Shown here: positions 1 through 56,227 of the stretch, one piece after another
Numbering within the stretch: position 1 is the first letter of the stretch
How the letters are laid out: each line of letters begins with the position of its first letter
Notes under the pieces: generated by a model
What the model saw: only the letters and a program-made list of their open reading frames with translations
Database searches by the model: none
What the model was told of the DNA's origin: nothing
DNA from: Synechococcus sp. AG-686-F08
Lineage (GTDB): Bacteria; Cyanobacteriota; Cyanobacteriia; PCC-6307; Cyanobiaceae
Length of the DNA stretch: 56,227 nucleotides
Assembly: GCA_003210315.1 (NCBI GenBank)
Contig: QCVQ01000008.1
Coordinates: forward strand, 1 to 56,227
Direction of reading: 5' to 3'
Position numbers and translations under genes: made by a program

Positions 1-142
1 GTAACCATGCGAGCAGGGTGCGCTGATCTGGCGACTCTGGGGCGTGTTGAACGGCAAGGCGATGCAGCCCAAGGGACTCCAATTTCCAAAGCAGGGACTC
101 CTCAAGGACGGGAGGCAGGGGCAGGGAGAGGCGCCACCACAT
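1..142 (-). CDS. prmA: Ribosomal protein L11 methyltransferase PrmA, N-terminal fragment
   Basis: The minus strand reads from an ATG at 142 off the window edge and gives about 47 residues. It begins [17 protein letters not shown] and continues with LLWKLESLGLHRLAV and a TLLAWL segment. This looks like the N-terminal domain of cyanobacterial PrmA, which methylates ribosomal protein L11. The start overlaps the serA stop by one base (TGATG), so it is probably translated from the serA message; serA-prmA order is common in picocyanobacteria. The catalytic SAM domain lies outside the window, so the call rests on the N-terminus and context. Confidence 0.7.
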   Translation of the reverse strand, partial: MWWRLSLPLPPVLEESLLWKLESLGLHRLAVQHAPESPDQRTLLAWL

Positions 143-1728
143 CACAACGTGACGGGGTGAGCTTCCTGAATGCCGTTAATGCCGTGAATGGTGGTCAAGA
201 GAGCGGGTGGAATCGGGTCATCAATGCTGAGAACCATCACGGCATCACCACGCACGATGCGGCGCCCGACCTGCATGGAGGCGATGTTGACGTTGTGTTC
301 TCCAAGCAGAGAGCCAAGGTGGCCAATGATCCCCGGCATATCGCGGTGCCTGGTAAACAGCATGTGACGGCTGGGCGGAACATTCACGGGGAACTCATCA
401 ATGCTGGTCACACGCAAATCACCATCTGCGAACACCGCACCGGTCACGCTGTGACCGCCCTGACCACCGCGCGTGGTGAGCTGCAGCGACCCACCTGCAA
501 AATCGCGACTGGCATCGTCCTTAATTTCCAGCACATGAATGCCGCGGCCTTTGGCCTCCAGCGATGCATTCACGTAGTTGATCCGATCTCCCAGCGCCGT
601 GCTCAGCAAGCCCTTAAGAGCAGCAACTACAAGAGGTTGTGAGGGGTGGTTGGCGAATTCACCTTGCAAGCGCACCTCCAACTCCTGAATCTGCCCACCA
701 CTGAGTTGGCTCACAAGCAAACCGAGGGTCTCCGCCAGCTGGAGGTGGGGCTTGAGACGCTCCATGATCTCGGCACTCAGCCCAGGGATATTCACGGCGC
801 TCCGGGCAGGCAACCCCAGCAAGACATCACGAATTTGTTCGGCGACATCCACTGCGACATTTTCTTGAGCCTCTTCCGTGGATGCTCCGAGATGAGGGGT
901 CAAGACAAGTCCTCGCTCCACCGCGCGCAAGGGTGAGTCCTGAGCTAGGGGTTCAGACGCAAAGACATCCAAGCCGGCACCGGCGATCACCCCGGATTCA
1001 ATGGCTTCCGCGATCGCAGGCTCATCAACAATTCCACCACGCGCACAATTCACAATCCGTGCCGTGCTTTTCATCGTGCGCAGCAGATCTGCGTTCACCA
1101 GATTTTCAGTGTCTGGTGTGCGTGGAATGTGCAGGGTGATGTAGTCGGCCTGCTGAAACAGTGCTTCCAACGTGGTCAGCCGCACCTGCATCTGCTGGGC
1201 ACGTTCTGTAGAGATGAACGGATCAAATGCGATCACCTCCATGCCCATCGCTTTTGCGACGCGAGCAACGTGAGACCCAATTTTTCCTAACCCCACCACG
1301 CCAAGAATTTTTTTATAGAGCTCATTGCCTACATATTTTTTGCGATCCCACGCCCCTGAGCGCATCGAACCATGGGCTTGGGGCACGTGACGAGACACCG
1401 AGAGCAACATCGCAAGTGCATGCTCTGCCGCTGCGATCGTGTTGCCCTCTGGTGAATTCACCACCAACACCCCGCGTTGCGTAGCCGCGGGCACATCCAC
1501 GTTGTCGACCCCCACGCCTGCACGGCCGATGATCCGCAACCGATCAGCAGCCTCAATCACGTCCGCCGTGACCTGGGTCCCTGAACGGATCATCAGGGCG
1601 TCGTAATCACCGATGATCGATTTGAGCTCTTCCGGTGACAGCCCAATGCGCTCATCGACTTGGGCCACTTGGCCCAGAATGTCGAGCCCCGCCTGATCAA
1701 TGGGGTCTGAAACGAGAACTTTTGTCAT
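142..1728 (-). CDS. serA: D-3-phosphoglycerate dehydrogenase
   Basis: Oxidises 3-phosphoglycerate to 3-phosphohydroxypyruvate with NAD, the first step of serine synthesis, in the cytosol. The 528 residues match the long, ACT-containing form. Visible parts are a Rossmann fingerprint ([19 protein letters not shown], near residue 145), a catalytic arginine region ([10 protein letters not shown]), the catalytic histidine region ([13 protein letters not shown]), an intervening domain, and a C-terminal ACT domain ([20 protein letters not shown]) likely to bind a regulatory ligand. I start at ATG 1728 (MTKVLVSD) because homologues begin there; a start 21 bases upstream is also open. It is followed by prmA with a one-base overlap. 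Confidence 0.95.
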
Positions 1729-1874
1729 CCAGCGGCGGGAGAGAGCCACCTCTAACTGTAGAGATCAGCCCGAAAGCTCTCCTCTAAGTGTCTTCCAGCC
1801 CGAACAGTTCCCAAAGAATCGGCTCCGAGGTCCACAGTTCCGAGCGAGAATGATTGCTCGGCTGCTGTTGTTTC

Positions 1875-2432
1875 ATGCCCGTTTGCGTTCTGGTTCTCAA
1901 TGAGCGCATCGCTGCCGACCGTCTTCGCCTGTCGCTCCAAGACCAAGGCACGCCATTACTTCGCGTCGTCCTGGTGGCACCCGCCCCCGGGAAAGGGTCA
2001 GAACCAAAGGAACAACAATCGTTCTCTGACTCTGATCTGCCCGCAGAGGCGATGGACGATGTCGACCTCCTCAATCCCAGCCTGGCGCGAAGTCGACGTC
2101 AGAAGTCGATGGCGCGCTGGTTGATGCCCTTCGGCTTCTTTGCCGGCGGCACCTTCACCCAGATCACAACACTCGACACCTTTGCAAGTTTTGGTCCCTG
2201 GGGAGCGGCTTTCATCGGAGGACTGCTGGGCATGGGGTCAGGCCTCATGGGAAGTTATGCCGCCGCCGCCAGCGTGCCGTCAGAGAACGAGGACGGCGTC
2301 AGGATTCTGCGCAATCGAAACCTCGAAGGCTGCTGGCTACTACTTCTAGAAACGAGGCCCGGGATGGAATTGCCTTGGCAAATCGTCCAAAAGGCACGTC
2401 CCCAGCAAGTGGTTCGCCTCAGCGAACTGTGA
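1875..2432 (+). CDS. Conserved cyanobacterial membrane-associated protein, unknown function
   Basis: About 185 residues if started at ATG 1875; an in-frame ATG at 1854 is also possible. The first half is polar, with a long stretch rich in Ser, Glu and Pro. Then come two hydrophobic glycine-rich segments (around WLMPFGFFAGGTF and GAAFIGGLLGMGSGLMGSYA) that could form a hairpin in a membrane. The C-terminus ends LPWQIVQKARPQQVVRLSEL. I do not recognise a named domain. Its stop overlaps the GTG start of the following PSII S4 gene (GTGA), which suggests translational coupling with a photosystem-related RNA-binding protein. Confidence 0.6.
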   Translation: MPVCVLVLNERIAADRLRLSLQDQGTPLLRVVLVAPAPGKGSEPKEQQSFSDSDLPAEAMDDVDLLNPSLARSRRQKSMARWLMPFGFFAGGTFTQITTLDTFASFGPWGAAFIGGLLGMGSGLMGSYAAAASVPSENEDGVRILRNRNLEGCWLLLLETRPGMELPWQIVQKARPQQVVRLSEL

Positions 2433-3208
2433 GTCTTCCTCGCGATGCACTGCTTCGGTCCTGCAGGCATCCCACAACAATGGCCGCCGTCATCGACATT
2501 GCTGAAGAGGTTCTGCGGACCTGGCAACCGCGATGGAGTCCCTTCTTATCGGCCTTAATGCTGGAAGATGCCAATCAACTCGAGTCTCTGTCAGAACTGA
2601 AGATCCGCCGTGATGGTGGTTATCCAGGAGCAGAGCGGAAACGGTTGCTGATCCAACATGCAGCCTCCCCAGATCCTGAGCCGCCATGCCCCCTAGCTGG
2701 TCTCAATGTGGAGGGGAACTTCCTGTTTGATCCAACCTCACCCGCCGAGATGCGCCTGGCGCTTCAACACATCGGAATAGCTGACGAATCCCTCGGTGAT
2801 TTATGGATTCGAGGAGACAGAGGTGCTCAGGCCATTTGCACACCAGAAGCGGCGGCTCTTCTGCAGGGCCAACGTGGCAGCCTGCGCGAGGTGATGATCA
2901 CCTGCGAATCCTTACCGCTCGAGGCACTGCAATGGCCTGTTCAAAGAGTCGCTCGCCGGTTGAGCAGCGTTGAAGCTTCCTGCCGTCTTGATGCCATTGC
3001 CTCTGCAGGCTTTGGCATCTCCCGCTCCAAAGTCGTCAAACAAATCAAGGAAGGGCGCTTGCGGCTCAACTGGGAGCCCGTGCGGCTAGCAAGTCGCGAT
3101 TTAAAAGTTGGAGACCGCCTGCAACTTCAAGAAAGAGGCAGCATCGAGGTAATGAACATCGAACGCACGAAACGCGAACGATGGCGCGTTGACATCCTCC
3201 GCCAGTGA
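2429..3208 (+). CDS. Photosystem II S4 domain protein (YlmH/Sll1252-like)
   Basis: A 259-residue protein of the family called photosystem II S4 domain protein, similar to YlmH. Its C-terminal S4 RNA-binding module is visible (VEASCRLDAIASAGFGISRS, then KVVKQIKEGRLRLNW and KVGDRLQL). The N-terminus LPRDALLRSC...EVLRTWQPRWSPFLSALM is typical of the family. I choose GTG 2429 over ATG 2480 because the family has the LPRD segment and because GTGA overlaps the upstream stop. Homologues such as Synechocystis Sll1252 are linked to photosynthetic electron transport, but the RNA target is not known from sequence. Confidence 0.85.
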   Translation: MSLPRDALLRSCRHPTTMAAVIDIAEEVLRTWQPRWSPFLSALMLEDANQLESLSELKIRRDGGYPGAERKRLLIQHAASPDPEPPCPLAGLNVEGNFLFDPTSPAEMRLALQHIGIADESLGDLWIRGDRGAQAICTPEAAALLQGQRGSLREVMITCESLPLEALQWPVQRVARRLSSVEASCRLDAIASAGFGISRSKVVKQIKEGRLRLNWEPVRLASRDLKVGDRLQLQERGSIEVMNIERTKRERWRVDILRQ

Positions 3209-3304
3209 GCGGAGTGGATTCAAACGGCACTCCAACTGCTAACTTCAGTGCCTGGTTGAGCCACGTATCAACCACCCATCTCAAAGGACAAACTTGAGAG
3301 CTGG

Positions 3305-3376
<72 letters not shown>

Positions 3377-3403
3377 CTTCCCTTTAGGGACAGGAGTTGG
3401 ACA

Positions 3404-4786
3404 ATGGCATGCAGCTTGGTCGTGGGGCTTGGCCGCTCCGGGGTCGGCGCAGCGCGCTTCCTTCATGCCCAAGGCCATCAAGTCGTTGTACTTGAGCGGG
3501 ATGAAGGTCCCGAACAACAATCCAAAGCACAGCAACTAAGAGATCAAGGCATCCAAACAGAATTGGGATGTCCTTTGGAGTTCTCAAGCTTCCAACGTTG
3601 GTTGGATGACGTCGAGCAAGTGGTCATCAGCCCAGGGATCCCCTGGGACCATCCCACCTTGATGCAGCTGCGCGACCACGGCGTGACCGTGAGAGGAGAA
3701 ATGGCCGTGGCATGGCAAGCCCTCAGCGATTGCCCTTGGATTGGAATCACCGGCACAAATGGCAAAACCACCGTGACGCATTTGCTGCATCACGTTCTCA
3801 GCCAAGCGGGACTGCATGCACCGATGGCTGGAAATGTGGGCCATTCCGCCGCCGAATTAGGTCTGCAGTGCATGGATCCAGCCCGATCCAAACCGGATTG
3901 GATCGTGATGGAGATGAGTAGCTACCAAATCGAATCAGCAAAAGAGATAAGACCCACCATTGGCATTTGGACCACGCTGACTCCCGACCATTTGGAACGA
4001 CACGGGTCCATGGATGCCTACAGAGACATCAAGAAAGGGCTTCTTCAACGCTCCGATCATGCCGTTCTCAATGCCGACGACGCTGACCTGAAAAGCAGGC
4101 AGGCTCACTGGCCAGATGCCCAGTGGGTTAGCTCTGCACAAACGAACCATGAGCCATTCAATCTTGAGGTTTGGGTTAATCCAGAAGGTTTCGTTTGCAA
4201 TAAAAAAGGTGCACTCTTTCCAGCCAATGCTTTGGCCATGCCTGGCGAACACAACCGCCAAAACATGCTGCTGGTGACAGCAGCTGCATTACAAGCTGGA
4301 CTAGAGCCACAAGCGATCGAGCGTGGGTTGCGCAGCTTCCCGGGAGTGCCACATCGCCTCGAGAATTTGGGATCACTCCACGGAATGCACGTGTTCAACG
4401 ACAGCAAAGCCACGAATTACGACGCAGCTGCCGTTGCACTCCAAGCTGTACCGGGCCCCATCGCTTTGCTTGCCGGTGGATTATCCAAGCAAGGTGATGC
4501 CAGTGGATGGCTGCAATTACTACATGACAGAGTGTGTTCGATCACCCTCTTTGGAAGCGACCGAAATATTTTATTAGGCCTAATTCGCGACTCTGGCTAT
4601 ACAGGAGACGTAACATCTCACCCATCCATGACCGATGCCGTAACAGCAGCAATCGCGCAAGGAAAAAAAGGGAATGCCTCGTCTCTTCTCTTATCACCAG
4701 CCTGTGCAAGCTTCGATCAATACAAGGATTTTGAAGCCAGAGGAAATCACTTTAGGGACATGATTCAGCAACTCTCCTGCAAGTGA
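3404..4786 (+). CDS. murD: UDP-N-acetylmuramoylalanine--D-glutamate ligase
   Basis: Adds D-glutamate to UDP-MurNAc-L-Ala in peptidoglycan synthesis, a cytosolic ATP-dependent Mur ligase. The 460 residues match the family length. The N-terminal domain opens with SLVVGLGRSGVGAARFL, which binds the UDP moiety. The ATP loop GTNGKTT lies at residues 117-123. The central domain has VMEMSSYQIES and TPDHLERHGSM, and the C-terminal domain has NDSKATNYDAA, a MurD hallmark. The start lies 27 bases after the tRNA end. It is not in a division cluster here. Confidence 0.95.
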   Translation: MACSLVVGLGRSGVGAARFLHAQGHQVVVLERDEGPEQQSKAQQLRDQGIQTELGCPLEFSSFQRWLDDVEQVVISPGIPWDHPTLMQLRDHGVTVRGEMAVAWQALSDCPWIGITGTNGKTTVTHLLHHVLSQAGLHAPMAGNVGHSAAELGLQCMDPARSKPDWIVMEMSSYQIESAKEIRPTIGIWTTLTPDHLERHGSMDAYRDIKKGLLQRSDHAVLNADDADLKSRQAHWPDAQWVSSAQTNHEPFNLEVWVNPEGFVCNKKGALFPANALAMPGEHNRQNMLLVTAAALQAGLEPQAIERGLRSFPGVPHRLENLGSLHGMHVFNDSKATNYDAAAVALQAVPGPIALLAGGLSKQGDASGWLQLLHDRVCSITLFGSDRNILLGLIRDSGYTGDVTSHPSMTDAVTAAIAQGKKGNASSLLLSPACASFDQYKDFEARGNHFRDMIQQLSCK

Positions 4787-5060
4787 TCTTCACAGCCAGA
4801 CCAAGAAATCCCAGAGAATAAATTCACTAAATAAATAACCTCAGAGGAAAGATCAATTCCAATGATCCCGACAAGATTCATCAATCAACGATTAAACTGA
4901 CAGCCAATTAAGCAATAGTCTTCACAAGGTAAGCAGCAAAATACTCCACAACATCAACACTGAACAGTCAACATCAAGACTCGGCCAGCCTTCTTCTGCA
5001 CAGCCAAAAGTCATCATGCGATTCCAGCGAACATCCAGCGCTATGTCCTAAATTGATCAG

Positions 5061-5267
5061 ATGAAGACAACAGAGCGACTCCTGGCCATAACCTTCATGG
5101 CTTTCCTAATGTCTTGCAACTCCCAGGGAGCCAGAGAGCAACAAACCTGCGCTCTTTACAACGCTGACAAAATTGATGCTGTCGAAGCACTTGAACGATT
5201 AGGACTTCAGCCCAATAAAAATGGGAGAAGATTTGAACCAGTCGAAACAGCCTGTGCTCCATCCTGA
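5061..5267 (+). CDS. Small putative lipoprotein, unknown function
   Basis: 68 residues: a lysine-containing start, a hydrophobic stretch (LLAITFMAFLMS) and a cysteine at about residue 19 in the context LMSC, which could be a lipobox. The mature part contains two further cysteines (TCALYN and TACAPS) that could form a disulfide. No family is recognised. It lies 43 bases upstream of a broken small membrane-anchored gene. Coding status is inferred from the signal-like N-terminus and lack of a competing frame. Confidence 0.5.
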   Translation: MKTTERLLAITFMAFLMSCNSQGAREQQTCALYNADKIDAVEALERLGLQPNKNGRRFEPVETACAPS

Positions 5268-5309
5268 TCATCTCTTCAAAAGAGCTAAACCCTATTCGGC
5301 CGATTGAAT

Positions 5310-5741
5310 ATGACTCTCTTCAGCAACAAGATGGACTGGAGCACAACGAAGGGGAAAATCTTGATCATGCTTCTTTCACTTGGAGTCATCCTGCCTATCA
5401 CAGGAAAGTTGATTAGAAAATATGAGTATCCATCATTAGAAAAGGCAGAGGAGGCATGCATTGCTTGGCAACAAACAGGCCAGGTGCATCAGTCTCTTGC
5501 TGAAGACGAAGCCATATCAACATGGGGCCGTCAATTACAAACAGTTGATCCGGTGATCCCGCTAGCTGGTCGAAGATTCAGCAATCAACTCAATGGCTAG
5601 AGTCTTGTGCTCTCAAGAGTATGCACCAATGATCGATCAAAGAACGAAATCATAGGCACCATCAACACATCCATGGAAGATGGAACATGGTCCATGGAAA
5701 ACACCGGCACCTACCAAGCCAGTCAATCCTTCCACTACTGA
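5310..5741 (+). pseudogene. Small membrane-anchored protein interrupted by an in-frame stop
   Basis: The intact N-terminal part (from ATG 5310, or TTG 5304) has a transmembrane segment (KILIMLLSLGVILPI) followed by YPSLEKAEEACIAWQ, a pattern I associate with short cyanobacterial hypothetical proteins. A TAG at 5598-5600 ends it. In the same frame the sequence stays open for 46 more codons to a TGA at 5739-5741, with SRVCTND, NEIIG and EDGTWSMENTGTYQAS, which reads like the expected C-terminal part with its cysteine. A single nonsense change therefore explains the break. A functional short form, or a sequencing error, cannot be excluded. Confidence 0.55.
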
Positions 5742-6091
5742 CTGGCCATAGCGACTCAACATCTCAAGCGAGTTGATCAGAGAGAATTAGGCACAGGACA
5801 GACATTCCATCTGCCGCAAAATCCCAACAAAAATAGTGCAAGTCATTGGAATAAAACTCACCAGTGGATTCATCCAAAATTATCAATTAAAGAATGAAGC
5901 AAGCCACCAGGAAACGACACTCTCAACTAACAGACAAACAAGCGCACAGCCTCTGAGAGCTCACCCACACTGGCATTGTCAACATTGACAGCTAAAATTG
6001 CTTGAATTCCGAACCAATCTTCAAAGCGCGCCTTGATGACCATCGCGCCAATGCACTCCCACCATTCCGCCCCTTCAACCATCTCCACAAT
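5742..6091. other. Non-coding gap
   Basis: 350 bases between the broken small gene and the EVE-domain gene. I see no open frame with a plausible start, no tRNA and no terminator hairpin. It presumably contains the promoter of the EVE-domain gene, but no clear -10/-35 pair stands out. Confidence 0.4.
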
Positions 6092-6562
6092 ATGACCAAC
6101 GCCTCCTACTGGCTGATGAAAAGCGAGCCAAATGTATACGGGATCGAACATTTAAGGAATGAGAAAGTTACCTTATGGGACGGAATTCGAAACTACCAGG
6201 CTCGAAACTTCATGCGAAAAATGAAGGTCGGGGATCAAGCCTTTTTCTATCACTCCAATTGCAAGCCACCGGGAATTGTGGGTCTAATGGAAGTCACAGA
6301 AACTGGTCTCGTCGATCCAACCCAGTTTGATGCCAGCTCTAAATATCATGATCCTGCCTCCAAACAGGACTCTCCGCGATGGGATTGCGTGAAACTCGCC
6401 TATTGCGGTCAGTTCTCTGAGATGCTGACCCTTGATGATCTTCGCGAGTCGTACCAAGCAGATCAACTCACTGTTGTGCGTCGCGGAAATCGTCTTTCCA
6501 TTCTTCCGGTTGACACAGAAATAGCGATGGATTTATTAAAGAGACTTGGACCACTTCAATGA
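6092..6562 (+). CDS. EVE domain protein (DUF55/thymocyte nuclear protein 1-like)
   Basis: 156 residues, a single EVE domain. The family signature is visible at the start (SYWLMKSEPNVYGIEHL), followed by WDGIRNYQARNFMRKMKVGD and FFYHSNCKPPGIVGLMEV. EVE domains resemble PUA and YTH folds and are thought to recognise modified bases in RNA or DNA; the ligand here is unknown. I start at ATG 6092 because homologues start just before this signature; the frame is open 90 bases further upstream. Its 3' end overlaps the next gene by 17 bases. Confidence 0.88.
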   Translation: MTNASYWLMKSEPNVYGIEHLRNEKVTLWDGIRNYQARNFMRKMKVGDQAFFYHSNCKPPGIVGLMEVTETGLVDPTQFDASSKYHDPASKQDSPRWDCVKLAYCGQFSEMLTLDDLRESYQADQLTVVRRGNRLSILPVDTEIAMDLLKRLGPLQ

Positions 6563-7316
6563 TCCGCTCGCAAGTATTTCTGCTGAGCGACTGCCAATTG
6601 CCTCCATTATTCCAAGGGCCTGGATCGGCTTCAAGAAAGCTCCCTGGTCCTTCATCGGGCTCACAGCATTAATGCTGATCAGCCTGATGGGCCTTGGTGT
6701 AGTCGCACGAGACCTCCAACTCAGCAGCAATCGCTTCCTTCAATACACAGGCGATCTTGTGCTCGTCATGGCGGCTCTGATCCCGCTCGCCCCCCTCTTG
6801 GCTCTGCTTCAGCTGGCAGATGAGCATTTGCCGGGGGGCTTGGACCGAGACCCAGAGCAACCCGCGGCAAGACGTCGATTTCTTTGGCTGTTGAAGCAAA
6901 CCTGCGGCCTGGTGGTGTTAGAGGTCCTCATCGGTATTGGCGGAATCAGTTCTATTCGTCTTTTGAGCCAATTTTTGGCACCCCACAGCGGTGTTCTTGC
7001 CAGCTTGGTCATCGTGTTGGGTGGTGTCGGCATCGCCATCTGGTTGATTGGCCAACTTCTCTCCATTCCATTGCTGATCCATCACGGCTATCGCCCACTC
7101 CGAGCCATGGAGCACAGTCGCAAACTGGTTCAAGCCAATCGCCTCAAAGTGATGGCCTTGATTGGACTTCTTCTAGGAATCAACTTGCTTGGCCTCATGG
7201 CCGCGAGCCTGGGACTGCTGTTCAGTCTTCCGTTCAGCGCCCTTCTCTTGATGGCAAGCTGCAGAACTCAAACTCCGTGGCGAAGTGAATCGCGACGAAA
7301 CATGTTGCCGACATAA
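6546..7316 (+). CDS. Integral membrane protein, unknown function
   Basis: 256 residues from TTG 6546, the only reasonable start before the first conserved-looking segment. About five to six hydrophobic segments are visible (for example FIGLTALMLISLMGLGVVA, LVLVMAALIPLAPLLALL, LVVLEVLIGIGGISSI, a long one around VLASLVIVLGGVGIAIWLIG, and VMALIGLLLGINLLGLMAA). The composition and the basic segment between helices resemble bacterial BPSS1780-type membrane proteins, but I cannot name a family with confidence. It overlaps the EVE gene by 17 bases on the same strand and overlaps the convergent DUF2811 gene by 49 bases at its 3' end. Confidence 0.7.
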   Translation: MDHFNDPLASISAERLPIASIIPRAWIGFKKAPWSFIGLTALMLISLMGLGVVARDLQLSSNRFLQYTGDLVLVMAALIPLAPLLALLQLADEHLPGGLDRDPEQPAARRRFLWLLKQTCGLVVLEVLIGIGGISSIRLLSQFLAPHSGVLASLVIVLGGVGIAIWLIGQLLSIPLLIHHGYRPLRAMEHSRKLVQANRLKVMALIGLLLGINLLGLMAASLGLLFSLPFSALLLMASCRTQTPWRSESRRNMLPT

Positions 7317-7567
7317 AGGCGAGTGAGCTCTCGAGAATCTGCACCGTTCTGAACAAGAAACCCGGCCAATGCAGCTTGAACGAGTCGGTACTGATCCCAG
7401 TTCGGGCAACGCTCAATGAAGTCAGCCATGGCCTGGTGCAAGGGCAAAGGCATCTCGGCTTGAAAACTCACGATCTCCTCGCCTTGGACGGGCTCAGCCG
7501 TTGCTTGAGCAGCCCGAACTGCTGCGGAATCAACAACCTGATCGGTTACCAATTGGCCTTGAACCAT
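7268..7567 (-). CDS. DUF2811 family small protein
   Basis: 99 residues. The core EMPLPLHQAMADFIERCPNW followed by DQYRLVQAALAGFLVQNG matches the cyanobacterial DUF2811 family, whose function is unknown. The family core is preceded by about 35 poorly conserved residues rich in Ala, Val and Gln. The C-terminal tail overlaps the end of the opposite-strand membrane protein gene by 49 bases, so the two transcripts would be antisense to each other there. Confidence 0.8.
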   Translation of the reverse strand: MVQGQLVTDQVVDSAAVRAAQATAEPVQGEEIVSFQAEMPLPLHQAMADFIERCPNWDQYRLVQAALAGFLVQNGADSRELTRLYVGNMFRRDSLRHGV

Positions 7568-7901
7568 TCAGGACTCCTTCCTCACGACGCCCTGAATCTA
7601 TGGCCTGTTCTCCACAAGCACAAGGGGCCTCAAATAAAGACAAGCCAGCCGATTACCAACCAATCCATCCGCGAAATCAAGGCTACAAACCCTGTTCGCA
7701 ACAAGGATTAGCCCTTCCCCTGGAAGCTCATGCGCCGCGGCCGAGCAATACCATACGAACCCCAAAACCTATGTTTTTTCCACAGGGCAGAGCTCGCAAC
7801 TCAAAAACAACGAGCCAGCCTGTGGAAAAGCTGTGCAGTTTGCCCTACTCCAGCGTGGAGAAATCAATAAAACCTGATTGATTAGACAAGCTGATCAATC
7901 T
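7568..7901. other. Intergenic region with an inverted pair of DnaA-box-like sites
   Basis: 334 bases with no convincing gene. It contains TTTTCCACA at 7776-7784 and its exact inverted copy TGTGGAAAA at 7821-7829; the match extends to 11 bases on each arm (TTTTCCACAGG and CCTGTGGAAAA). TTTTCCACA is the DnaA-box consensus reported for cyanobacteria. No dnaA or dnaN is nearby, so this is unlikely to be the origin. Confidence 0.5.
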
Positions 7902-8273
7902 TCAATCCAAGACCGTTCTCAACGCAGCCAAGAAAGCTTGTGCCGCAGGAGCAGGCCAAGCACCCTCCAGTCCTCGCCGCCGCTGCATCCCATTGCCTTG
8001 AAGCACCACCTGCAGCCCCCAGTGATCCCTGGTGCCATCAAGACACCCCCACCACTCCTGCTGTTCCAATTCCAGGGTGATGGATTCCTCCTCCATCAAC
8101 TGATCACGAATCAGCGAGTGTTGGTGAACGAGCTCAACGAGAAGAGCATGCAGCCCTGTCACTTCCGTCTCGGTAAGCTCAACAGCCCAAAATTCCCCTC
8201 CGATGAGGAAGGGAAAGCCGTTTCGGCTCAAGTCACGGGCGAGGCGCCAGCCAGGCCCCTCCTGTTGAATCAT
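7902..8273 (-). CDS. DUF1818 family protein
   Basis: 123 residues. The opening [20 protein letters not shown] then [18 protein letters not shown] is the hallmark of DUF1818, a plant-cyanobacterial family of unknown biochemical function. It overlaps the rpoZ stop by four bases (ATGA), so the two are probably translationally coupled; the rpoZ-DUF1818 pair is common in marine picocyanobacteria. Confidence 0.85.
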
Positions 8274-8497
8274 CCAGGCAGGAGATCAGGCTGATCTTGC
8301 TCATCGGAGAGCTCAACGATGGCGCGATGGACAGGCTTCACGCTGGATTCTTCGAGGAGGCCATCAAAGTCATCAAAACGACGCTGCTTTGCGCGAAAAG
8401 CGATCTTGACTGTTGTCAGATAACGGTTGGTGGACTGACGAATCAAACTCTCGCCCCGCTTCGCGAGGTCCTTTGAGTCCACACCTGCAGAAATCAT
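8270..8497 (-). CDS. rpoZ: DNA-directed RNA polymerase omega subunit
   Basis: 75 residues. The sequence has the typical cyanobacterial omega features: [29 protein letters not shown] and the C-terminal [20 protein letters not shown]. Omega helps beta-prime fold and, in cyanobacteria, supports association of the primary sigma factor. First gene of a two-gene unit with the DUF1818 gene. Confidence 0.95.
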
Positions 8498-8523
8498 CTC
8501 TGTCCAATCATCGACATTTCACT

Positions 8524-8808
8524 CTAAGTGAGCAAATCACTGTGAAAAGGAACTTGCATCGGATAAGCACGCTGGGGTCGACCCGGCACTCGCAAAACGA
8601 TCTGGCGACCTAACCCCATCGCGAGGAGGGGACGTCTCAGATGCGTCATCAGACCACTCACCTCTTCAAGGTGTTTGCCATCAATGCACTCAATACGAAT
8701 GCAGCCCCAACTACGGGACATGCGGCAATCACGCAAAGGTTCCAACTCAGCCTCAATCTCTGGATCCTCCCTGTAAAAGGAAAACACCAGGCGTCTCAAC
8801 CGATCCAT
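8524..8808 (-). CDS. Small conserved protein, unknown function
   Basis: 94 residues from ATG 8808 (MDRLRRLVFSFYRED). The frame is open upstream to 8976, but that part lies antisense to the Hsp70-like gene and is left out. Segments such as SWGCIRIECIDGKHLEEVSG and GLGRQIVLRVPGR suggest a compact alpha/beta fold. Its start is only 33 bases from the divergent Hsp70-like start, so the two share a promoter region. It lies 26 bases upstream of rpoZ on the same strand and may be its operon leader. No family is recognised. Confidence 0.7.
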   Translation of the reverse strand: MDRLRRLVFSFYREDPEIEAELEPLRDCRMSRSWGCIRIECIDGKHLEEVSGLMTHLRRPLLAMGLGRQIVLRVPGRPQRAYPMQVPFHSDLLT

Positions 8809-8841
8809 CGCTAAGCCCCGTAGCCTTGTCTCCTTATCAAC

Positions 8842-10479
8842 ATGGCCATGGCTGAGGTTCAGCCCCCAAAGGACGAACAAAACCTTCATCTTTCCGTTCA
8901 AGGGACACTCGCCATCGACCTGGGGAGCACCAACACGGTGGTGGCCTTTCAAGACGGCAGCGCGTCCCCCCCGCAACTTCTAGACCTCACACCGATTAGT
9001 CGACGCCAAGGAGAAGTCCCGAGCCTCATCTGGAGTAACGCTCGCGCCAATCATCAGCCTCTTGTCGGCAGGCAAGTCCTTGATAGCGGACTCTCCGATG
9101 GAACCGCCCTTGAGCTTCACCGCGACTTCAAACGCTGGATTGGCGTTTTGGACAAATCCGACCTGCCATCCCATCCCCTTAGCCCTGAGCAAGCTGGTGA
9201 AATTCTTTTGCACCAGATCTGGCAACGGCTGCCAACGTCAGTGTCGGTAAAGCGACTGGTTCTTACAGCTCCGGTTGATCAGGCGCTTGGTTACCGCCGA
9301 TGGCTTTTGCAGGCCTGCACCAGCCTTCCTGTTGAGGAGGTGGCATTGGTTGATGAACCCACCGCCGCGGCCATGGGCGCAGGACTGCCTGCAGGCTCCA
9401 AGTTGTTGGTGGTGGATCTTGGCGGTGGCACGTTGGACCTTTCCCTGGTCGCTTTGGAAGGAGGCGAGGGGAGAGCCGCTCCACTGGCGCAACTGCTGCG
9501 CTTTCGGGGACGAGACCTCAAAAACAGCAAACAAACCCTGCGCTCGGCAAGGGTCTTAGGGAAAGCGGGCATCGCCCTTGGTGGCAGGGATCTGGATCAC
9601 TGGATTTTGGATCACCTTCTGCCAAGCGATCCCGACCTCATTCAAAAAAATCTGACAAGCCTTTTAAATGCGGCCGAACGCTTGAAATGTCGCCTCAGCA
9701 GCCCTGATGTCGGAGCTGAGGAGACCCTCAGTGAGTTGGCCAGCGGCATCGACCTCGCGCAACCCATCACCTTGTCGCTCAATCGCAACCAATTCCACGC
9801 GCTGCTCGAGCGCCGTGGGTTGATCAAGGTCCTTGAAGGACTGCTCGATCGCACCTTGGCCTCAGCCCGTCAGCAGGGCTGCAGACCAGAAGACCTCAAC
9901 GCCGTCGTCGCAGTCGGGGGTGGCGCCCATCTTCCGCTGATGCGCCAGTGGTTGTCAGAGACGATGCAGCCGGTGCCCTTGCTGACGCCACCACCTATTC
10001 AAGCCGTGGCCACAGGTGCTCTCAATCTCACCCCTGGGGTAAGGATCAGAGATCTCCTTCAAAAAGGTGTGTATCTGCGGTGCTGGGACCGTCGTAGTAA
10101 TGCCCATCACTGGCATCCCTTATTTCTGAGCGGCCAGCCATGGCCCTCTCTTCAACCCTTGGTTCTGAACCTCAGCGCAAGCCGCAGCGATCAAGAGGAT
10201 CTTGAGCTCGTCCTCGGTGAGCCCCAAGGCGAACGGAGACACGAAGTGGTGTTCGTTGGAGGGCTTCCCACCGTGAGAGACAACAGCAACGTTCCAGACA
10301 CCATTCAGCCCCTGTTGAGCAAGACCATTCGCCTTGAGCTCAATCCACTAGGCCAACCAGGAGAAGATTGTCTGCGCCTAGCTTTTCAGCTTGATGATGA
10401 GGCTCAACTCATCATGAGCGGGGAAGATTTGAGAACGGGCTTGGGCATTGAACCGTGCACTCTGATAACGGTGCAGTGA
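8842..10479 (+). CDS. Hsp70-family (DnaK-like) protein with a shortened C-terminus
   Basis: 545 residues, about 90 shorter than a typical DnaK. The ATPase domain is clear: phosphate 1 loop LAIDLGSTNTVVAF (about 23-36), DEPTAAAMGAG, phosphate 2 loop VVDLGGGTLDLSLV, and the adenosine region AVVAVGGGAHLPLM. The remaining part resembles a reduced substrate-binding beta domain and lacks the long helical lid and the usual acidic C-terminal motif. It is therefore a divergent Hsp70, not the main DnaK. It is followed after 74 bases by a gene for an anchored helical protein, a likely partner. A hairpin (CCTTTCT/AGAAAGG, about 10508-10530) lies in the spacer. Confidence 0.85.
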   Translation: MAMAEVQPPKDEQNLHLSVQGTLAIDLGSTNTVVAFQDGSASPPQLLDLTPISRRQGEVPSLIWSNARANHQPLVGRQVLDSGLSDGTALELHRDFKRWIGVLDKSDLPSHPLSPEQAGEILLHQIWQRLPTSVSVKRLVLTAPVDQALGYRRWLLQACTSLPVEEVALVDEPTAAAMGAGLPAGSKLLVVDLGGGTLDLSLVALEGGEGRAAPLAQLLRFRGRDLKNSKQTLRSARVLGKAGIALGGRDLDHWILDHLLPSDPDLIQKNLTSLLNAAERLKCRLSSPDVGAEETLSELASGIDLAQPITLSLNRNQFHALLERRGLIKVLEGLLDRTLASARQQGCRPEDLNAVVAVGGGAHLPLMRQWLSETMQPVPLLTPPPIQAVATGALNLTPGVRIRDLLQKGVYLRCWDRRSNAHHWHPLFLSGQPWPSLQPLVLNLSASRSDQEDLELVLGEPQGERRHEVVFVGGLPTVRDNSNVPDTIQPLLSKTIRLELNPLGQPGEDCLRLAFQLDDEAQLIMSGEDLRTGLGIEPCTLITVQ

Positions 10480-10553
10480 ACGGTCCGTCCACACACAGTT
10501 GAGAGTCCTTTCTCCCCTCCATAGAAAGGAGAGCGTCTAAAGAGGCTTGGACT

Positions 10554-11396
10554 TTGGCGCTGCGTCGCCACTTGCCCCATTTTTGGATCAGCGCGACCCT
10601 TGGTGGTGTTGCGGCACTTTGTGCTGGAGCTTATTTATGGGAGCAACAGCTGCCGCGCAAACTGAGTCGGGCACTCTCAACGGATGACCTTCCAGCCTGT
10701 TTGCGCTACGGAGAACAATTAGCTGCCTTGCGTTGGCTTGGGCAGAAAGCACCTGAAGAGCTTGCTGTCTGTCGACGGAGACTCGCTCAACAAACATGGG
10801 ATCAGGATGATCCAGGTCAGGCGCTGTTGCTTCAAGAACAGCTTGTGAATTCAGGCGTTGGATCTCGAGAGCAAAAGGAGAAAGATCAAGAACAGCTCAA
10901 ACTTTGGCGTGACGAGCTTCGCGAACAGGCTCTCTCTGAATTCCGCGCTGGCAATTTGGACGAGGCATTAATCATGCTTCGCCCCCTGGAGAAACACGAT
11001 GGACGCCCCGGAAGCCGCTTAAGTAGCAGTCTCAAGGAAAACTGGAATCGCAATCGCCTTCAACTTGAAACCCTGAGAGAGCATGTGAACCAGGATCAGT
11101 GGTGGGAAGCACTGAGCGCTCTCAACCAGCTTGATCATCCCTGGTGGAAACGCCAAGCCGAACCCATGCGTCAGAAGGTGGAGGAGGCCATAAACGTTTT
11201 AAGGGACCAGAAAGAACACCACAGCCATGGAGCCTTGCCGACGCACACCGTGGCAAGAGATCTGTTGAACGACGCAGTAGAAGCGCACATCCGAGAAGGA
11301 ATGGCCCCTTGGGAGGCCTTCATGGCCGGGTGCAGTGATCTAGGTGGAACCATCGTTGAGGACGGTCCTGAGACGCTGTGTCAGGCGAATAGCTAA
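10554..11396 (+). CDS. Membrane-anchored helical protein, unknown function
   Basis: 280 residues, apparently from TTG 10554. One N-terminal transmembrane segment (FWISATLGGVAALCAGAYLW) is followed by a soluble region rich in Gln, Glu, Leu and Arg, which looks all-helical and repeat-like (AVCRRRLAQQTWDQDDPGQALL, REQALSEFRAGNLDEALIML), similar in style to TPR-like proteins. The C-terminus carries MAPWEAFMAGCSDLGGTI. The position directly after the Hsp70-like gene suggests the two work together, perhaps to tether the chaperone to a membrane. I do not recognise the family. Confidence 0.7.
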   Translation: MALRRHLPHFWISATLGGVAALCAGAYLWEQQLPRKLSRALSTDDLPACLRYGEQLAALRWLGQKAPEELAVCRRRLAQQTWDQDDPGQALLLQEQLVNSGVGSREQKEKDQEQLKLWRDELREQALSEFRAGNLDEALIMLRPLEKHDGRPGSRLSSSLKENWNRNRLQLETLREHVNQDQWWEALSALNQLDHPWWKRQAEPMRQKVEEAINVLRDQKEHHSHGALPTHTVARDLLNDAVEAHIREGMAPWEAFMAGCSDLGGTIVEDGPETLCQANS

Positions 11397-11447
11397 GGCC
11401 TCGATCTGACTCTCCGTGAGACAATCGCCTGACTTGAAAGGACGTCC

Positions 11448-11669
11448 ATGCAGCCGGGTGACAAGGTTGTCGTCTCCACCAGCGTCGTGGTTTTCAACCA
11501 CCCCCAACATCGTGGAGAAAGTTTTGATATGGAAGGAACTGAGGGAGAGGTTTTCAAGGTTCTCGACGATTGGAAGGGACGTCCAATCAGCCCAACTCTT
11601 CCTGTTGTTGTGGCTTTTGGCCGTTACAAAGCTCACTTCCGAGCGGACGAACTGACCCCAGCAAGCTGA
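11448..11669 (+). CDS. ftrV: Ferredoxin-thioredoxin reductase, variable (alpha) chain
   Basis: 73 residues matching FtrA/FtrV: MQPGDKVVVSTSVVVFNHP, then EGTEGEVFKVLDDWKGRPIS and VVVAFGRYKAHFRADEL. The variable chain forms a beta-barrel that stabilises the Fe-S catalytic chain of FTR, which passes electrons from ferredoxin to thioredoxin in light. The catalytic chain is not in the window. It ends 11 bases from the convergent pyrR gene, with no obvious terminator between them. Confidence 0.93.
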   Translation: MQPGDKVVVSTSVVVFNHPQHRGESFDMEGTEGEVFKVLDDWKGRPISPTLPVVVAFGRYKAHFRADELTPAS

Positions 11670-11680
11670 AGCAAGCCTGA

Positions 11681-12250
11681 TCATTCAGGGTTGTTTTCAT
11701 TGATGCGTCGTAGGAAAACACCCTCCTCCCCATCCAAGCCAAGCAGGCGTAGTTCAATCGTTTCCGATCGGCGCGTCGGCACAACCCTGCCGCAAAAATC
11801 CGGCTGAATCGGCAATTCCCGATGGCCACGGTCCACCATGACCAACAAGGAAACTCGGCGAGGTCGACCCCAGGCTTGGATTGCCTCCAAAGCGGCTCTC
11901 ACCGTTCGCCCCGTAAAGACAACGTCATCAACGAGCACGACATCTCTCCCCTCCACACTCACGGGTAGGTCGGTGGCCTGGACCATGCGCACACCCACTC
12001 GACCTAAATCATCACGATGGAAGGTGGGGTCGAGAGTGCCTGTGGCAACAGCGTGACCGCTCTGATCTTTCAATGAGCGTGCAAGGACATCAGCCAATTG
12101 AACGCCGCGGGTTGGGATCCCCAGAAGCACGAGAGATTCAACGGTTGGAACAGACTCCAACACTTGAGACGCCAGACGCGTCACCGTTTTTCTCAACTCA
12201 TCGGCAGAGAGAATTTCAATCCGATCATCCCCAGCGTCTCGATCTGCCAT
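11681..12250 (-). CDS. pyrR: PyrR-type uracil phosphoribosyltransferase / pyrimidine regulator
   Basis: 189 residues, a type I phosphoribosyltransferase. The PRPP-binding motif VVLVDDVVFTGRTVRA is present (about 103-118) and the N-terminus has LVLLGIPTRGVQLADVL. PyrR in firmicutes controls pyr operons by RNA attenuation and has weak UPRTase activity; in cyanobacteria the enzymatic role is safer to assume. No pyr biosynthesis gene is next to it. It is divergent from gpmI, separated by 146 bases. Confidence 0.9.
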   Translation of the reverse strand: MADRDAGDDRIEILSADELRKTVTRLASQVLESVPTVESLVLLGIPTRGVQLADVLARSLKDQSGHAVATGTLDPTFHRDDLGRVGVRMVQATDLPVSVEGRDVVLVDDVVFTGRTVRAALEAIQAWGRPRRVSLLVMVDRGHRELPIQPDFCGRVVPTRRSETIELRLLGLDGEEGVFLRRINENNPE

Positions 12251-12396
12251 CGCTTTCTTTTAAGGCGATCAGTGTATGAACGATTTTCCCCAGCACGATC
12301 AGCTTTTGCAAACCTGATTGGCACGAATCAGAACCTTTTGGGCAGCAGGGAGGTAACTTGATTCTGTAGAGGGACTTAAGAACTGAGATTGACGGA

Positions 12397-14028
12397 GTGA
12401 ACGTACCGAACAACCTCGAAGAAAATCTTCTCCGCAACGTTCCCGTTGCACCTGTGGTTCTTGCGATCCTCGATGGCTGGGGAATTTGTGACTCGACTGA
12501 GCACAACGCCATCCGCAGCGCTTCAACTCCTGTCATCGATGCGCTCTGGCATGCCTATCCCCACGCTCTGATTGAAGCGAGCGGATCCCATGTGGGACTC
12601 CCCGACGGTCAGATGGGGAATTCAGAGGTTGGGCACCTCACCATTGGGGCCGGTCGGATCATCCGTCAAGAATTGGTGCGTATCAGTGAAACCGTCCGCG
12701 AGCACCGGCTTGGCAGCACCTCTGCTCTTCAATCAATCGCCGAGAGACTCCGCAGCACTGGTGGAACCCTTCATCTGCTCGGGCTCTGCTCCGATGGTGG
12801 CGTACACAGCCATGTCGATCACGTTTGTGGACTGCTCGAATGGGCCGCAGAGGAGGGGCTCAAGAACGTGGCCATTCACGCGATCACCGATGGACGAGAC
12901 ACCCCCACCCAAAGTGCACCAACACATCTGAGCAAAATCCAAACTGCGATCAGCAGCCATGGAATTGGACGAATTGCCAGTCTCTGTGGGCGTTACTGGG
13001 CAATGGATCGCGACCATCGCTGGGAGAGAACAGAGCGGGCTTATGCCCTACTGACCGATCCTGATTTTGACCGTAACGACGATGAGCCCGCGTCCGTTCT
13101 GGCCAGCAGCTACGCCAAAGGCATTACCGACGAATTCTTAGAGCCCGTTCGCTTTTCCGACGATCCACTTCGAGAGGGTGATGCGTTACTGGTGTTTAAC
13201 TTCCGTCCAGATCGGGCCAGGCAGATTGTTCAGGCTCTCTCCCTGCCGGAGTTTGAAGGCTTCAAGCGCGTTCACAAGCCAACGCTCGATGTGGTGACGT
13301 TCACGCAATATGAAACTGACCTACCGGTCTCGGTGGTCTTTCCACCCGAATCACTCGATCAGCTTTTGGGGCAGGTGGTTGCTGATGCCGGCCTTAAGCA
13401 GTACCGCACAGCAGAAACGGAGAAATATCCCCATGTCACTTACTTCATGAATGGGGGAATCGAACAACCCCTTGAAGGAGAGAAGAGACATCTCGTTCCC
13501 TCACCCCGCGTCGCCACTTACGACCAAGCGCCTGAGATGTCAGCGGACACCCTCACCGAAAGCTGTGTTGCTGCGATCCAGCAGGGTGAATACTCTCTCG
13601 TCGTCATCAACTACGCCAACCCAGACATGGTGGGACATACCGGCATGATGGAAGCCGCGACGCAAGCGATTGAAACTGTTGATCGCTGCATCGGCAAACT
13701 TCTTGATGCCGTGGGGTGCATGGGTGGCACCTTGTTGATCACTGCAGACCATGGAAACGCTGAGCGTATGCAAGGACCGGATGGTCAAGCCTGGACGGCA
13801 CACACCACCAATCCAGTACCAGTCATCTTGATCGAGGGCGAGAAACGCAAGGTCCCAGGTTTAGGGAATTCGATTCGCCTCCGTGAGAATGGGGGGCTTG
13901 CCGATATAGCGCCAACGCTTCTTCAGCTACTCAATTTGGACAAACCAGAAGCCATGACCGGCACCTCCTTGATTGAACCGATCGAAGCCTCTGCGCCAGC
14001 CACAACCAAGCTGCCTCAACCCGTTTAA
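12397..14028 (+). CDS. gpmI: 2,3-bisphosphoglycerate-independent phosphoglycerate mutase
   Basis: Interconverts 3- and 2-phosphoglycerate using two Mn ions and a phosphoserine intermediate. The 543 residues fit the family. Visible are the N-terminal metal site [12 protein letters not shown], the catalytic serine in [28 protein letters not shown], and [10 protein letters not shown], all diagnostic of iPGM. I use GTG 12397; the family core begins about 17 residues later, and no nearer start is obvious. secG follows after 13 bases, so the two may be cotranscribed. Confidence 0.95.
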
Positions 14029-14041
14029 GTAAGATTGAGCC

Positions 14042-14272
14042 ATGCTTACGACTGTTCTCTCTTGGGTTTGGATCGGCAGTGGCGCCGTTCTGATTCTTCT
14101 TGTTCTCTTGCACAGTCCCAAAGGGGATGGAATGGGAGGGATTGCGGCAAGTGGAAGCTCATCGTTCACTAGCTCAAGCAGTGCAGAAGCAACGCTGAAT
14201 CGCATTACCTGGACAATGCTTTCATTTTTCTTGGCACTCGCCGTGATTCTGAGCGCTGGCTGGCTCGGCTAA
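14042..14272 (+). CDS. secG: Preprotein translocase subunit SecG
   Basis: 76 residues with two transmembrane segments (VWIGSGAVLILLVLLHS and WTMLSFFLALAVILSAGW) joined by a loop rich in Gly and Ser (KGDGMGGIAASGSSSFTSSS), the typical SecG layout. It assists the SecYE channel in protein export. It lies 13 bases after gpmI, an arrangement common in cyanobacteria. Confidence 0.92.
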   Translation: MLTTVLSWVWIGSGAVLILLVLLHSPKGDGMGGIAASGSSSFTSSSSAEATLNRITWTMLSFFLALAVILSAGWLG

Positions 14273-14676
14273 ATCATATTCAACCTTCTTTCACAAACGC
14301 TTGACCGATCCTCACAGGTCAAAATAAACCAGACTAAATCAACTAATATTCAAGCCCAACTTTTATCAATTTACGCCCCAGCTTCTACCTAAGTGTGTTG
14401 CTATCTAAAAAAATACTGTGGGCATCAACATTCAACGCATCCAAAAACAGCTGTTATGGCAATTTCATTGGAACTGAGGAGAGCCAACACGTTCGGCATA
14501 GACAGGAAGGAAAGCAGCACTTATTAGCAGAAGCGCTGGCACCACTAATAAAGCGACGAGGAATCGAAGAAAGCGGGATGAGAACAAGGCTTTTCTATAT
14601 TCATCGGTGCCGCTGCAAACCCATGCGCTCAAAAACATCCAATGCGAACATTTTCGAGCGCATCTATTGGCTCCGA
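14273..14676. other. Non-coding gap between secG and mscL
   Basis: 404 bases, more AT-rich than its flanks. A short inverted repeat TTGACC/GGTCAA (14301-14322) lies just after secG without a T-run, so it is a poor terminator. An open frame on the plus strand (14395-14712) runs antisense into mscL and has no recognisable features. I see no RNA gene. Confidence 0.4.
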
Positions 14677-15036
14677 TCAGGTTTTGTCCTCAGAGGAAAT
14701 CACACTGCGTAACTGATCAAGCCCGCGGGAGGTCAGTCGCTGAGATCGGTTGATCCCTTTCACAAGCAAAAAGAGGACCCAACCCACAATCAAAGAATCG
14801 AGCAGCACCTTCATCGCCTGACCAAAAAGCAGCTCCCCGCCCGCATAGGGGAGCACCCATTCCTCCCAACCACCATTACGAATCAAAGGATTCAGCAAGG
14901 GCATTAGTAGATCTTGTGTAAGAGCATCCACAATTTGCTGAAACTGCGTTCCCACCACAACGGCAATCGCCAAATTCAGGGCGTTGCCCTTCTGGAAGAA
15001 GAAGTCAGTGAACTCACGGAACCAACGCTTAGCCAT
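14677..15036 (-). CDS. mscL: Large-conductance mechanosensitive channel MscL
   Basis: 119 residues. The N-terminal amphipathic helix and first transmembrane helix are evident (FREFTDFFFQKGNALNLAIA then VVVGTQFQQIVDALTQDLLMP), as is the second helix (LDSLIVGWVLFLLVKGIN). MscL releases solutes when membrane tension rises after osmotic downshock, fitting a coastal or variable-salinity habitat. It lies downstream of groEL but behind a terminator, so it is probably transcribed separately. Confidence 0.92.
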   Translation of the reverse strand: MAKRWFREFTDFFFQKGNALNLAIAVVVGTQFQQIVDALTQDLLMPLLNPLIRNGGWEEWVLPYAGGELLFGQAMKVLLDSLIVGWVLFLLVKGINRSQRLTSRGLDQLRSVISSEDKT

Positions 15037-15072
15037 AACAAAAAACGATCGGGGATGTTTACCCCATCCATT

Positions 15073-15099
15073 AAAAAAGCCCCCGTGTGAACGGAGGCT
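15073..15099 (-). terminator. Rho-independent terminator after groEL
   Basis: Read on the minus strand, AGCCTCCGT pairs with ACGGGGGCT (one U-G pair) and is followed by six T. It is 25 bases past the groEL stop. Confidence 0.85.
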
Positions 15100-15123
15100 G
15101 AATCAATGGTCTTGAACCGGCGC

Positions 15124-16761
<1,638 letters not shown>

Positions 16762-16821
16762 TTAAAGAGTTGTAAGAGGAAAATTCAGTCATTTCTGAGA
16801 TAAAACTCAGATGTATTGCGG

Positions 16822-17133
16822 TCAGCCCACAACAGCGAGGATGTCTTTTTCAGACAGGAGCACGTACTCGTCGCTGCCTAGCTTGATGTCCGTACCGGCG
16901 TACTTGCTGTACAAAACTTTGTCGCCGATACCGACTTCAGGCGCCTGACGACTGCCATCGTCGTTGGACTTCCCAGGACCAACCTGGACAACTTCGCCCA
17001 CTTGAGGCTTTTCTTTCGCGGTATCAGGAAGAAGGATGCCGCCTGCAGTCTTCTCCTCGGATTCAGAGATTTTTACGAAGACGCGGTCTCCAAGAGGCTT
17101 AACGGTGGAAACGCTGAGGGAAACAGCTGCCAT
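16822..17133 (-). CDS. groS: Co-chaperonin GroES (10 kDa)
   Basis: 103 residues starting [20 protein letters not shown]. The mobile loop region ([19 protein letters not shown]) and the C-terminal [15 protein letters not shown] are characteristic. I use ATG 17133; the frame extends 42 bases upstream but the family starts here. It caps the GroEL ring. First gene of groES-groEL. Confidence 0.96.
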
Positions 17134-17185
17134 GAGTATTTGAAAAGCAGGGAAAGGGCGCTTGGCGCCACTCAAACGATGCGAG

Positions 17186-17212
17186 TTAGCACTCGAGGTC
17201 GTTGAGTGCCAA
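17186..17212 (-). promoter_or_regulatory. CIRCE operator (HrcA binding site)
   Basis: TTAGCACTC, nine bases, GAGTGCCAA: the CIRCE inverted repeat with a single deviation (C for T) in the right arm. It lies 53 bases upstream of the groES start, so HrcA repression with heat release is expected. It is also within 143 bases of the divergent atpD start. Confidence 0.92.
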
Positions 17213-17261
17213 AACTAAGTCCGAGTGTGGGTTATGCACCAGCGGTGACCTGTGCGGGTGA

Positions 17262-18818
<1,557 letters not shown>

Positions 18819-18889
18819 TCGTCATCGGAGCGCTTGCGCTCCGATCATGACCAGCAATTCGCTTTCCCATTCTTCGCAGCCTCCCTTTC

Positions 18890-19297
18890 ATGTCACTCAC
18901 CCTCCGCGTTCTGGCACCAGACCAGAGTGTGTTCGATGGCTCGGCTGATGAGGTTATCCTCCCCAGCACAACCGGCCAAGTCGGCATCCTTCCAGGTCAT
19001 GTCTCTCTGCTTGCTGCTCTCGACGTTGGGGTTCTCAGAGTTCGTACTAATAACGATTGGCAATCCATCGCCTTGATGGGTGGCTTTGCAGAGATCGAAT
19101 CTGATGACGTCACCGTTTTGGTGAATTCAGCTGAACTCGGCGTCAATATCGACTCCACATCAGCTGAGAGCGATCTTTCTGCTGCACGCACTGCAGTCAC
19201 CAAACTTGAAGGTCAGCCTTCCTCTCCTGAAAAAGTGAAAGCGCAGCAACTTTTCGAACGAGCAAGAGCGCGTGCCAAGGCGAGCCAATCAACCTAA
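18890..19297 (+). CDS. atpC: ATP synthase F1 epsilon subunit
   Basis: 135 residues. The N-terminal beta sandwich is typical (MSLTLRVLAPDQSVFDGSAD, ILPSTTGQVGILPGHVSLLA) and the C-terminal helical hairpin follows (AARTAVTKLEG, FERARARAKA). Epsilon is a rotor subunit that can inhibit ATP hydrolysis. It lies 71 bases after atpD and is followed by a strong terminator. Confidence 0.95.
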   Translation: MSLTLRVLAPDQSVFDGSADEVILPSTTGQVGILPGHVSLLAALDVGVLRVRTNNDWQSIALMGGFAEIESDDVTVLVNSAELGVNIDSTSAESDLSAARTAVTKLEGQPSSPEKVKAQQLFERARARAKASQST

Positions 19298-19330
19298 GTT
19301 GCACAAAAGCAACGATCAATCTCAATCAAA

Positions 19331-19355
19331 GCACCCTCATTAAGGGTGCTTTTTT
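19331..19355 (+). terminator. Rho-independent terminator of atpD-atpC
   Basis: GCACCCT, loop CATTA, AGGGTGC, then six T: a perfect 7-bp stem 33 bases after the atpC stop. Confidence 0.93.
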
Positions 19356-19384
19356 ATTGCAGCGTGCAACATCAACAAAATCAC

Positions 19385-19409
19385 AAAAAAGCCCCGTCGA
19401 AACGGGGCT
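19385..19409 (-). terminator. Rho-independent terminator of the PSRP-3 gene
   Basis: On the minus strand, AGCCCCGT pairs perfectly with ACGGGGCT across a four-base loop and is followed by six T. It is 39 bases past the PSRP-3 stop and faces the atpC terminator. Confidence 0.93.
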
Positions 19410-19448
19410 AAAGGCTTGATCAATGGAACAACGAAAACCTTCGTTGGA

Positions 19449-20087
<639 letters not shown>

Positions 20088-20102
20088 TCAAAGCCACAAG
20101 CA

Positions 20103-20894
20103 ATCCTGCTTTTCGACATTGATGGCGTCATTCGGGATGTAGCAGGCAGTTATCGCCGTGCGCTCCAAGCCACCGTGCATCACTACTGCGGGTGGGAGCC
20201 TGGTCACGAGACGGTTGATGCCCTGAAAGGGGAAGGTCACTGGAATAACGACTGGGACGCGAGCCTCGAACTGCTCCGTCGGCATGCACTGACCCATCCC
20301 TCAACCGCCCCTTCTTCCCATTCAGACGCTCTGCCAAGTCGCGCTGATCTGATCGATGTTTTCAGCCGTTTTTACTTTGGTTCTGATCCAGAGGGAGATC
20401 CCTTCAATTGGGATGGTTTCATTTGCGATGAACCTCTCCTAGTCGATCCAAGCTTTTTTGCATCACTCACGAATCGGGACATCCGTTGGGGGTTTGTGAG
20501 CGGTGCAGAGCCACCGTCTGCTCGCTTTCTTCTGGAGCAACGTCTCGGTTTGCAGAACCCTCCTTTGATTGCAATGGGGGATGCACCAGACAAACCAGAT
20601 CCCGAAGGACTCATCAGGCTGGCAAGCACCCTTGTGAATTGCAGCCTCGGTTCCGACGCACCACTGATTGCCTATCTCGGTGACACCGTGGCCGACGTTC
20701 ACACAGTGATGCGCGCCCGCGAGCAGGTCCCACAGCAGCGCTGGATGAGCTTGGCAGTTGTTCCGCCCCACCTCCAGAACCCAGGGCAATCTGAGGCACG
20801 AACGCATTACGAAGAGAACCTACGAGCTGCAGGAGCAGAGGTGATCTTGACCACGACCCAAGCGGCACTCAACTGGGATCCCAATCAAGTTTGA
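20103..20894 (+). CDS. HAD-superfamily hydrolase (TIGR01548-like); start uncertain
   Basis: About 263 residues. The nucleophile motif LLFDIDGVIRDV, the lysine region MGDAPDKPDPEGL and the acidic motif AYLGDTVADV are all present, so the catalytic set of a HAD phosphatase is complete. Substrate unknown. No ATG, GTG or TTG lies in frame between the upstream stop at 20058 and motif I; the first standard start is GTG 20175, which would delete the nucleophile. Candidates are ATC 20103 or CTG 20073, or a frameshift joining ATG 20027 in another frame. I give 20103 as a placeholder. The stop overlaps the next gene (TGATG). Confidence 0.7.
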   Translation: MLLFDIDGVIRDVAGSYRRALQATVHHYCGWEPGHETVDALKGEGHWNNDWDASLELLRRHALTHPSTAPSSHSDALPSRADLIDVFSRFYFGSDPEGDPFNWDGFICDEPLLVDPSFFASLTNRDIRWGFVSGAEPPSARFLLEQRLGLQNPPLIAMGDAPDKPDPEGLIRLASTLVNCSLGSDAPLIAYLGDTVADVHTVMRAREQVPQQRWMSLAVVPPHLQNPGQSEARTHYEENLRAAGAEVILTTTQAALNWDPNQV

Positions 20895-22036
20895 TGCGCA
20901 AAGAATGGCCCTTGCTTCTTGGAGCGGTCGTCCTGATCGGCCTCTACACCACCCATCTGCTGGATTGGCTCTTGCTGCAGTCGGCAACGCTTGTCTTGGG
21001 CGGATTAGGGGGACTCAGCCTTTTAATTTTGCTGCTGGCGAGGCGCATTGCCAGCCAAGCCGATTATCTCGCCGAAAAGCTTGGTGAACCGATTGGAACC
21101 CTTGTCCTCACAGGTTCCGTGATTTTGATCGAGCTAGCTCTGGTTACCAGCACCATGTTGAGCGGCGAAAGCAATCCCACCTTGGCAAGGGATTCGATGT
21201 TCTCGGTGTTGATGATTGTGCTCACCGGCGTGAAGGGAATCACCTTGATCTTGGCGTCACGCTTTCAAACATCAGGGATTACGGAACCCTTCCAACCAGA
21301 AGACATGGCCACCGTCAACCAAAGCGGCGCCTCCACTTACATCAACTTGATCACGACGATGAGCGTGCTTGTGTTGGTGCTTCCTAATTTCAGCTCTGAC
21401 AGCCCGGAAGCCAACTTTTCCCTTCCAATCAACTGGCTTCTAACCGTTGTGGCAGTTGGCCTCTATGCAGCTTTCTTGCGCTTCCAAACCGGCTCATACC
21501 GCAATCTGTTTCTTGAAGCCTCTAAGCAGCTGGAGCTACCGGAAACCAAAGCAAGCAATGGGCTGAATGAGGCATCAGACGGCGTCAACGACACGGCGAT
21601 TCGTAGCGGCATTCTTATGGCGATCGGCCTGTTGGTCTTGGTCCTGATCGCTGAATCCATGGGGAACCTGATCGAAGTGGGCATCACAGACCTCGGGCTT
21701 CCAACCTCTCTGGGTGGTGTGCTGGTGGGCCTCCTCGTCGTGGCTCCGGAAGCTCTCAATGCATTCCAAGCTGCCAATCGAGGAGAAGTCCAACGCTCTC
21801 TCAATACGCTCTACGGATCATCCTTATCGACACTTTGCCTCACCGTTCCAGCGGTGCTCTTGATTGGAGAAATGACCAACACCAACGTGATCCTTGGGCT
21901 CAATCCAATGGAATGCGTGTTGCTTGTTCTCACACTGATCTTGGTCCGTCCTCTGAGCGGCCGAGTCAGCGAACTCGATGGCCTCATGCTCTTGTCCGTC
22001 GGTTTGGTCTGGATCTCCCTGCAAGTGGTGAGCTAA
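20894..22036 (+). CDS. Calcium/proton exchanger-like membrane protein (ChaA/CAX type)
   Basis: 380 residues with ten to eleven transmembrane segments and two related halves, each with an acidic motif of the cation/Ca exchanger superfamily: GEPIGTLVLTGSVILIELAL in the first half and GLPTSLGGVLVGLLVVAPEA in the second. The pattern is closest to ChaA, which exports Na or Ca in exchange for protons. The ion is not decided by sequence. ATG 20894 overlaps the preceding HAD stop by one base, so they are probably coupled. It converges on pepP, seven bases away. Confidence 0.82.
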   Translation: MRKEWPLLLGAVVLIGLYTTHLLDWLLLQSATLVLGGLGGLSLLILLLARRIASQADYLAEKLGEPIGTLVLTGSVILIELALVTSTMLSGESNPTLARDSMFSVLMIVLTGVKGITLILASRFQTSGITEPFQPEDMATVNQSGASTYINLITTMSVLVLVLPNFSSDSPEANFSLPINWLLTVVAVGLYAAFLRFQTGSYRNLFLEASKQLELPETKASNGLNEASDGVNDTAIRSGILMAIGLLVLVLIAESMGNLIEVGITDLGLPTSLGGVLVGLLVVAPEALNAFQAANRGEVQRSLNTLYGSSLSTLCLTVPAVLLIGEMTNTNVILGLNPMECVLLVLTLILVRPLSGRVSELDGLMLLSVGLVWISLQVVS

Positions 22037-22042
22037 ACGTCA

Positions 22043-23380
22043 TCAACGCTCCATCGAGGCAACGTCCTTCAAGGCCGTAGCCGTTAAAACCTCGTAGCCA
22101 CCCTTAAGAACGGCCACGTCATCTTCAATGCGAATACCAATCCCTTTCCAGCGTTCGTCGATTTCAGGCTGCCCATCAGGAACCGGAAGTCGGTCACTGA
22201 CATAAAGACCAGGCTCCACCGTGAGCACCATGCCTGGATCAAGCTCCACATGATGCTCACCAAGCCTGTAGGCGCCAACGTCATGCACATCCAAACCAAG
22301 CCAATGCCCGGTGCGATGCATATAGAGATGGCGGTAGGCACCCTGCTCGATGATCCCGTCTGCCTCTCCAGCTAAAAGTCCGAGATCCAGCAAACCATTC
22401 ACAAGCTGTCGCAACGCGGTCTGGTGCACCTCTTCCGCGGTTCCTCCAGGCCTGACGGTGGCAATAGCCGACTCTTGAGCGCTCAGGACAAGTTCATAGA
22501 GAGCTCGCTGTTCACCGCTGAAACGACCATTCACGGGAAATGTGCGGGTGATATCTCCGTTGTAGTAATCACCGATTGAGCAGCCGGCGTCAATCAGCAA
22601 CAGATCACCGTCCTTGAGCAGGTCTTGATTGTCGATGTAATGCAGGACGCAAGCGTTATCTCCTCCGGCAACGATTGAGCCATAGGCAGGGCCCCTGGCC
22701 CCTTGATCAAGGAAGTGAAACTCGATCAGGGCTTGCACCTGTCGCTCGCTCATTCCAGGCTTAACAGCAGCTCGCGCCAACTCATGAGCCTCAGCTGAGA
22801 TGCGACACGCCTCACGCATCCGATCGAGCTCCGCTGGATCTTTGCGCAAGCGCAGTTCATGCAAGACAGGGCAGGGCGCGGCCAGCCCGAGAGCCGCAGC
22901 TCCCCGTCGCGATGCTCGATCCAATTGTTCAGACCAAACCTCGAGCACCACGGATTCCACCGCCGGGTGATGTCCAGTGCGGAAGGCAATGCCCTCAGCA
23001 TCTTTCAGATATCCACGCAGATGGGTGGCCAACTCAGAGCGCGGGTGAGCCACATCAGCTCCGAACTGATCCACAGCACCCTCTGTACCCCAACGCCGTC
23101 CTGTCCACACCTCGGCCCCTGGCTCTCGAGGGTTCACAAACAACACATAGCGCTCACCTTCAGGTCGATGCGGCAAAAACAGGGCGACGGCATCAGGCTC
23201 ATCAAACCCTGTGAGATACCAGAAGTCGCTGTTCTGACGAAAGGGCCACTCACAGTCGGCATGGTGGGTTACCAAGGTTGCCGCTGGAATCACAGCAGCC
23301 GCACCGCCAAGATGAGCCATGAAGCGTTGACGCCGCTCGGCATAACCCTGAGCATCAATTGGAAGCGAACTATGAACCAC
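22043..23380 (-). CDS. pepP: Xaa-Pro aminopeptidase (aminopeptidase P)
   Basis: 445 residues. The N-terminal domain has FRQNSDFWYLTGFDEPDAVA. The C-terminal pita-bread domain carries all five metal ligands: Asp and Asp in LLLIDAGCSIGDYYNGDITR, His in HRTGHWLGLDVHD, Glu in LTVEPGLYV and Glu in GIRIEDDV. It removes N-terminal residues preceding proline, using two Mn ions, in the cytosol. It is divergent from the DUF21/CBS gene with 53 bases between starts. Confidence 0.95.
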   Translation of the reverse strand: MVHSSLPIDAQGYAERRQRFMAHLGGAAAVIPAATLVTHHADCEWPFRQNSDFWYLTGFDEPDAVALFLPHRPEGERYVLFVNPREPGAEVWTGRRWGTEGAVDQFGADVAHPRSELATHLRGYLKDAEGIAFRTGHHPAVESVVLEVWSEQLDRASRRGAAALGLAAPCPVLHELRLRKDPAELDRMREACRISAEAHELARAAVKPGMSERQVQALIEFHFLDQGARGPAYGSIVAGGDNACVLHYIDNQDLLKDGDLLLIDAGCSIGDYYNGDITRTFPVNGRFSGEQRALYELVLSAQESAIATVRPGGTAEEVHQTALRQLVNGLLDLGLLAGEADGIIEQGAYRHLYMHRTGHWLGLDVHDVGAYRLGEHHVELDPGMVLTVEPGLYVSDRLPVPDGQPEIDERWKGIGIRIEDDVAVLKGGYEVLTATALKDVASMER

Positions 23381-23433
23381 GACGGAGACAGTGCACCAGG
23401 TAGACGTCAGGATGGCAGGGAAAGCATCCAGGC

Positions 23434-24447
23434 ATGACTCACGACCTGCTGATCCTGATTCTGCTGGTGGTCGTGGTCCTCACCGGATCCGCCTTGTGTT
23501 CGGGTGTCGAGGCTGCTCTTCTCTCCGTCAACCCTGTTCGCGTTGTTGAACTCGCGGGTCGATCTAAACCTGTTGCCGGTGCTCGGCGATTGGCCCAGCT
23601 CCGTCAGCGACTCGGCCGAACCCTGTCCGTTCTGGTCATTGCGAATAACGGCTTCAATATTTTCGGCAGTTTGATGCTCGGTGGCTACGCCGCCTGGCTG
23701 TTTGAAGATATGGGCATCAGCGCTGTCGCGCTCCCCCTGTTCTCGATTGGTCTCACCGTGCTGGTGATTCTTTTGGGAGAGATTCTCCCCAAGGCGATCG
23801 GAACCCGACTGGCGCTGCCTGTATCACTCGCTAGTGCACCGATCTTGCACCTGCTTGGCGTTCTGATGCGTCCGCTCGTGCTTCTGCTGGAGAGACTGCT
23901 GCCCGCCATTACCCAGGAAAGCGAACTCAATACCGACGAAGAGGAGATTCGACTGCTGGCACGCATGGGATCCCAAACCGGCCAAATCGAAGCCGATGAG
24001 GCGGCGATGATCGCCAAGGTGTTTCAGCTCAACGACCTCACAGCGAGGGATTTGATGACACCAAGGGTTGCTGCTCCGAGCTTGGACGGAGCGAGCACGT
24101 TGGTGCAACTAAGGTCAGCCCTGCTCGAGAATGAGGCCCAGTGGTGGGTGGTCCTTGGTGATGCCGTGGACAAGGTTCTGGGGGTTGCCAGTCGAGATCG
24201 CTTGCTAGCGGCTCTCGTCCAAAACCAAGGTCAACTCACCCCGGCAGATCTCAGCGAACCAGTCGAATTTGTGCCTGAAATGATTCGCGCCGATCGACTG
24301 CTGACTGCATTCCGTCGCGATAACAGCGGAGTCAGAGTTGTAGTGGATGAATTCGGAGGATTTGTTGGTGTCATTGGCCCTGATGCGGTTCTGGCCGTGC
24401 TCGCTGGCTGGTGGCGCAAATCAGCAGGAGCGAATGGGTCGTCATGA
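23434..24447 (+). CDS. DUF21/CBS-domain membrane protein (CNNM/CorC family)
   Basis: 337 residues. The N-terminal half is the DUF21 membrane domain with about four hydrophobic segments (starting LLILILLVVVVLTGSALCSG and VEAALLSVNPVRV; LGEILPKAIGTRLALPV is a family hallmark). The second half has a pair of CBS domains (FQLNDLTARDLMTPRVAAPS begins the first; VRVVVDEFGGFVGVIG ends the second). Relatives handle Mg or Co efflux or sense adenylates. It lacks the usual C-terminal CorC_HlyC domain, so it is the short form. Its stop overlaps the next start by four bases. Confidence 0.85.
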   Translation: MTHDLLILILLVVVVLTGSALCSGVEAALLSVNPVRVVELAGRSKPVAGARRLAQLRQRLGRTLSVLVIANNGFNIFGSLMLGGYAAWLFEDMGISAVALPLFSIGLTVLVILLGEILPKAIGTRLALPVSLASAPILHLLGVLMRPLVLLLERLLPAITQESELNTDEEEIRLLARMGSQTGQIEADEAAMIAKVFQLNDLTARDLMTPRVAAPSLDGASTLVQLRSALLENEAQWWVVLGDAVDKVLGVASRDRLLAALVQNQGQLTPADLSEPVEFVPEMIRADRLLTAFRRDNSGVRVVVDEFGGFVGVIGPDAVLAVLAGWWRKSAGANGSS

Positions 24448-25793
24448 CGGCGTCCTCGTCTACATCGACCACGGAGCGGTGCCTGTCACTGCTGAAAATT
24501 TGGCGATCTCAACTCCAGCTCAATCAACGGGAACAAACCGTATTGGCAGGTTCACTCAGGAGCTTGGATCAGCAATTGGACCGCCTGTCGAATCGCAATC
24601 TGCGCGTTGCAGTCTTTGGCCGCGTAGGGGTAGGAAAATCAAGCCTCGTCAATGCATTGATCGGCCAAGAACTCTTGGCCACTGACGTCGCCCACGGCTG
24701 CACCCGTCAACAACAAGCGTTGCCTTGGGCAATCGCCATTCCTGGTCTCAACAGGATCGAACTCGTCGACACACCAGGAATCGATGAGGTTGCAGCAGCG
24801 GCGCGAGCGCGACTGGCGGCGCGAGTAGCCCTGCAGTCCGATCTTGTGCTTCTCGTGTTGGATGCAGACATCAGCAGGGTTGAGCTCGATGCCTTGGAGA
24901 CCTTGATGAACAGTGGCAAACCAGTGCTCGCCGTGCTGAACCGCAGCGATTGTTGTCCTCCAGAGCAACTCGCCAGCCTCAGGCAAAGCATCAGCCAAAG
25001 GATCCAGGAGCGTTGTTACCGCAACCATCGCCCAAGGATTCCGGAACCGATTGCCGTTTCAGCCGCCCCTCGCAAAGCCATCCAACGGTCCGATGGCCGA
25101 ATTCGCAGCGAGCGACAACCAGCTGTCGTGAACCCGCTAAGCAGGGCTGTCATCCATTTGCTGCAAGAGCAAGGCCAAGCCCTCCTGGCCTTAAATGCGC
25201 TCCGCCAAGCAGAACGGCTCCAACAACAACTTGAACGCGGGCGACTGGAGCGCCGACGACAAGACGCGCAAGGCCTCATCGGCCGTTACGCAGCGCTGAA
25301 GGCCACAGGAGTTGCGGCTAATCCTTTGGTGTTACTCGATCTAGCCGGAGGTATGGCCTGCGATACCGCCCTAGTAGTGCAGCTCTGCAAGCTCTATGAC
25401 CTGCCGATGGGAGGCCCAGCAGCCCGGAGGCTGATGCAACGGCTCTCGGGGCATAACGCCATGTTGGGAGGCGTCCAATTGGGTCTTCAGCTTGCGTTAG
25501 CTGGAGTGCGGCAGCTACTGCTTATCGCCGCCCCCTTCTCCGGGGGATTAAGCCTGGGTCCAGCCGCCCCCGTCGCCGTCGCCCAGGCCGCTCTCGCCGT
25601 ACACACCACACGCAGAACTGGCCGGCTCACCGCTCGCTGGCTGGTCGATCAGCGCGGGCGAGGACGGCGTGGCAATCCAGCACCGACAACCCTGATGCGG
25701 CGTCTTGTTCGCAGCGATACCAGCATGCAACGCCTGCTTGCAGAGTGGCCACAGCCACCAAATCGGCCCAGGCGCGACGGGCTCTTGCCATGA
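24444..25793 (+). CDS. GTPase with C-terminal hydrophobic domain (DUF697-like)
   Basis: 449 residues. The G1 loop GRVGVGKSS is at 59-67, followed by G3 DTPG and a G4-type NRSD. After the G domain come a basic coiled region (LRQAERLQQQLERGRLERRR) and a hydrophobic C-terminal part (ANPLVLLDLAGGMACDTALV, then VQLGLQLALAGVRQLLLIAA), which fits the DUF697 type of membrane-associated GTPase. The start ATG 24444 overlaps the previous stop (ATGA), and its own stop overlaps nadD (ATGA), so three genes are coupled. Function unknown. Confidence 0.82.
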   Translation: MTASSSTSTTERCLSLLKIWRSQLQLNQREQTVLAGSLRSLDQQLDRLSNRNLRVAVFGRVGVGKSSLVNALIGQELLATDVAHGCTRQQQALPWAIAIPGLNRIELVDTPGIDEVAAAARARLAARVALQSDLVLLVLDADISRVELDALETLMNSGKPVLAVLNRSDCCPPEQLASLRQSISQRIQERCYRNHRPRIPEPIAVSAAPRKAIQRSDGRIRSERQPAVVNPLSRAVIHLLQEQGQALLALNALRQAERLQQQLERGRLERRRQDAQGLIGRYAALKATGVAANPLVLLDLAGGMACDTALVVQLCKLYDLPMGGPAARRLMQRLSGHNAMLGGVQLGLQLALAGVRQLLLIAAPFSGGLSLGPAAPVAVAQAALAVHTTRRTGRLTARWLVDQRGRGRRGNPAPTTLMRRLVRSDTSMQRLLAEWPQPPNRPRRDGLLP

Positions 25794-26368
25794 CCGCAAC
25801 CATCGCCCTGCTCGGGACCAGCGCCGATCCACCAACTCTCGGACATCAGGCTCTTCTCGAAGGCCTTTTGGATCACTTTCAACGGGTCGCCACCTGGGCT
25901 AGCGACAACCCAATGAAACGCCACGATGCCAGCCTTGATCTGCGTAGCAAGCTTCTCAAGGCCTTGGTCCTGGCCATCGACAACCCACGGGTCAGCATCG
26001 ACCAAACACTCAGCAGCCCCTACACCATCACCACACTTGAACGGGCAGCACATCGATGGCCCCAGCACGAGCTTTGCTTTGTTGTAGGTAGTGATCTGGC
26101 GGCCCAGATCCCCCATTGGAAGCAAAGCGAGCTCTGGCTCAAGCGCTGCCGGTTGGGGGTGGTGCCGCGAAAGGGTTGGCCGCTGGAACCCGAACACCTC
26201 GAACAACTCCGCGAACTCGGCGCACAGATCACGGTGCTGCCTTTGCAGATTCCTGAAACAGCCAGCTCAAGCATTCGTCAAACGAGCGCTGCAGATCAAA
26301 TCCCAAAACCGCTCTGGCCCCTCCTCTTGCAGCACAATCTTTATGGACTCCAAGACGCTCCTTCCTGA
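25790..26368 (+). CDS. nadD: Nicotinate-nucleotide adenylyltransferase
   Basis: 192 residues. The nucleotidyltransferase signature LLGTSADPPTLGHQALL (GxxxxPPxxGH) begins at residue 6, the FVVGSDLAAQIPHW region is the NaMN site, and ASSSIRQT matches the C-terminal ISSTxIR motif. It makes deamido-NAD from NaMN and ATP. Overlaps the GTPase gene by four bases and precedes nadE by six, so the last two steps of NAD synthesis are together. Confidence 0.92.
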   Translation: MTATIALLGTSADPPTLGHQALLEGLLDHFQRVATWASDNPMKRHDASLDLRSKLLKALVLAIDNPRVSIDQTLSSPYTITTLERAAHRWPQHELCFVVGSDLAAQIPHWKQSELWLKRCRLGVVPRKGWPLEPEHLEQLRELGAQITVLPLQIPETASSSIRQTSAADQIPKPLWPLLLQHNLYGLQDAPS

Positions 26369-26374
26369 ATTGAC

Positions 26375-28096
26375 ATGCGCATCGCCCTGGCCCAGACCAA
26401 TCCTCTGGTGGGCGATCTGTCCGGAAACGCCAAACGGCTGCTAGAGGCTTGTCTCAAAATCAGCCATCAGGCCCACAGCACACCTCCTGCGTTGGTGGTG
26501 AGCCCAGAGCTTTCACTGTGGGGCTATCCCCCTCGAGACCTGCTGTTAAGTCCTGAGCATCTCCAACGGCAAAACGAGGCTCTCAATCAGCTGCAGCAGG
26601 GGCTTAGCCATGCTCTTCCGCACACTGCCCTGTTGGTGGGAATGGTGGAACCTGCACCAGACCAGCAACATCCCCGACTCTTCAATGCAGCAGCTCTCGT
26701 AGAGGCAAACGGTTGGCGCGTCGTCGCCCGCAAACAACTCCTACCCAGCTACGACGTCTTTGATGAATCGCGGTATTTCAGACCTGCCAACCAAGCCAGT
26801 GTTCTGAGCTTTCCATCTGAAGGACAAGATTGGCGCCTAGGCATCACCATCTGCGAAGACCTATGGGTTGAGGACGCGCTTCAAGCACAACGCTTGGTGG
26901 GACCGGACCCGATCGCCAACCTCATCTCTGAGCAAGTGGATGTGTTGCTGAATCTCTCCGCCTCCCCCTTCGGCAGAACCAAAGCATCGATTCGACATCA
27001 GCTCGCCGCCCGGGCTGCTCAACGTCTTGATTGCCCAGTGGTCTATGTGAACCAGGTGGGCGGCAACGATGAGTTGGTGTTCGATGGCGGCAGTTTCGTA
27101 ATGGCGACAAGCGGTGAGGTGGAGTTGCAGCTTCCCACCTGCCGGGAAGCCATCGCCTGCTGGGACAGCACCGACAGGCGTTCTGCTGCAACGGGGGGCA
27201 CAACCGACTCCATAGAAAGCACAGATCTCGAACAACTGTTCCAGGCCCTTGTGCTCGGCGTGCGCGACTACGCCGATAAATGCGGCTTTCAACGCGCTCT
27301 CCTGGGATTAAGTGGCGGCATCGACTCAGCTCTTGTGGCTGTGATTGCGGCAGCGGCACTCGGAGCAGACCGCGTGCAGGCGTTGCTAATGCCCTCTCCC
27401 TGGAGCTCTATTGGCTCGATTGATGATGCAGAGGCACTTGCAAAACGACTGGGAATGTCCACCAAAACAGTGCCAATTCAAGACTTGATGCAGGGTTTTG
27501 AGGCCACCCTCACCCCAGCACTGGAACAAGCACCGTCGGGCGTTACTGCGGAAAATCTGCAGTCACGCATCCGAGGAACCTTGCTCATGGCCGTTGCCAA
27601 TCAGCAAGGGCAGCTGTTGCTGTCAACAGGAAACAAGTCAGAACTTGCGGTGGGGTACTGCACCCTCTACGGCGACATGAATGGCGGGTTGGCGGTGATT
27701 GGTGATCTCTATAAGTCAACGGTGTTTTCTCTCTGCCGCTGGTTAGATAGCCCTGAGGCCAAGACATGCCGTAAAGATCTGGGCTTGCCAGAACACAACG
27801 ACTTGATCGGACTGGAGATCTTGAACAAACCGCCTAGTGCGGAGCTACGTCCAGATCAACAGGACAGTGACTCCCTTCCCGACTACGCCACTCTCGATCC
27901 CCTTCTGAGGGATCTGATCGAAAAACACAGCTCTGGCACTCAATTGATTGAAGCTGGTCATGACCCGGCTGACGTGCAACGGATAGAACAACTCTTTCGA
28001 CGCGCGGAATTCAAACGCCGCCAAGCCCCTCCTGTTTTGAAAGTAAGTCGACAGGCCTTTGGAACCGGTTGGAGGCTCCCGATCGCCGCCCGCTGA
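26375..28096 (+). CDS. nadE: Glutamine-dependent NAD+ synthetase
   Basis: 573 residues in two domains. The N-terminal nitrilase-like glutaminase has the catalytic triad Glu (VVSPELSLWGYPPRDLL), Lys (VARKQLLPSYDVFDE) and Cys (LGITICEDLW). The C-terminal synthetase has the PP-loop LGLSGGIDSALVAVIAAAAL and NKSELAVGYCTLYGDM. It amidates deamido-NAD to NAD, using ammonia channelled from glutamine. Last gene of the coupled run; ald follows after 70 bases. Confidence 0.96.
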   Translation: MRIALAQTNPLVGDLSGNAKRLLEACLKISHQAHSTPPALVVSPELSLWGYPPRDLLLSPEHLQRQNEALNQLQQGLSHALPHTALLVGMVEPAPDQQHPRLFNAAALVEANGWRVVARKQLLPSYDVFDESRYFRPANQASVLSFPSEGQDWRLGITICEDLWVEDALQAQRLVGPDPIANLISEQVDVLLNLSASPFGRTKASIRHQLAARAAQRLDCPVVYVNQVGGNDELVFDGGSFVMATSGEVELQLPTCREAIACWDSTDRRSAATGGTTDSIESTDLEQLFQALVLGVRDYADKCGFQRALLGLSGGIDSALVAVIAAAALGADRVQALLMPSPWSSIGSIDDAEALAKRLGMSTKTVPIQDLMQGFEATLTPALEQAPSGVTAENLQSRIRGTLLMAVANQQGQLLLSTGNKSELAVGYCTLYGDMNGGLAVIGDLYKSTVFSLCRWLDSPEAKTCRKDLGLPEHNDLIGLEILNKPPSAELRPDQQDSDSLPDYATLDPLLRDLIEKHSSGTQLIEAGHDPADVQRIEQLFRRAEFKRRQAPPVLKVSRQAFGTGWRLPIAAR

Positions 28097-28166
28097 TTTC
28101 AAGACGCATAGACCAGTGGCCAATCCGGCTGGGCAGGGTCAGATTGAAGGATCGTCTTCGGCAGCC

Positions 28167-29306
28167 ATGGCTCAATCCGTACTGACGGCTCCGATGGCCA
28201 CCATCGGAGTCCCCACAGAAATCAAGGTTGATGAGCAACGCGTCGCGCTGACACCGGATGCCGTCAAAGAGCTCGTCACCCATGGACTAGAGGTGCGGAT
28301 CCAGAGCGGTGCGGGCTCCGGAGCAGGAATTGATGACGAGGCCTTCGCCGCTGCAGGCGCTCTGATCGTGGATCAAGAACAAGCCTGGGGGGCGCACTTA
28401 GTCGTGAAGGTGAAGGAGCCGCAACCAGAAGAATTTCGCTTTTTGCGGAATGACATGGTGCTGTTCACCTATCTGCACCTAGCGGCATATCCAGAAGTTG
28501 GAGAAGCCCTTCTTGAAGCGGGCACCACGGGTGTTGCCTACGAAACGGTGCAACTAGAGAACGGAAGCCTGCCACTGCTAGCGCCGATGAGCGAAATCGC
28601 TGGCAGGCTTGCAGCACAAGTAGGAGCACGATTACTCGAACGCCCACAAGGAGGCCGAGGTGTGTTGATCGGAGGCTGTACTGGTGTTCAACCGGCCCGC
28701 GTGGTGGTGCTAGGTGCAGGCACCGTGGGTTGGAACGCCGCACGACTGGTCGCTGCCATGGATGCGGAAGTGATGCTTCTGGATCGCTCCCCCGAACGGT
28801 TACGCAGCCTGGAGGCCTATCGGAGTGGACGCCTGATGAGTGTTGTGAGCAGCCGCGGTCTTCTCGAAAGACTGATTCCCACCGCTGATCTTCTGATAGG
28901 CGCCGTTTTAACCCCTGGGGGCAGGGCGCCAACGCTGGTGGATGAAGATATGGTGAAGGGAATGAAACCAGGCTCAGCAATCGTTGATGTGGCCATCGAT
29001 CAAGGCGGCTGCATCGCCACCAGCCGTGAAACAACCCATACAAACCCCACCGTGACCATCCACGGTGTTCAGCATTACGCCGTGGGAAACATGCCTGGAG
29101 CCGTGCCGTTCACCTCCACCGAAGCCCTTGTGAGCGTCACCTTGCCTTACATCGTTGGCATCGCAGGGAGGGGCCTGGAAGAAGCTGTAACAGAGCGCCC
29201 TGAATTGCTTTCTGGACTTAATACGGTGCAAGGGTCTGTTTGTCATCCAGGTGTGGCCAAAGCACTGGACGTCCCACCGCGTCATCCCATGGCCTGCTTG
29301 CGCTGA
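28167..29306 (+). CDS. ald: Alanine dehydrogenase
   Basis: 379 residues. The N-terminal MATIGVPTEIKVDEQRVALT is characteristic; Lys in VVKVKEPQPEEF and His in LFTYLHLAAYPE match the pyruvate-binding residues, and VVVLGAGTVGWNAARLVAAM is the NAD fold. It converts alanine to pyruvate and ammonium reversibly, useful for nitrogen recycling. ATG 28167 is preferred; a second ATG nine codons later would also keep the domain. It uses the NAD made by the upstream genes but is probably in its own unit. Confidence 0.95.
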   Translation: MAQSVLTAPMATIGVPTEIKVDEQRVALTPDAVKELVTHGLEVRIQSGAGSGAGIDDEAFAAAGALIVDQEQAWGAHLVVKVKEPQPEEFRFLRNDMVLFTYLHLAAYPEVGEALLEAGTTGVAYETVQLENGSLPLLAPMSEIAGRLAAQVGARLLERPQGGRGVLIGGCTGVQPARVVVLGAGTVGWNAARLVAAMDAEVMLLDRSPERLRSLEAYRSGRLMSVVSSRGLLERLIPTADLLIGAVLTPGGRAPTLVDEDMVKGMKPGSAIVDVAIDQGGCIATSRETTHTNPTVTIHGVQHYAVGNMPGAVPFTSTEALVSVTLPYIVGIAGRGLEEAVTERPELLSGLNTVQGSVCHPGVAKALDVPPRHPMACLR

Positions 29307-29470
29307 GCAAAATCTGCTTTTTGCCAAACTAACAATTGGCAGAAAACAAACGACCGAATCATGTAAAACCAGATCCAAAACAGATCACTTCAAGGCCCAG
29401 CTGACAGCGCCGAGCTTCCAACGCACAACTGTCATCAAATGGCGCAAATCAAGATCACAAGGTCACCAGA

Positions 29471-30937
29471 ATGCCGAGATTCTTATTTCGCCAAGGCGTA
29501 GACATATGCATCAAAAACAATGACATCATCATCAGAACCCCATACGCCACACGATCAGACCCAAATCGTCAACTATTGCGCATCAGTGATGCTGAAGAAC
29601 CAATAAAAAAACTAGTCAAAAAACTTTCCCAAGAGGGAATCGAAAGCAATCAATATAGAGATATACCGAAAGAGATAGGATCCACTTCTCCAAACTTTAA
29701 GCTTTGGCGGCAACTAAAAGACTTCTACAGAAAAGGTTTACTCATTCACGAAATCAGTGGATGCAATGGTATTGCTATACGCCTGCTGCCCATCAATCCA
29801 GGGATAAAGCAACAACTCTGCCCAAGCGACAATAAAGAAATCAAACTATCAACATTTACTAGCATTCAGCCCTGCCTAGAAGGCCTCGACATCACATCAC
29901 CATTAACATCCACAACACTACGCCTACAGGATCATCGGCTCTACCCACTCATCCAAAGACTCGTAGCACCCTGCACATTAGAAAGCATTAGGCTCCTCCT
30001 GCCAGAAGATCTATGCTCTCAAAGCCAAGACATCATTTCTCTTTTCCTCTCCTCTGGAATGGCAGGGATCTGCAACTCCGAGCAGAACGCAGAGATCGAC
30101 CAAGACGCCATCAAGGCCGGGTGGAACAAGCAAGACCTGAGCTTTCACAGTCATACCCGTCGACATATTATTGATCACTACCAAGAAGAGTTGTTGCCTC
30201 GAGAAATCAATGAGGCTTCGCCAAAGGCAAGAAATCAAAGAATCATCCTCAGCACAGTTTCATTGCCAAAACCATCAATCGATAACCAAGATATAAATTT
30301 CTATCAAGTACTTAAGAAACGAAAAAGCATTCGAACCTATAAAACTAGTCCTATAAGCATTAAAGCATTAGGGAGCCTACTGTGGCATTCGATGCACACC
30401 AGAGAAGAAATCATCTGTGATCCAGCGCTAACTCGTTCCTACGAAGGATTATTAAGGCCTGTCGCGAGTGCTGGAGGCCTACACTCCATCGAACTCTATC
30501 TGTGCATAAAACAGTGCATCGGTGTAAGCCCAGGTTTTTATCACTACGACTCTTTTGACCACTCTCTCGGGAGAATGAGTGATCTAAACAAATCCTGCCA
30601 AAACATGCTTGAGATGGCTGTCAACACAACATGCCGAGCGCCACAGGCCGCTTCGATATCTCCTGGACAAGGCCAGCAACCTGATGTCCTAATCGTAATG
30701 GCTACGCGCTATGAAAGGAATTCCAGCCTTCACTCTGAAACTGGTCTTGCCTATGCCCTAATACTGAAAGATACAGGTGCAATTTATCAGCAGCTCTATC
30801 TTGTTGCTACAGCGCTTGGGCTCGCGCCATGTGGACTAAGCTTTGGGAGCAGTGAATTATTCGAAAAAGCTTCCGGGATATCTCGCCAAATCGAATGTTC
30901 TGTAGGCGAATTCATGGTTGGAAATCCCGGACAATGA
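29471..30937 (+). CDS. SagB-type (ThcOx) FMN dehydrogenase, nitroreductase superfamily
   Basis: 488 residues. The last 230 are an FMN nitroreductase domain of SagB type: KKRKSIRTYKT, RPVASAGGLHSIELYLCI, GLAYALILKDTGAIYQQLYL and ALGLAPCGL. The first 240 or so form a divergent SagB N-terminal region. SagB proteins oxidise azolines to azoles in thiazole/oxazole-modified peptides, or act alone as unknown oxidases. No YcaO cyclodehydratase or obvious Cys/Ser/Thr-rich precursor is in the window, so the role is open. Base composition is more AT-rich than the genes before it. Confidence 0.82.
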   Translation: MPRFLFRQGVDICIKNNDIIIRTPYATRSDPNRQLLRISDAEEPIKKLVKKLSQEGIESNQYRDIPKEIGSTSPNFKLWRQLKDFYRKGLLIHEISGCNGIAIRLLPINPGIKQQLCPSDNKEIKLSTFTSIQPCLEGLDITSPLTSTTLRLQDHRLYPLIQRLVAPCTLESIRLLLPEDLCSQSQDIISLFLSSGMAGICNSEQNAEIDQDAIKAGWNKQDLSFHSHTRRHIIDHYQEELLPREINEASPKARNQRIILSTVSLPKPSIDNQDINFYQVLKKRKSIRTYKTSPISIKALGSLLWHSMHTREEIICDPALTRSYEGLLRPVASAGGLHSIELYLCIKQCIGVSPGFYHYDSFDHSLGRMSDLNKSCQNMLEMAVNTTCRAPQAASISPGQGQQPDVLIVMATRYERNSSLHSETGLAYALILKDTGAIYQQLYLVATALGLAPCGLSFGSSELFEKASGISRQIECSVGEFMVGNPGQ

Positions 30938-31078
30938 TCAAGAGGTTCTTCATACAAATGCAAACAAAGCAGCAACTATAGAGAGAGAATTAAGAGGGGG
31001 AGATGACTCATCCCTGTGCCAGAACATCGCGATAAATCGAGACATAAGAACCTGATCGAAGCAAACAGAGGACTGTGA

Positions 31079-31201
31079 ATGAAACACTCCCCAAAAGCGT
31101 CAAAGAAGATAGTGGTCACCCGTAAGGTCGCAATCCGACCATCCTTGACGAGTTATCTGCGTCGCGCACCGCACGTCACGGGACAGGGAAGCAAGGCTTA
31201 A
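31079..31201 (+). CDS. Candidate 40-residue basic protein
   Basis: An ATG preceded at six bases by GAGGA opens a 40-codon frame with many Lys and Arg (for example KASKKIVVTRKVAIRP and SYLRRAPHV). It lies between the SagB gene and hli. It has no recognised family and could be a leader or chance. The rest of the 30938-31351 gap shows no other feature except the hli promoter. Confidence 0.3.
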   Translation: MKHSPKASKKIVVTRKVAIRPSLTSYLRRAPHVTGQGSKA

Positions 31202-31318
31202 GCGACAGCTGATTAGCACTGACCAATCCAGAGCAACACCGAGATCAACACCTCTTGGCCCTTGGCTAGACCTCAAAACAAACGCGAACACGGCAAAAGC
31301 GGCAAAGCCCGCAACAGT

Positions 31319-31328
31319 CTGTTACAAT
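31319..31328 (+). promoter_or_regulatory. Promoter element of hli copy 1
   Basis: CTGTTACAAT, with TACAAT fitting a -10 box, 24 bases before the ATG. The same ten bases precede hli copy 2 at 37617-37626, so they are conserved where the flanks are not. Confidence 0.5.
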
Positions 31329-31351
31329 AGTTTTAAGTTTAATAACGACAG

Positions 31352-31489
31352 ATGGAAAACTCCAAATTCGGCTTCTCAAGCTTCGCTGAGCAGTGGAACG
31401 GAAGGCTCGCAATGATGGGCTTCGTAATCGGACTCGGCACGGAACTACTGACTGGACAGGGAATTCTTTCCCAAATTGGTCTCGGCTGA
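31352..31489 (+). CDS. hli: High-light-inducible protein (copy 1)
   Basis: 45 residues, one transmembrane helix with the chlorophyll-binding motif of the LHC superfamily: FAEQWNGRLAMMGFVIGLGT followed by ELLTGQGILSQIGLG. Hlips bind chlorophyll and carotenoid and protect photosystem assembly under high light and nutrient stress. It differs from copy 2 (37649) by a few residues near the N-terminus, one Met/Leu and one Ile/Val. It is monocistronic with its own promoter and terminator. Confidence 0.95.
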   Translation: MENSKFGFSSFAEQWNGRLAMMGFVIGLGTELLTGQGILSQIGLG

Positions 31490-31528
31490 AGCCGACTGAC
31501 TAACTAAGTTCTAGCCAAACATAAAAAA

Positions 31529-31556
31529 GAGTTGGATATTTCCAGCTCTTTTTTTT
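31529..31556 (+). terminator. Rho-independent terminator of hli copy 1
   Basis: GAGTTGGA, loop TATT, TCCAGCTC, then eight T; 8-bp stem with one wobble. It is 39 bases past the hli stop. Confidence 0.93.
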
Positions 31557-31889
31557 GCGCAGATTGTATGGGAGGAGAATCAAAATAATGACATGTGTCT
31601 CCCTTCGGCTTCACTACTATTATCAATAAAAATCTATATACTTCCAACAAGAAATATTTTAGCCGATAAGATTCCTTTGCTCTACCAGAAAGTGTATATA
31701 CATAAAACAGATCGATCTACACGAGGATCGATAGTAGTAAATCCTTATTGGTTATGAGATTCTCATTTCCAAATAACGTACCAACACATCGCAAGCTTTC
31801 GATAATTTGCGAGTAACTAAGACAATGCGGACAAGGCTTAGGTCAAAGGTGGCTGCTTACATGCGCTATCTAGCTGAGTACTAATCAGT
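31557..31889. other. AT-rich gap
   Basis: 333 bases with no supported gene. A 19-codon frame at 31825-31884 (beginning MRTRLRSKVAAYMRYL) has a basic, helical character but no clear ribosome binding site. It is too short to call. Confidence 0.35.
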
Positions 31890-32198
31890 TCATTTGTTGC
31901 GTCTACCTGGCTCAGGAATATCCTCTTCAAACATTGAAATCGCACCAAGCAGTAGAGCCATACAGGTTGTAAGCATAAAAACCCATGTCCCCATAACTAA
32001 AACTTGATTGTCTCCATAAGTTAGTTCAACAGGCCATGCTTCGATAAATAAAGAAACCATTAGGAAAACAAAGAGCAATACTTCTCCAGCATGGAGGTTG
32101 AGCGATCTGAGACTATTAACCAATACAACATTCTCAAGTAGCAGATGACAGCAGATAGAGTGATAAGCATTTATGCACAAACCAATAGATAGCAGCAA
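31890..32198 (-). CDS. Small membrane protein, unknown function
   Basis: Up to 102 residues from a TTG at 32198; shorter starts are possible. Two strong hydrophobic segments (EVLLFVFLMVSLFIEAW and VLVMGTWVFMLTTCMALLLG) are separated by a short loop PVELTYGDNQ, and the tail is charged (FEEDIPEPGRRNK). It looks like a two-helix membrane protein. No family is recognised. Confidence 0.5.
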   Translation of the reverse strand: MLLSIGLCINAYHSICCHLLLENVVLVNSLRSLNLHAGEVLLFVFLMVSLFIEAWPVELTYGDNQVLVMGTWVFMLTTCMALLLGAISMFEEDIPEPGRRNK

Positions 32199-32263
32199 GA
32201 CGTAGAATCACTCAAGCGAAAACAGATCAAAAAAAGTCCAAAAAACTCCCAAAAAGACTGAAC

Positions 32264-32449
32264 ATGCCTCCCTATCAAATTTTTCAATGCGATGTAGAAG
32301 AAGAAAACAGTTCAGGAACTTATGAAACTCTTGAACTAGCAAAGACTGCCTGGGCTGATTTAATATCAAGGCGGAATGAAATGAGCTTAATAGCCATAGA
32401 GCTCGTTGACGACGAGTTAGAAGTAATAGAAACTTATTACTTTATTTAA
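32264..32449 (+). CDS. Small acidic protein, unknown function
   Basis: 61 residues starting MPPYQIFQCDVEEENSSGTY and ending DELEVIETYYFI. Acidic, with a pattern of alternating strands and one helix (LELAKTAWADLISRR), typical of small soluble picocyanobacterial proteins. No named family. Confidence 0.55.
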   Translation: MPPYQIFQCDVEEENSSGTYETLELAKTAWADLISRRNEMSLIAIELVDDELEVIETYYFI

Positions 32450-32801
32450 AATCCCATTGGAAGATTATAAAAAGTCAAAACCAAAATGTCCATATCATTC
32501 TTGTATTCAAAACAATACCAGAATAGGAAGATGAAAGTCTATTAATTGAATCCAAATCATGGATTGACAGAATATTTGACAAGGCAACAAATCCTGACCA
32601 CAGCAAGATGGGGCCTAATTGAGACAATCAGAACAGTAAATACTTTTCGAAAGAGAAGAAGCAAAAGATAACACCTCTTCTTTCCATCATAAGCAAAAAT
32701 CTAAAGCTTCCAGTGGTTAATAATTTAAAGCCAATAGTTTAGAGAAAAGACTCAAAAACAGAAGTCAAAAAGACTGAGGGATGGAAACAAGCCAAGCTGG
32801 A
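32450..32801. other. AT-rich gap
   Basis: 352 bases downstream of both flanking genes (they converge here). No good open frame, no clear terminator stem and no RNA feature found. Confidence 0.35.
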
Positions 32802-32933
32802 TCATGACTGATTTTTCTTAAAGTTCTTGACAGCTAATTGCAGCTGTCCCAACGCCGCACGCCCTATATTAAAAACCGCCCAAGAAATTGCTAGCACAAT
32901 GGGAGTAAAAACAGCAACTATTCGCCAATCCAT
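32802..32933 (-). CDS. psbY: Photosystem II protein Y-like peptide
   Basis: 43 residues: MDWRIVAVFTPIVLAISWAV then FNIGRAALGQLQLAVKNF. The MDWR start, single helix and basic tail match PsbY, a one-helix peripheral PSII subunit near cytochrome b559 that is not essential. I start at ATG 32933, since the upstream extension has no family similarity. It stands alone in an AT-rich region. Confidence 0.75.
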   Translation of the reverse strand: MDWRIVAVFTPIVLAISWAVFNIGRAALGQLQLAVKNFKKNQS

Positions 32934-33148
32934 AGTCTTTAAAAAGCCTGATTTGAACAGGCTACATACCAAAAACAAAACAAGCAAAGCCTTCCTTACA
33001 TTTGAATGCATCAAATGGCAGGTAAGAGAGTAAGTTAATTGCGTCTAAAATGAAATATCATCTTGTCATGCAGAATTAGAAAGATTATTTCGTTTGATAG
33101 CCCAACAAGACCCTTGCTACGCTTTGATAGAAGAAATAGGAGAGATTT

Positions 33149-33370
33149 ATGGTTACCCCAAACTGGTATTATTTTGCAATTGCTCCTCTTAATAGCGGTA
33201 CTATCCGATTTAGAACTAAAACAGAAAGAGCATTGCATGCTCGTGTCATTGCTTGCGAAATAAACTGGAAAGACTACCAGACATCCAACCTTCTAGACGA
33301 ATGGATTACTGCAAAAAAAGAATTAGAAATTTATCAAGACTCCCTTCACATAAACAACAAAAAAAATTAG
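33149..33370 (+). CDS. Small protein, unknown function
   Basis: 73 residues, ATG preceded by GGAGAG at a good distance. The sequence MVTPNWYYFAIAPLNSGTIR has a strand-like start, and the rest (LDEWITAKKELEIYQDSL) is helical and charged. It is not recognised. The ribosome binding site supports expression. Confidence 0.5.
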   Translation: MVTPNWYYFAIAPLNSGTIRFRTKTERALHARVIACEINWKDYQTSNLLDEWITAKKELEIYQDSLHINNKKN

Positions 33371-33463
33371 AAATTGATTAAAAGAAAGTTATAAAATTTT
33401 TGAAGAGTGAAAAACCAGTAAAAGTCCTTAAATCGAAGCTTTAGCCCCTGTCCAGAGAAACAT

Positions 33464-33577
33464 ATGGATGATAATCCTAATCGGAGAGGCATGAAAGCAG
33501 ACTTCAATAAATCTTTTTCAAATACTGTTCACCTCCAAAAGAAACATGGTTGGCAAGAATCAAAACCAAAAGCGTAG
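33464..33577 (+). CDS. Candidate 37-residue protein
   Basis: An ATG-started frame, MDDNPNRRGMKADFNKSF followed by SNTVHLQKKHGWQESKPKA. It is basic and hydrophilic, with GAGAAA upstream as a weak binding site. The internal RRGMKADFNK resembles short picocyanobacterial peptides, but I cannot name one. It lies in a 500-base gap (33371-33870) with nothing else evident. Confidence 0.35.
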   Translation: MDDNPNRRGMKADFNKSFSNTVHLQKKHGWQESKPKA

Positions 33578-33870
33578 TAATCCATCTGACGGATAAAAGA
33601 AACAAATAGACAATGCAAGGCTATAGCTTAGGGTCAATAAAGATCAGAGGATATTAAACATAAAATAGTCGAAACCAACCAAAACAAAAGAATGCTTACT
33701 AACACCCTCTATCTAGAATACGTTTCTTACTCTCAGCTGGCCCAAACCAACCACCACATGAACTGATGGCAGGGTGGAAGAAGCAATTGAACTACATGCA
33801 AATGAATCAGATGACAGAGCAATAGAACAGCGGAGGAAGTTACAATAAGAATATCTTCTATATTTAAAAC

Positions 33871-34101
33871 TTGTCTATTTACTCTTGGGCGCTAAAATTT
33901 CCCACTATCTATCACATCACGGTAAAAGCACCCGCAGGCTTAGAGCCAAATGAAATATTAGAAAAGATTAAAAGTGGAGAAATAGAATTCGAGGCCGAAA
34001 GCTATGACAGCTTTACACCTGGAGATTTCATGAAAACATGTTATTCAGAAGAGAATAAAGAGCTAATAATGAAAATGGAAGAAGAAGAGGAGGAGCAATA
34101 A
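33871..34101 (+). CDS. Small acidic protein, unknown function
   Basis: Up to 76 residues from TTG 33871. The conserved-looking part begins near FPTIYHITVKAPAGLEPNEI and continues KSGEIEFEAESYDSFTPGDF. It ends in a run of eight Glu among MEEEEEEQ. The strand-helix-strand pattern suggests a small alpha/beta fold. No family is recognised. Confidence 0.55.
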   Translation: MSIYSWALKFPTIYHITVKAPAGLEPNEILEKIKSGEIEFEAESYDSFTPGDFMKTCYSEENKELIMKMEEEEEEQ

Positions 34102-34359
34102 GGTCACAACAAGTGAATCATATGCATGACGTGCTGTCATTGGCATACAAACCAAACGCCCTACTCACAAATACAGGAGGGGTGTCAAACCCAACAGTTC
34201 AGAGGAGACAACGGAGACAAGCATCGTCGAATCATTAACAAGGCTGTGACTGAAGGCTTTTCAAGTCTAATTTGTGCACGATCACATCTATTCCCCAACA
34301 ACTGAGAGAATTGCATAAGTTACCACCTCTCATAACAAGTGAGCAATTAAATTGTTCGT

Positions 34360-34465
34360 ATCGCTGGGACAATTGGTCCTCATTTAGTTTTAATAGAAGA
34401 AGGCACCGTTTGGTCAACACGGTGGCGCATGCACCAAGTCGCTCTGGACAGGGCGGCTTTTTTTT
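34360..34465 (+). ncRNA. Candidate structured small RNA with terminator
   Basis: Two hairpins followed by a T-run in a 725-base gene-free gap (34102-34826). The first has CACCGT (34404-34409) pairing with ACGGTG (34419-34424). The second has GTCGCTCT and AGGGCGGC (34438-34457) around loop GGAC, then eight T. No gene ends nearby on this strand, so an independent short transcript is plausible. The 5' end is a guess. A TTG-started frame at 34512-34727 lies after it but looks non-coding. Confidence 0.4.
34438..34465 (+). terminator. Orphan Rho-independent terminator
   Basis: 8-bp stem (three G-U pairs) with a four-base loop and eight T; 337 bases past the nearest upstream stop codon on this strand. 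Confidence 0.75.
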
Positions 34466-34826
34466 GCATAGAGAAACATGATACCCAACTAAAACAATAG
34501 AAGCCCACAAATTGATCGCTAATCCAAGGACGAGTCGATGTAAAATACCAAATAAACGAGCTACACCAGAAAACTTACAGTGTATTATTTTTGTAAGAGA
34601 TAGAAAACGATTTTATCCTTGTCTAGACTCAATCAGGCTAGAAAATCTAGCCCCTGGGAATCGAAAACTATTAATACCGATTTTTTATTGCCAAACCATA
34701 CTAAGAATGGAGCCTGATCATCTTTAGTTACGATGCCAGGTAATCAAAGACAGTCTCAGCAGTAGCGACTAATATCTCTAAACACGACACAGTTTTGTAG
34801 AGTAAAAAATATACAAACAAATCAAA

Positions 34827-35048
34827 GTGCTAAAATTAATAACTTCAATGTCACTGTATGCTGTTGTTTGTATTTTGGCTATTTATGCGGCCACAAGGGA
34901 ATATGAACAACAGCAGCCTATTGGCCTTCTAATCGTAGGGATGGTATTCATTCCCATAATAATAACGATTTATGGAGGTCTACCCTTGGATTTCATGAAA
35001 AAAGCGAAGCCTATAGAGACTACTACGAACCACGATGATCTCACCTAG
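34827..35048 (+). CDS. Small two-helix membrane protein, unknown function
   Basis: 73 residues from GTG 34827, or 66 from ATG 34848. Two transmembrane segments (SLYAVVCILAIYAATR and IGLLIVGMVFIPIIITIYGG) are joined by EYEQQQP and followed by a polar tail. It is not recognised. Confidence 0.5.
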   Translation: MLKLITSMSLYAVVCILAIYAATREYEQQQPIGLLIVGMVFIPIIITIYGGLPLDFMKKAKPIETTTNHDDLT

Positions 35049-35143
35049 ACGCAATTCAAAAATAGATATTCAAATAACTCAAAGCATCAAGATAGTAAAT
35101 AACAATCTTGAAGGGTGATCAAGATATAGATACACATCGAATT

Positions 35144-35174
35144 AAAAAAAGCTGGCTCAATTAATGAGCCAGCT
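35144..35174 (-). terminator. Rho-independent terminator of the phosphatase lipoprotein gene
   Basis: On the minus strand, AGCTGGCTCA pairs with TGAGCCAGCT, a perfect stem, and is followed by seven T. 30 bases past the stop at 35205. Confidence 0.93.
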
Positions 35175-35204
35175 ACCTCTAAAGGACTTGCAGTACAGGA
35201 CAGA

Positions 35205-35981
35205 TCAGAGTTGAGCCAACGATTGCCACTGATTAGGCTTAATCTTGGCGACCAGATCGAACTTGCCATCACCAAGGGGTTTTGCAATATAGGCAACACC
35301 CATCGGTGCGGGATAAATCCCCTCAGCTGGAACGACAGGCATTGTCACTCCCTGGAAAGGATCATCATGTCCAACTAGGAACGTGTTTTTTCCAGACTCA
35401 GGCTTCGCGGACATCAAAGGAGAAACGCGCGTGGCGTATTCTTTGTAGTCCTCCGGAGTGCACTCAACACAGGGCAGGAAGTTCAGTTTTGAGTTCTTGG
35501 TGTAGGTGCCGAAAGCTAGATCAGCTGTGTTGTATGCACGGCAGTAGTCGCTTGAAATGACATCTCCGACGGGAATACCTGCCGCCTTAATACCTTCGCC
35601 GATCACTTTGGCATCAGCTTTGCCTTCAGTACTCAGGCGACGCTGGGTATTGCAGTCGGAGAGATCAAGTGCAGGGCTGACCTGGTCACCCCAATCTTTA
35701 ACAGTTTTAGTATGTCGAAGGTAAATGACATGACCACCATCCCTCAGAGCGCTGACAAGAGCTTTGTCGTCGAGTTTGTTGACAAACTCTTTGTTGTTCT
35801 GCTCCCCGGAAAGGGTGGTGTTGTTTTGCTCATAGGCTTCTACACCACTCCTGTCTGCGGACAGTTGTTCTTGGGATGCGGTGTCATTGGATAGATTCTT
35901 GGTGGATTCCTTAGTATCCGACTCAGACGAGCATGCTCCTAGCATCATGAGAACTAAGGCCAAGGAAAGTTTTTTGATCAT
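35205..35981 (-). CDS. Lipoprotein with histidine-phosphatase domain
   Basis: 258 residues. The signal peptide MIKKLSLALVLMMLGAC ends in a lipobox (LGAC, cysteine at about 17), so the protein is lipid-anchored on the periplasmic side. A Ser/Thr/Asn-rich linker of about 60 residues leads to a histidine-phosphatase fold: IYLRHTKT (RH motif), the second arginine in SDYCRAYNTADLAF, and the C-terminal histidine in FLVGHDDPFQG. The catalytic pair is intact, although RHT replaces the common RHG. The mature domain has four cysteines. Substrate unknown; a phosphate-scavenging role is only a guess. Confidence 0.8.
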   Translation of the reverse strand: MIKKLSLALVLMMLGACSSESDTKESTKNLSNDTASQEQLSADRSGVEAYEQNNTTLSGEQNNKEFVNKLDDKALVSALRDGGHVIYLRHTKTVKDWGDQVSPALDLSDCNTQRRLSTEGKADAKVIGEGIKAAGIPVGDVISSDYCRAYNTADLAFGTYTKNSKLNFLPCVECTPEDYKEYATRVSPLMSAKPESGKNTFLVGHDDPFQGVTMPVVPAEGIYPAPMGVAYIAKPLGDGKFDLVAKIKPNQWQSLAQL

Positions 35982-36294
35982 AGGAAAAAGTGTTTCAAGT
36001 ATTCAAAGCCATGCCCATTGATCGATCATCTTGCGAATTACGAATAGATGTCATCGTTGATACAAAACCGCCGCATTAATAAGCTCAGCCAGCAATGCAA
36101 AAGTGACCTAGGGTCAGCGAAGAATTCCAATATGCTAATCACATAGCAATGGCAAATACTAAAACTATTTATATGCTTCAAGGGAGTAAAAGGAGTGAGC
36201 AGGATTACTCTCTCCACCATCCACAAGAATTGCGACTGGTGGTTACTAGTAAGTTGCACCTAAACAGTGCTGGCTGTACGGAAGAATAATTACT
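35982..36294. other. Gap upstream of the lipoprotein gene
   Basis: 313 bases, presumably holding the lipoprotein promoter. No convincing gene, repeat or hairpin with T-run was seen. Confidence 0.35.
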
Positions 36295-36570
36295 TCAGTT
36301 TTTCCCTGATGGCCGTTGAGCTCTGTAATCATCGGCCACGACATCTAGCAATCCGAGTACATACTGGTCAGTAGCTTTTATCTTTAGCTGTAGGCTCAAA
36401 ACAGTAAACCTTATTGACTCAATAGCATCATTTATTTCCCCTTCAAGCTCGTCTTTTGATGGTTTCCACTCATCGCGACAAAAGCTTGGATTGCTAGATA
36501 TTTTATCAAAAATACTAATTGAATTACTTGCATTACCTTGAGGCTGATTACGCCTTTTAATTGGCTTCAT
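36295..36570 (-). CDS. Small helical protein, unknown function
   Basis: 91 residues, ATG start. A basic start (MKPIKRRNQPQGN) leads to a helical charged region (EWKPSKDELEGEINDAIES, LQLKIKATDQYVLGLLDVVA). Soluble. Not recognised; coding status rests on length and plausible composition. Confidence 0.45.
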   Translation of the reverse strand: MKPIKRRNQPQGNASNSISIFDKISSNPSFCRDEWKPSKDELEGEINDAIESIRFTVLSLQLKIKATDQYVLGLLDVVADDYRAQRPSGKN

Positions 36571-37241
36571 TGGAGAATCAAAACTGATTTATCATCGTTG
36601 AGTCTTAGATTCCATTTATGACAAAAAACAGATAGGGGCGTAACCGCAATCACAACTCCATGTCAAGTATTGATTGCTCCAGTCAACACCTTAGAGAAAA
36701 GTGACTCTTTGTAGCCCGAGAAGAAGGATAAGACACCCACCTTTCAATTTTTCGGCCCGAACCTTCCCTTTCTCAGAGAGTCCCAGTGCTAGACATCAAG
36801 GGAGCAAGAGAGAATGCCTCGCTTTTGTGCAGGCATCACGCTCATAAGTCACAGCTATTGAGAACTTTTCGCACTAACGAAGTCTGCTATTGGAGAAAAA
36901 TAGATAGGTGACTCTTTGGACGGGGTCAACAGTCCCACAACCATCAACCTTTCGCGATTTAGAAGCCCGCGCGAGGTTGAGGGACAGTAACTTGAATTGT
37001 AAAGCGAACTAAAGGCCTAAACATTAGGTTTTTAAAACACCGTCCATCTCATGGGCCGCCCTGCAGAAGTAACGACTGGGGCTTCACTCTCTCATTACTC
37101 TTAAGGTGTCAACATGGCAACAGCGATAGTGTCTTAAAAAAGAATGCAAAAACAATTCAAAACGGCTGCATACAACAATAGAAACTTGTAGAGAGCAGAA
37201 CTATTGCTGGATCAATTCCATAAGCACAATTGAAAACCCGG
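36571..37241. other. Long non-coding stretch
   Basis: 671 bases without a supported gene. A stem CAACCT..CGCG / CGCG..AGGTTG (36945-36979) is present but has no T-run. It could be the eroded body of a duplicated SagB gene, since its last part precedes a SagB-like relic, but I could not recognise further SagB segments. Confidence 0.35.
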
Positions 37242-37316
37242 TTTGAAGGAGATTCACCTATATCTAGCAAGATTGAGTGCTTTGCAGGTCAATTCATAAT
37301 TGGTAATTACCGACAA
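37242..37316 (+). pseudogene. Relic of a SagB-type dehydrogenase C-terminus
   Basis: The frame reads FEGDSPISSKIECFAGQFII then GNYRQ. The intact SagB gene ends FEKASGISRQIECSVGEFMV then GNPGQ, so about half of 25 positions are identical without gaps and most others are conservative. The frame is closed by a stop at 37221-37223 upstream, so only the last 25 codons survive. It precedes hli copy 2 just as the intact SagB precedes copy 1. Confidence 0.7.
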
Positions 37317-37616
37317 ATAAATATCATCCCCTGCAATGAACAAAACGCATAAAAAAATTTGCAGAGAAAGTGGTCCGTCATGGAGAATCAATTAAGACGC
37401 GCCTAACAAGTACCACTTTGCCGCTCCGCCACACAAAAATACTGAGTGAATGCAAGCTTGGAAGGCCACTGTTTGCTTGCGCGGCAAGCGCACTGGTTCA
37501 CTGGAAATCACTTGGAGCAGACCCTTAGCGAGGAGAACCCAGAAAGGTGCATCTTGCTATCGAAAAATCGGCAAGAAAGGGGGCAGAAGAACAGACAGAC
37601 CGGAAAGCGCAATAAT
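37317..37616. other. Spacer between SagB relic and hli copy 2
   Basis: 300 bases. Frames rich in Lys and Arg run from 37446 and 37450 through the promoter into the hli start and are probably not translated. No RNA gene found. Confidence 0.35.
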
Positions 37617-37626
37617 CTGTTACAAT
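37617..37626 (+). promoter_or_regulatory. Promoter element of hli copy 2
   Basis: CTGTTACAAT, identical to the element before hli copy 1, 23 bases from the ATG; TACAAT fits a -10 box. Confidence 0.5.
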
Positions 37627-37648
37627 TTCTTCAGATTTCTTAACTCAG

Positions 37649-37786
37649 ATGAGTGATTCAAAATTTGGCTTCTCATCCTTTGCAGAACAGTGGAATGGGC
37701 GCCTCGCGATGCTGGGTTTCGTCATTGGTCTAGGCACAGAGCTCTTAACAGGACAGGGGATTCTTTCCCAGGTAGGTCTTGGGTGA
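37649..37786 (+). CDS. hli: High-light-inducible protein (copy 2)
   Basis: 45 residues, FAEQWNGRLAMLGFVIGLGT followed by ELLTGQGILSQVGLG, so the chlorophyll-binding Glu, Asn and Arg are intact. About 90 percent identical to copy 1, while many third codon positions differ, which argues for selection on both copies. Own promoter and terminator; same orientation as copy 1. Likely membrane photoprotective subunit. Confidence 0.95.
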   Translation: MSDSKFGFSSFAEQWNGRLAMLGFVIGLGTELLTGQGILSQVGLG

Positions 37787-37808
37787 AACCTGCTCTAGAA
37801 ACCGACGT

Positions 37809-37853
37809 CTGGATGCCCAATAGCAAAACTGGGCATTTCCAGCTCTTTTTTTT
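37809..37853 (+). terminator. Rho-independent terminator of hli copy 2
   Basis: CTGGA-TGCCCA pairs with TGGGCA-TT-TCCAG (two-base bulge), then CTC and eight T. The 3' half, ATTTCCAGCTCTTTTTTTT, is the same as after hli copy 1, but the 5' half differs. Confidence 0.85.
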
Positions 37854-38171
37854 CGCAGCATTCATTGCAGTACTTGGCATTGGAGGCAACATAGCCATAC
37901 GCCATCTATGGACTTCACTAGTGAGTACGGCCAACCTTTTCTAGGAGACAAACCAAGCAAACTATTAGTGATTGAAAAAGTGCCTGCAAGGAGTACCATC
38001 CGTGCAGGCTTTTTTGTTGAAAGTAATTCACTTACCAGTCAGAATAACCCATCGGAGTTACAAGCACAGCGCCCTCTTCAGCAACTTGCCGCTAATGCAA
38101 TTTAGGAATTAGGTATTACCAATGCCTATGGTCAAGGCTTGGGAAATCAAGTCATTTAGGTTAGGAGGAGT
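37854..38171. other. Gap with an orphan terminator
   Basis: 318 bases after hli copy 2. It contains the hairpin terminator at 37982-38015. A frame at 37908-38105 runs straight through that terminator, so I do not call it a gene. Confidence 0.35.
37982..38015 (+). terminator. Orphan Rho-independent terminator
   Basis: GCCTGCA pairs perfectly with TGCAGGC; inside, GGA pairs with TCC beyond an A-G mismatch. Six T follow. It is separate from the hli terminator 129 bases upstream and has no gene of its own. Confidence 0.85.
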
Positions 38172-38240
38172 ATGCCTGCCGAGTTAATAGCCATAAAACA
38201 AGTAGACAAAACCAATCATTTCGCGCCGATAGTAATTTAG
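38172..38240 (+). CDS. Candidate 22-residue peptide
   Basis: AGGAGGAGT directly precedes an ATG opening 22 codons (MPAELIAIKQVDKTNHF...). The binding site is the strongest in this region, though slightly close to the start. Too short for family recognition. Confidence 0.25.
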   Translation: MPAELIAIKQVDKTNHFAPIVI

Positions 38241-38493
38241 GATTTGCTTGCCTAAGACTTGATGAAACATAGATGCTAGAAAAGGGTATAAGAAGTGGCC
38301 AATAGGCAACTAAATTGAAATGCTGTCAGGCAGATTAAAAACAAGAGGAGATCAACCAAAGCATTGGGCTTTACCATCTATCCAAATACAACAAAAAAAG
38401 GTTCAAGAGCGATCAGATGATTCTCTGTCATGTATAAGGATGCAGGCTTGTCAACGTAGGAACACTACAGTTCAAGAGTTAGCAGATAGATGA

Positions 38494-38721
38494 ATGGAAG
38501 GTCTTGCAACTGCATTCAAACTAAAAACAGCAGGCTTCATGGCATCACATTTTCGATCTAGATCAATCCTCAATGCAATATTCGTATCGTTCTTTGCTCT
38601 TATCGTCATGCCATTAATCGTCGACGGAAGTGAGGCAGAAAGCGCTTTGTTGGCAATTATTCCATCAGCAGTAGCAACAATGATTCTTTGGTTTACATTC
38701 ATCAACAAATACGTCAATTGA
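38494..38721 (+). CDS. Small membrane protein, unknown function
   Basis: 75 residues. A basic N-terminus leads into two hydrophobic segments (ILNAIFVSFFALIVMPLIV and ALLAIIPSAVATMILWFTF). It is followed after three bases by another small membrane protein on the same strand, so both are probably translated from one message. Not recognised. Confidence 0.5.
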   Translation: MEGLATAFKLKTAGFMASHFRSRSILNAIFVSFFALIVMPLIVDGSEAESALLAIIPSAVATMILWFTFINKYVN

Positions 38722-38724
38722 ATC

Positions 38725-38946
38725 ATGCAGAAATCAACAAGCTCTCCTTACGGAATCGAAAACTTTAGAACTATCGGGTTCATATTATTTTTATGTGGTA
38801 GCTACTATCACTGCATTGATTTTCTGGGCACTGAAAAGACAAGCCTATGGGTCATGGGCATGACGTTCTTAGCATTAATGCTGGTCAGCATTGGACTCTG
38901 GATTCGATATGCCCTAAGAAAGAGATTTTGGACATTTTTTATCTAA
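38725..38946 (+). CDS. Small membrane protein, unknown function
   Basis: 73 residues with two hydrophobic segments (TIGFILFLCGSYYHCIDFLG and LWVMGMTFLALMLVSIGLWI) and a basic end (RYALRKRFWTFFI). Partner of the preceding gene by position. Not recognised. Confidence 0.5.
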   Translation: MQKSTSSPYGIENFRTIGFILFLCGSYYHCIDFLGTEKTSLWVMGMTFLALMLVSIGLWIRYALRKRFWTFFI

Positions 38947-39113
38947 TCAAAGCATCAAGAACAAACAGGTGAGGCGATGATCGCATGACTGGAAGACAAA
39001 CCAAATATCGACAAATGCCTGGTAAAATTTCAATTCTCCTTAAGCCGAGAAAGCGAAAAATAGCTAAGGCATTAGCTCATAAGTAGGCCTTTAAGTATAT
39101 CTAAGTCCATCTT

Positions 39114-39521
39114 TTATGAGGAAGTATCTGTGGAGCTTTCAGAGTTTTTCTCAGCTGGCGTAGAAACTTTTGACTGAATGGACTCAACCTGGTCAGGTGC
39201 CGATGCAGGAGTTGGAGCGGCACTTTTCTTAGTCGGAATAGATGTCTTTAGCTTCGCTGATGGAGTCTTCGTTGAGGGAGGCTTAACGCTGGATCCATCT
39301 TGTTGCTTTGAAGCAACAGTCTTTGAAGTAGCAGCCTTAGAAGTAGAAGCCTTGGAGGCAGCAGGCTTAGGAGCCGTTGACTTGGGAGCGGGCGAAGCTT
39401 TCACTGGCTTCCTTAGATAATTCCTAGAACCATATGTTTTTTCAATTAGAAAGAAAATACCTGCCACTACAGGGATAGAAGTTAAGCCACCAACAATGAT
39501 TTCAAATTCCGATAACGCCAT
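39114..39521 (-). CDS. Membrane-anchored protein with Ala/Lys/Pro/Ser-rich tail
   Basis: 135 residues from ATG 39521 (MALSEFEIIVGGLTSIPVVA). One transmembrane segment near the N-terminus is followed by YGSRNYLRKP and a tail of about 95 residues made mostly of Ala, Lys, Pro, Ser and Thr with short repeats (PKPAASKASTSKAATSKTVA). The tail resembles histone H1-like or pilus-anchor tails and is surely disordered. It is divergent from isiA. Function unknown. Confidence 0.65.
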   Translation of the reverse strand: MALSEFEIIVGGLTSIPVVAGIFFLIEKTYGSRNYLRKPVKASPAPKSTAPKPAASKASTSKAATSKTVASKQQDGSSVKPPSTKTPSAKLKTSIPTKKSAAPTPASAPDQVESIQSKVSTPAEKNSESSTDTSS

Positions 39522-39800
39522 TACAAAACAGGAATTCCAAATAGTACGCGAAGGGGAATCGTACCTGGAAATCATTTGATGTCTAGGAAAGAAGCTTTTG
39601 AAGAGATCAAGGGTACGTTTTGTACCAATACTCGGCATCACAAGGCAGAGGACGATGAAAATATTAGCCAAAAGAATGCAACAATTGAACAAGCCAAGAT
39701 ATCTTATTTACGGTGAAATTGTTCAATCAAAATATGTTAAAGGTTTGCATATTTGTGCTGCTTGGCTATCTAATCTGAGAATGCCCAAGTAAATCAACAA

Positions 39801-40835
39801 ATGCAATCCTATGGGAAACCATCAGTCAGTTATGACTGGTGGGCTGGCAATTCTGGAGTAGCGAAACGATCCGGTTCCTTCATTGCTGCTCATACAGCAC
39901 ATGCAGGCCTAATCATGTTTTGGGCAGGAGCATTCACACTCTTTGAGTTGGCTCGTTACGACGCGTTGCTACCCATGGGGGACCAGGGATTAATCCTTCT
40001 CCCTCATATGGCTTCATTGGGTTTAGGCCTCGGTGCAGGGGCAACGATAGTGAACACAGAGCCATACATCGCCATAGCCGCATTTCACTTGATCTCTTCC
40101 GCGGTATTGGGAGCTGCTGGTATTTGGCATCTCCTCAGAGCTCCTAAGGATCTTTCTAAAGCAGAAGGCCGTGCCGAAAAATTTCATTTCGAGTGGGATG
40201 ACCCCAAGAAACTCACTTTTATTCTTGGCCACCATCTCATCTTTCTAGGTCTTGGAGCTATTGCCTTCGTTGAATGGGCACAGCACCACGGAATTTATGA
40301 CACTGCCATTGGAGCAGTTCGCAAGGTTGAACCCAACATTGACCTGGGAATGGTATGGAGCTATCAGACTAATTTCCTATCTATTAGCAGTTTAGAAGAC
40401 GTAATGGGGGGCCATGCTGTATTGGCTTTTATATTGACGATTGGTGGGGTATGGCACATTGTCACAAGCCCATTTGGACCCTTCAAGAAAATACTTATCT
40501 ACTCCGGAGAAGCAATCCTTTCCTATTCACTTGCAGGAATCGCGCTCATGGGGTTTGTGACAAGTATATGGTGCGCACAAAACACAACTATTTATCCAGT
40601 TGAATTCTACGGAGAGGCTTTAAAACTCAACTTTGCATTCTCACCTTACTTTAGCGACACAGTACCTGTGTTGAATGATGGGCATACTGCCAGAGCCTGG
40701 CTCGCCAATACTCACTTTTACCTGGCCTTTTTCTTCCTGCAGGGACACTTCTGGCATGCATTGAGGAGTATGGGCTTTGATTTCAGGAGCGTCCCAAAAG
40801 CCCTCGACGAAATGGAAACAATCAAGGTGAATTAA
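39801..40835 (+). CDS. isiA: Iron-stress chlorophyll-binding protein IsiA (CP43-like)
   Basis: 344 residues with six transmembrane helices. MQSYGKPSVSYDWWAGNSGV and FIAAHTAHAGLIMFWAGAFT are typical of IsiA/Pcb antennae; conserved chlorophyll-binding His pairs are visible (LPHMASLGLGLGAG, FILGHHLIFLGLG, VMGGHAVLAFILTIGGVWHI, LQGHFWHALRSMGF). It lacks the large lumenal loop of CP43. It forms rings around photosystem I under iron limitation. isiB (flavodoxin), often next to it, is absent here. A strong terminator follows. Fur control is expected, but no clear Fur box was found. Confidence 0.92.
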   Translation: MQSYGKPSVSYDWWAGNSGVAKRSGSFIAAHTAHAGLIMFWAGAFTLFELARYDALLPMGDQGLILLPHMASLGLGLGAGATIVNTEPYIAIAAFHLISSAVLGAAGIWHLLRAPKDLSKAEGRAEKFHFEWDDPKKLTFILGHHLIFLGLGAIAFVEWAQHHGIYDTAIGAVRKVEPNIDLGMVWSYQTNFLSISSLEDVMGGHAVLAFILTIGGVWHIVTSPFGPFKKILIYSGEAILSYSLAGIALMGFVTSIWCAQNTTIYPVEFYGEALKLNFAFSPYFSDTVPVLNDGHTARAWLANTHFYLAFFFLQGHFWHALRSMGFDFRSVPKALDEMETIKVN

Positions 40836-40860
40836 CTAGCTATCACTGATTATTTACTGG

Positions 40861-40895
40861 AATGACCTCTTTGATTTTACAAAGGGGTCATTTTT
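40861..40895 (+). terminator. Rho-independent terminator of isiA
   Basis: AATGACCTCTTTG pairs with CAAAGGGGTCATT (13 bp, one wobble), loop ATTTTA, then T-run. 25 bases after the stop. Confidence 0.93.
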
Positions 40896-41026
40896 CATAA
40901 ATTTCAACTGAAAAATGACAATAGCGCTCTAAATAGAGTGGTGTTTTCTTTTCACATCGACAACATCCTCAAGGGTTCAAACAACTTTTAATCAGCCCTT
41001 CTGTTGACGTAACCAGAGGGGGAAAG

Positions 41027-41464
41027 TCACAGAGACTTGATATACAACCAGTCCCCCTTCCGATCCCCATCCCTCCGTTGGAAGAGCGACGTTTCAGTCA
41101 TCACATTGCGTTGACCACCCGCCCCAAATGTTGCCTCAAACGTCACCGTGCCTTCAAGATCTTCCACTCCGCCAGCCTCCACGGCCTTGATCCTCAGTCC
41201 CAACCAACGCGCCTCGCGACAATTCTTCCGTAACTCTTTGCGGCGTTGCCCCAATGGCGTCAATGAATCCGGATGCGTTGCCATCAAATAATCCACTTCA
41301 GCAAGCGCAAAAGCCGAATAACGCGAACGCATCAACTGTTCAGCGGTATTAGCCAATTGTTCCCCACGATGCAGAGGTTCACAGCAAGTTTCGTAGCTCA
41401 TTCCGCTTAAGCACGGGCAAGGTTCTGTGCTTTTCGATGATCCAAAACCAGCAGCGCTTGCCAT
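41027..41464 (-). CDS. SEC-C motif protein, YchJ/UPF0225 family
   Basis: 145 residues. The N-terminal zinc motif CPCLSGMSYETCCEPLH (CxCx8CC) and AEQLMRSRYSAFALAEVDYL then MATHPDSL define the YchJ family; the rest matches its NTF2-like fold (VTFEATFGAGGQRNVMTETS). Function unknown. ATG 41464 overlaps the DUF3326 stop by one base; the last gene of the overlapping cluster. Confidence 0.88.
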   Translation of the reverse strand: MASAAGFGSSKSTEPCPCLSGMSYETCCEPLHRGEQLANTAEQLMRSRYSAFALAEVDYLMATHPDSLTPLGQRRKELRKNCREARWLGLRIKAVEAGGVEDLEGTVTFEATFGAGGQRNVMTETSLFQRRDGDRKGDWLYIKSL

Positions 41465-42534
41465 CACTCCATCTCCTTCAAAGCTGGTAAGGGTCGCATC
41501 AATGCAGACAAGGAAACACCTTCGCGCAAGGCCAACACCATTCCAGCCGCTTCTGCATAAGAACTCGCTTGCAACACCTCAGATCCCAAGCCGAGCACTG
41601 TTGAGGTGACCTGCAACAAGGACGGATTGGTCACACAGATCACAGGAACCTTGCGCTCAAGACAAGCCAACGCTGCTTCTCCACCCAAAGAGCCCTCTGG
41701 GACAACCAACACTCCCAAATCATCAGCGACAAGATCACGGATGTTGGCCGATGAGCGCTGGACCAATTCGGGTGCCTGACTTAAACCCACCAACACGCAC
41801 GCCAAAAAGGTGTAACCCAACTCTTCCCCAGCAGCACGAGGATCCAGCTGCGGATCCAGCGGCAACACTGATAGGGCCGGCGCATGGGCGCAGGGAATCT
41901 CTAGATGGCGCACCAGTAGATGACTGATCACCGCTTCGGCGCCCGCCAAAGCATCCACACCACTGCCATGGCGGTAGGCCTGCAAAGCCTCACTGCCCTG
42001 ATCGTCGGGAAAGCGGGCAACGACCGCAATCGCCGTTGCACCATTGGCTTTTAAACGTTCACCCGCCCGCAATAAAGCATCGGGGCGCTCGAGGGTGCCC
42101 CAACTCGCCCCGCTCTGGCCCAATCCCAAATGAACCCCTAAGGGCACATCGCTAGAGACCACAGGGCCGATCTCAATGCCCAGCGTTGCCCTGCAACCAT
42201 CAGCGACCTGCAGGTGGCGTTGACGAAGCTCGGGTTCGATTCCGGCATCCAAAAGCAAACCAATCCGCTGCTTGCGAATAGGCCTCAGCGCCCAATCACC
42301 GGCTGCAAAGCGGTCGATGCCATACCCCTCCACATAGTGAATGCGCGGGTCTTTCCAATACAAGGAAGCCCCATTCATCACGTTGGGATGGGTGATCAAA
42401 CACCCAGAGGCCGCCGCCAGAAGCCTTGCACTCGGAAGCGCGTCGCCGGCATACCCGCCGATCAAACAACCAATCCCTGTTGGGACCACCATCAACGTGG
42501 GCAAGGGAGACACCAAAGACAGCCTCTCCCTCAC
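41464..42534 (-). CDS. DUF3326 family protein
   Basis: 356 residues from GTG 42534, which overlaps the preceding stop (GTGA). Recognisable DUF3326 segments: LMVVPTGIGCLIGGYAGDAL, ITHPNVMNGASLYW and VVPEGSLGGEAALACLERKV. Cyanobacterial and plant protein of unknown reaction; the Rossmann-like glycine patterns suggest a nucleotide or cofactor site. It lies within a run of four overlapping genes that includes a ferredoxin, so a redox link is conceivable. Confidence 0.82.
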   Translation of the reverse strand: MRERLSLVSPLPTLMVVPTGIGCLIGGYAGDALPSARLLAAASGCLITHPNVMNGASLYWKDPRIHYVEGYGIDRFAAGDWALRPIRKQRIGLLLDAGIEPELRQRHLQVADGCRATLGIEIGPVVSSDVPLGVHLGLGQSGASWGTLERPDALLRAGERLKANGATAIAVVARFPDDQGSEALQAYRHGSGVDALAGAEAVISHLLVRHLEIPCAHAPALSVLPLDPQLDPRAAGEELGYTFLACVLVGLSQAPELVQRSSANIRDLVADDLGVLVVPEGSLGGEAALACLERKVPVICVTNPSLLQVTSTVLGLGSEVLQASSYAEAAGMVLALREGVSLSALMRPLPALKEME

Positions 42535-42719
42535 TCAATCAAAACCGCTTCAATTTCTAAGACAGGGCCATGATCCTGCTCTGAATGATTGACAGAGGTA
42601 ATCGCCCAACGCAGGGGGGCACCATGAATGCTCAATTGATCTTTCACCCAACGACGCAAATCAGACGCCTTTAGATCTTTCGGCCAAGACAATGTCAACG
42701 TTTTCGAGGTCAACCTCAT
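42531..42719 (-). CDS. Small conserved protein, unknown function
   Basis: 62 residues: MRLTSKTLTLSWPKDLKASD, then LRRWVKDQLSIHGAPLRWAI and EIEAVLIE. It overlaps its neighbours by four bases on each side (ATGA and GTGA), which makes translation near certain. Compact alpha/beta pattern. No named family. Confidence 0.75.
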   Translation of the reverse strand: MRLTSKTLTLSWPKDLKASDLRRWVKDQLSIHGAPLRWAITSVNHSEQDHGPVLEIEAVLIE

Positions 42720-43057
42720 TTCTGGTACTGACCAAACTGAGCTTCATAAAGCGCATCCTCCTGACCAGCCAGAAGACGCAGATCAGAACAAGGGAAAGCA
42801 ACACAAAGCAAGGTGAATCCATCAGCGCGCAGGTCTTCCTTTACACCCATCGCATCAGATTGCTCCACCGATCCACTTTTCAGACGGGCTGCACATGTTG
42901 TGCAAACACCTGAACAGCAAGAACTTGGAAGCATGACCCCGGCTTCTTCCGCAGCCGCCAACACGGTTTGATCAGAACGACAGGGAAAGCTGTGTTCAAC
43001 AGCATCCACTTCGATGCTGACGTTGTATGTGACAGCAGCACTGGCGAGATCGCTCAT
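42716..43057 (-). CDS. 2Fe-2S plant-type ferredoxin
   Basis: 113 residues from ATG 43057 (MSDLASAAVTYNVSIEV); an in-frame ATG at 43084 is possible. The cluster ligands are in PSSCCSGVCTTCAARLKSG (Cys-x4-Cys-x2-Cys with an additional Cys) and LLCVAFP. The loop resembles PetF-type ferredoxins, but the sequence is divergent from the main photosynthetic one, so a specialised electron carrier is likely. First gene of the overlapping cluster. Confidence 0.88.
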   Translation of the reverse strand: MSDLASAAVTYNVSIEVDAVEHSFPCRSDQTVLAAAEEAGVMLPSSCCSGVCTTCAARLKSGSVEQSDAMGVKEDLRADGFTLLCVAFPCSDLRLLAGQEDALYEAQFGQYQK

Positions 43058-43103
43058 CCTGAAAGAGATGCCTTGATCATTCATCTTCTCAGGGCAACAG
43101 GCC

Positions 43104-43811
43104 CTATGACGACAGATCTGAGCAGGGAGTCCATTGCGAGGGATGGGGCGCCAGGTATTCCGGTGGGTTGCCCTGCTCCGGAGCCGTGATCACAAAATCA
43201 AAACTGATCGAGCAGCGGAGCGATTCAGGATCACCATTCGCCAACACGCTGTGATCAAGCCTGGAAGGAAACAGCACAAGCAAGCCAACCTCAGGTGCAA
43301 GATCCCAACTTTCAGAATTAAAAGGGTGATCAGAAGCGATTGGCCCGCCATGACCTGCGACGAGTCCTGGCACCAGCTCATTGCTTTGATGAGGGGCATG
43401 CACACGAAGCACACCCTCCTCCCCTGAACCATCTCCAGTGAGATAGAGAACCGCACTGAGGTGGGCATTGGGATGGTGATGGCGGCCAACGAGCTGATCC
43501 CAATCGCTCAGCACAGGCCAGCAACGCTGGAGATGCAAAGCCACTTGGCTGCTATCAAAGCCAACGGCCTCCAGGTAACCCGTGGCCTGCTCTGACACCT
43601 TTTGCACCAAGGGAGCAAATTCGGCTTGGTGATGCAACTGCCAAACACCGTTGATATCACCAGTCCAAGCGCATCCCTCACTGGGGTTGCCACTAGCCCC
43701 ACCCCTAAGAGCCAGCAGCGTCTGCAAATGCCCAGCAAGATCAAGCGGATCGATGACCAGCTTGGTTGTCGCCACAACCGTTGGGAAAAGCTGGAGAAGA
43801 GTGAAAGTCAT
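43104..43811 (-). CDS. 2-oxoglutarate/Fe(II) oxygenase-like protein (TIGR02466 type)
   Basis: 235 residues from ATG 43811 (GTG 43814 also open). The cupin pattern is visible: RHHHPNAHLSAVLYLTGDGS near the first metal ligands, LDHSVLANGD with the distal histidine, and SLRCSISFDF with the arginine that binds 2-oxoglutarate. The substrate is unknown. It ends 46 bases before the ferredoxin start on the same strand, so it could head the same transcript. A terminator of the atp operon lies directly upstream. Confidence 0.82.
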   Translation of the reverse strand: MTFTLLQLFPTVVATTKLVIDPLDLAGHLQTLLALRGGASGNPSEGCAWTGDINGVWQLHHQAEFAPLVQKVSEQATGYLEAVGFDSSQVALHLQRCWPVLSDWDQLVGRHHHPNAHLSAVLYLTGDGSGEEGVLRVHAPHQSNELVPGLVAGHGGPIASDHPFNSESWDLAPEVGLLVLFPSRLDHSVLANGDPESLRCSISFDFVITAPEQGNPPEYLAPHPSQWTPCSDLSS

Positions 43812-43817
43812 CACTCC

Positions 43818-43854
43818 ATTAAAAAAGCCGGCCCTTAGGACCGGCTTTTTTAAT
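43818..43854 (-). terminator. Rho-independent terminator of the main atp operon
   Basis: AAAAAAGCCGG(C/T)CC..TTTTTT: on the minus strand AAAGCCGGTCCTAAGGGCCG pairs as GCCGGTCC/GGGCCGGC and is followed by six T. Its symmetry could also act on the plus strand. Confidence 0.9.
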
Positions 43855-43874
43855 GATTAGCAGAGAGCTAGCCC

Positions 43875-44828
43875 CTAGCCCCCTGCAGCCGCCGAGCCAC
43901 CAACAACTTCCAGAATTTCCTGGGTAATCGCTGCCTGACGCGCCTTGTTGTAATCAAGAGTGAGTGTTTTTGCCAATTCTTTGGCATTATCACTGGCATT
44001 ATTCATCGCAGTCATACGACTTGCCAACTCAGATGCTGCTGATTCTTGCAAGGAACGCAGAAGTTGATTCTGTAAATACAAAGGCAACAATGCATTCAAA
44101 AGCTGATCAGGACTTTGTTCAAAGACAATGTCTGAGGGCAAAGCAGGTTGAGAATTAGCAGGAGCATCTCCTGCTTCCACGGTCAGACGACCTTCCTTCG
44201 TTGTGAGACGAAAGATCTCATCCTCTGCCTCAGCAATCCCTTGGGGATCAAGGGGCAAAAGGGTCTGAACTACTGGCTTACAGCTCACCAAATTAATAAA
44301 CTTGGTGTAAACGATCTCAACACGGTCTGATGCTTCAGAAAGAAACTCAGCAAAGATTTCGCTAGCGATTGAACCAGCTTCATCAGCAGTAGGTACCTGC
44401 TCCAAGCCCGTGAAAGTAGCTTGAATGGGATAACTACGATTGGTGAAATAGCCAATCGCTTTGCGTCCAATCAACACAAGAGTAACTTTGTAACCCTGGC
44501 GTTGAAGCTCAGCGAAACGCTTCTCGGTGCGTCTGATGATATTGGAGTTGTAGCCACCACAGAGACCACGATCACCAGTGACGGCCATCAAGGTGATGGT
44601 TTCAACAGGCCGCTGCTCTAGCAGAGGAGCATCAGCATCTTCAAAGCGCATACGCGATTGAAGATTCTCTAAGAGACGCGCGAGTCGGTCAGCAAACGGA
44701 CGACTTCGCAAGACTTGTTCTTGGGCTCGACGAACTTTGGCCGCAGCGACGAGGCGCATGGCCTCTGTGATCTTGCGTGTGTTCTTGACGGATTTAATCC
44801 GGTCACGGATTGCTTTGAGATTTGCCAT
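43875..44828 (-). CDS. atpG: ATP synthase F1 gamma subunit
   Basis: 317 residues. Start [20 protein letters not shown] and the C-terminal [20 protein letters not shown] then [14 protein letters not shown] are typical central-shaft helices. Cyanobacterial gamma has an insertion near residues 195-225 relative to E. coli; [20 protein letters not shown] lies there and lacks the redox cysteine pair of plants. Last gene of the operon. Older name atpC. Confidence 0.96.
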
Positions 44829-44839
44829 GGCTTAAGCCC

Positions 44840-46414
<1,575 letters not shown>

Positions 46415-46419
46415 TTAGC

Positions 46420-46968
46420 TCAGCTCGCCTTGGCGAGGGCAAGACCTAGGCGTCGAACCTGACCAGAAAGGCTGGCATCGATCACCTGAGAACCGAGATT
46501 GACGATGAAACCACCAATCAACGAAGGATCGATCTCTAGATCGATTTCAACGTCATTGGTTCCAGCCATTGACTGGACTTTGGTGGTTAGTGCGGCCTGC
46601 TGCTCATCGGATAGTGGTTGAGCAGAGCGAACATGCGCCAAAGCAATATTTCGGGACTCTCGATAAAGCTCGAGATAGCGAAGGAGCACTGCTTCAAGAG
46701 CCGGAAGGCGCTGGCGATCAGCCAGAACCTTGAGCAAATTCAACAGCGAAGGCGTGATTTGCTCAGCAAGAAGGCTTGTTAAAGCTTTTTTCTTTGCATC
46801 AGGCTCAAGCACAGGAGAAGTCATCGCGTCGCGGAGCGGCTCTGAACTCTCCCAAGCAGAAAGGATGGCCTTGCACTGAGTGGCGACTTCTTCGGATTCC
46901 TTACGAACATCAGTGACCTGAAGCAGGGCTTCGGCGTAAGGAGTAGCTAGAGAATTTAAAAGAGGCAT
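46420..46968 (-). CDS. atpH: ATP synthase F1 delta subunit
   Basis: 182 residues. LNSLATPYAEALLQVTDVRK at the start and the C-terminal signature DPSLIGGFIVNLGSQVIDAS LSGQVRRLG identify delta, which links the peripheral stalk to F1. Start overlaps the atpF stop by one base. Older cyanobacterial name atpD. Confidence 0.94.
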   Translation of the reverse strand: MPLLNSLATPYAEALLQVTDVRKESEEVATQCKAILSAWESSEPLRDAMTSPVLEPDAKKKALTSLLAEQITPSLLNLLKVLADRQRLPALEAVLLRYLELYRESRNIALAHVRSAQPLSDEQQAALTTKVQSMAGTNDVEIDLEIDPSLIGGFIVNLGSQVIDASLSGQVRRLGLALAKAS

Positions 46969-47489
46969 CAGACATCCTCCAAGTTAGAAATAGAAGAGTC
47001 GATGAGCTGTGATTGAGCCTTGCTGTCAAGGCGATTGGGAAGTTCAGCCAAGGCCTTGTCGATAGCGGAGAGAGCCGCCTCACGACGGAGCTGTTCAGCG
47101 AGACGAGCACCTTCAGCAGTGAGATCAGCTAAAGCGTCTTGCTTCAATGCAGCCATGGCCTGAATCGTTCGCTTCTCGCCATCAACACGTATGGCTTCTG
47201 CACGAGACTTGCCATCTTGTCGGATTTTTTCAGCCTTTTGCTGAGCTGCCGATAGCTCTTCTTGAGCTTTAGACAGTTCAACGGTGGCCGTCTTCAAACG
47301 ATTTTCTGCATCTTGAAGATCCTTAAGGATGGTCTCGCGTCTGCGCTCAAGCATGCCCCCCAAAAATCCTTTCAGGAACCAATACAAAACACCGATCACA
47401 ATGACCAGGTTGATCAGATTCGTTTCAAAAAGATTGAGGTTGATTCCGAATCCACCCTCAGAAGCAATCAATGGAAATAAAACAGTCAT
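46968..47489 (-). CDS. atpF: ATP synthase F0 subunit b
   Basis: 173 residues: one transmembrane helix (LINLVIVIGVLYWFLKGFLG) then a long charged coiled coil (RRETILKDLQDAENRLKTAT and on). Peripheral stalk. Start overlaps the b-prime stop by one base. Confidence 0.94.
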   Translation of the reverse strand: MTVLFPLIASEGGFGINLNLFETNLINLVIVIGVLYWFLKGFLGGMLERRRETILKDLQDAENRLKTATVELSKAQEELSAAQQKAEKIRQDGKSRAEAIRVDGEKRTIQAMAALKQDALADLTAEGARLAEQLRREAALSAIDKALAELPNRLDSKAQSQLIDSSISNLEDV

Positions 47490-47953
47490 CAGGCAGCGAG
47501 CAGTCGTTGGATGATCTGTGAGCTGAGTTGATCAACCTGAGCCATCAGCTTTGATTGAGCAGTTTCACGTTGAGACTCAATTTCATTCCGAGCTTGTTCT
47601 CGAGTGCGATTCGCCTCAGCTTCCGCTGTAGCTAATGCCTCGCGGTAGAGAGAGTCAACTTCCGTTTCTGCATCAACAATCGCTGCCTGAGCAGCCTGTC
47701 TAGCGCCTCGTAGTTGATCTTGAAGGTCGGCCTCGAGTCGTCGTACTTGCTCAAGCTTTTGCTTGGCATCAGCACGACTCGTATTGATGTATCCCTCACG
47801 ATCTTCCACAACCTTGCCAACCGGCCGGAAGAACAGAGTATTAAGCAGAAAGGTTAGGAGAACCACCTGAAGCGCCATTAAAGGCAAGGTGGCATCGAGG
47901 TCAAAGAGACCTCCCTCCGGAACCGCCGCTTCAGCGAACAGAAGCCAGGTCAT
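47489..47953 (-). CDS. atpF2: ATP synthase F0 subunit b-prime
   Basis: 154 residues. A transmembrane segment ([20 protein letters not shown]) then [20 protein letters not shown] and a coiled coil. The b/b-prime heterodimer forms the peripheral stalk in photosynthetic organisms. Older name atpG. Preceded by an 89-base spacer with a stem-loop. Confidence 0.93.
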
Positions 47954-48002
47954 GGAAGAGGTGAGCTGGAGAGGAGCGAGAAATTGCGTGGAGAGTTAGG
48001 TA

Positions 48003-48032
48003 GGGAGCGTCACCACAAAACGGAACGCTCCC
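48003..48032 (-). promoter_or_regulatory. Stem-loop in the atpE - b-prime spacer
   Basis: GGGAGCGT and ACGCTCCC (8 bp perfect) around a 14-base loop, 11 bases after the c-subunit stop. No T-run. Likely an RNA-processing or stability element downstream of the highly expressed c gene. Confidence 0.6.
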
Positions 48033-48042
48033 CAACTCTGCA

Positions 48043-48327
<285 letters not shown>

Positions 48328-48427
48328 TTATGAAGTGGGAGTTAGATCACCCTGCGCAGGGACACCGTCACTGAGGAAAGTGGGCCCGAATGTTGATGGT
48401 CGGACCTGCGCGCAGAATTTTCTAGCA

Positions 48428-48450
48428 GACGAGCCTTCGAAAAGGCCGTC
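48428..48450 (-). promoter_or_regulatory. Stem-loop with TTCG loop after atpB
   Basis: On the minus strand GACG-GCCTT, loop TTCG, AAGGC-T-CGTC: nine base pairs with one bulge, seven bases after the a-subunit stop. A palindrome CCCTGCGCAGGG (48350-48361) lies further into the same 168-base spacer. Confidence 0.6.
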
Positions 48451-48456
48451 GATCAA

Positions 48457-49182
48457 CTAGTGAGCTTCGTGAAGACCTTCACCGATGTAGAAGGCCGCAA
48501 GAGTCGCAAAAATGAGAGCCTGAATTGCACTGGTGAAGAGGCCAAGCAACATCACAGGAAGGGGAACAATCAGGGGCACTAGATAAACAAGCACACCTAC
48601 TGCCAGTTCATCAGCCAAAATGTTTCCGAAAAGACGGAAAGAAAGAGACAGAGGCTTTGTAAATTCCTCGATGATCTTGAACGGGAGCATGATCGGGGTC
48701 GGCTCCACGTACAGCTCGAAGAATCTCCAACCCTTCTTGCTCAAACCGGCGTAGAAGTAGGCAAGTGTCACCAGCAGAGCCATCGCCACCGTGGTGTTGA
48801 TGTCTGCAGTTGGAGCACCAAGTTCGCCTTCGGGGAGTTCTATCACCTTCCAAGGAATCAGTGCGCCACCCCAGTTACTGACAAAGATGAACAGAAACAG
48901 GGTGCCAATGAAGGGGAGCCATTCGCGGTAATACTTCTCTCCGATCTGATCACGGGAGAGATCACGAATGTAATCCCACAAGAACTCAAGAAGGTTCTGC
49001 GCACCTTTGGGATCGCGACTAAGATTTTTGGTACCTACCAGCACAAATGCAAGAAGGGCGCCGATTAAAATCCAAGAACTGAGGAAGATCTGGCCGTGCA
49101 GATTCAGATCACCGATCTGCCAATACAGATGATGACCGACCTCTAGTTCGGCGAACGGCAGTGTGAAAGGCAGCAAAGCCAT
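48457..49182 (-). CDS. atpB: ATP synthase F0 subunit a
   Basis: 241 residues from ATG 49182 ([20 protein letters not shown]); a start 36 bases upstream would overlap atpI. Five to six transmembrane helices; the essential arginine is in [20 protein letters not shown]. The half-channels for protons form here. Older cyanobacterial name atpI. Confidence 0.95.
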
Positions 49183-49207
49183 GAATGCAGAAGAGGGATG
49201 CGCGAGA

Positions 49208-49633
49208 TCAGCCGTCAAAAACGGTCTGAAGAATCAAGGCGGGCTTGTACAGGAGAAAACCTACAAATGCAGGTAAGAGATCGAGCTGGGGCAATCGAGC
49301 AGCTGCAACGATGAGAACAATCGGAACAACGAGCTGAAAACGACCAACTTGACGGGAACCTCCCCCGAGCCGGGCCACGCTGCGGGCGAGTAGACGCAAG
49401 TAAAAAAGACCTGCGACAGCTCCAACAAGCAGGCTTCTGGCAACAAAAAGATCGAAGTAAAACGATGCGAACAAAGTCGCAACGGCAGACACGATCAATG
49501 TGGCCAGCATCAGACGCACTTGAAGCCGAGCGAAAGACTCCATTCCATTTTCAGCCGGGGTGTGCACCACAGCTGAATCTGAGGAGGGCAAGGCTTGCAA
49601 ATTGCGCCTGAGAAAGCGGCCGGAATCTATCAC
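49208..49633 (-). CDS. atpI: ATP synthase subunit I (AtpI/Atp1, assembly factor)
   Basis: 141 residues from GTG 49633, which overlaps the upstream methyltransferase stop (GTGA). Four hydrophobic segments ([69 protein letters not shown]). AtpI helps assemble the c-ring. Poor conservation of its first 30 residues leaves an internal ATG start open. Confidence 0.85.
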
Positions 49634-50850
49634 GTGATTCCGCCGAGTAACGCAACATCAGCTTTCAGCAAGAGCAATTTTTTGCTCATGAGGCCTCTCG
49701 CTAAAGAAGCAGTTGTTTGGTCTCCACTGAGAATTCCTAATGGAACATCGGGGTTTTCATCGACGAGACGGAGCAAGCTCAATTCCTCATCTGAAATGGA
49801 GATAGGTTCAAAATCTGGGCCCAACATGCTTTTGGAGGGCCACCCCCACAGACATGACTGACGTCGACCACACGCTTGCAGCACCGTTTCCTCGTTTTCC
49901 CAGCAGAAAGGATGAACAGGTTGAGCGCTCACAAAAAACTCAAAGTGACTGATATCAGGGTCAAGCTGCTCTACAAGAGCCCATTGATCCGACGGCGGTA
50001 AAGATTGCGCTCGTGATAGCAAGTCACCCTTGAGCAATCGAGCGGGGTCCCAGACAGAAGGGTTGGAAAAGCCAGCAAAGTAAAGGCCTGACGACTCGAT
50101 TAAAGCCATCAACCTTTCGAGGTCATAACTGGTTTCTTGAGGATGCAAATACATGTCGGCAAAGTTGGCATCCGCGTGGGTGTCAATCGCCCATCGTTGT
50201 TCGTGGGTGCGGCGCAAACGATTGGTCTCAGGCAACTCAGACAACAGCTCACGCCCCAATCTCAAGCCGTCCGCACCGACCCCCGCTTCCAAAAGCTCCA
50301 GGACTTTCTGCGTACGGTGAATCTCCCAACGGCCAGCATCGGCGTACAAAAACAGGTGCATAAGTCCGTGAGGAGCTAGACGCTGTCCAAGCGCTTTCAA
50401 TCCCGCCAACGGGTCGCGCAGGTGATGCAAAACACCCACGGAGTTGATGTAATCAAAGCAACCTTCATCCTCAAGATCCAGCAGGCTTCGTTGTTCCTGA
50501 CGAAGGGATTGGACCTGTTCAGCGCCCCCTGAACGACGCAAGCGCTCCCTTGCCACGTCGAGTGCTCCCGCACTGATGTCCACGGCTAAAACCTCTGCCC
50601 CTGGATTGAGATGGCAGAGATAGTCCGTACTGACACCTGTGCCACATCCCGCATCAAGAATTCGAATCGAACCCGGGTTTGAGTCCCGCGATTTCAGGCC
50701 TCCTTGCACAAAAGCAAGCACGCTTTCGTGACACCAGCGCCAGTTGTATCCAGGGGGAGGGCCGTCTTGAAGGGGGTCTCCTGGATAGGGAAAGCGGTCA
50801 TAAAAAGCGCTCACCACTGGGGTCGCAACATCCGAGGGAGGAGTGTTCAT
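49630..50850 (-). CDS. Class I SAM-dependent methyltransferase
   Basis: 406 residues. The SAM motif I is ILDAGCGTGVSTDYLCHLNP, acidic motif II LAVDISAGALDVARERLR, and post-motifs YINSVGVLHHLRDPLAGLKA. A long C-terminal part (about 180-406) has no recognised domain (HADANFADMYLHPQETSYDL). It is at the head of the atp operon, overlapping atpI by four bases, and divergent from apcE with 157 bases between starts. The substrate is unknown; a link to ATP synthase or phycobilisome is only positional. Confidence 0.85.
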   Translation of the reverse strand: MNTPPSDVATPVVSAFYDRFPYPGDPLQDGPPPGYNWRWCHESVLAFVQGGLKSRDSNPGSIRILDAGCGTGVSTDYLCHLNPGAEVLAVDISAGALDVARERLRRSGGAEQVQSLRQEQRSLLDLEDEGCFDYINSVGVLHHLRDPLAGLKALGQRLAPHGLMHLFLYADAGRWEIHRTQKVLELLEAGVGADGLRLGRELLSELPETNRLRRTHEQRWAIDTHADANFADMYLHPQETSYDLERLMALIESSGLYFAGFSNPSVWDPARLLKGDLLSRAQSLPPSDQWALVEQLDPDISHFEFFVSAQPVHPFCWENEETVLQACGRRQSCLWGWPSKSMLGPDFEPISISDEELSLLRLVDENPDVPLGILSGDQTTASLARGLMSKKLLLLKADVALLGGIT

Positions 50851-51007
50851 AAAGACGCCAATTCTGGAAGAAGTCGTTCAAGGGAGCATTTCACGGGAGC
50901 TCCCCCTTGCACCCAAAACCTCATCAGAGCTGCAAACATTTGTTCAAGGCTGCCCAGAACCCCGAGAGATGGGCCGTAACCTGACGCAATCCGGCTTGCT
51001 CTCGTTC

Positions 51008-54000
51008 ATGACAGTGACCGCCAGTAGCGGCAGCCCAAGGGTTTCTCCTCAGCTGTACGACACCCTGCCGCTCTCCAGTGTCCGTCAGGCTGAGCAGCAG
51101 GACCGCTTCCCAGACGGTGGTGAGCTCGACACTCTGATCACGTTTTTCCGAAGCGGGAATGATCGACTTGACGCAGCGCGCCTCCTAGCAAGCAATGCAG
51201 AATCCATCGTTGCCCGTGCCGCCAATCGGATTTTTGTAGGCGGCACACCTCTCTCATTTTTGGAGGAGCCCCTCAGCACTGGTGAGGTGTCATCCAGGGA
51301 CGCCACTCCATTAGCAGCTGATCAGGTTGCATTCCAGGACTCAATTCGCACCTTCACAGGCACTGAGTCCAGCGGCAACAAGGGAAATTTCTTCAGCAGA
51401 CTGCTCCAGGGCAACGACGATGGTGATGTACGCATCGTTTTGCCGACAGGGTTTACAGCCATCAGTGTGGCGAAATACGGCCCAGGAAACATGCGCAAAT
51501 CCGTGCGCGATCTTGGCTGGTTCCTTCGCTATGTGGGCTATGCCTTAGTAGCCGGAGACCCAAGCATTCTTGCTGTTAATACACGCGGGTTAAGAGACCT
51601 GCTTGAAAAGGGTTGCTCCCTTTTGGCCACGAACGTGGCCCTCCAAGAAATGCGTGCAGCGTCTGCCGCATTATTAAGAGATCGCCCTGAGGCCCGTCGT
51701 CTCACCGTCGAGTGCTTTGACGTCTTGCTCAAAGAGCTCGCGGTCCCAACACCTTCGACCCGTCAGAATTTAGGAAGTTCCGTACGCCAGGGTCTTCAAC
51801 TCCCTGCGATCTATGCGTTGGCTTCCGAAACAGCTCAGCGTTTTGAAATGCGTTCAGGACTTTCCGGTGCTGAAAAGGCTGAGATTGTTCGCGCTGCCTA
51901 CAGGCAGGTATTCGAACGAGATATCGCTAAGGGGTACTCCCAAACCCCTTGTGAAGTGGAAGCAAGCCAGCTCTTGCAGGGCAAATTATCCATGCGCGAA
52001 TTCATTCGTGCACTCGGGAAAAGCAAGGAATACAGGACCCAGTTTTATGGCCGATTTGTCAACAGCAGAGTCGTAGAACTTGCTTACAGACATTTTCTTG
52101 GCCGGGGAATCAGTTCCCTCGAAGAATTTCGCAAGGCCTTCTCCATCGTTAGCAATCAAGGCCTCAATGGTCTTGTCGATGTCTTGATTAATGGTGCGGA
52201 GTACGCCCAAACCTTCGGAGAAGAAACCGTTCCTTACCTCCGTGATCTCGGCGAAGAGGCGCAGGAAAGTGCTGGCTGGGGTTCAAACCGCCGCCTATTC
52301 CGATTCAGCGCTCCTTTTGAATCTGCACCTCAATACGTCACCCTTTATGCGGCCTACCGCCAGCCTCTAGGAGACCAGCACGTCTACGGCGGTGGGAATG
52401 ATCCGATCGGCAATCAATACGGAGCGATTTTCCCGTCAGCGACTGCATCAGTTTCCACACGCCCAGCCCCCTTCGGATATGACACCCGACGGTTACTGGT
52501 GAGTAATGGCCTGACCCAACCGGGACAAATGGACAGTCCCCAGTTCCGCAGTAGCCGACCTCGCCGACTTGGGCCCACGGTTGTGCGTCTACAACAGATC
52601 GCAACGGGTGGAAACTCGATTCCACGCCGAGCTGGACAACCCAGCATCCGAGGGACTGAGTCAAGTACACAAGCAGTGATTAAAGCTGTTTATGTACAGG
52701 TTCTTGGAAATACCGGTTACGCCACCGAGAGAGTTGAAAGCGCCGAAAACAGACTTGAGAACGGTGATATCAATCTGCGTGAATTCATTCGCCTAGTTGC
52801 TCGGTCGAGTCCATTCCGTCGTCGCTACTGGGAAGGCCTTTACATCACCAAGGCCATCGAAGTCATGCACCGGCGTCTACTTGGCCGCCCCACATTTGGC
52901 CGCTGGGAAATCGACGCTTTATTCGACACCGCGGCGCGACAGGGTTTCTATGGCGTAGTCGATGCTCTTATCAATAGTCCAGAGTTTTCAGAATGCTTTG
53001 GTGATGACACCGTTCCCTATGAACGCTTCATCACTCCAAAGGATCTCACCAGTCGACGTGCCCCGACATGGAAAGAGGAACTCAATCTTGAAGCCCAAAT
53101 TGAGTTCAATCTAAGAACACGTCCTGAAATTAAATCAGGGAACAGCTTCAAGACTTCTGGTGACATAACCCCAAGAAATATTCAGTCCAAAGCAAACAGC
53201 TCGATTAACAACTGGGTGAGATCGGAACCACTCTCCAAATCTGACTCACGTGAATCGTCTATTGCACTGACCAAACCTGGCAGCACTACAACCAGTCAAA
53301 AGCAACCCACTTGGACAGCGAAAGTTAGTTTCAAAGGCTCTGCATCTCCAGAGGTACCAGGTGCACGCCTAAGCCGCGCCCTTGACAGTCAGGATGTAGC
53401 AGGCTTTGCCAGCAAAATAGGTACTTCGTCTTGGGTCGAGCTCAAGCCTCCATTTACTGAAGACGAATTAAAATATGCCATCGAAGAGACTTACCGACAA
53501 TTACTTAATTTCATACCTTTTGAAGGCGACAGGCTTACAAGTGCTGAGTCAAAACTGCGCAACTTAGATATTAATTTGGCGGAATTCATAGAAGCCGTCG
53601 CAATGAGCGACACTTTCCAACAAAGGCTCTCTCGAATCGCCCCCCTGCGGGTTGCGCCTGCAGCAAGTCTTGCCCTGCTTGGTCGATCGGCTAACCCATC
53701 AGAGGTAGCAGAATTTCTGAAGACACGAGCGGAGGAAGGTCAACGTCAAGCCATCACCAACATGATGAAACGTCGTAACCCAGCAGATTGCAATCGCCTT
53801 CTCCAGATCAAGCTCAGCTCTTTCTCAGGACGGACACCTTTCAGCAATTTGAAGAAGATGAGGGGAGATCAAATCCTTGCCCCCACACAACTGACTACTG
53901 GTTCGCAACTTGAACCCTTAGTTTTTCCCTCTACAGAAAGCCCAAGACCCAAATTTGGTTCGTCGACACGTCAATCCATTAGTGATCAAACATTTGCAGT

Positions 54001-54577
54001 TCCAACACAGGAAAGACAAAAGTCTGGTCTAGCAAATGCTCTTCAGACAAAAGACGCAAGTGGTTTCTCACGTCGAGGTGGAATCTCCTCAGCCATTCAA
54101 CTCAAAGTCCCATTCACAGAGGAAGAGCTTCAAATTGCCATAAGTGAAACTTACAGACAACTCCTGAACCGCATACCTCTCGACAATGAGCGCTTGGGCA
54201 CAGCCGAATCGCAATTGCGCAACATGGATGTTGACCTCTCAGGATTTGTGAAATCCATAGCGATGAGCGAGGCCTTTCAAAACCGCTTATTCAGCATGTC
54301 TCCTCTCCGCGCAGCTGCTGCAGCAGGGCTTGCATTACTCGGCCGCGCAAGCACACCGGCAGAAGTCTCAGAGTTTTTGATCACCCGCGCACGCGACGGT
54401 CAACAACAAGCAACTCTTTACTTCCTCAACAAAAGGAAGCAAGAGGAAGCCAATGATGTCCCACAAGTAAGTGGCATGACCACTACGCCAGGACAAGATC
54501 AAGCCACAGTTATTCGCACGTCAATGCTTTATAGAGGAAATGCAGGGCTTAACCCACCCATGGATTCGCCACTGTGA
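51008..54577 (+). CDS. apcE: Phycobilisome core-membrane linker (L-CM) and terminal emitter
   Basis: 1189 residues. The N-terminal phycobilin domain (1 to about 250) carries the chromophore cysteine at 203 (LLEKGCSLL) and a loop insertion. Four pfam00427-type linker repeats follow: about 280-420, 550-680, 815-935 and 1035-1150. Repeats 3 and 4 are very similar, as are the linkers before them. ApcE anchors the phycobilisome to the thylakoid and passes energy to PSII. I start at ATG 51008 (MTVTASSG); the frame extends to 50843, but family members start here. Heads the apc cluster. Confidence 0.95.
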   Translation: MTVTASSGSPRVSPQLYDTLPLSSVRQAEQQDRFPDGGELDTLITFFRSGNDRLDAARLLASNAESIVARAANRIFVGGTPLSFLEEPLSTGEVSSRDATPLAADQVAFQDSIRTFTGTESSGNKGNFFSRLLQGNDDGDVRIVLPTGFTAISVAKYGPGNMRKSVRDLGWFLRYVGYALVAGDPSILAVNTRGLRDLLEKGCSLLATNVALQEMRAASAALLRDRPEARRLTVECFDVLLKELAVPTPSTRQNLGSSVRQGLQLPAIYALASETAQRFEMRSGLSGAEKAEIVRAAYRQVFERDIAKGYSQTPCEVEASQLLQGKLSMREFIRALGKSKEYRTQFYGRFVNSRVVELAYRHFLGRGISSLEEFRKAFSIVSNQGLNGLVDVLINGAEYAQTFGEETVPYLRDLGEEAQESAGWGSNRRLFRFSAPFESAPQYVTLYAAYRQPLGDQHVYGGGNDPIGNQYGAIFPSATASVSTRPAPFGYDTRRLLVSNGLTQPGQMDSPQFRSSRPRRLGPTVVRLQQIATGGNSIPRRAGQPSIRGTESSTQAVIKAVYVQVLGNTGYATERVESAENRLENGDINLREFIRLVARSSPFRRRYWEGLYITKAIEVMHRRLLGRPTFGRWEIDALFDTAARQGFYGVVDALINSPEFSECFGDDTVPYERFITPKDLTSRRAPTWKEELNLEAQIEFNLRTRPEIKSGNSFKTSGDITPRNIQSKANSSINNWVRSEPLSKSDSRESSIALTKPGSTTTSQKQPTWTAKVSFKGSASPEVPGARLSRALDSQDVAGFASKIGTSSWVELKPPFTEDELKYAIEETYRQLLNFIPFEGDRLTSAESKLRNLDINLAEFIEAVAMSDTFQQRLSRIAPLRVAPAASLALLGRSANPSEVAEFLKTRAEEGQRQAITNMMKRRNPADCNRLLQIKLSSFSGRTPFSNLKKMRGDQILAPTQLTTGSQLEPLVFPSTESPRPKFGSSTRQSISDQTFAVPTQERQKSGLANALQTKDASGFSRRGGISSAIQLKVPFTEEELQIAISETYRQLLNRIPLDNERLGTAESQLRNMDVDLSGFVKSIAMSEAFQNRLFSMSPLRAAAAAGLALLGRASTPAEVSEFLITRARDGQQQATLYFLNKRKQEEANDVPQVSGMTTTPGQDQATVIRTSMLYRGNAGLNPPMDSPL

Positions 54578-55177
54578 GCTTGAGTGAGCTTCATTCAACG
54601 ATCTAGGGACATAACCACACAACAACCGAAGCTACTGACAATAAGTAAATTCAATGATTGATTAAATCCAATCGGGAAATACTTCCCCATCCACAGAAAA
54701 AACTCGTCCGCATATATCGACTCTCAACGAGGAAATTAACAAATTTTCACCCTTAACGAAAGTACCTATAAATCAATACGATCGGCTGTCAAATGGAGAG
54801 AAAAGGGTTTCAAATACTCGACACAGCCTTTTGTCTTTCATATTTTTGAATAGAAAAGTATCGCCTGAAAACTTCTTAATACGAGCGGCCTTGCAGCCAG
54901 TTCCGCAGCAATGAAGATCTGTTACCGACTGAGAAGCGATTCTTGCTGTTGAAGGAGAATAAAGAGGCGAAAGTTGGATACGGCTGCTGCCACTTCCAAC
55001 TTCTTCGAGAAAGGTCAACAGATACAACATCTGCACCCTTTTCGGCCTGGATTCCCCGTCCAACCCCCAAGCAGCCCTTAAGCTGCTAACTGATCTCCTA
55101 GAGATCACCAAATTCACCCCACATTCACCGGCATATCGGCCTCCTTCGGGCGGCCGCTTGTTTCGAGGTAGAACTGC
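54578..55177. other. apcE-apcA intergenic region
   Basis: 600 bases presumably holding the apcA promoter. No gene is supported. A long untranslated leader is likely. The stem-loop at 55137-55156 is described separately. Confidence 0.45.
55137..55156 (+). promoter_or_regulatory. Leader hairpin with TTCG loop before apcA
   Basis: CGGCC-T-CC, loop TTCG, GG-C-GGCCG: seven base pairs with one mismatch, closing a C(UUCG)G tetraloop. It ends 21 bases before the apcA ATG, just upstream of GAGGT. Confidence 0.6.
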
Positions 55178-55663
55178 ATGAGCATCGTCTCCAACTCGAT
55201 CATCAACGCGGACGCCGAAGCCCGCTATCTAAATCCTGGCGAATTGGACCAGATTAAGTCCTTTGTCAGTGGCGGACAACGCCGTTTGCGTGTAGCTCAG
55301 GTTCTCAGCGAGAGCCGTGAGCGCATCGTTAAAACAGCAGGCGGTCAGCTGTTCCAGAAACGTCCCGATGTCATTTCCCCTGGTGGCAATGCCTACGGCC
55401 AAGAGATGACCGCAACCTGCTTGCGTGACATGGACTATTACCTCCGCCTTGTCACCTACGGGGTTGTTGCTGGCGATGTCACACCGATCGAAGAGATTGG
55501 CGTGATTGGTGCCCGTGAGCTCTATCGCTCTCTTGGAACACCTCTTGAAGCCATGGCTGAGTCCGTGCGCGAAATGAAATCAGTTGCCATGAGTATCCTC
55601 ACAGGCTCAGATGCCGAAGAGGCTGGCTTCTATTTCGATTACGTGATCGGCGCTCTCGCCTGA
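55178..55663 (+). CDS. apcA: Allophycocyanin alpha subunit
   Basis: 161 residues. Start [20 protein letters not shown]; the phycocyanobilin cysteine is in [20 protein letters not shown]. Core trimer component of the phycobilisome. Followed by apcB after 42 bases. GAGGT before the ATG serves as ribosome binding site. Confidence 0.97.
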
Positions 55664-55705
55664 ATCATCGGAATCATCAATCTTCCACGCCACTTCATCT
55701 GATCC

Positions 55706-56194
55706 ATGCAAGACGCGATCACCAACGTCATCAACAAATCGGACGTTCAAGGCCTGTATTTGGACACCACGTCCATGACCAGCCTCGAGCAGTATTTCAC
55801 CAGTGGTGAACTGAGGGTCAAAGCTGCGGCAACGATTAGCGCCAATGCTTCTTCAATCATCAAAGAAGCTGTAGCCAAATCCCTGCTGTACTCGGACATC
55901 ACACGCCCAGGCGGCAACATGTACACCACTCGTCGTTATGCAGCTTGCATTCGCGACCTGGATTACTACTTGCGCTATTCCACCTACGCGATGCTCGCTG
56001 GTGACACCTCCATCCTTGATGAGCGTGTTCTGAACGGTCTTAAGGAGACCTACAACTCCCTGGGTGTGCCGATCGGCGCAACCGTTCAGGCCATCCAAGC
56101 CATGAAGGAAGTCACCGCTTCTTTGGTCGGTCCTGATGCTGGCAAAGAGATGGGTGTCTACTTCGACTACATCTGTTCTGGTCTTGGTAACTGA
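55706..56194 (+). CDS. apcB: Allophycocyanin beta subunit
   Basis: 162 residues. [20 protein letters not shown] start; chromophore cysteine in [20 protein letters not shown]. The Asn that is usually methylated lies in [10 protein letters not shown]. Pairs with ApcA. Its stop overlaps the apcC start by one base. Confidence 0.97.
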
Positions 56195-56227
56195 TGCGTC
56201 TCTTCAAGGTCACAGCCTGCATCCCCT
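56194..56227 (+). CDS. apcC: Phycobilisome core linker ApcC (L-C 7.8), truncated by window end
   Basis: The first 11 codons read [11 protein letters not shown], the standard ApcC start. ATG overlaps the apcB stop (TGATG). ApcC caps core cylinders. The rest lies beyond the window. Confidence 0.9.
   Translation, partial: MRLFKVTACIP

What the first reader, a model, noticed from the sequence alone, without database searches (positions are those of the whole stretch)
29471..37853. SagB-hli segment duplicated, with one SagB copy eroded to its last 25 codons
The sequence shows SagB, spacer, CTGTTACAAT, hli and a terminator at 30.9-31.6 kb, and again at 37.2-37.9 kb, where SagB survives only as a relic (FEGDSPISSKIECFAG against FEKASGISRQIECSVG). 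The hli copies and part of the terminators match; the spacers do not. The inference is an old segmental duplication in which hli was kept and SagB lost, with about 5.6 kb of small genes now in between. Alternatively the relic came from a separate SagB paralogue.
Basis: partly seen in the sequence, partly recalled or inferred. Interest (0 to 1): 0.7.

Follow-up and report, generated by a model that had tools for sequence, protein, structure and literature searches.

The report
Old SagB-hli duplication, one SagB decayed
In a marine Synechococcus, a pair of neighbouring genes appears to have been duplicated long ago next to a light-harvesting antenna gene; relatives preserve intermediate stages and show that one copy of the first gene has been worn down to its last 25 codons while both copies of the second survive.

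Summary
The relic is real. The last 25 SagB codons (30860-30934) match 37242-37316 at 51 of 75 bases; the next best place in the window has 36. The promoter-hli-3' segments align at 71%. Relatives settle its nature. G289 keeps a longer dead SagB, about 103 codons, before the same second hli, so far more of a second SagB once stood there. A single-contig genome, G123, carries the same 25-codon relic at another chromosomal site, in a block with small genes, hli2 and the antenna gene pcb. The relic's substitutions are spread over all codon positions, as in neutral decay. The two hli genes form distinct lineages: hli1 (SagB-linked, with a terminator) and hli2 (pcb-linked, overlapping a conserved 53-codon gene). 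By-products: hli1's terminator aligns with codons of the lost 53-codon gene; this SagB type lacks the Lys-Tyr motif and usually any YcaO partner; a dispersed repeat borders the relic. Ordinary genome evolution, unusually well documented.

The parts
29471..30937 (+). intact SagB-type dehydrogenase gene (488 aa), copy A
   Evidence: TIGR03605 E 3.8e-35; PF00881 E 4e-12; only match in the held genome
30860..30934 (+). SagB 3' end homologous to the relic
   Evidence: 51 of 75 identical
30938..31309 (+). spacer 1; 31021-31351 matches the SagB-hli spacer of G034, 31062-31348 that of G123
31319..31328 (+). CTGTTACAAT, conserved promoter-like block of hli1
   Evidence: CTGTTAC before 15 of 16 distinct hli copies of this subfamily examined
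31352..31489 (+). hli1 (45 aa), SagB-linked lineage
   Evidence: group of 6 with support 97/97
31523..31556 (+). intrinsic terminator of hli1, aligned with codons of orf53 in hli2-type loci
31570..36600 (.). small genes between the copies; also present in the pcb block of G123 and in part in G222
35205..35981 (-). histidine-phosphatase-like gene (258 aa), in G123's block, not found in G222's, matched at other places in 9 further genomes
36820..37085 (+). dispersed repeat with strong predicted fold, left of the relic
37242..37316 (+). SagB relic (last 25 codons), copy B
37317..37616 (+). spacer 2; 37490-37644 homologous to the G034 SagB-hli spacer
37617..37626 (+). CTGTTACAAT, conserved promoter-like block of hli2
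37649..37786 (+). hli2 (45 aa), pcb-linked lineage
37783..37944 (+). orf53: 53-aa gene whose GTG overlaps the hli2 stop; contains the stretch read as the second terminator
   Evidence: same length in all 10 hli2-type (orf53-type) copies translated, differences by codon position 776/613/1241 over all pairs; no Pfam or NCBIfam match
39801..40835 (+). pcb: chlorophyll a/b-binding light-harvesting protein (CP43-like antenna)
   Evidence: TIGR03041 E 1.5e-152
41030..41578 (-). YchJ/SEC-C-type gene, right-hand anchor of the locus in relatives

Best explanation
An old duplication (or second allele) of a SagB-spacer-hli segment next to an antenna gene. Inferred ancestral order: ald - SagB - hli - orf53 - small genes - pcb - ychJ-like gene. 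A second SagB-hli unit came to lie upstream, with its right edge inside orf53. Both hli genes stayed open: hli1 ends in its own terminator, hli2 overlaps orf53 and is probably translated together with it. The redundant SagB in front of hli2 died and was worn away to different lengths in different genomes. Relatives then lost different pieces (hli1, hli2, or orf53 to pcb), and the relic-bearing pcb block, bordered by a dispersed repeat, was exchanged between genomes and sites by recombination. The relic itself probably does nothing. Shown: both copies, the longer relic, substitutions without codon bias, two hli lineages, the block at another site. Inferred: tandem duplication as first event, order of losses, recombination as route.
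For: Relic significance. Longer dead SagB before hli2 in G289, 60% over 311 columns, E 4e-16 against G101 SagB, with stops in all three frames. Same relic in G123's island, 95% over 116 bases. Differences by codon position 8/6/10 for relic against SagB, 6/0/7 between two open SagBs over the same stretch. hli1 and hli2 lineages split at 97/97. SagB-hli without pcb in G034, G123, G075, G239; SagB-orf53-pcb without hli in G101; SagB - small genes - hli2 - pcb in G222. Remains of the pcb 3' end and its downstream spacer before the ychJ-like gene in G034 (E 4e-55) and, weaker, in G123 (E 5e-10) suggest that pcb once stood at the main locus there too. Both spacers match one relative.
Against: No genome examined keeps two intact SagB-hli units in tandem. 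The relics are too short or too diverged to be placed in a tree: RELIC_G289 with G101 is neither required nor rejected (p-AU 0.42 and 0.36). G301 has SagB directly before the ychJ-like gene and hli2-pcb on another contig, so the ancestral order is not certain. The G123 pcb remnant is weak on the coding part alone (score 17; best of 300 shuffles 15). Tandem duplication and acquisition of a second allele give the same pattern.
Confidence: 0.72

Rival explanations
1. The second unit was imported: the relic-bearing block (small genes - relic - hli2 - orf53 - pcb) arose in another lineage and recombined into a resident SagB-hli1 locus, using hli on the left and the pcb end on the right. The relic is then debris of the donor's SagB, not of a duplication in this genome's ancestor.
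For: The block sits at 911-920 kb in G123, with a psbA gene and a recombinase-like gene 6-10 kb beyond it. Block identity G000-G123 is 93-98% in 17 of 20 bins of 33.75-38.75 kb (the other three 89-92%) against 86.5-90.5% in the core flanks. G123 keeps SagB-hli-terminator at the main locus as well.
Against: G289 has a longer relic in front of hli2 on a contig that continues through pcb into the ychJ-like gene, and G222 has hli2-pcb at the same place, so the block is also at home at this site in several genomes. pcb itself (87.4%) and 31570-34900 as a whole (87.7%) are no more alike than core genes.
Confidence: 0.35
2. The relic comes from a separate, older SagB paralogue (for example of the YcaO-linked type) and not from a sister of the SagB upstream.
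For: The relics branch outside the SagBs of this locus in the tail trees, which were drawn with midpoint roots and long branches.
Against: The 25-codon relic matches the SagBs of this locus at 65-75% DNA identity and the G289 relic at 59-61%; the 52% clade is matched only weakly (DNA E 0.24 or worse). Against eight YcaO-linked SagB loci neither relic has a DNA match better than E 1.1. Spacer, promoter block and hli continue the homology.
Confidence: 0.05
3. Chance match or assembly chimera of a fragmentary genome.
For: The held genome is 58.9% complete in 64 contigs, as amplified single cells often are (its origin is not stated).
Against: Every junction recurs elsewhere: SagB-hli1 in G034, G123, G075 and G239; hli1-like to small genes, and relic-hli2-pcb, in single-contig G123; SagB - small genes - hli2 - pcb in single-contig G222. 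Relic rank and E-values.
Confidence: 0.02

Closest known systems
SagB/ThcOx azoline dehydrogenases (TIGR03605; PDB 5lq4 CyaGox, 8pz5)
   Same: Same family by profile and by phmmer to CyaGox, E 7.5e-31
   Different: No YcaO gene in 10 of 10 near-complete genomes that hold only this type; two genomes (G277, G295) hold this type and YcaO, the YcaO genes lying beside their other SagBs. The WKY of CyaGox and of YcaO-linked SagBs is replaced by SLHSETG or similar in 13 of 13 aligned rows (13 of the 17 genomes in which searches found this type). That the Lys-Tyr pair is catalytic is recalled, not read here.
High light-inducible proteins (HLIP/SCP) of marine picocyanobacteria
   Same: 45-aa proteins with the chlorophyll-binding core (PF00504, just under its cut-off), several per genome
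   Different: A sublineage tied to SagB and pcb; not phage-type: the best-ranked phage match is 68% over 76%, and 91 of 95 phage records lie at 60-80%
Pcb/IsiA CP43-like antenna proteins (TIGR03041)
   Same: Full-length match
   Different: Here in a variable block with hli2; 6 of 31 genus genomes have it at 94-100%, 10 more have an 80-83% form, 15 have none at E 1e-80
Pseudogene relics left by segmental duplication and differential loss
   Same: Collinear homologous units, one member decayed without codon bias
   Different: Graded erosion in relatives (about 103, 25 and 0 codons), and the relic travels in a block found at two sites

Membership tests
Segmental duplication with pseudogene | two collinear homologous units in one genome | tested here: met
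   SagB tail, spacer (through G034), promoter block and hli
Segmental duplication with pseudogene | the decayed member was once longer | tested here: met
   about 103 codons remain in G289
Segmental duplication with pseudogene | neutral substitution pattern in the decayed member | tested here: met
   8/6/10 by codon position against 6/0/7 for open SagBs; only 25 codons, no formal test
Segmental duplication with pseudogene | tandem copying in one ancestor rather than import of a second allele | tested here: inconclusive
SagB azoline dehydrogenase | family profile above the curated cut-off | tested here: met
   120.9 bits, cut-off 78.4
SagB azoline dehydrogenase | YcaO cyclodehydratase in the genome | tested here: not met
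   own genome 0, but only 59% complete; 0 of 10 genomes with only this type; G277 and G295 have YcaO beside other SagBs
SagB azoline dehydrogenase | Lys-Tyr motif (role recalled) | tested here: not met
   absent in 13 of 13 aligned rows, present in 7 of 7 readable YcaO-type rows; one row (G120) taken in a wrong frame and dropped
Intrinsic terminator (copy 1) | stable stem followed by a T run | tested here: met
   -13.8 kcal/mol, 8 T; all 6 hli1-type copies -12.7 to -16.9 with 7-8 T
Intrinsic terminator (copy 2) | stable stem followed by a T run | tested here: not met
   8 T are there but the stem in front of them does not form; coding sequence of orf53

The most novel reading that the evidence does not exclude
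The right edge of the copied segment fell inside orf53, and the broken gene's codons for R/K-A/T-G-H-F-Q-L-F-F became the intrinsic terminator that now ends hli1: a terminator born from coding sequence, with both states still present in one genome. In the same locus, a SagB-type flavoenzyme without YcaO partner and without the Lys-Tyr motif has been taken into a conserved neighbourhood of photosynthetic (Hli, Pcb) genes.
Probability: 0.4. Interest if true: 0.55.

Novelty: new member of a known kind. Interest (0 to 1): 0.38.

Why it matters
It gives a graded series of gene decay (about 103, 25 and 0 codons) in one group of marine Synechococcus, shows an antenna gene block at two chromosomal sites with neighbouring debris attached, and offers a natural case in which a transcription terminator may have arisen from codons of a lost gene. 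It also marks a SagB lineage that is probably not making azole peptides, which matters for automatic natural-product annotation of cyanobacteria.

Tried and rejected
Chance and assembly chimera: rejected. Relic of a YcaO-type SagB: not supported; no DNA match better than E 1.1 against eight such loci. Phage origin of the hli copies: not supported; best-ranked phage match 68% over 76% of the length. Known RNA family in 28-40 kb: none credible (two matches at E 0.8-0.9 far below their gathering scores). Placement of the relics in a SagB tree: not resolvable, long branches. Covariation for the dispersed repeat: inconclusive; 94.9% of cells pair, but 102 of 500 shuffles reach that and 38 of 500 reach the covariation score, with one double change; RNAalifold on the longer alignment lists 3 pairs with a double change. 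A conserved small peptide in spacer 1 was looked for only by eye in the alignment. Two fetched pcb neighbourhoods (G141, G283) held no hli of this type and were not used further. I did not use the search for homologous proteins, structure prediction, fold searches, PADLOC or PHROGs results. Literature: all eight searches failed and one look-up by DOI failed, so no paper was seen and I make no claim about what is in print.
Full report
What is there. The window is contig C8 of a genome held as G000 (1.58 Mb, 64 contigs, 58.9% complete). That it is a marine Synechococcus is inferred: the four named records with a close SagB are all Synechococcus, the best Synechococcus sp. AG-679-C18 at 64%. SagB at 29471-30937 is a SagB-family dehydrogenase. 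Its last 75 coding bases recur at 37242-37316, 51 of 75 identical; the next best placement in the window has 36. From the promoter block to the 3' side of hli the copies align at 71% over 257 columns. CTGTTACAAT occurs only at these two places in the window.

The relic is a dead gene, not a chance tail. Between SagB and relic the 24 differences are spread 8/6/10 over codon positions; between two open SagBs (window, G101) over the same stretch they are 6/0/7. The decisive relative is G289: upstream of its hli2 lies a longer SagB remnant, about 310 bases, 60% identical to the G101 SagB (E 4e-16), with stop codons in all three frames, while G289 also has an open SagB after ald, cut by the end of its contig at residue 465. 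G123 has the 25-codon relic, 95% identical to the window's over 116 bases. G222 shows no SagB match at DNA level before its hli2 (E up to 0.5). The second SagB was therefore once much longer and was worn down to different lengths. Neither relic matches the YcaO-linked SagB loci.

Two hli lineages. A tree of promoter plus hli (16 rows) separates six hli1-type rows (window copy 1, G034, G123 main locus, G075, G239, G123 island) from ten other rows at 97/97; the five rows of more distant genomes (G283, G277, G295, G169, G156) also form a group (97/92). In the tree of the coding part alone (18 rows) the hli1 group has 91/96. Of 12 hli copies translated past their stop, the 10 that are not hli1-type all overlap there a 53-codon gene, orf53, of constant length, with differences by codon position 776/613/1241 over all pairs; the two hli1-type copies in that call have stops in this frame. 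The other four hli1-type copies have a stop at codon 4 (G123 main) or 27 (G034), or stay open but do not resemble orf53 beyond the hairpin (G075, G239). hli1-type copies instead carry a 10-11 bp hairpin with 7-8 T, six of six. The hairpin aligns with codons AGHFQLFF of orf53. CAGCTCTTTT occurs in 13 distinct contexts in the 724 kb of loci held (a set chosen around SagB, hli and pcb, with overlaps): 9 lie within 300 bases after an hli by that script, one is the orf53 of G101, one is the G034 terminator read from the other strand, and two lie elsewhere. The coding copy of G301 already folds at -11.6 kcal/mol, so a hairpin may have pre-existed. An origin of the terminator from codons is plausible, but the shared stretch is short and convergence is not excluded.

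State of the locus in relatives (unless noted). G034, G075, G239 and the G123 main locus: ald - SagB - hli - terminator - ychJ-like gene. G034 holds a dead pcb 3' end with its downstream spacer (343 columns, E 4e-55; a stop inside the last 34 codons); in G123 a weaker match (E 5e-10) covers the last 77 coding bases of pcb and the spacer after it, and on the coding part alone it only just exceeds shuffles (17 against at most 15 in 300). G101: ald - SagB - orf53 - small genes - pcb - ychJ-like, hli missing. G222: ald - SagB - small genes - hli2 - orf53 - pcb - ychJ-like, no match to the window's spacer 1 or hli1 after SagB. G289: ald - SagB at one contig end; relic - hli2 - orf53 - pcb - ychJ-like on another contig. 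G301: SagB 193 bases before the ychJ-like gene, pcb block on another contig. G123 has a second locus at 911-920 kb: hli1' (ATG and promoter block lost, by eye) - small genes - repeat - relic - hli2 - orf53 - pcb. Six to ten kb beyond hli1' lie psbA and a tyrosine-recombinase-like gene, and nearer a phycobilisome-linker-like gene (names from reading the translations, not from a profile search).

Movement. Between window and G123 the core genes beside the main locus are 86.5-90.5% identical. The block is 93-98% identical in 17 of 20 bins of 250 bases from 33.75 to 38.75 kb, the other three at 89-92%; left of that, within the block, the bins run from 70 to 95%, right of it from 71 to 92%. Exchange of the middle of the block by recombination is the simplest reading. 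The repeat at the relic's left edge lies in front of both hli genes in the G123 island, which would provide homology for it.

What it works like. hli1 and hli2 are ordinary HLIP genes with a shared promoter-like block (CTGTTAC before 15 of 16 distinct copies of this subfamily; the three copies of another subfamily shown lack it). hli2 is probably translated together with orf53 through the overlapping stop and start (inference from NTGA). The relic has no function that I can see. SagB: the 13 aligned rows of this type (of 17 genomes with it) lack the WKY found in CyaGox and in 7 of 7 readable YcaO-linked relatives (one row, G120, was taken in the wrong frame and dropped). Ten of ten genomes holding only this type have no YcaO gene; G277 and G295, which hold this type too, have YcaO beside their other SagBs. 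I infer a flavoenzyme with another substrate; which one is unknown, and its link to photosynthesis rests on neighbourhood alone.

The dispersed repeat. A covariance model built from ten copies finds 15 copies, those ten included, in 6 of 31 genus genomes (G000, G222, G101, G301, G123, G289; only 95 first-look candidates per genome were scored). These are exactly the six genomes with the 94-100% identical pcb. The predicted consensus fold is strong, -66 kcal/mol, but covariation does not clearly exceed shuffles, so an RNA function is open; common descent of the six genomes could also explain the co-occurrence.

Verdict. Interest lies in the graded record of decay, the possible birth of a terminator from codons and the orphan SagB.

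Noticed in passing
window 36820-37085: Dispersed repeat with a near-invariant core of about 75 bases and strong predicted fold; 15 copies in 6 of 31 genus genomes, the same six that carry the 94-100% pcb; no credible Rfam match in 28-40 kb; covariation inconclusive.
   Followed up: partly
window 29471-30937: SagB type without the Lys-Tyr motif and, in 10 of 10 genomes holding only this type, without any YcaO gene; a separate 36% type in other genomes sits beside YcaO.
   Followed up: partly
window 37783-37944: Unannotated conserved 53-aa gene, by eye with one membrane helix, start overlapping the hli2 stop, in all 10 orf53-type hli copies translated; no Pfam or NCBIfam match.
   Followed up: partly
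L035 5103-5439 and L037 5062-5309: Remains of the pcb 3' end and its downstream spacer before the ychJ-like gene in G034 (clear) and G123 (weak), marking probable loss of the antenna gene from the main locus.
   Followed up: yes
window 35205-35981: Histidine-phosphatase-like gene in the block, not found in G222's block and matched at other places in 9 further genomes, up to 92% identical: a roaming gene.
   Followed up: no
L048 14191-14340: G123 island copy of hli1 has, by eye, lost its ATG and the CTGTTAC block: a decaying hli.
   Followed up: no
L067 8904-16103: G123 stretch beyond the pcb block with a psbA gene, a phycobilisome-linker-like gene and a tyrosine-recombinase-like gene, named by reading the translations only.
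   Followed up: no
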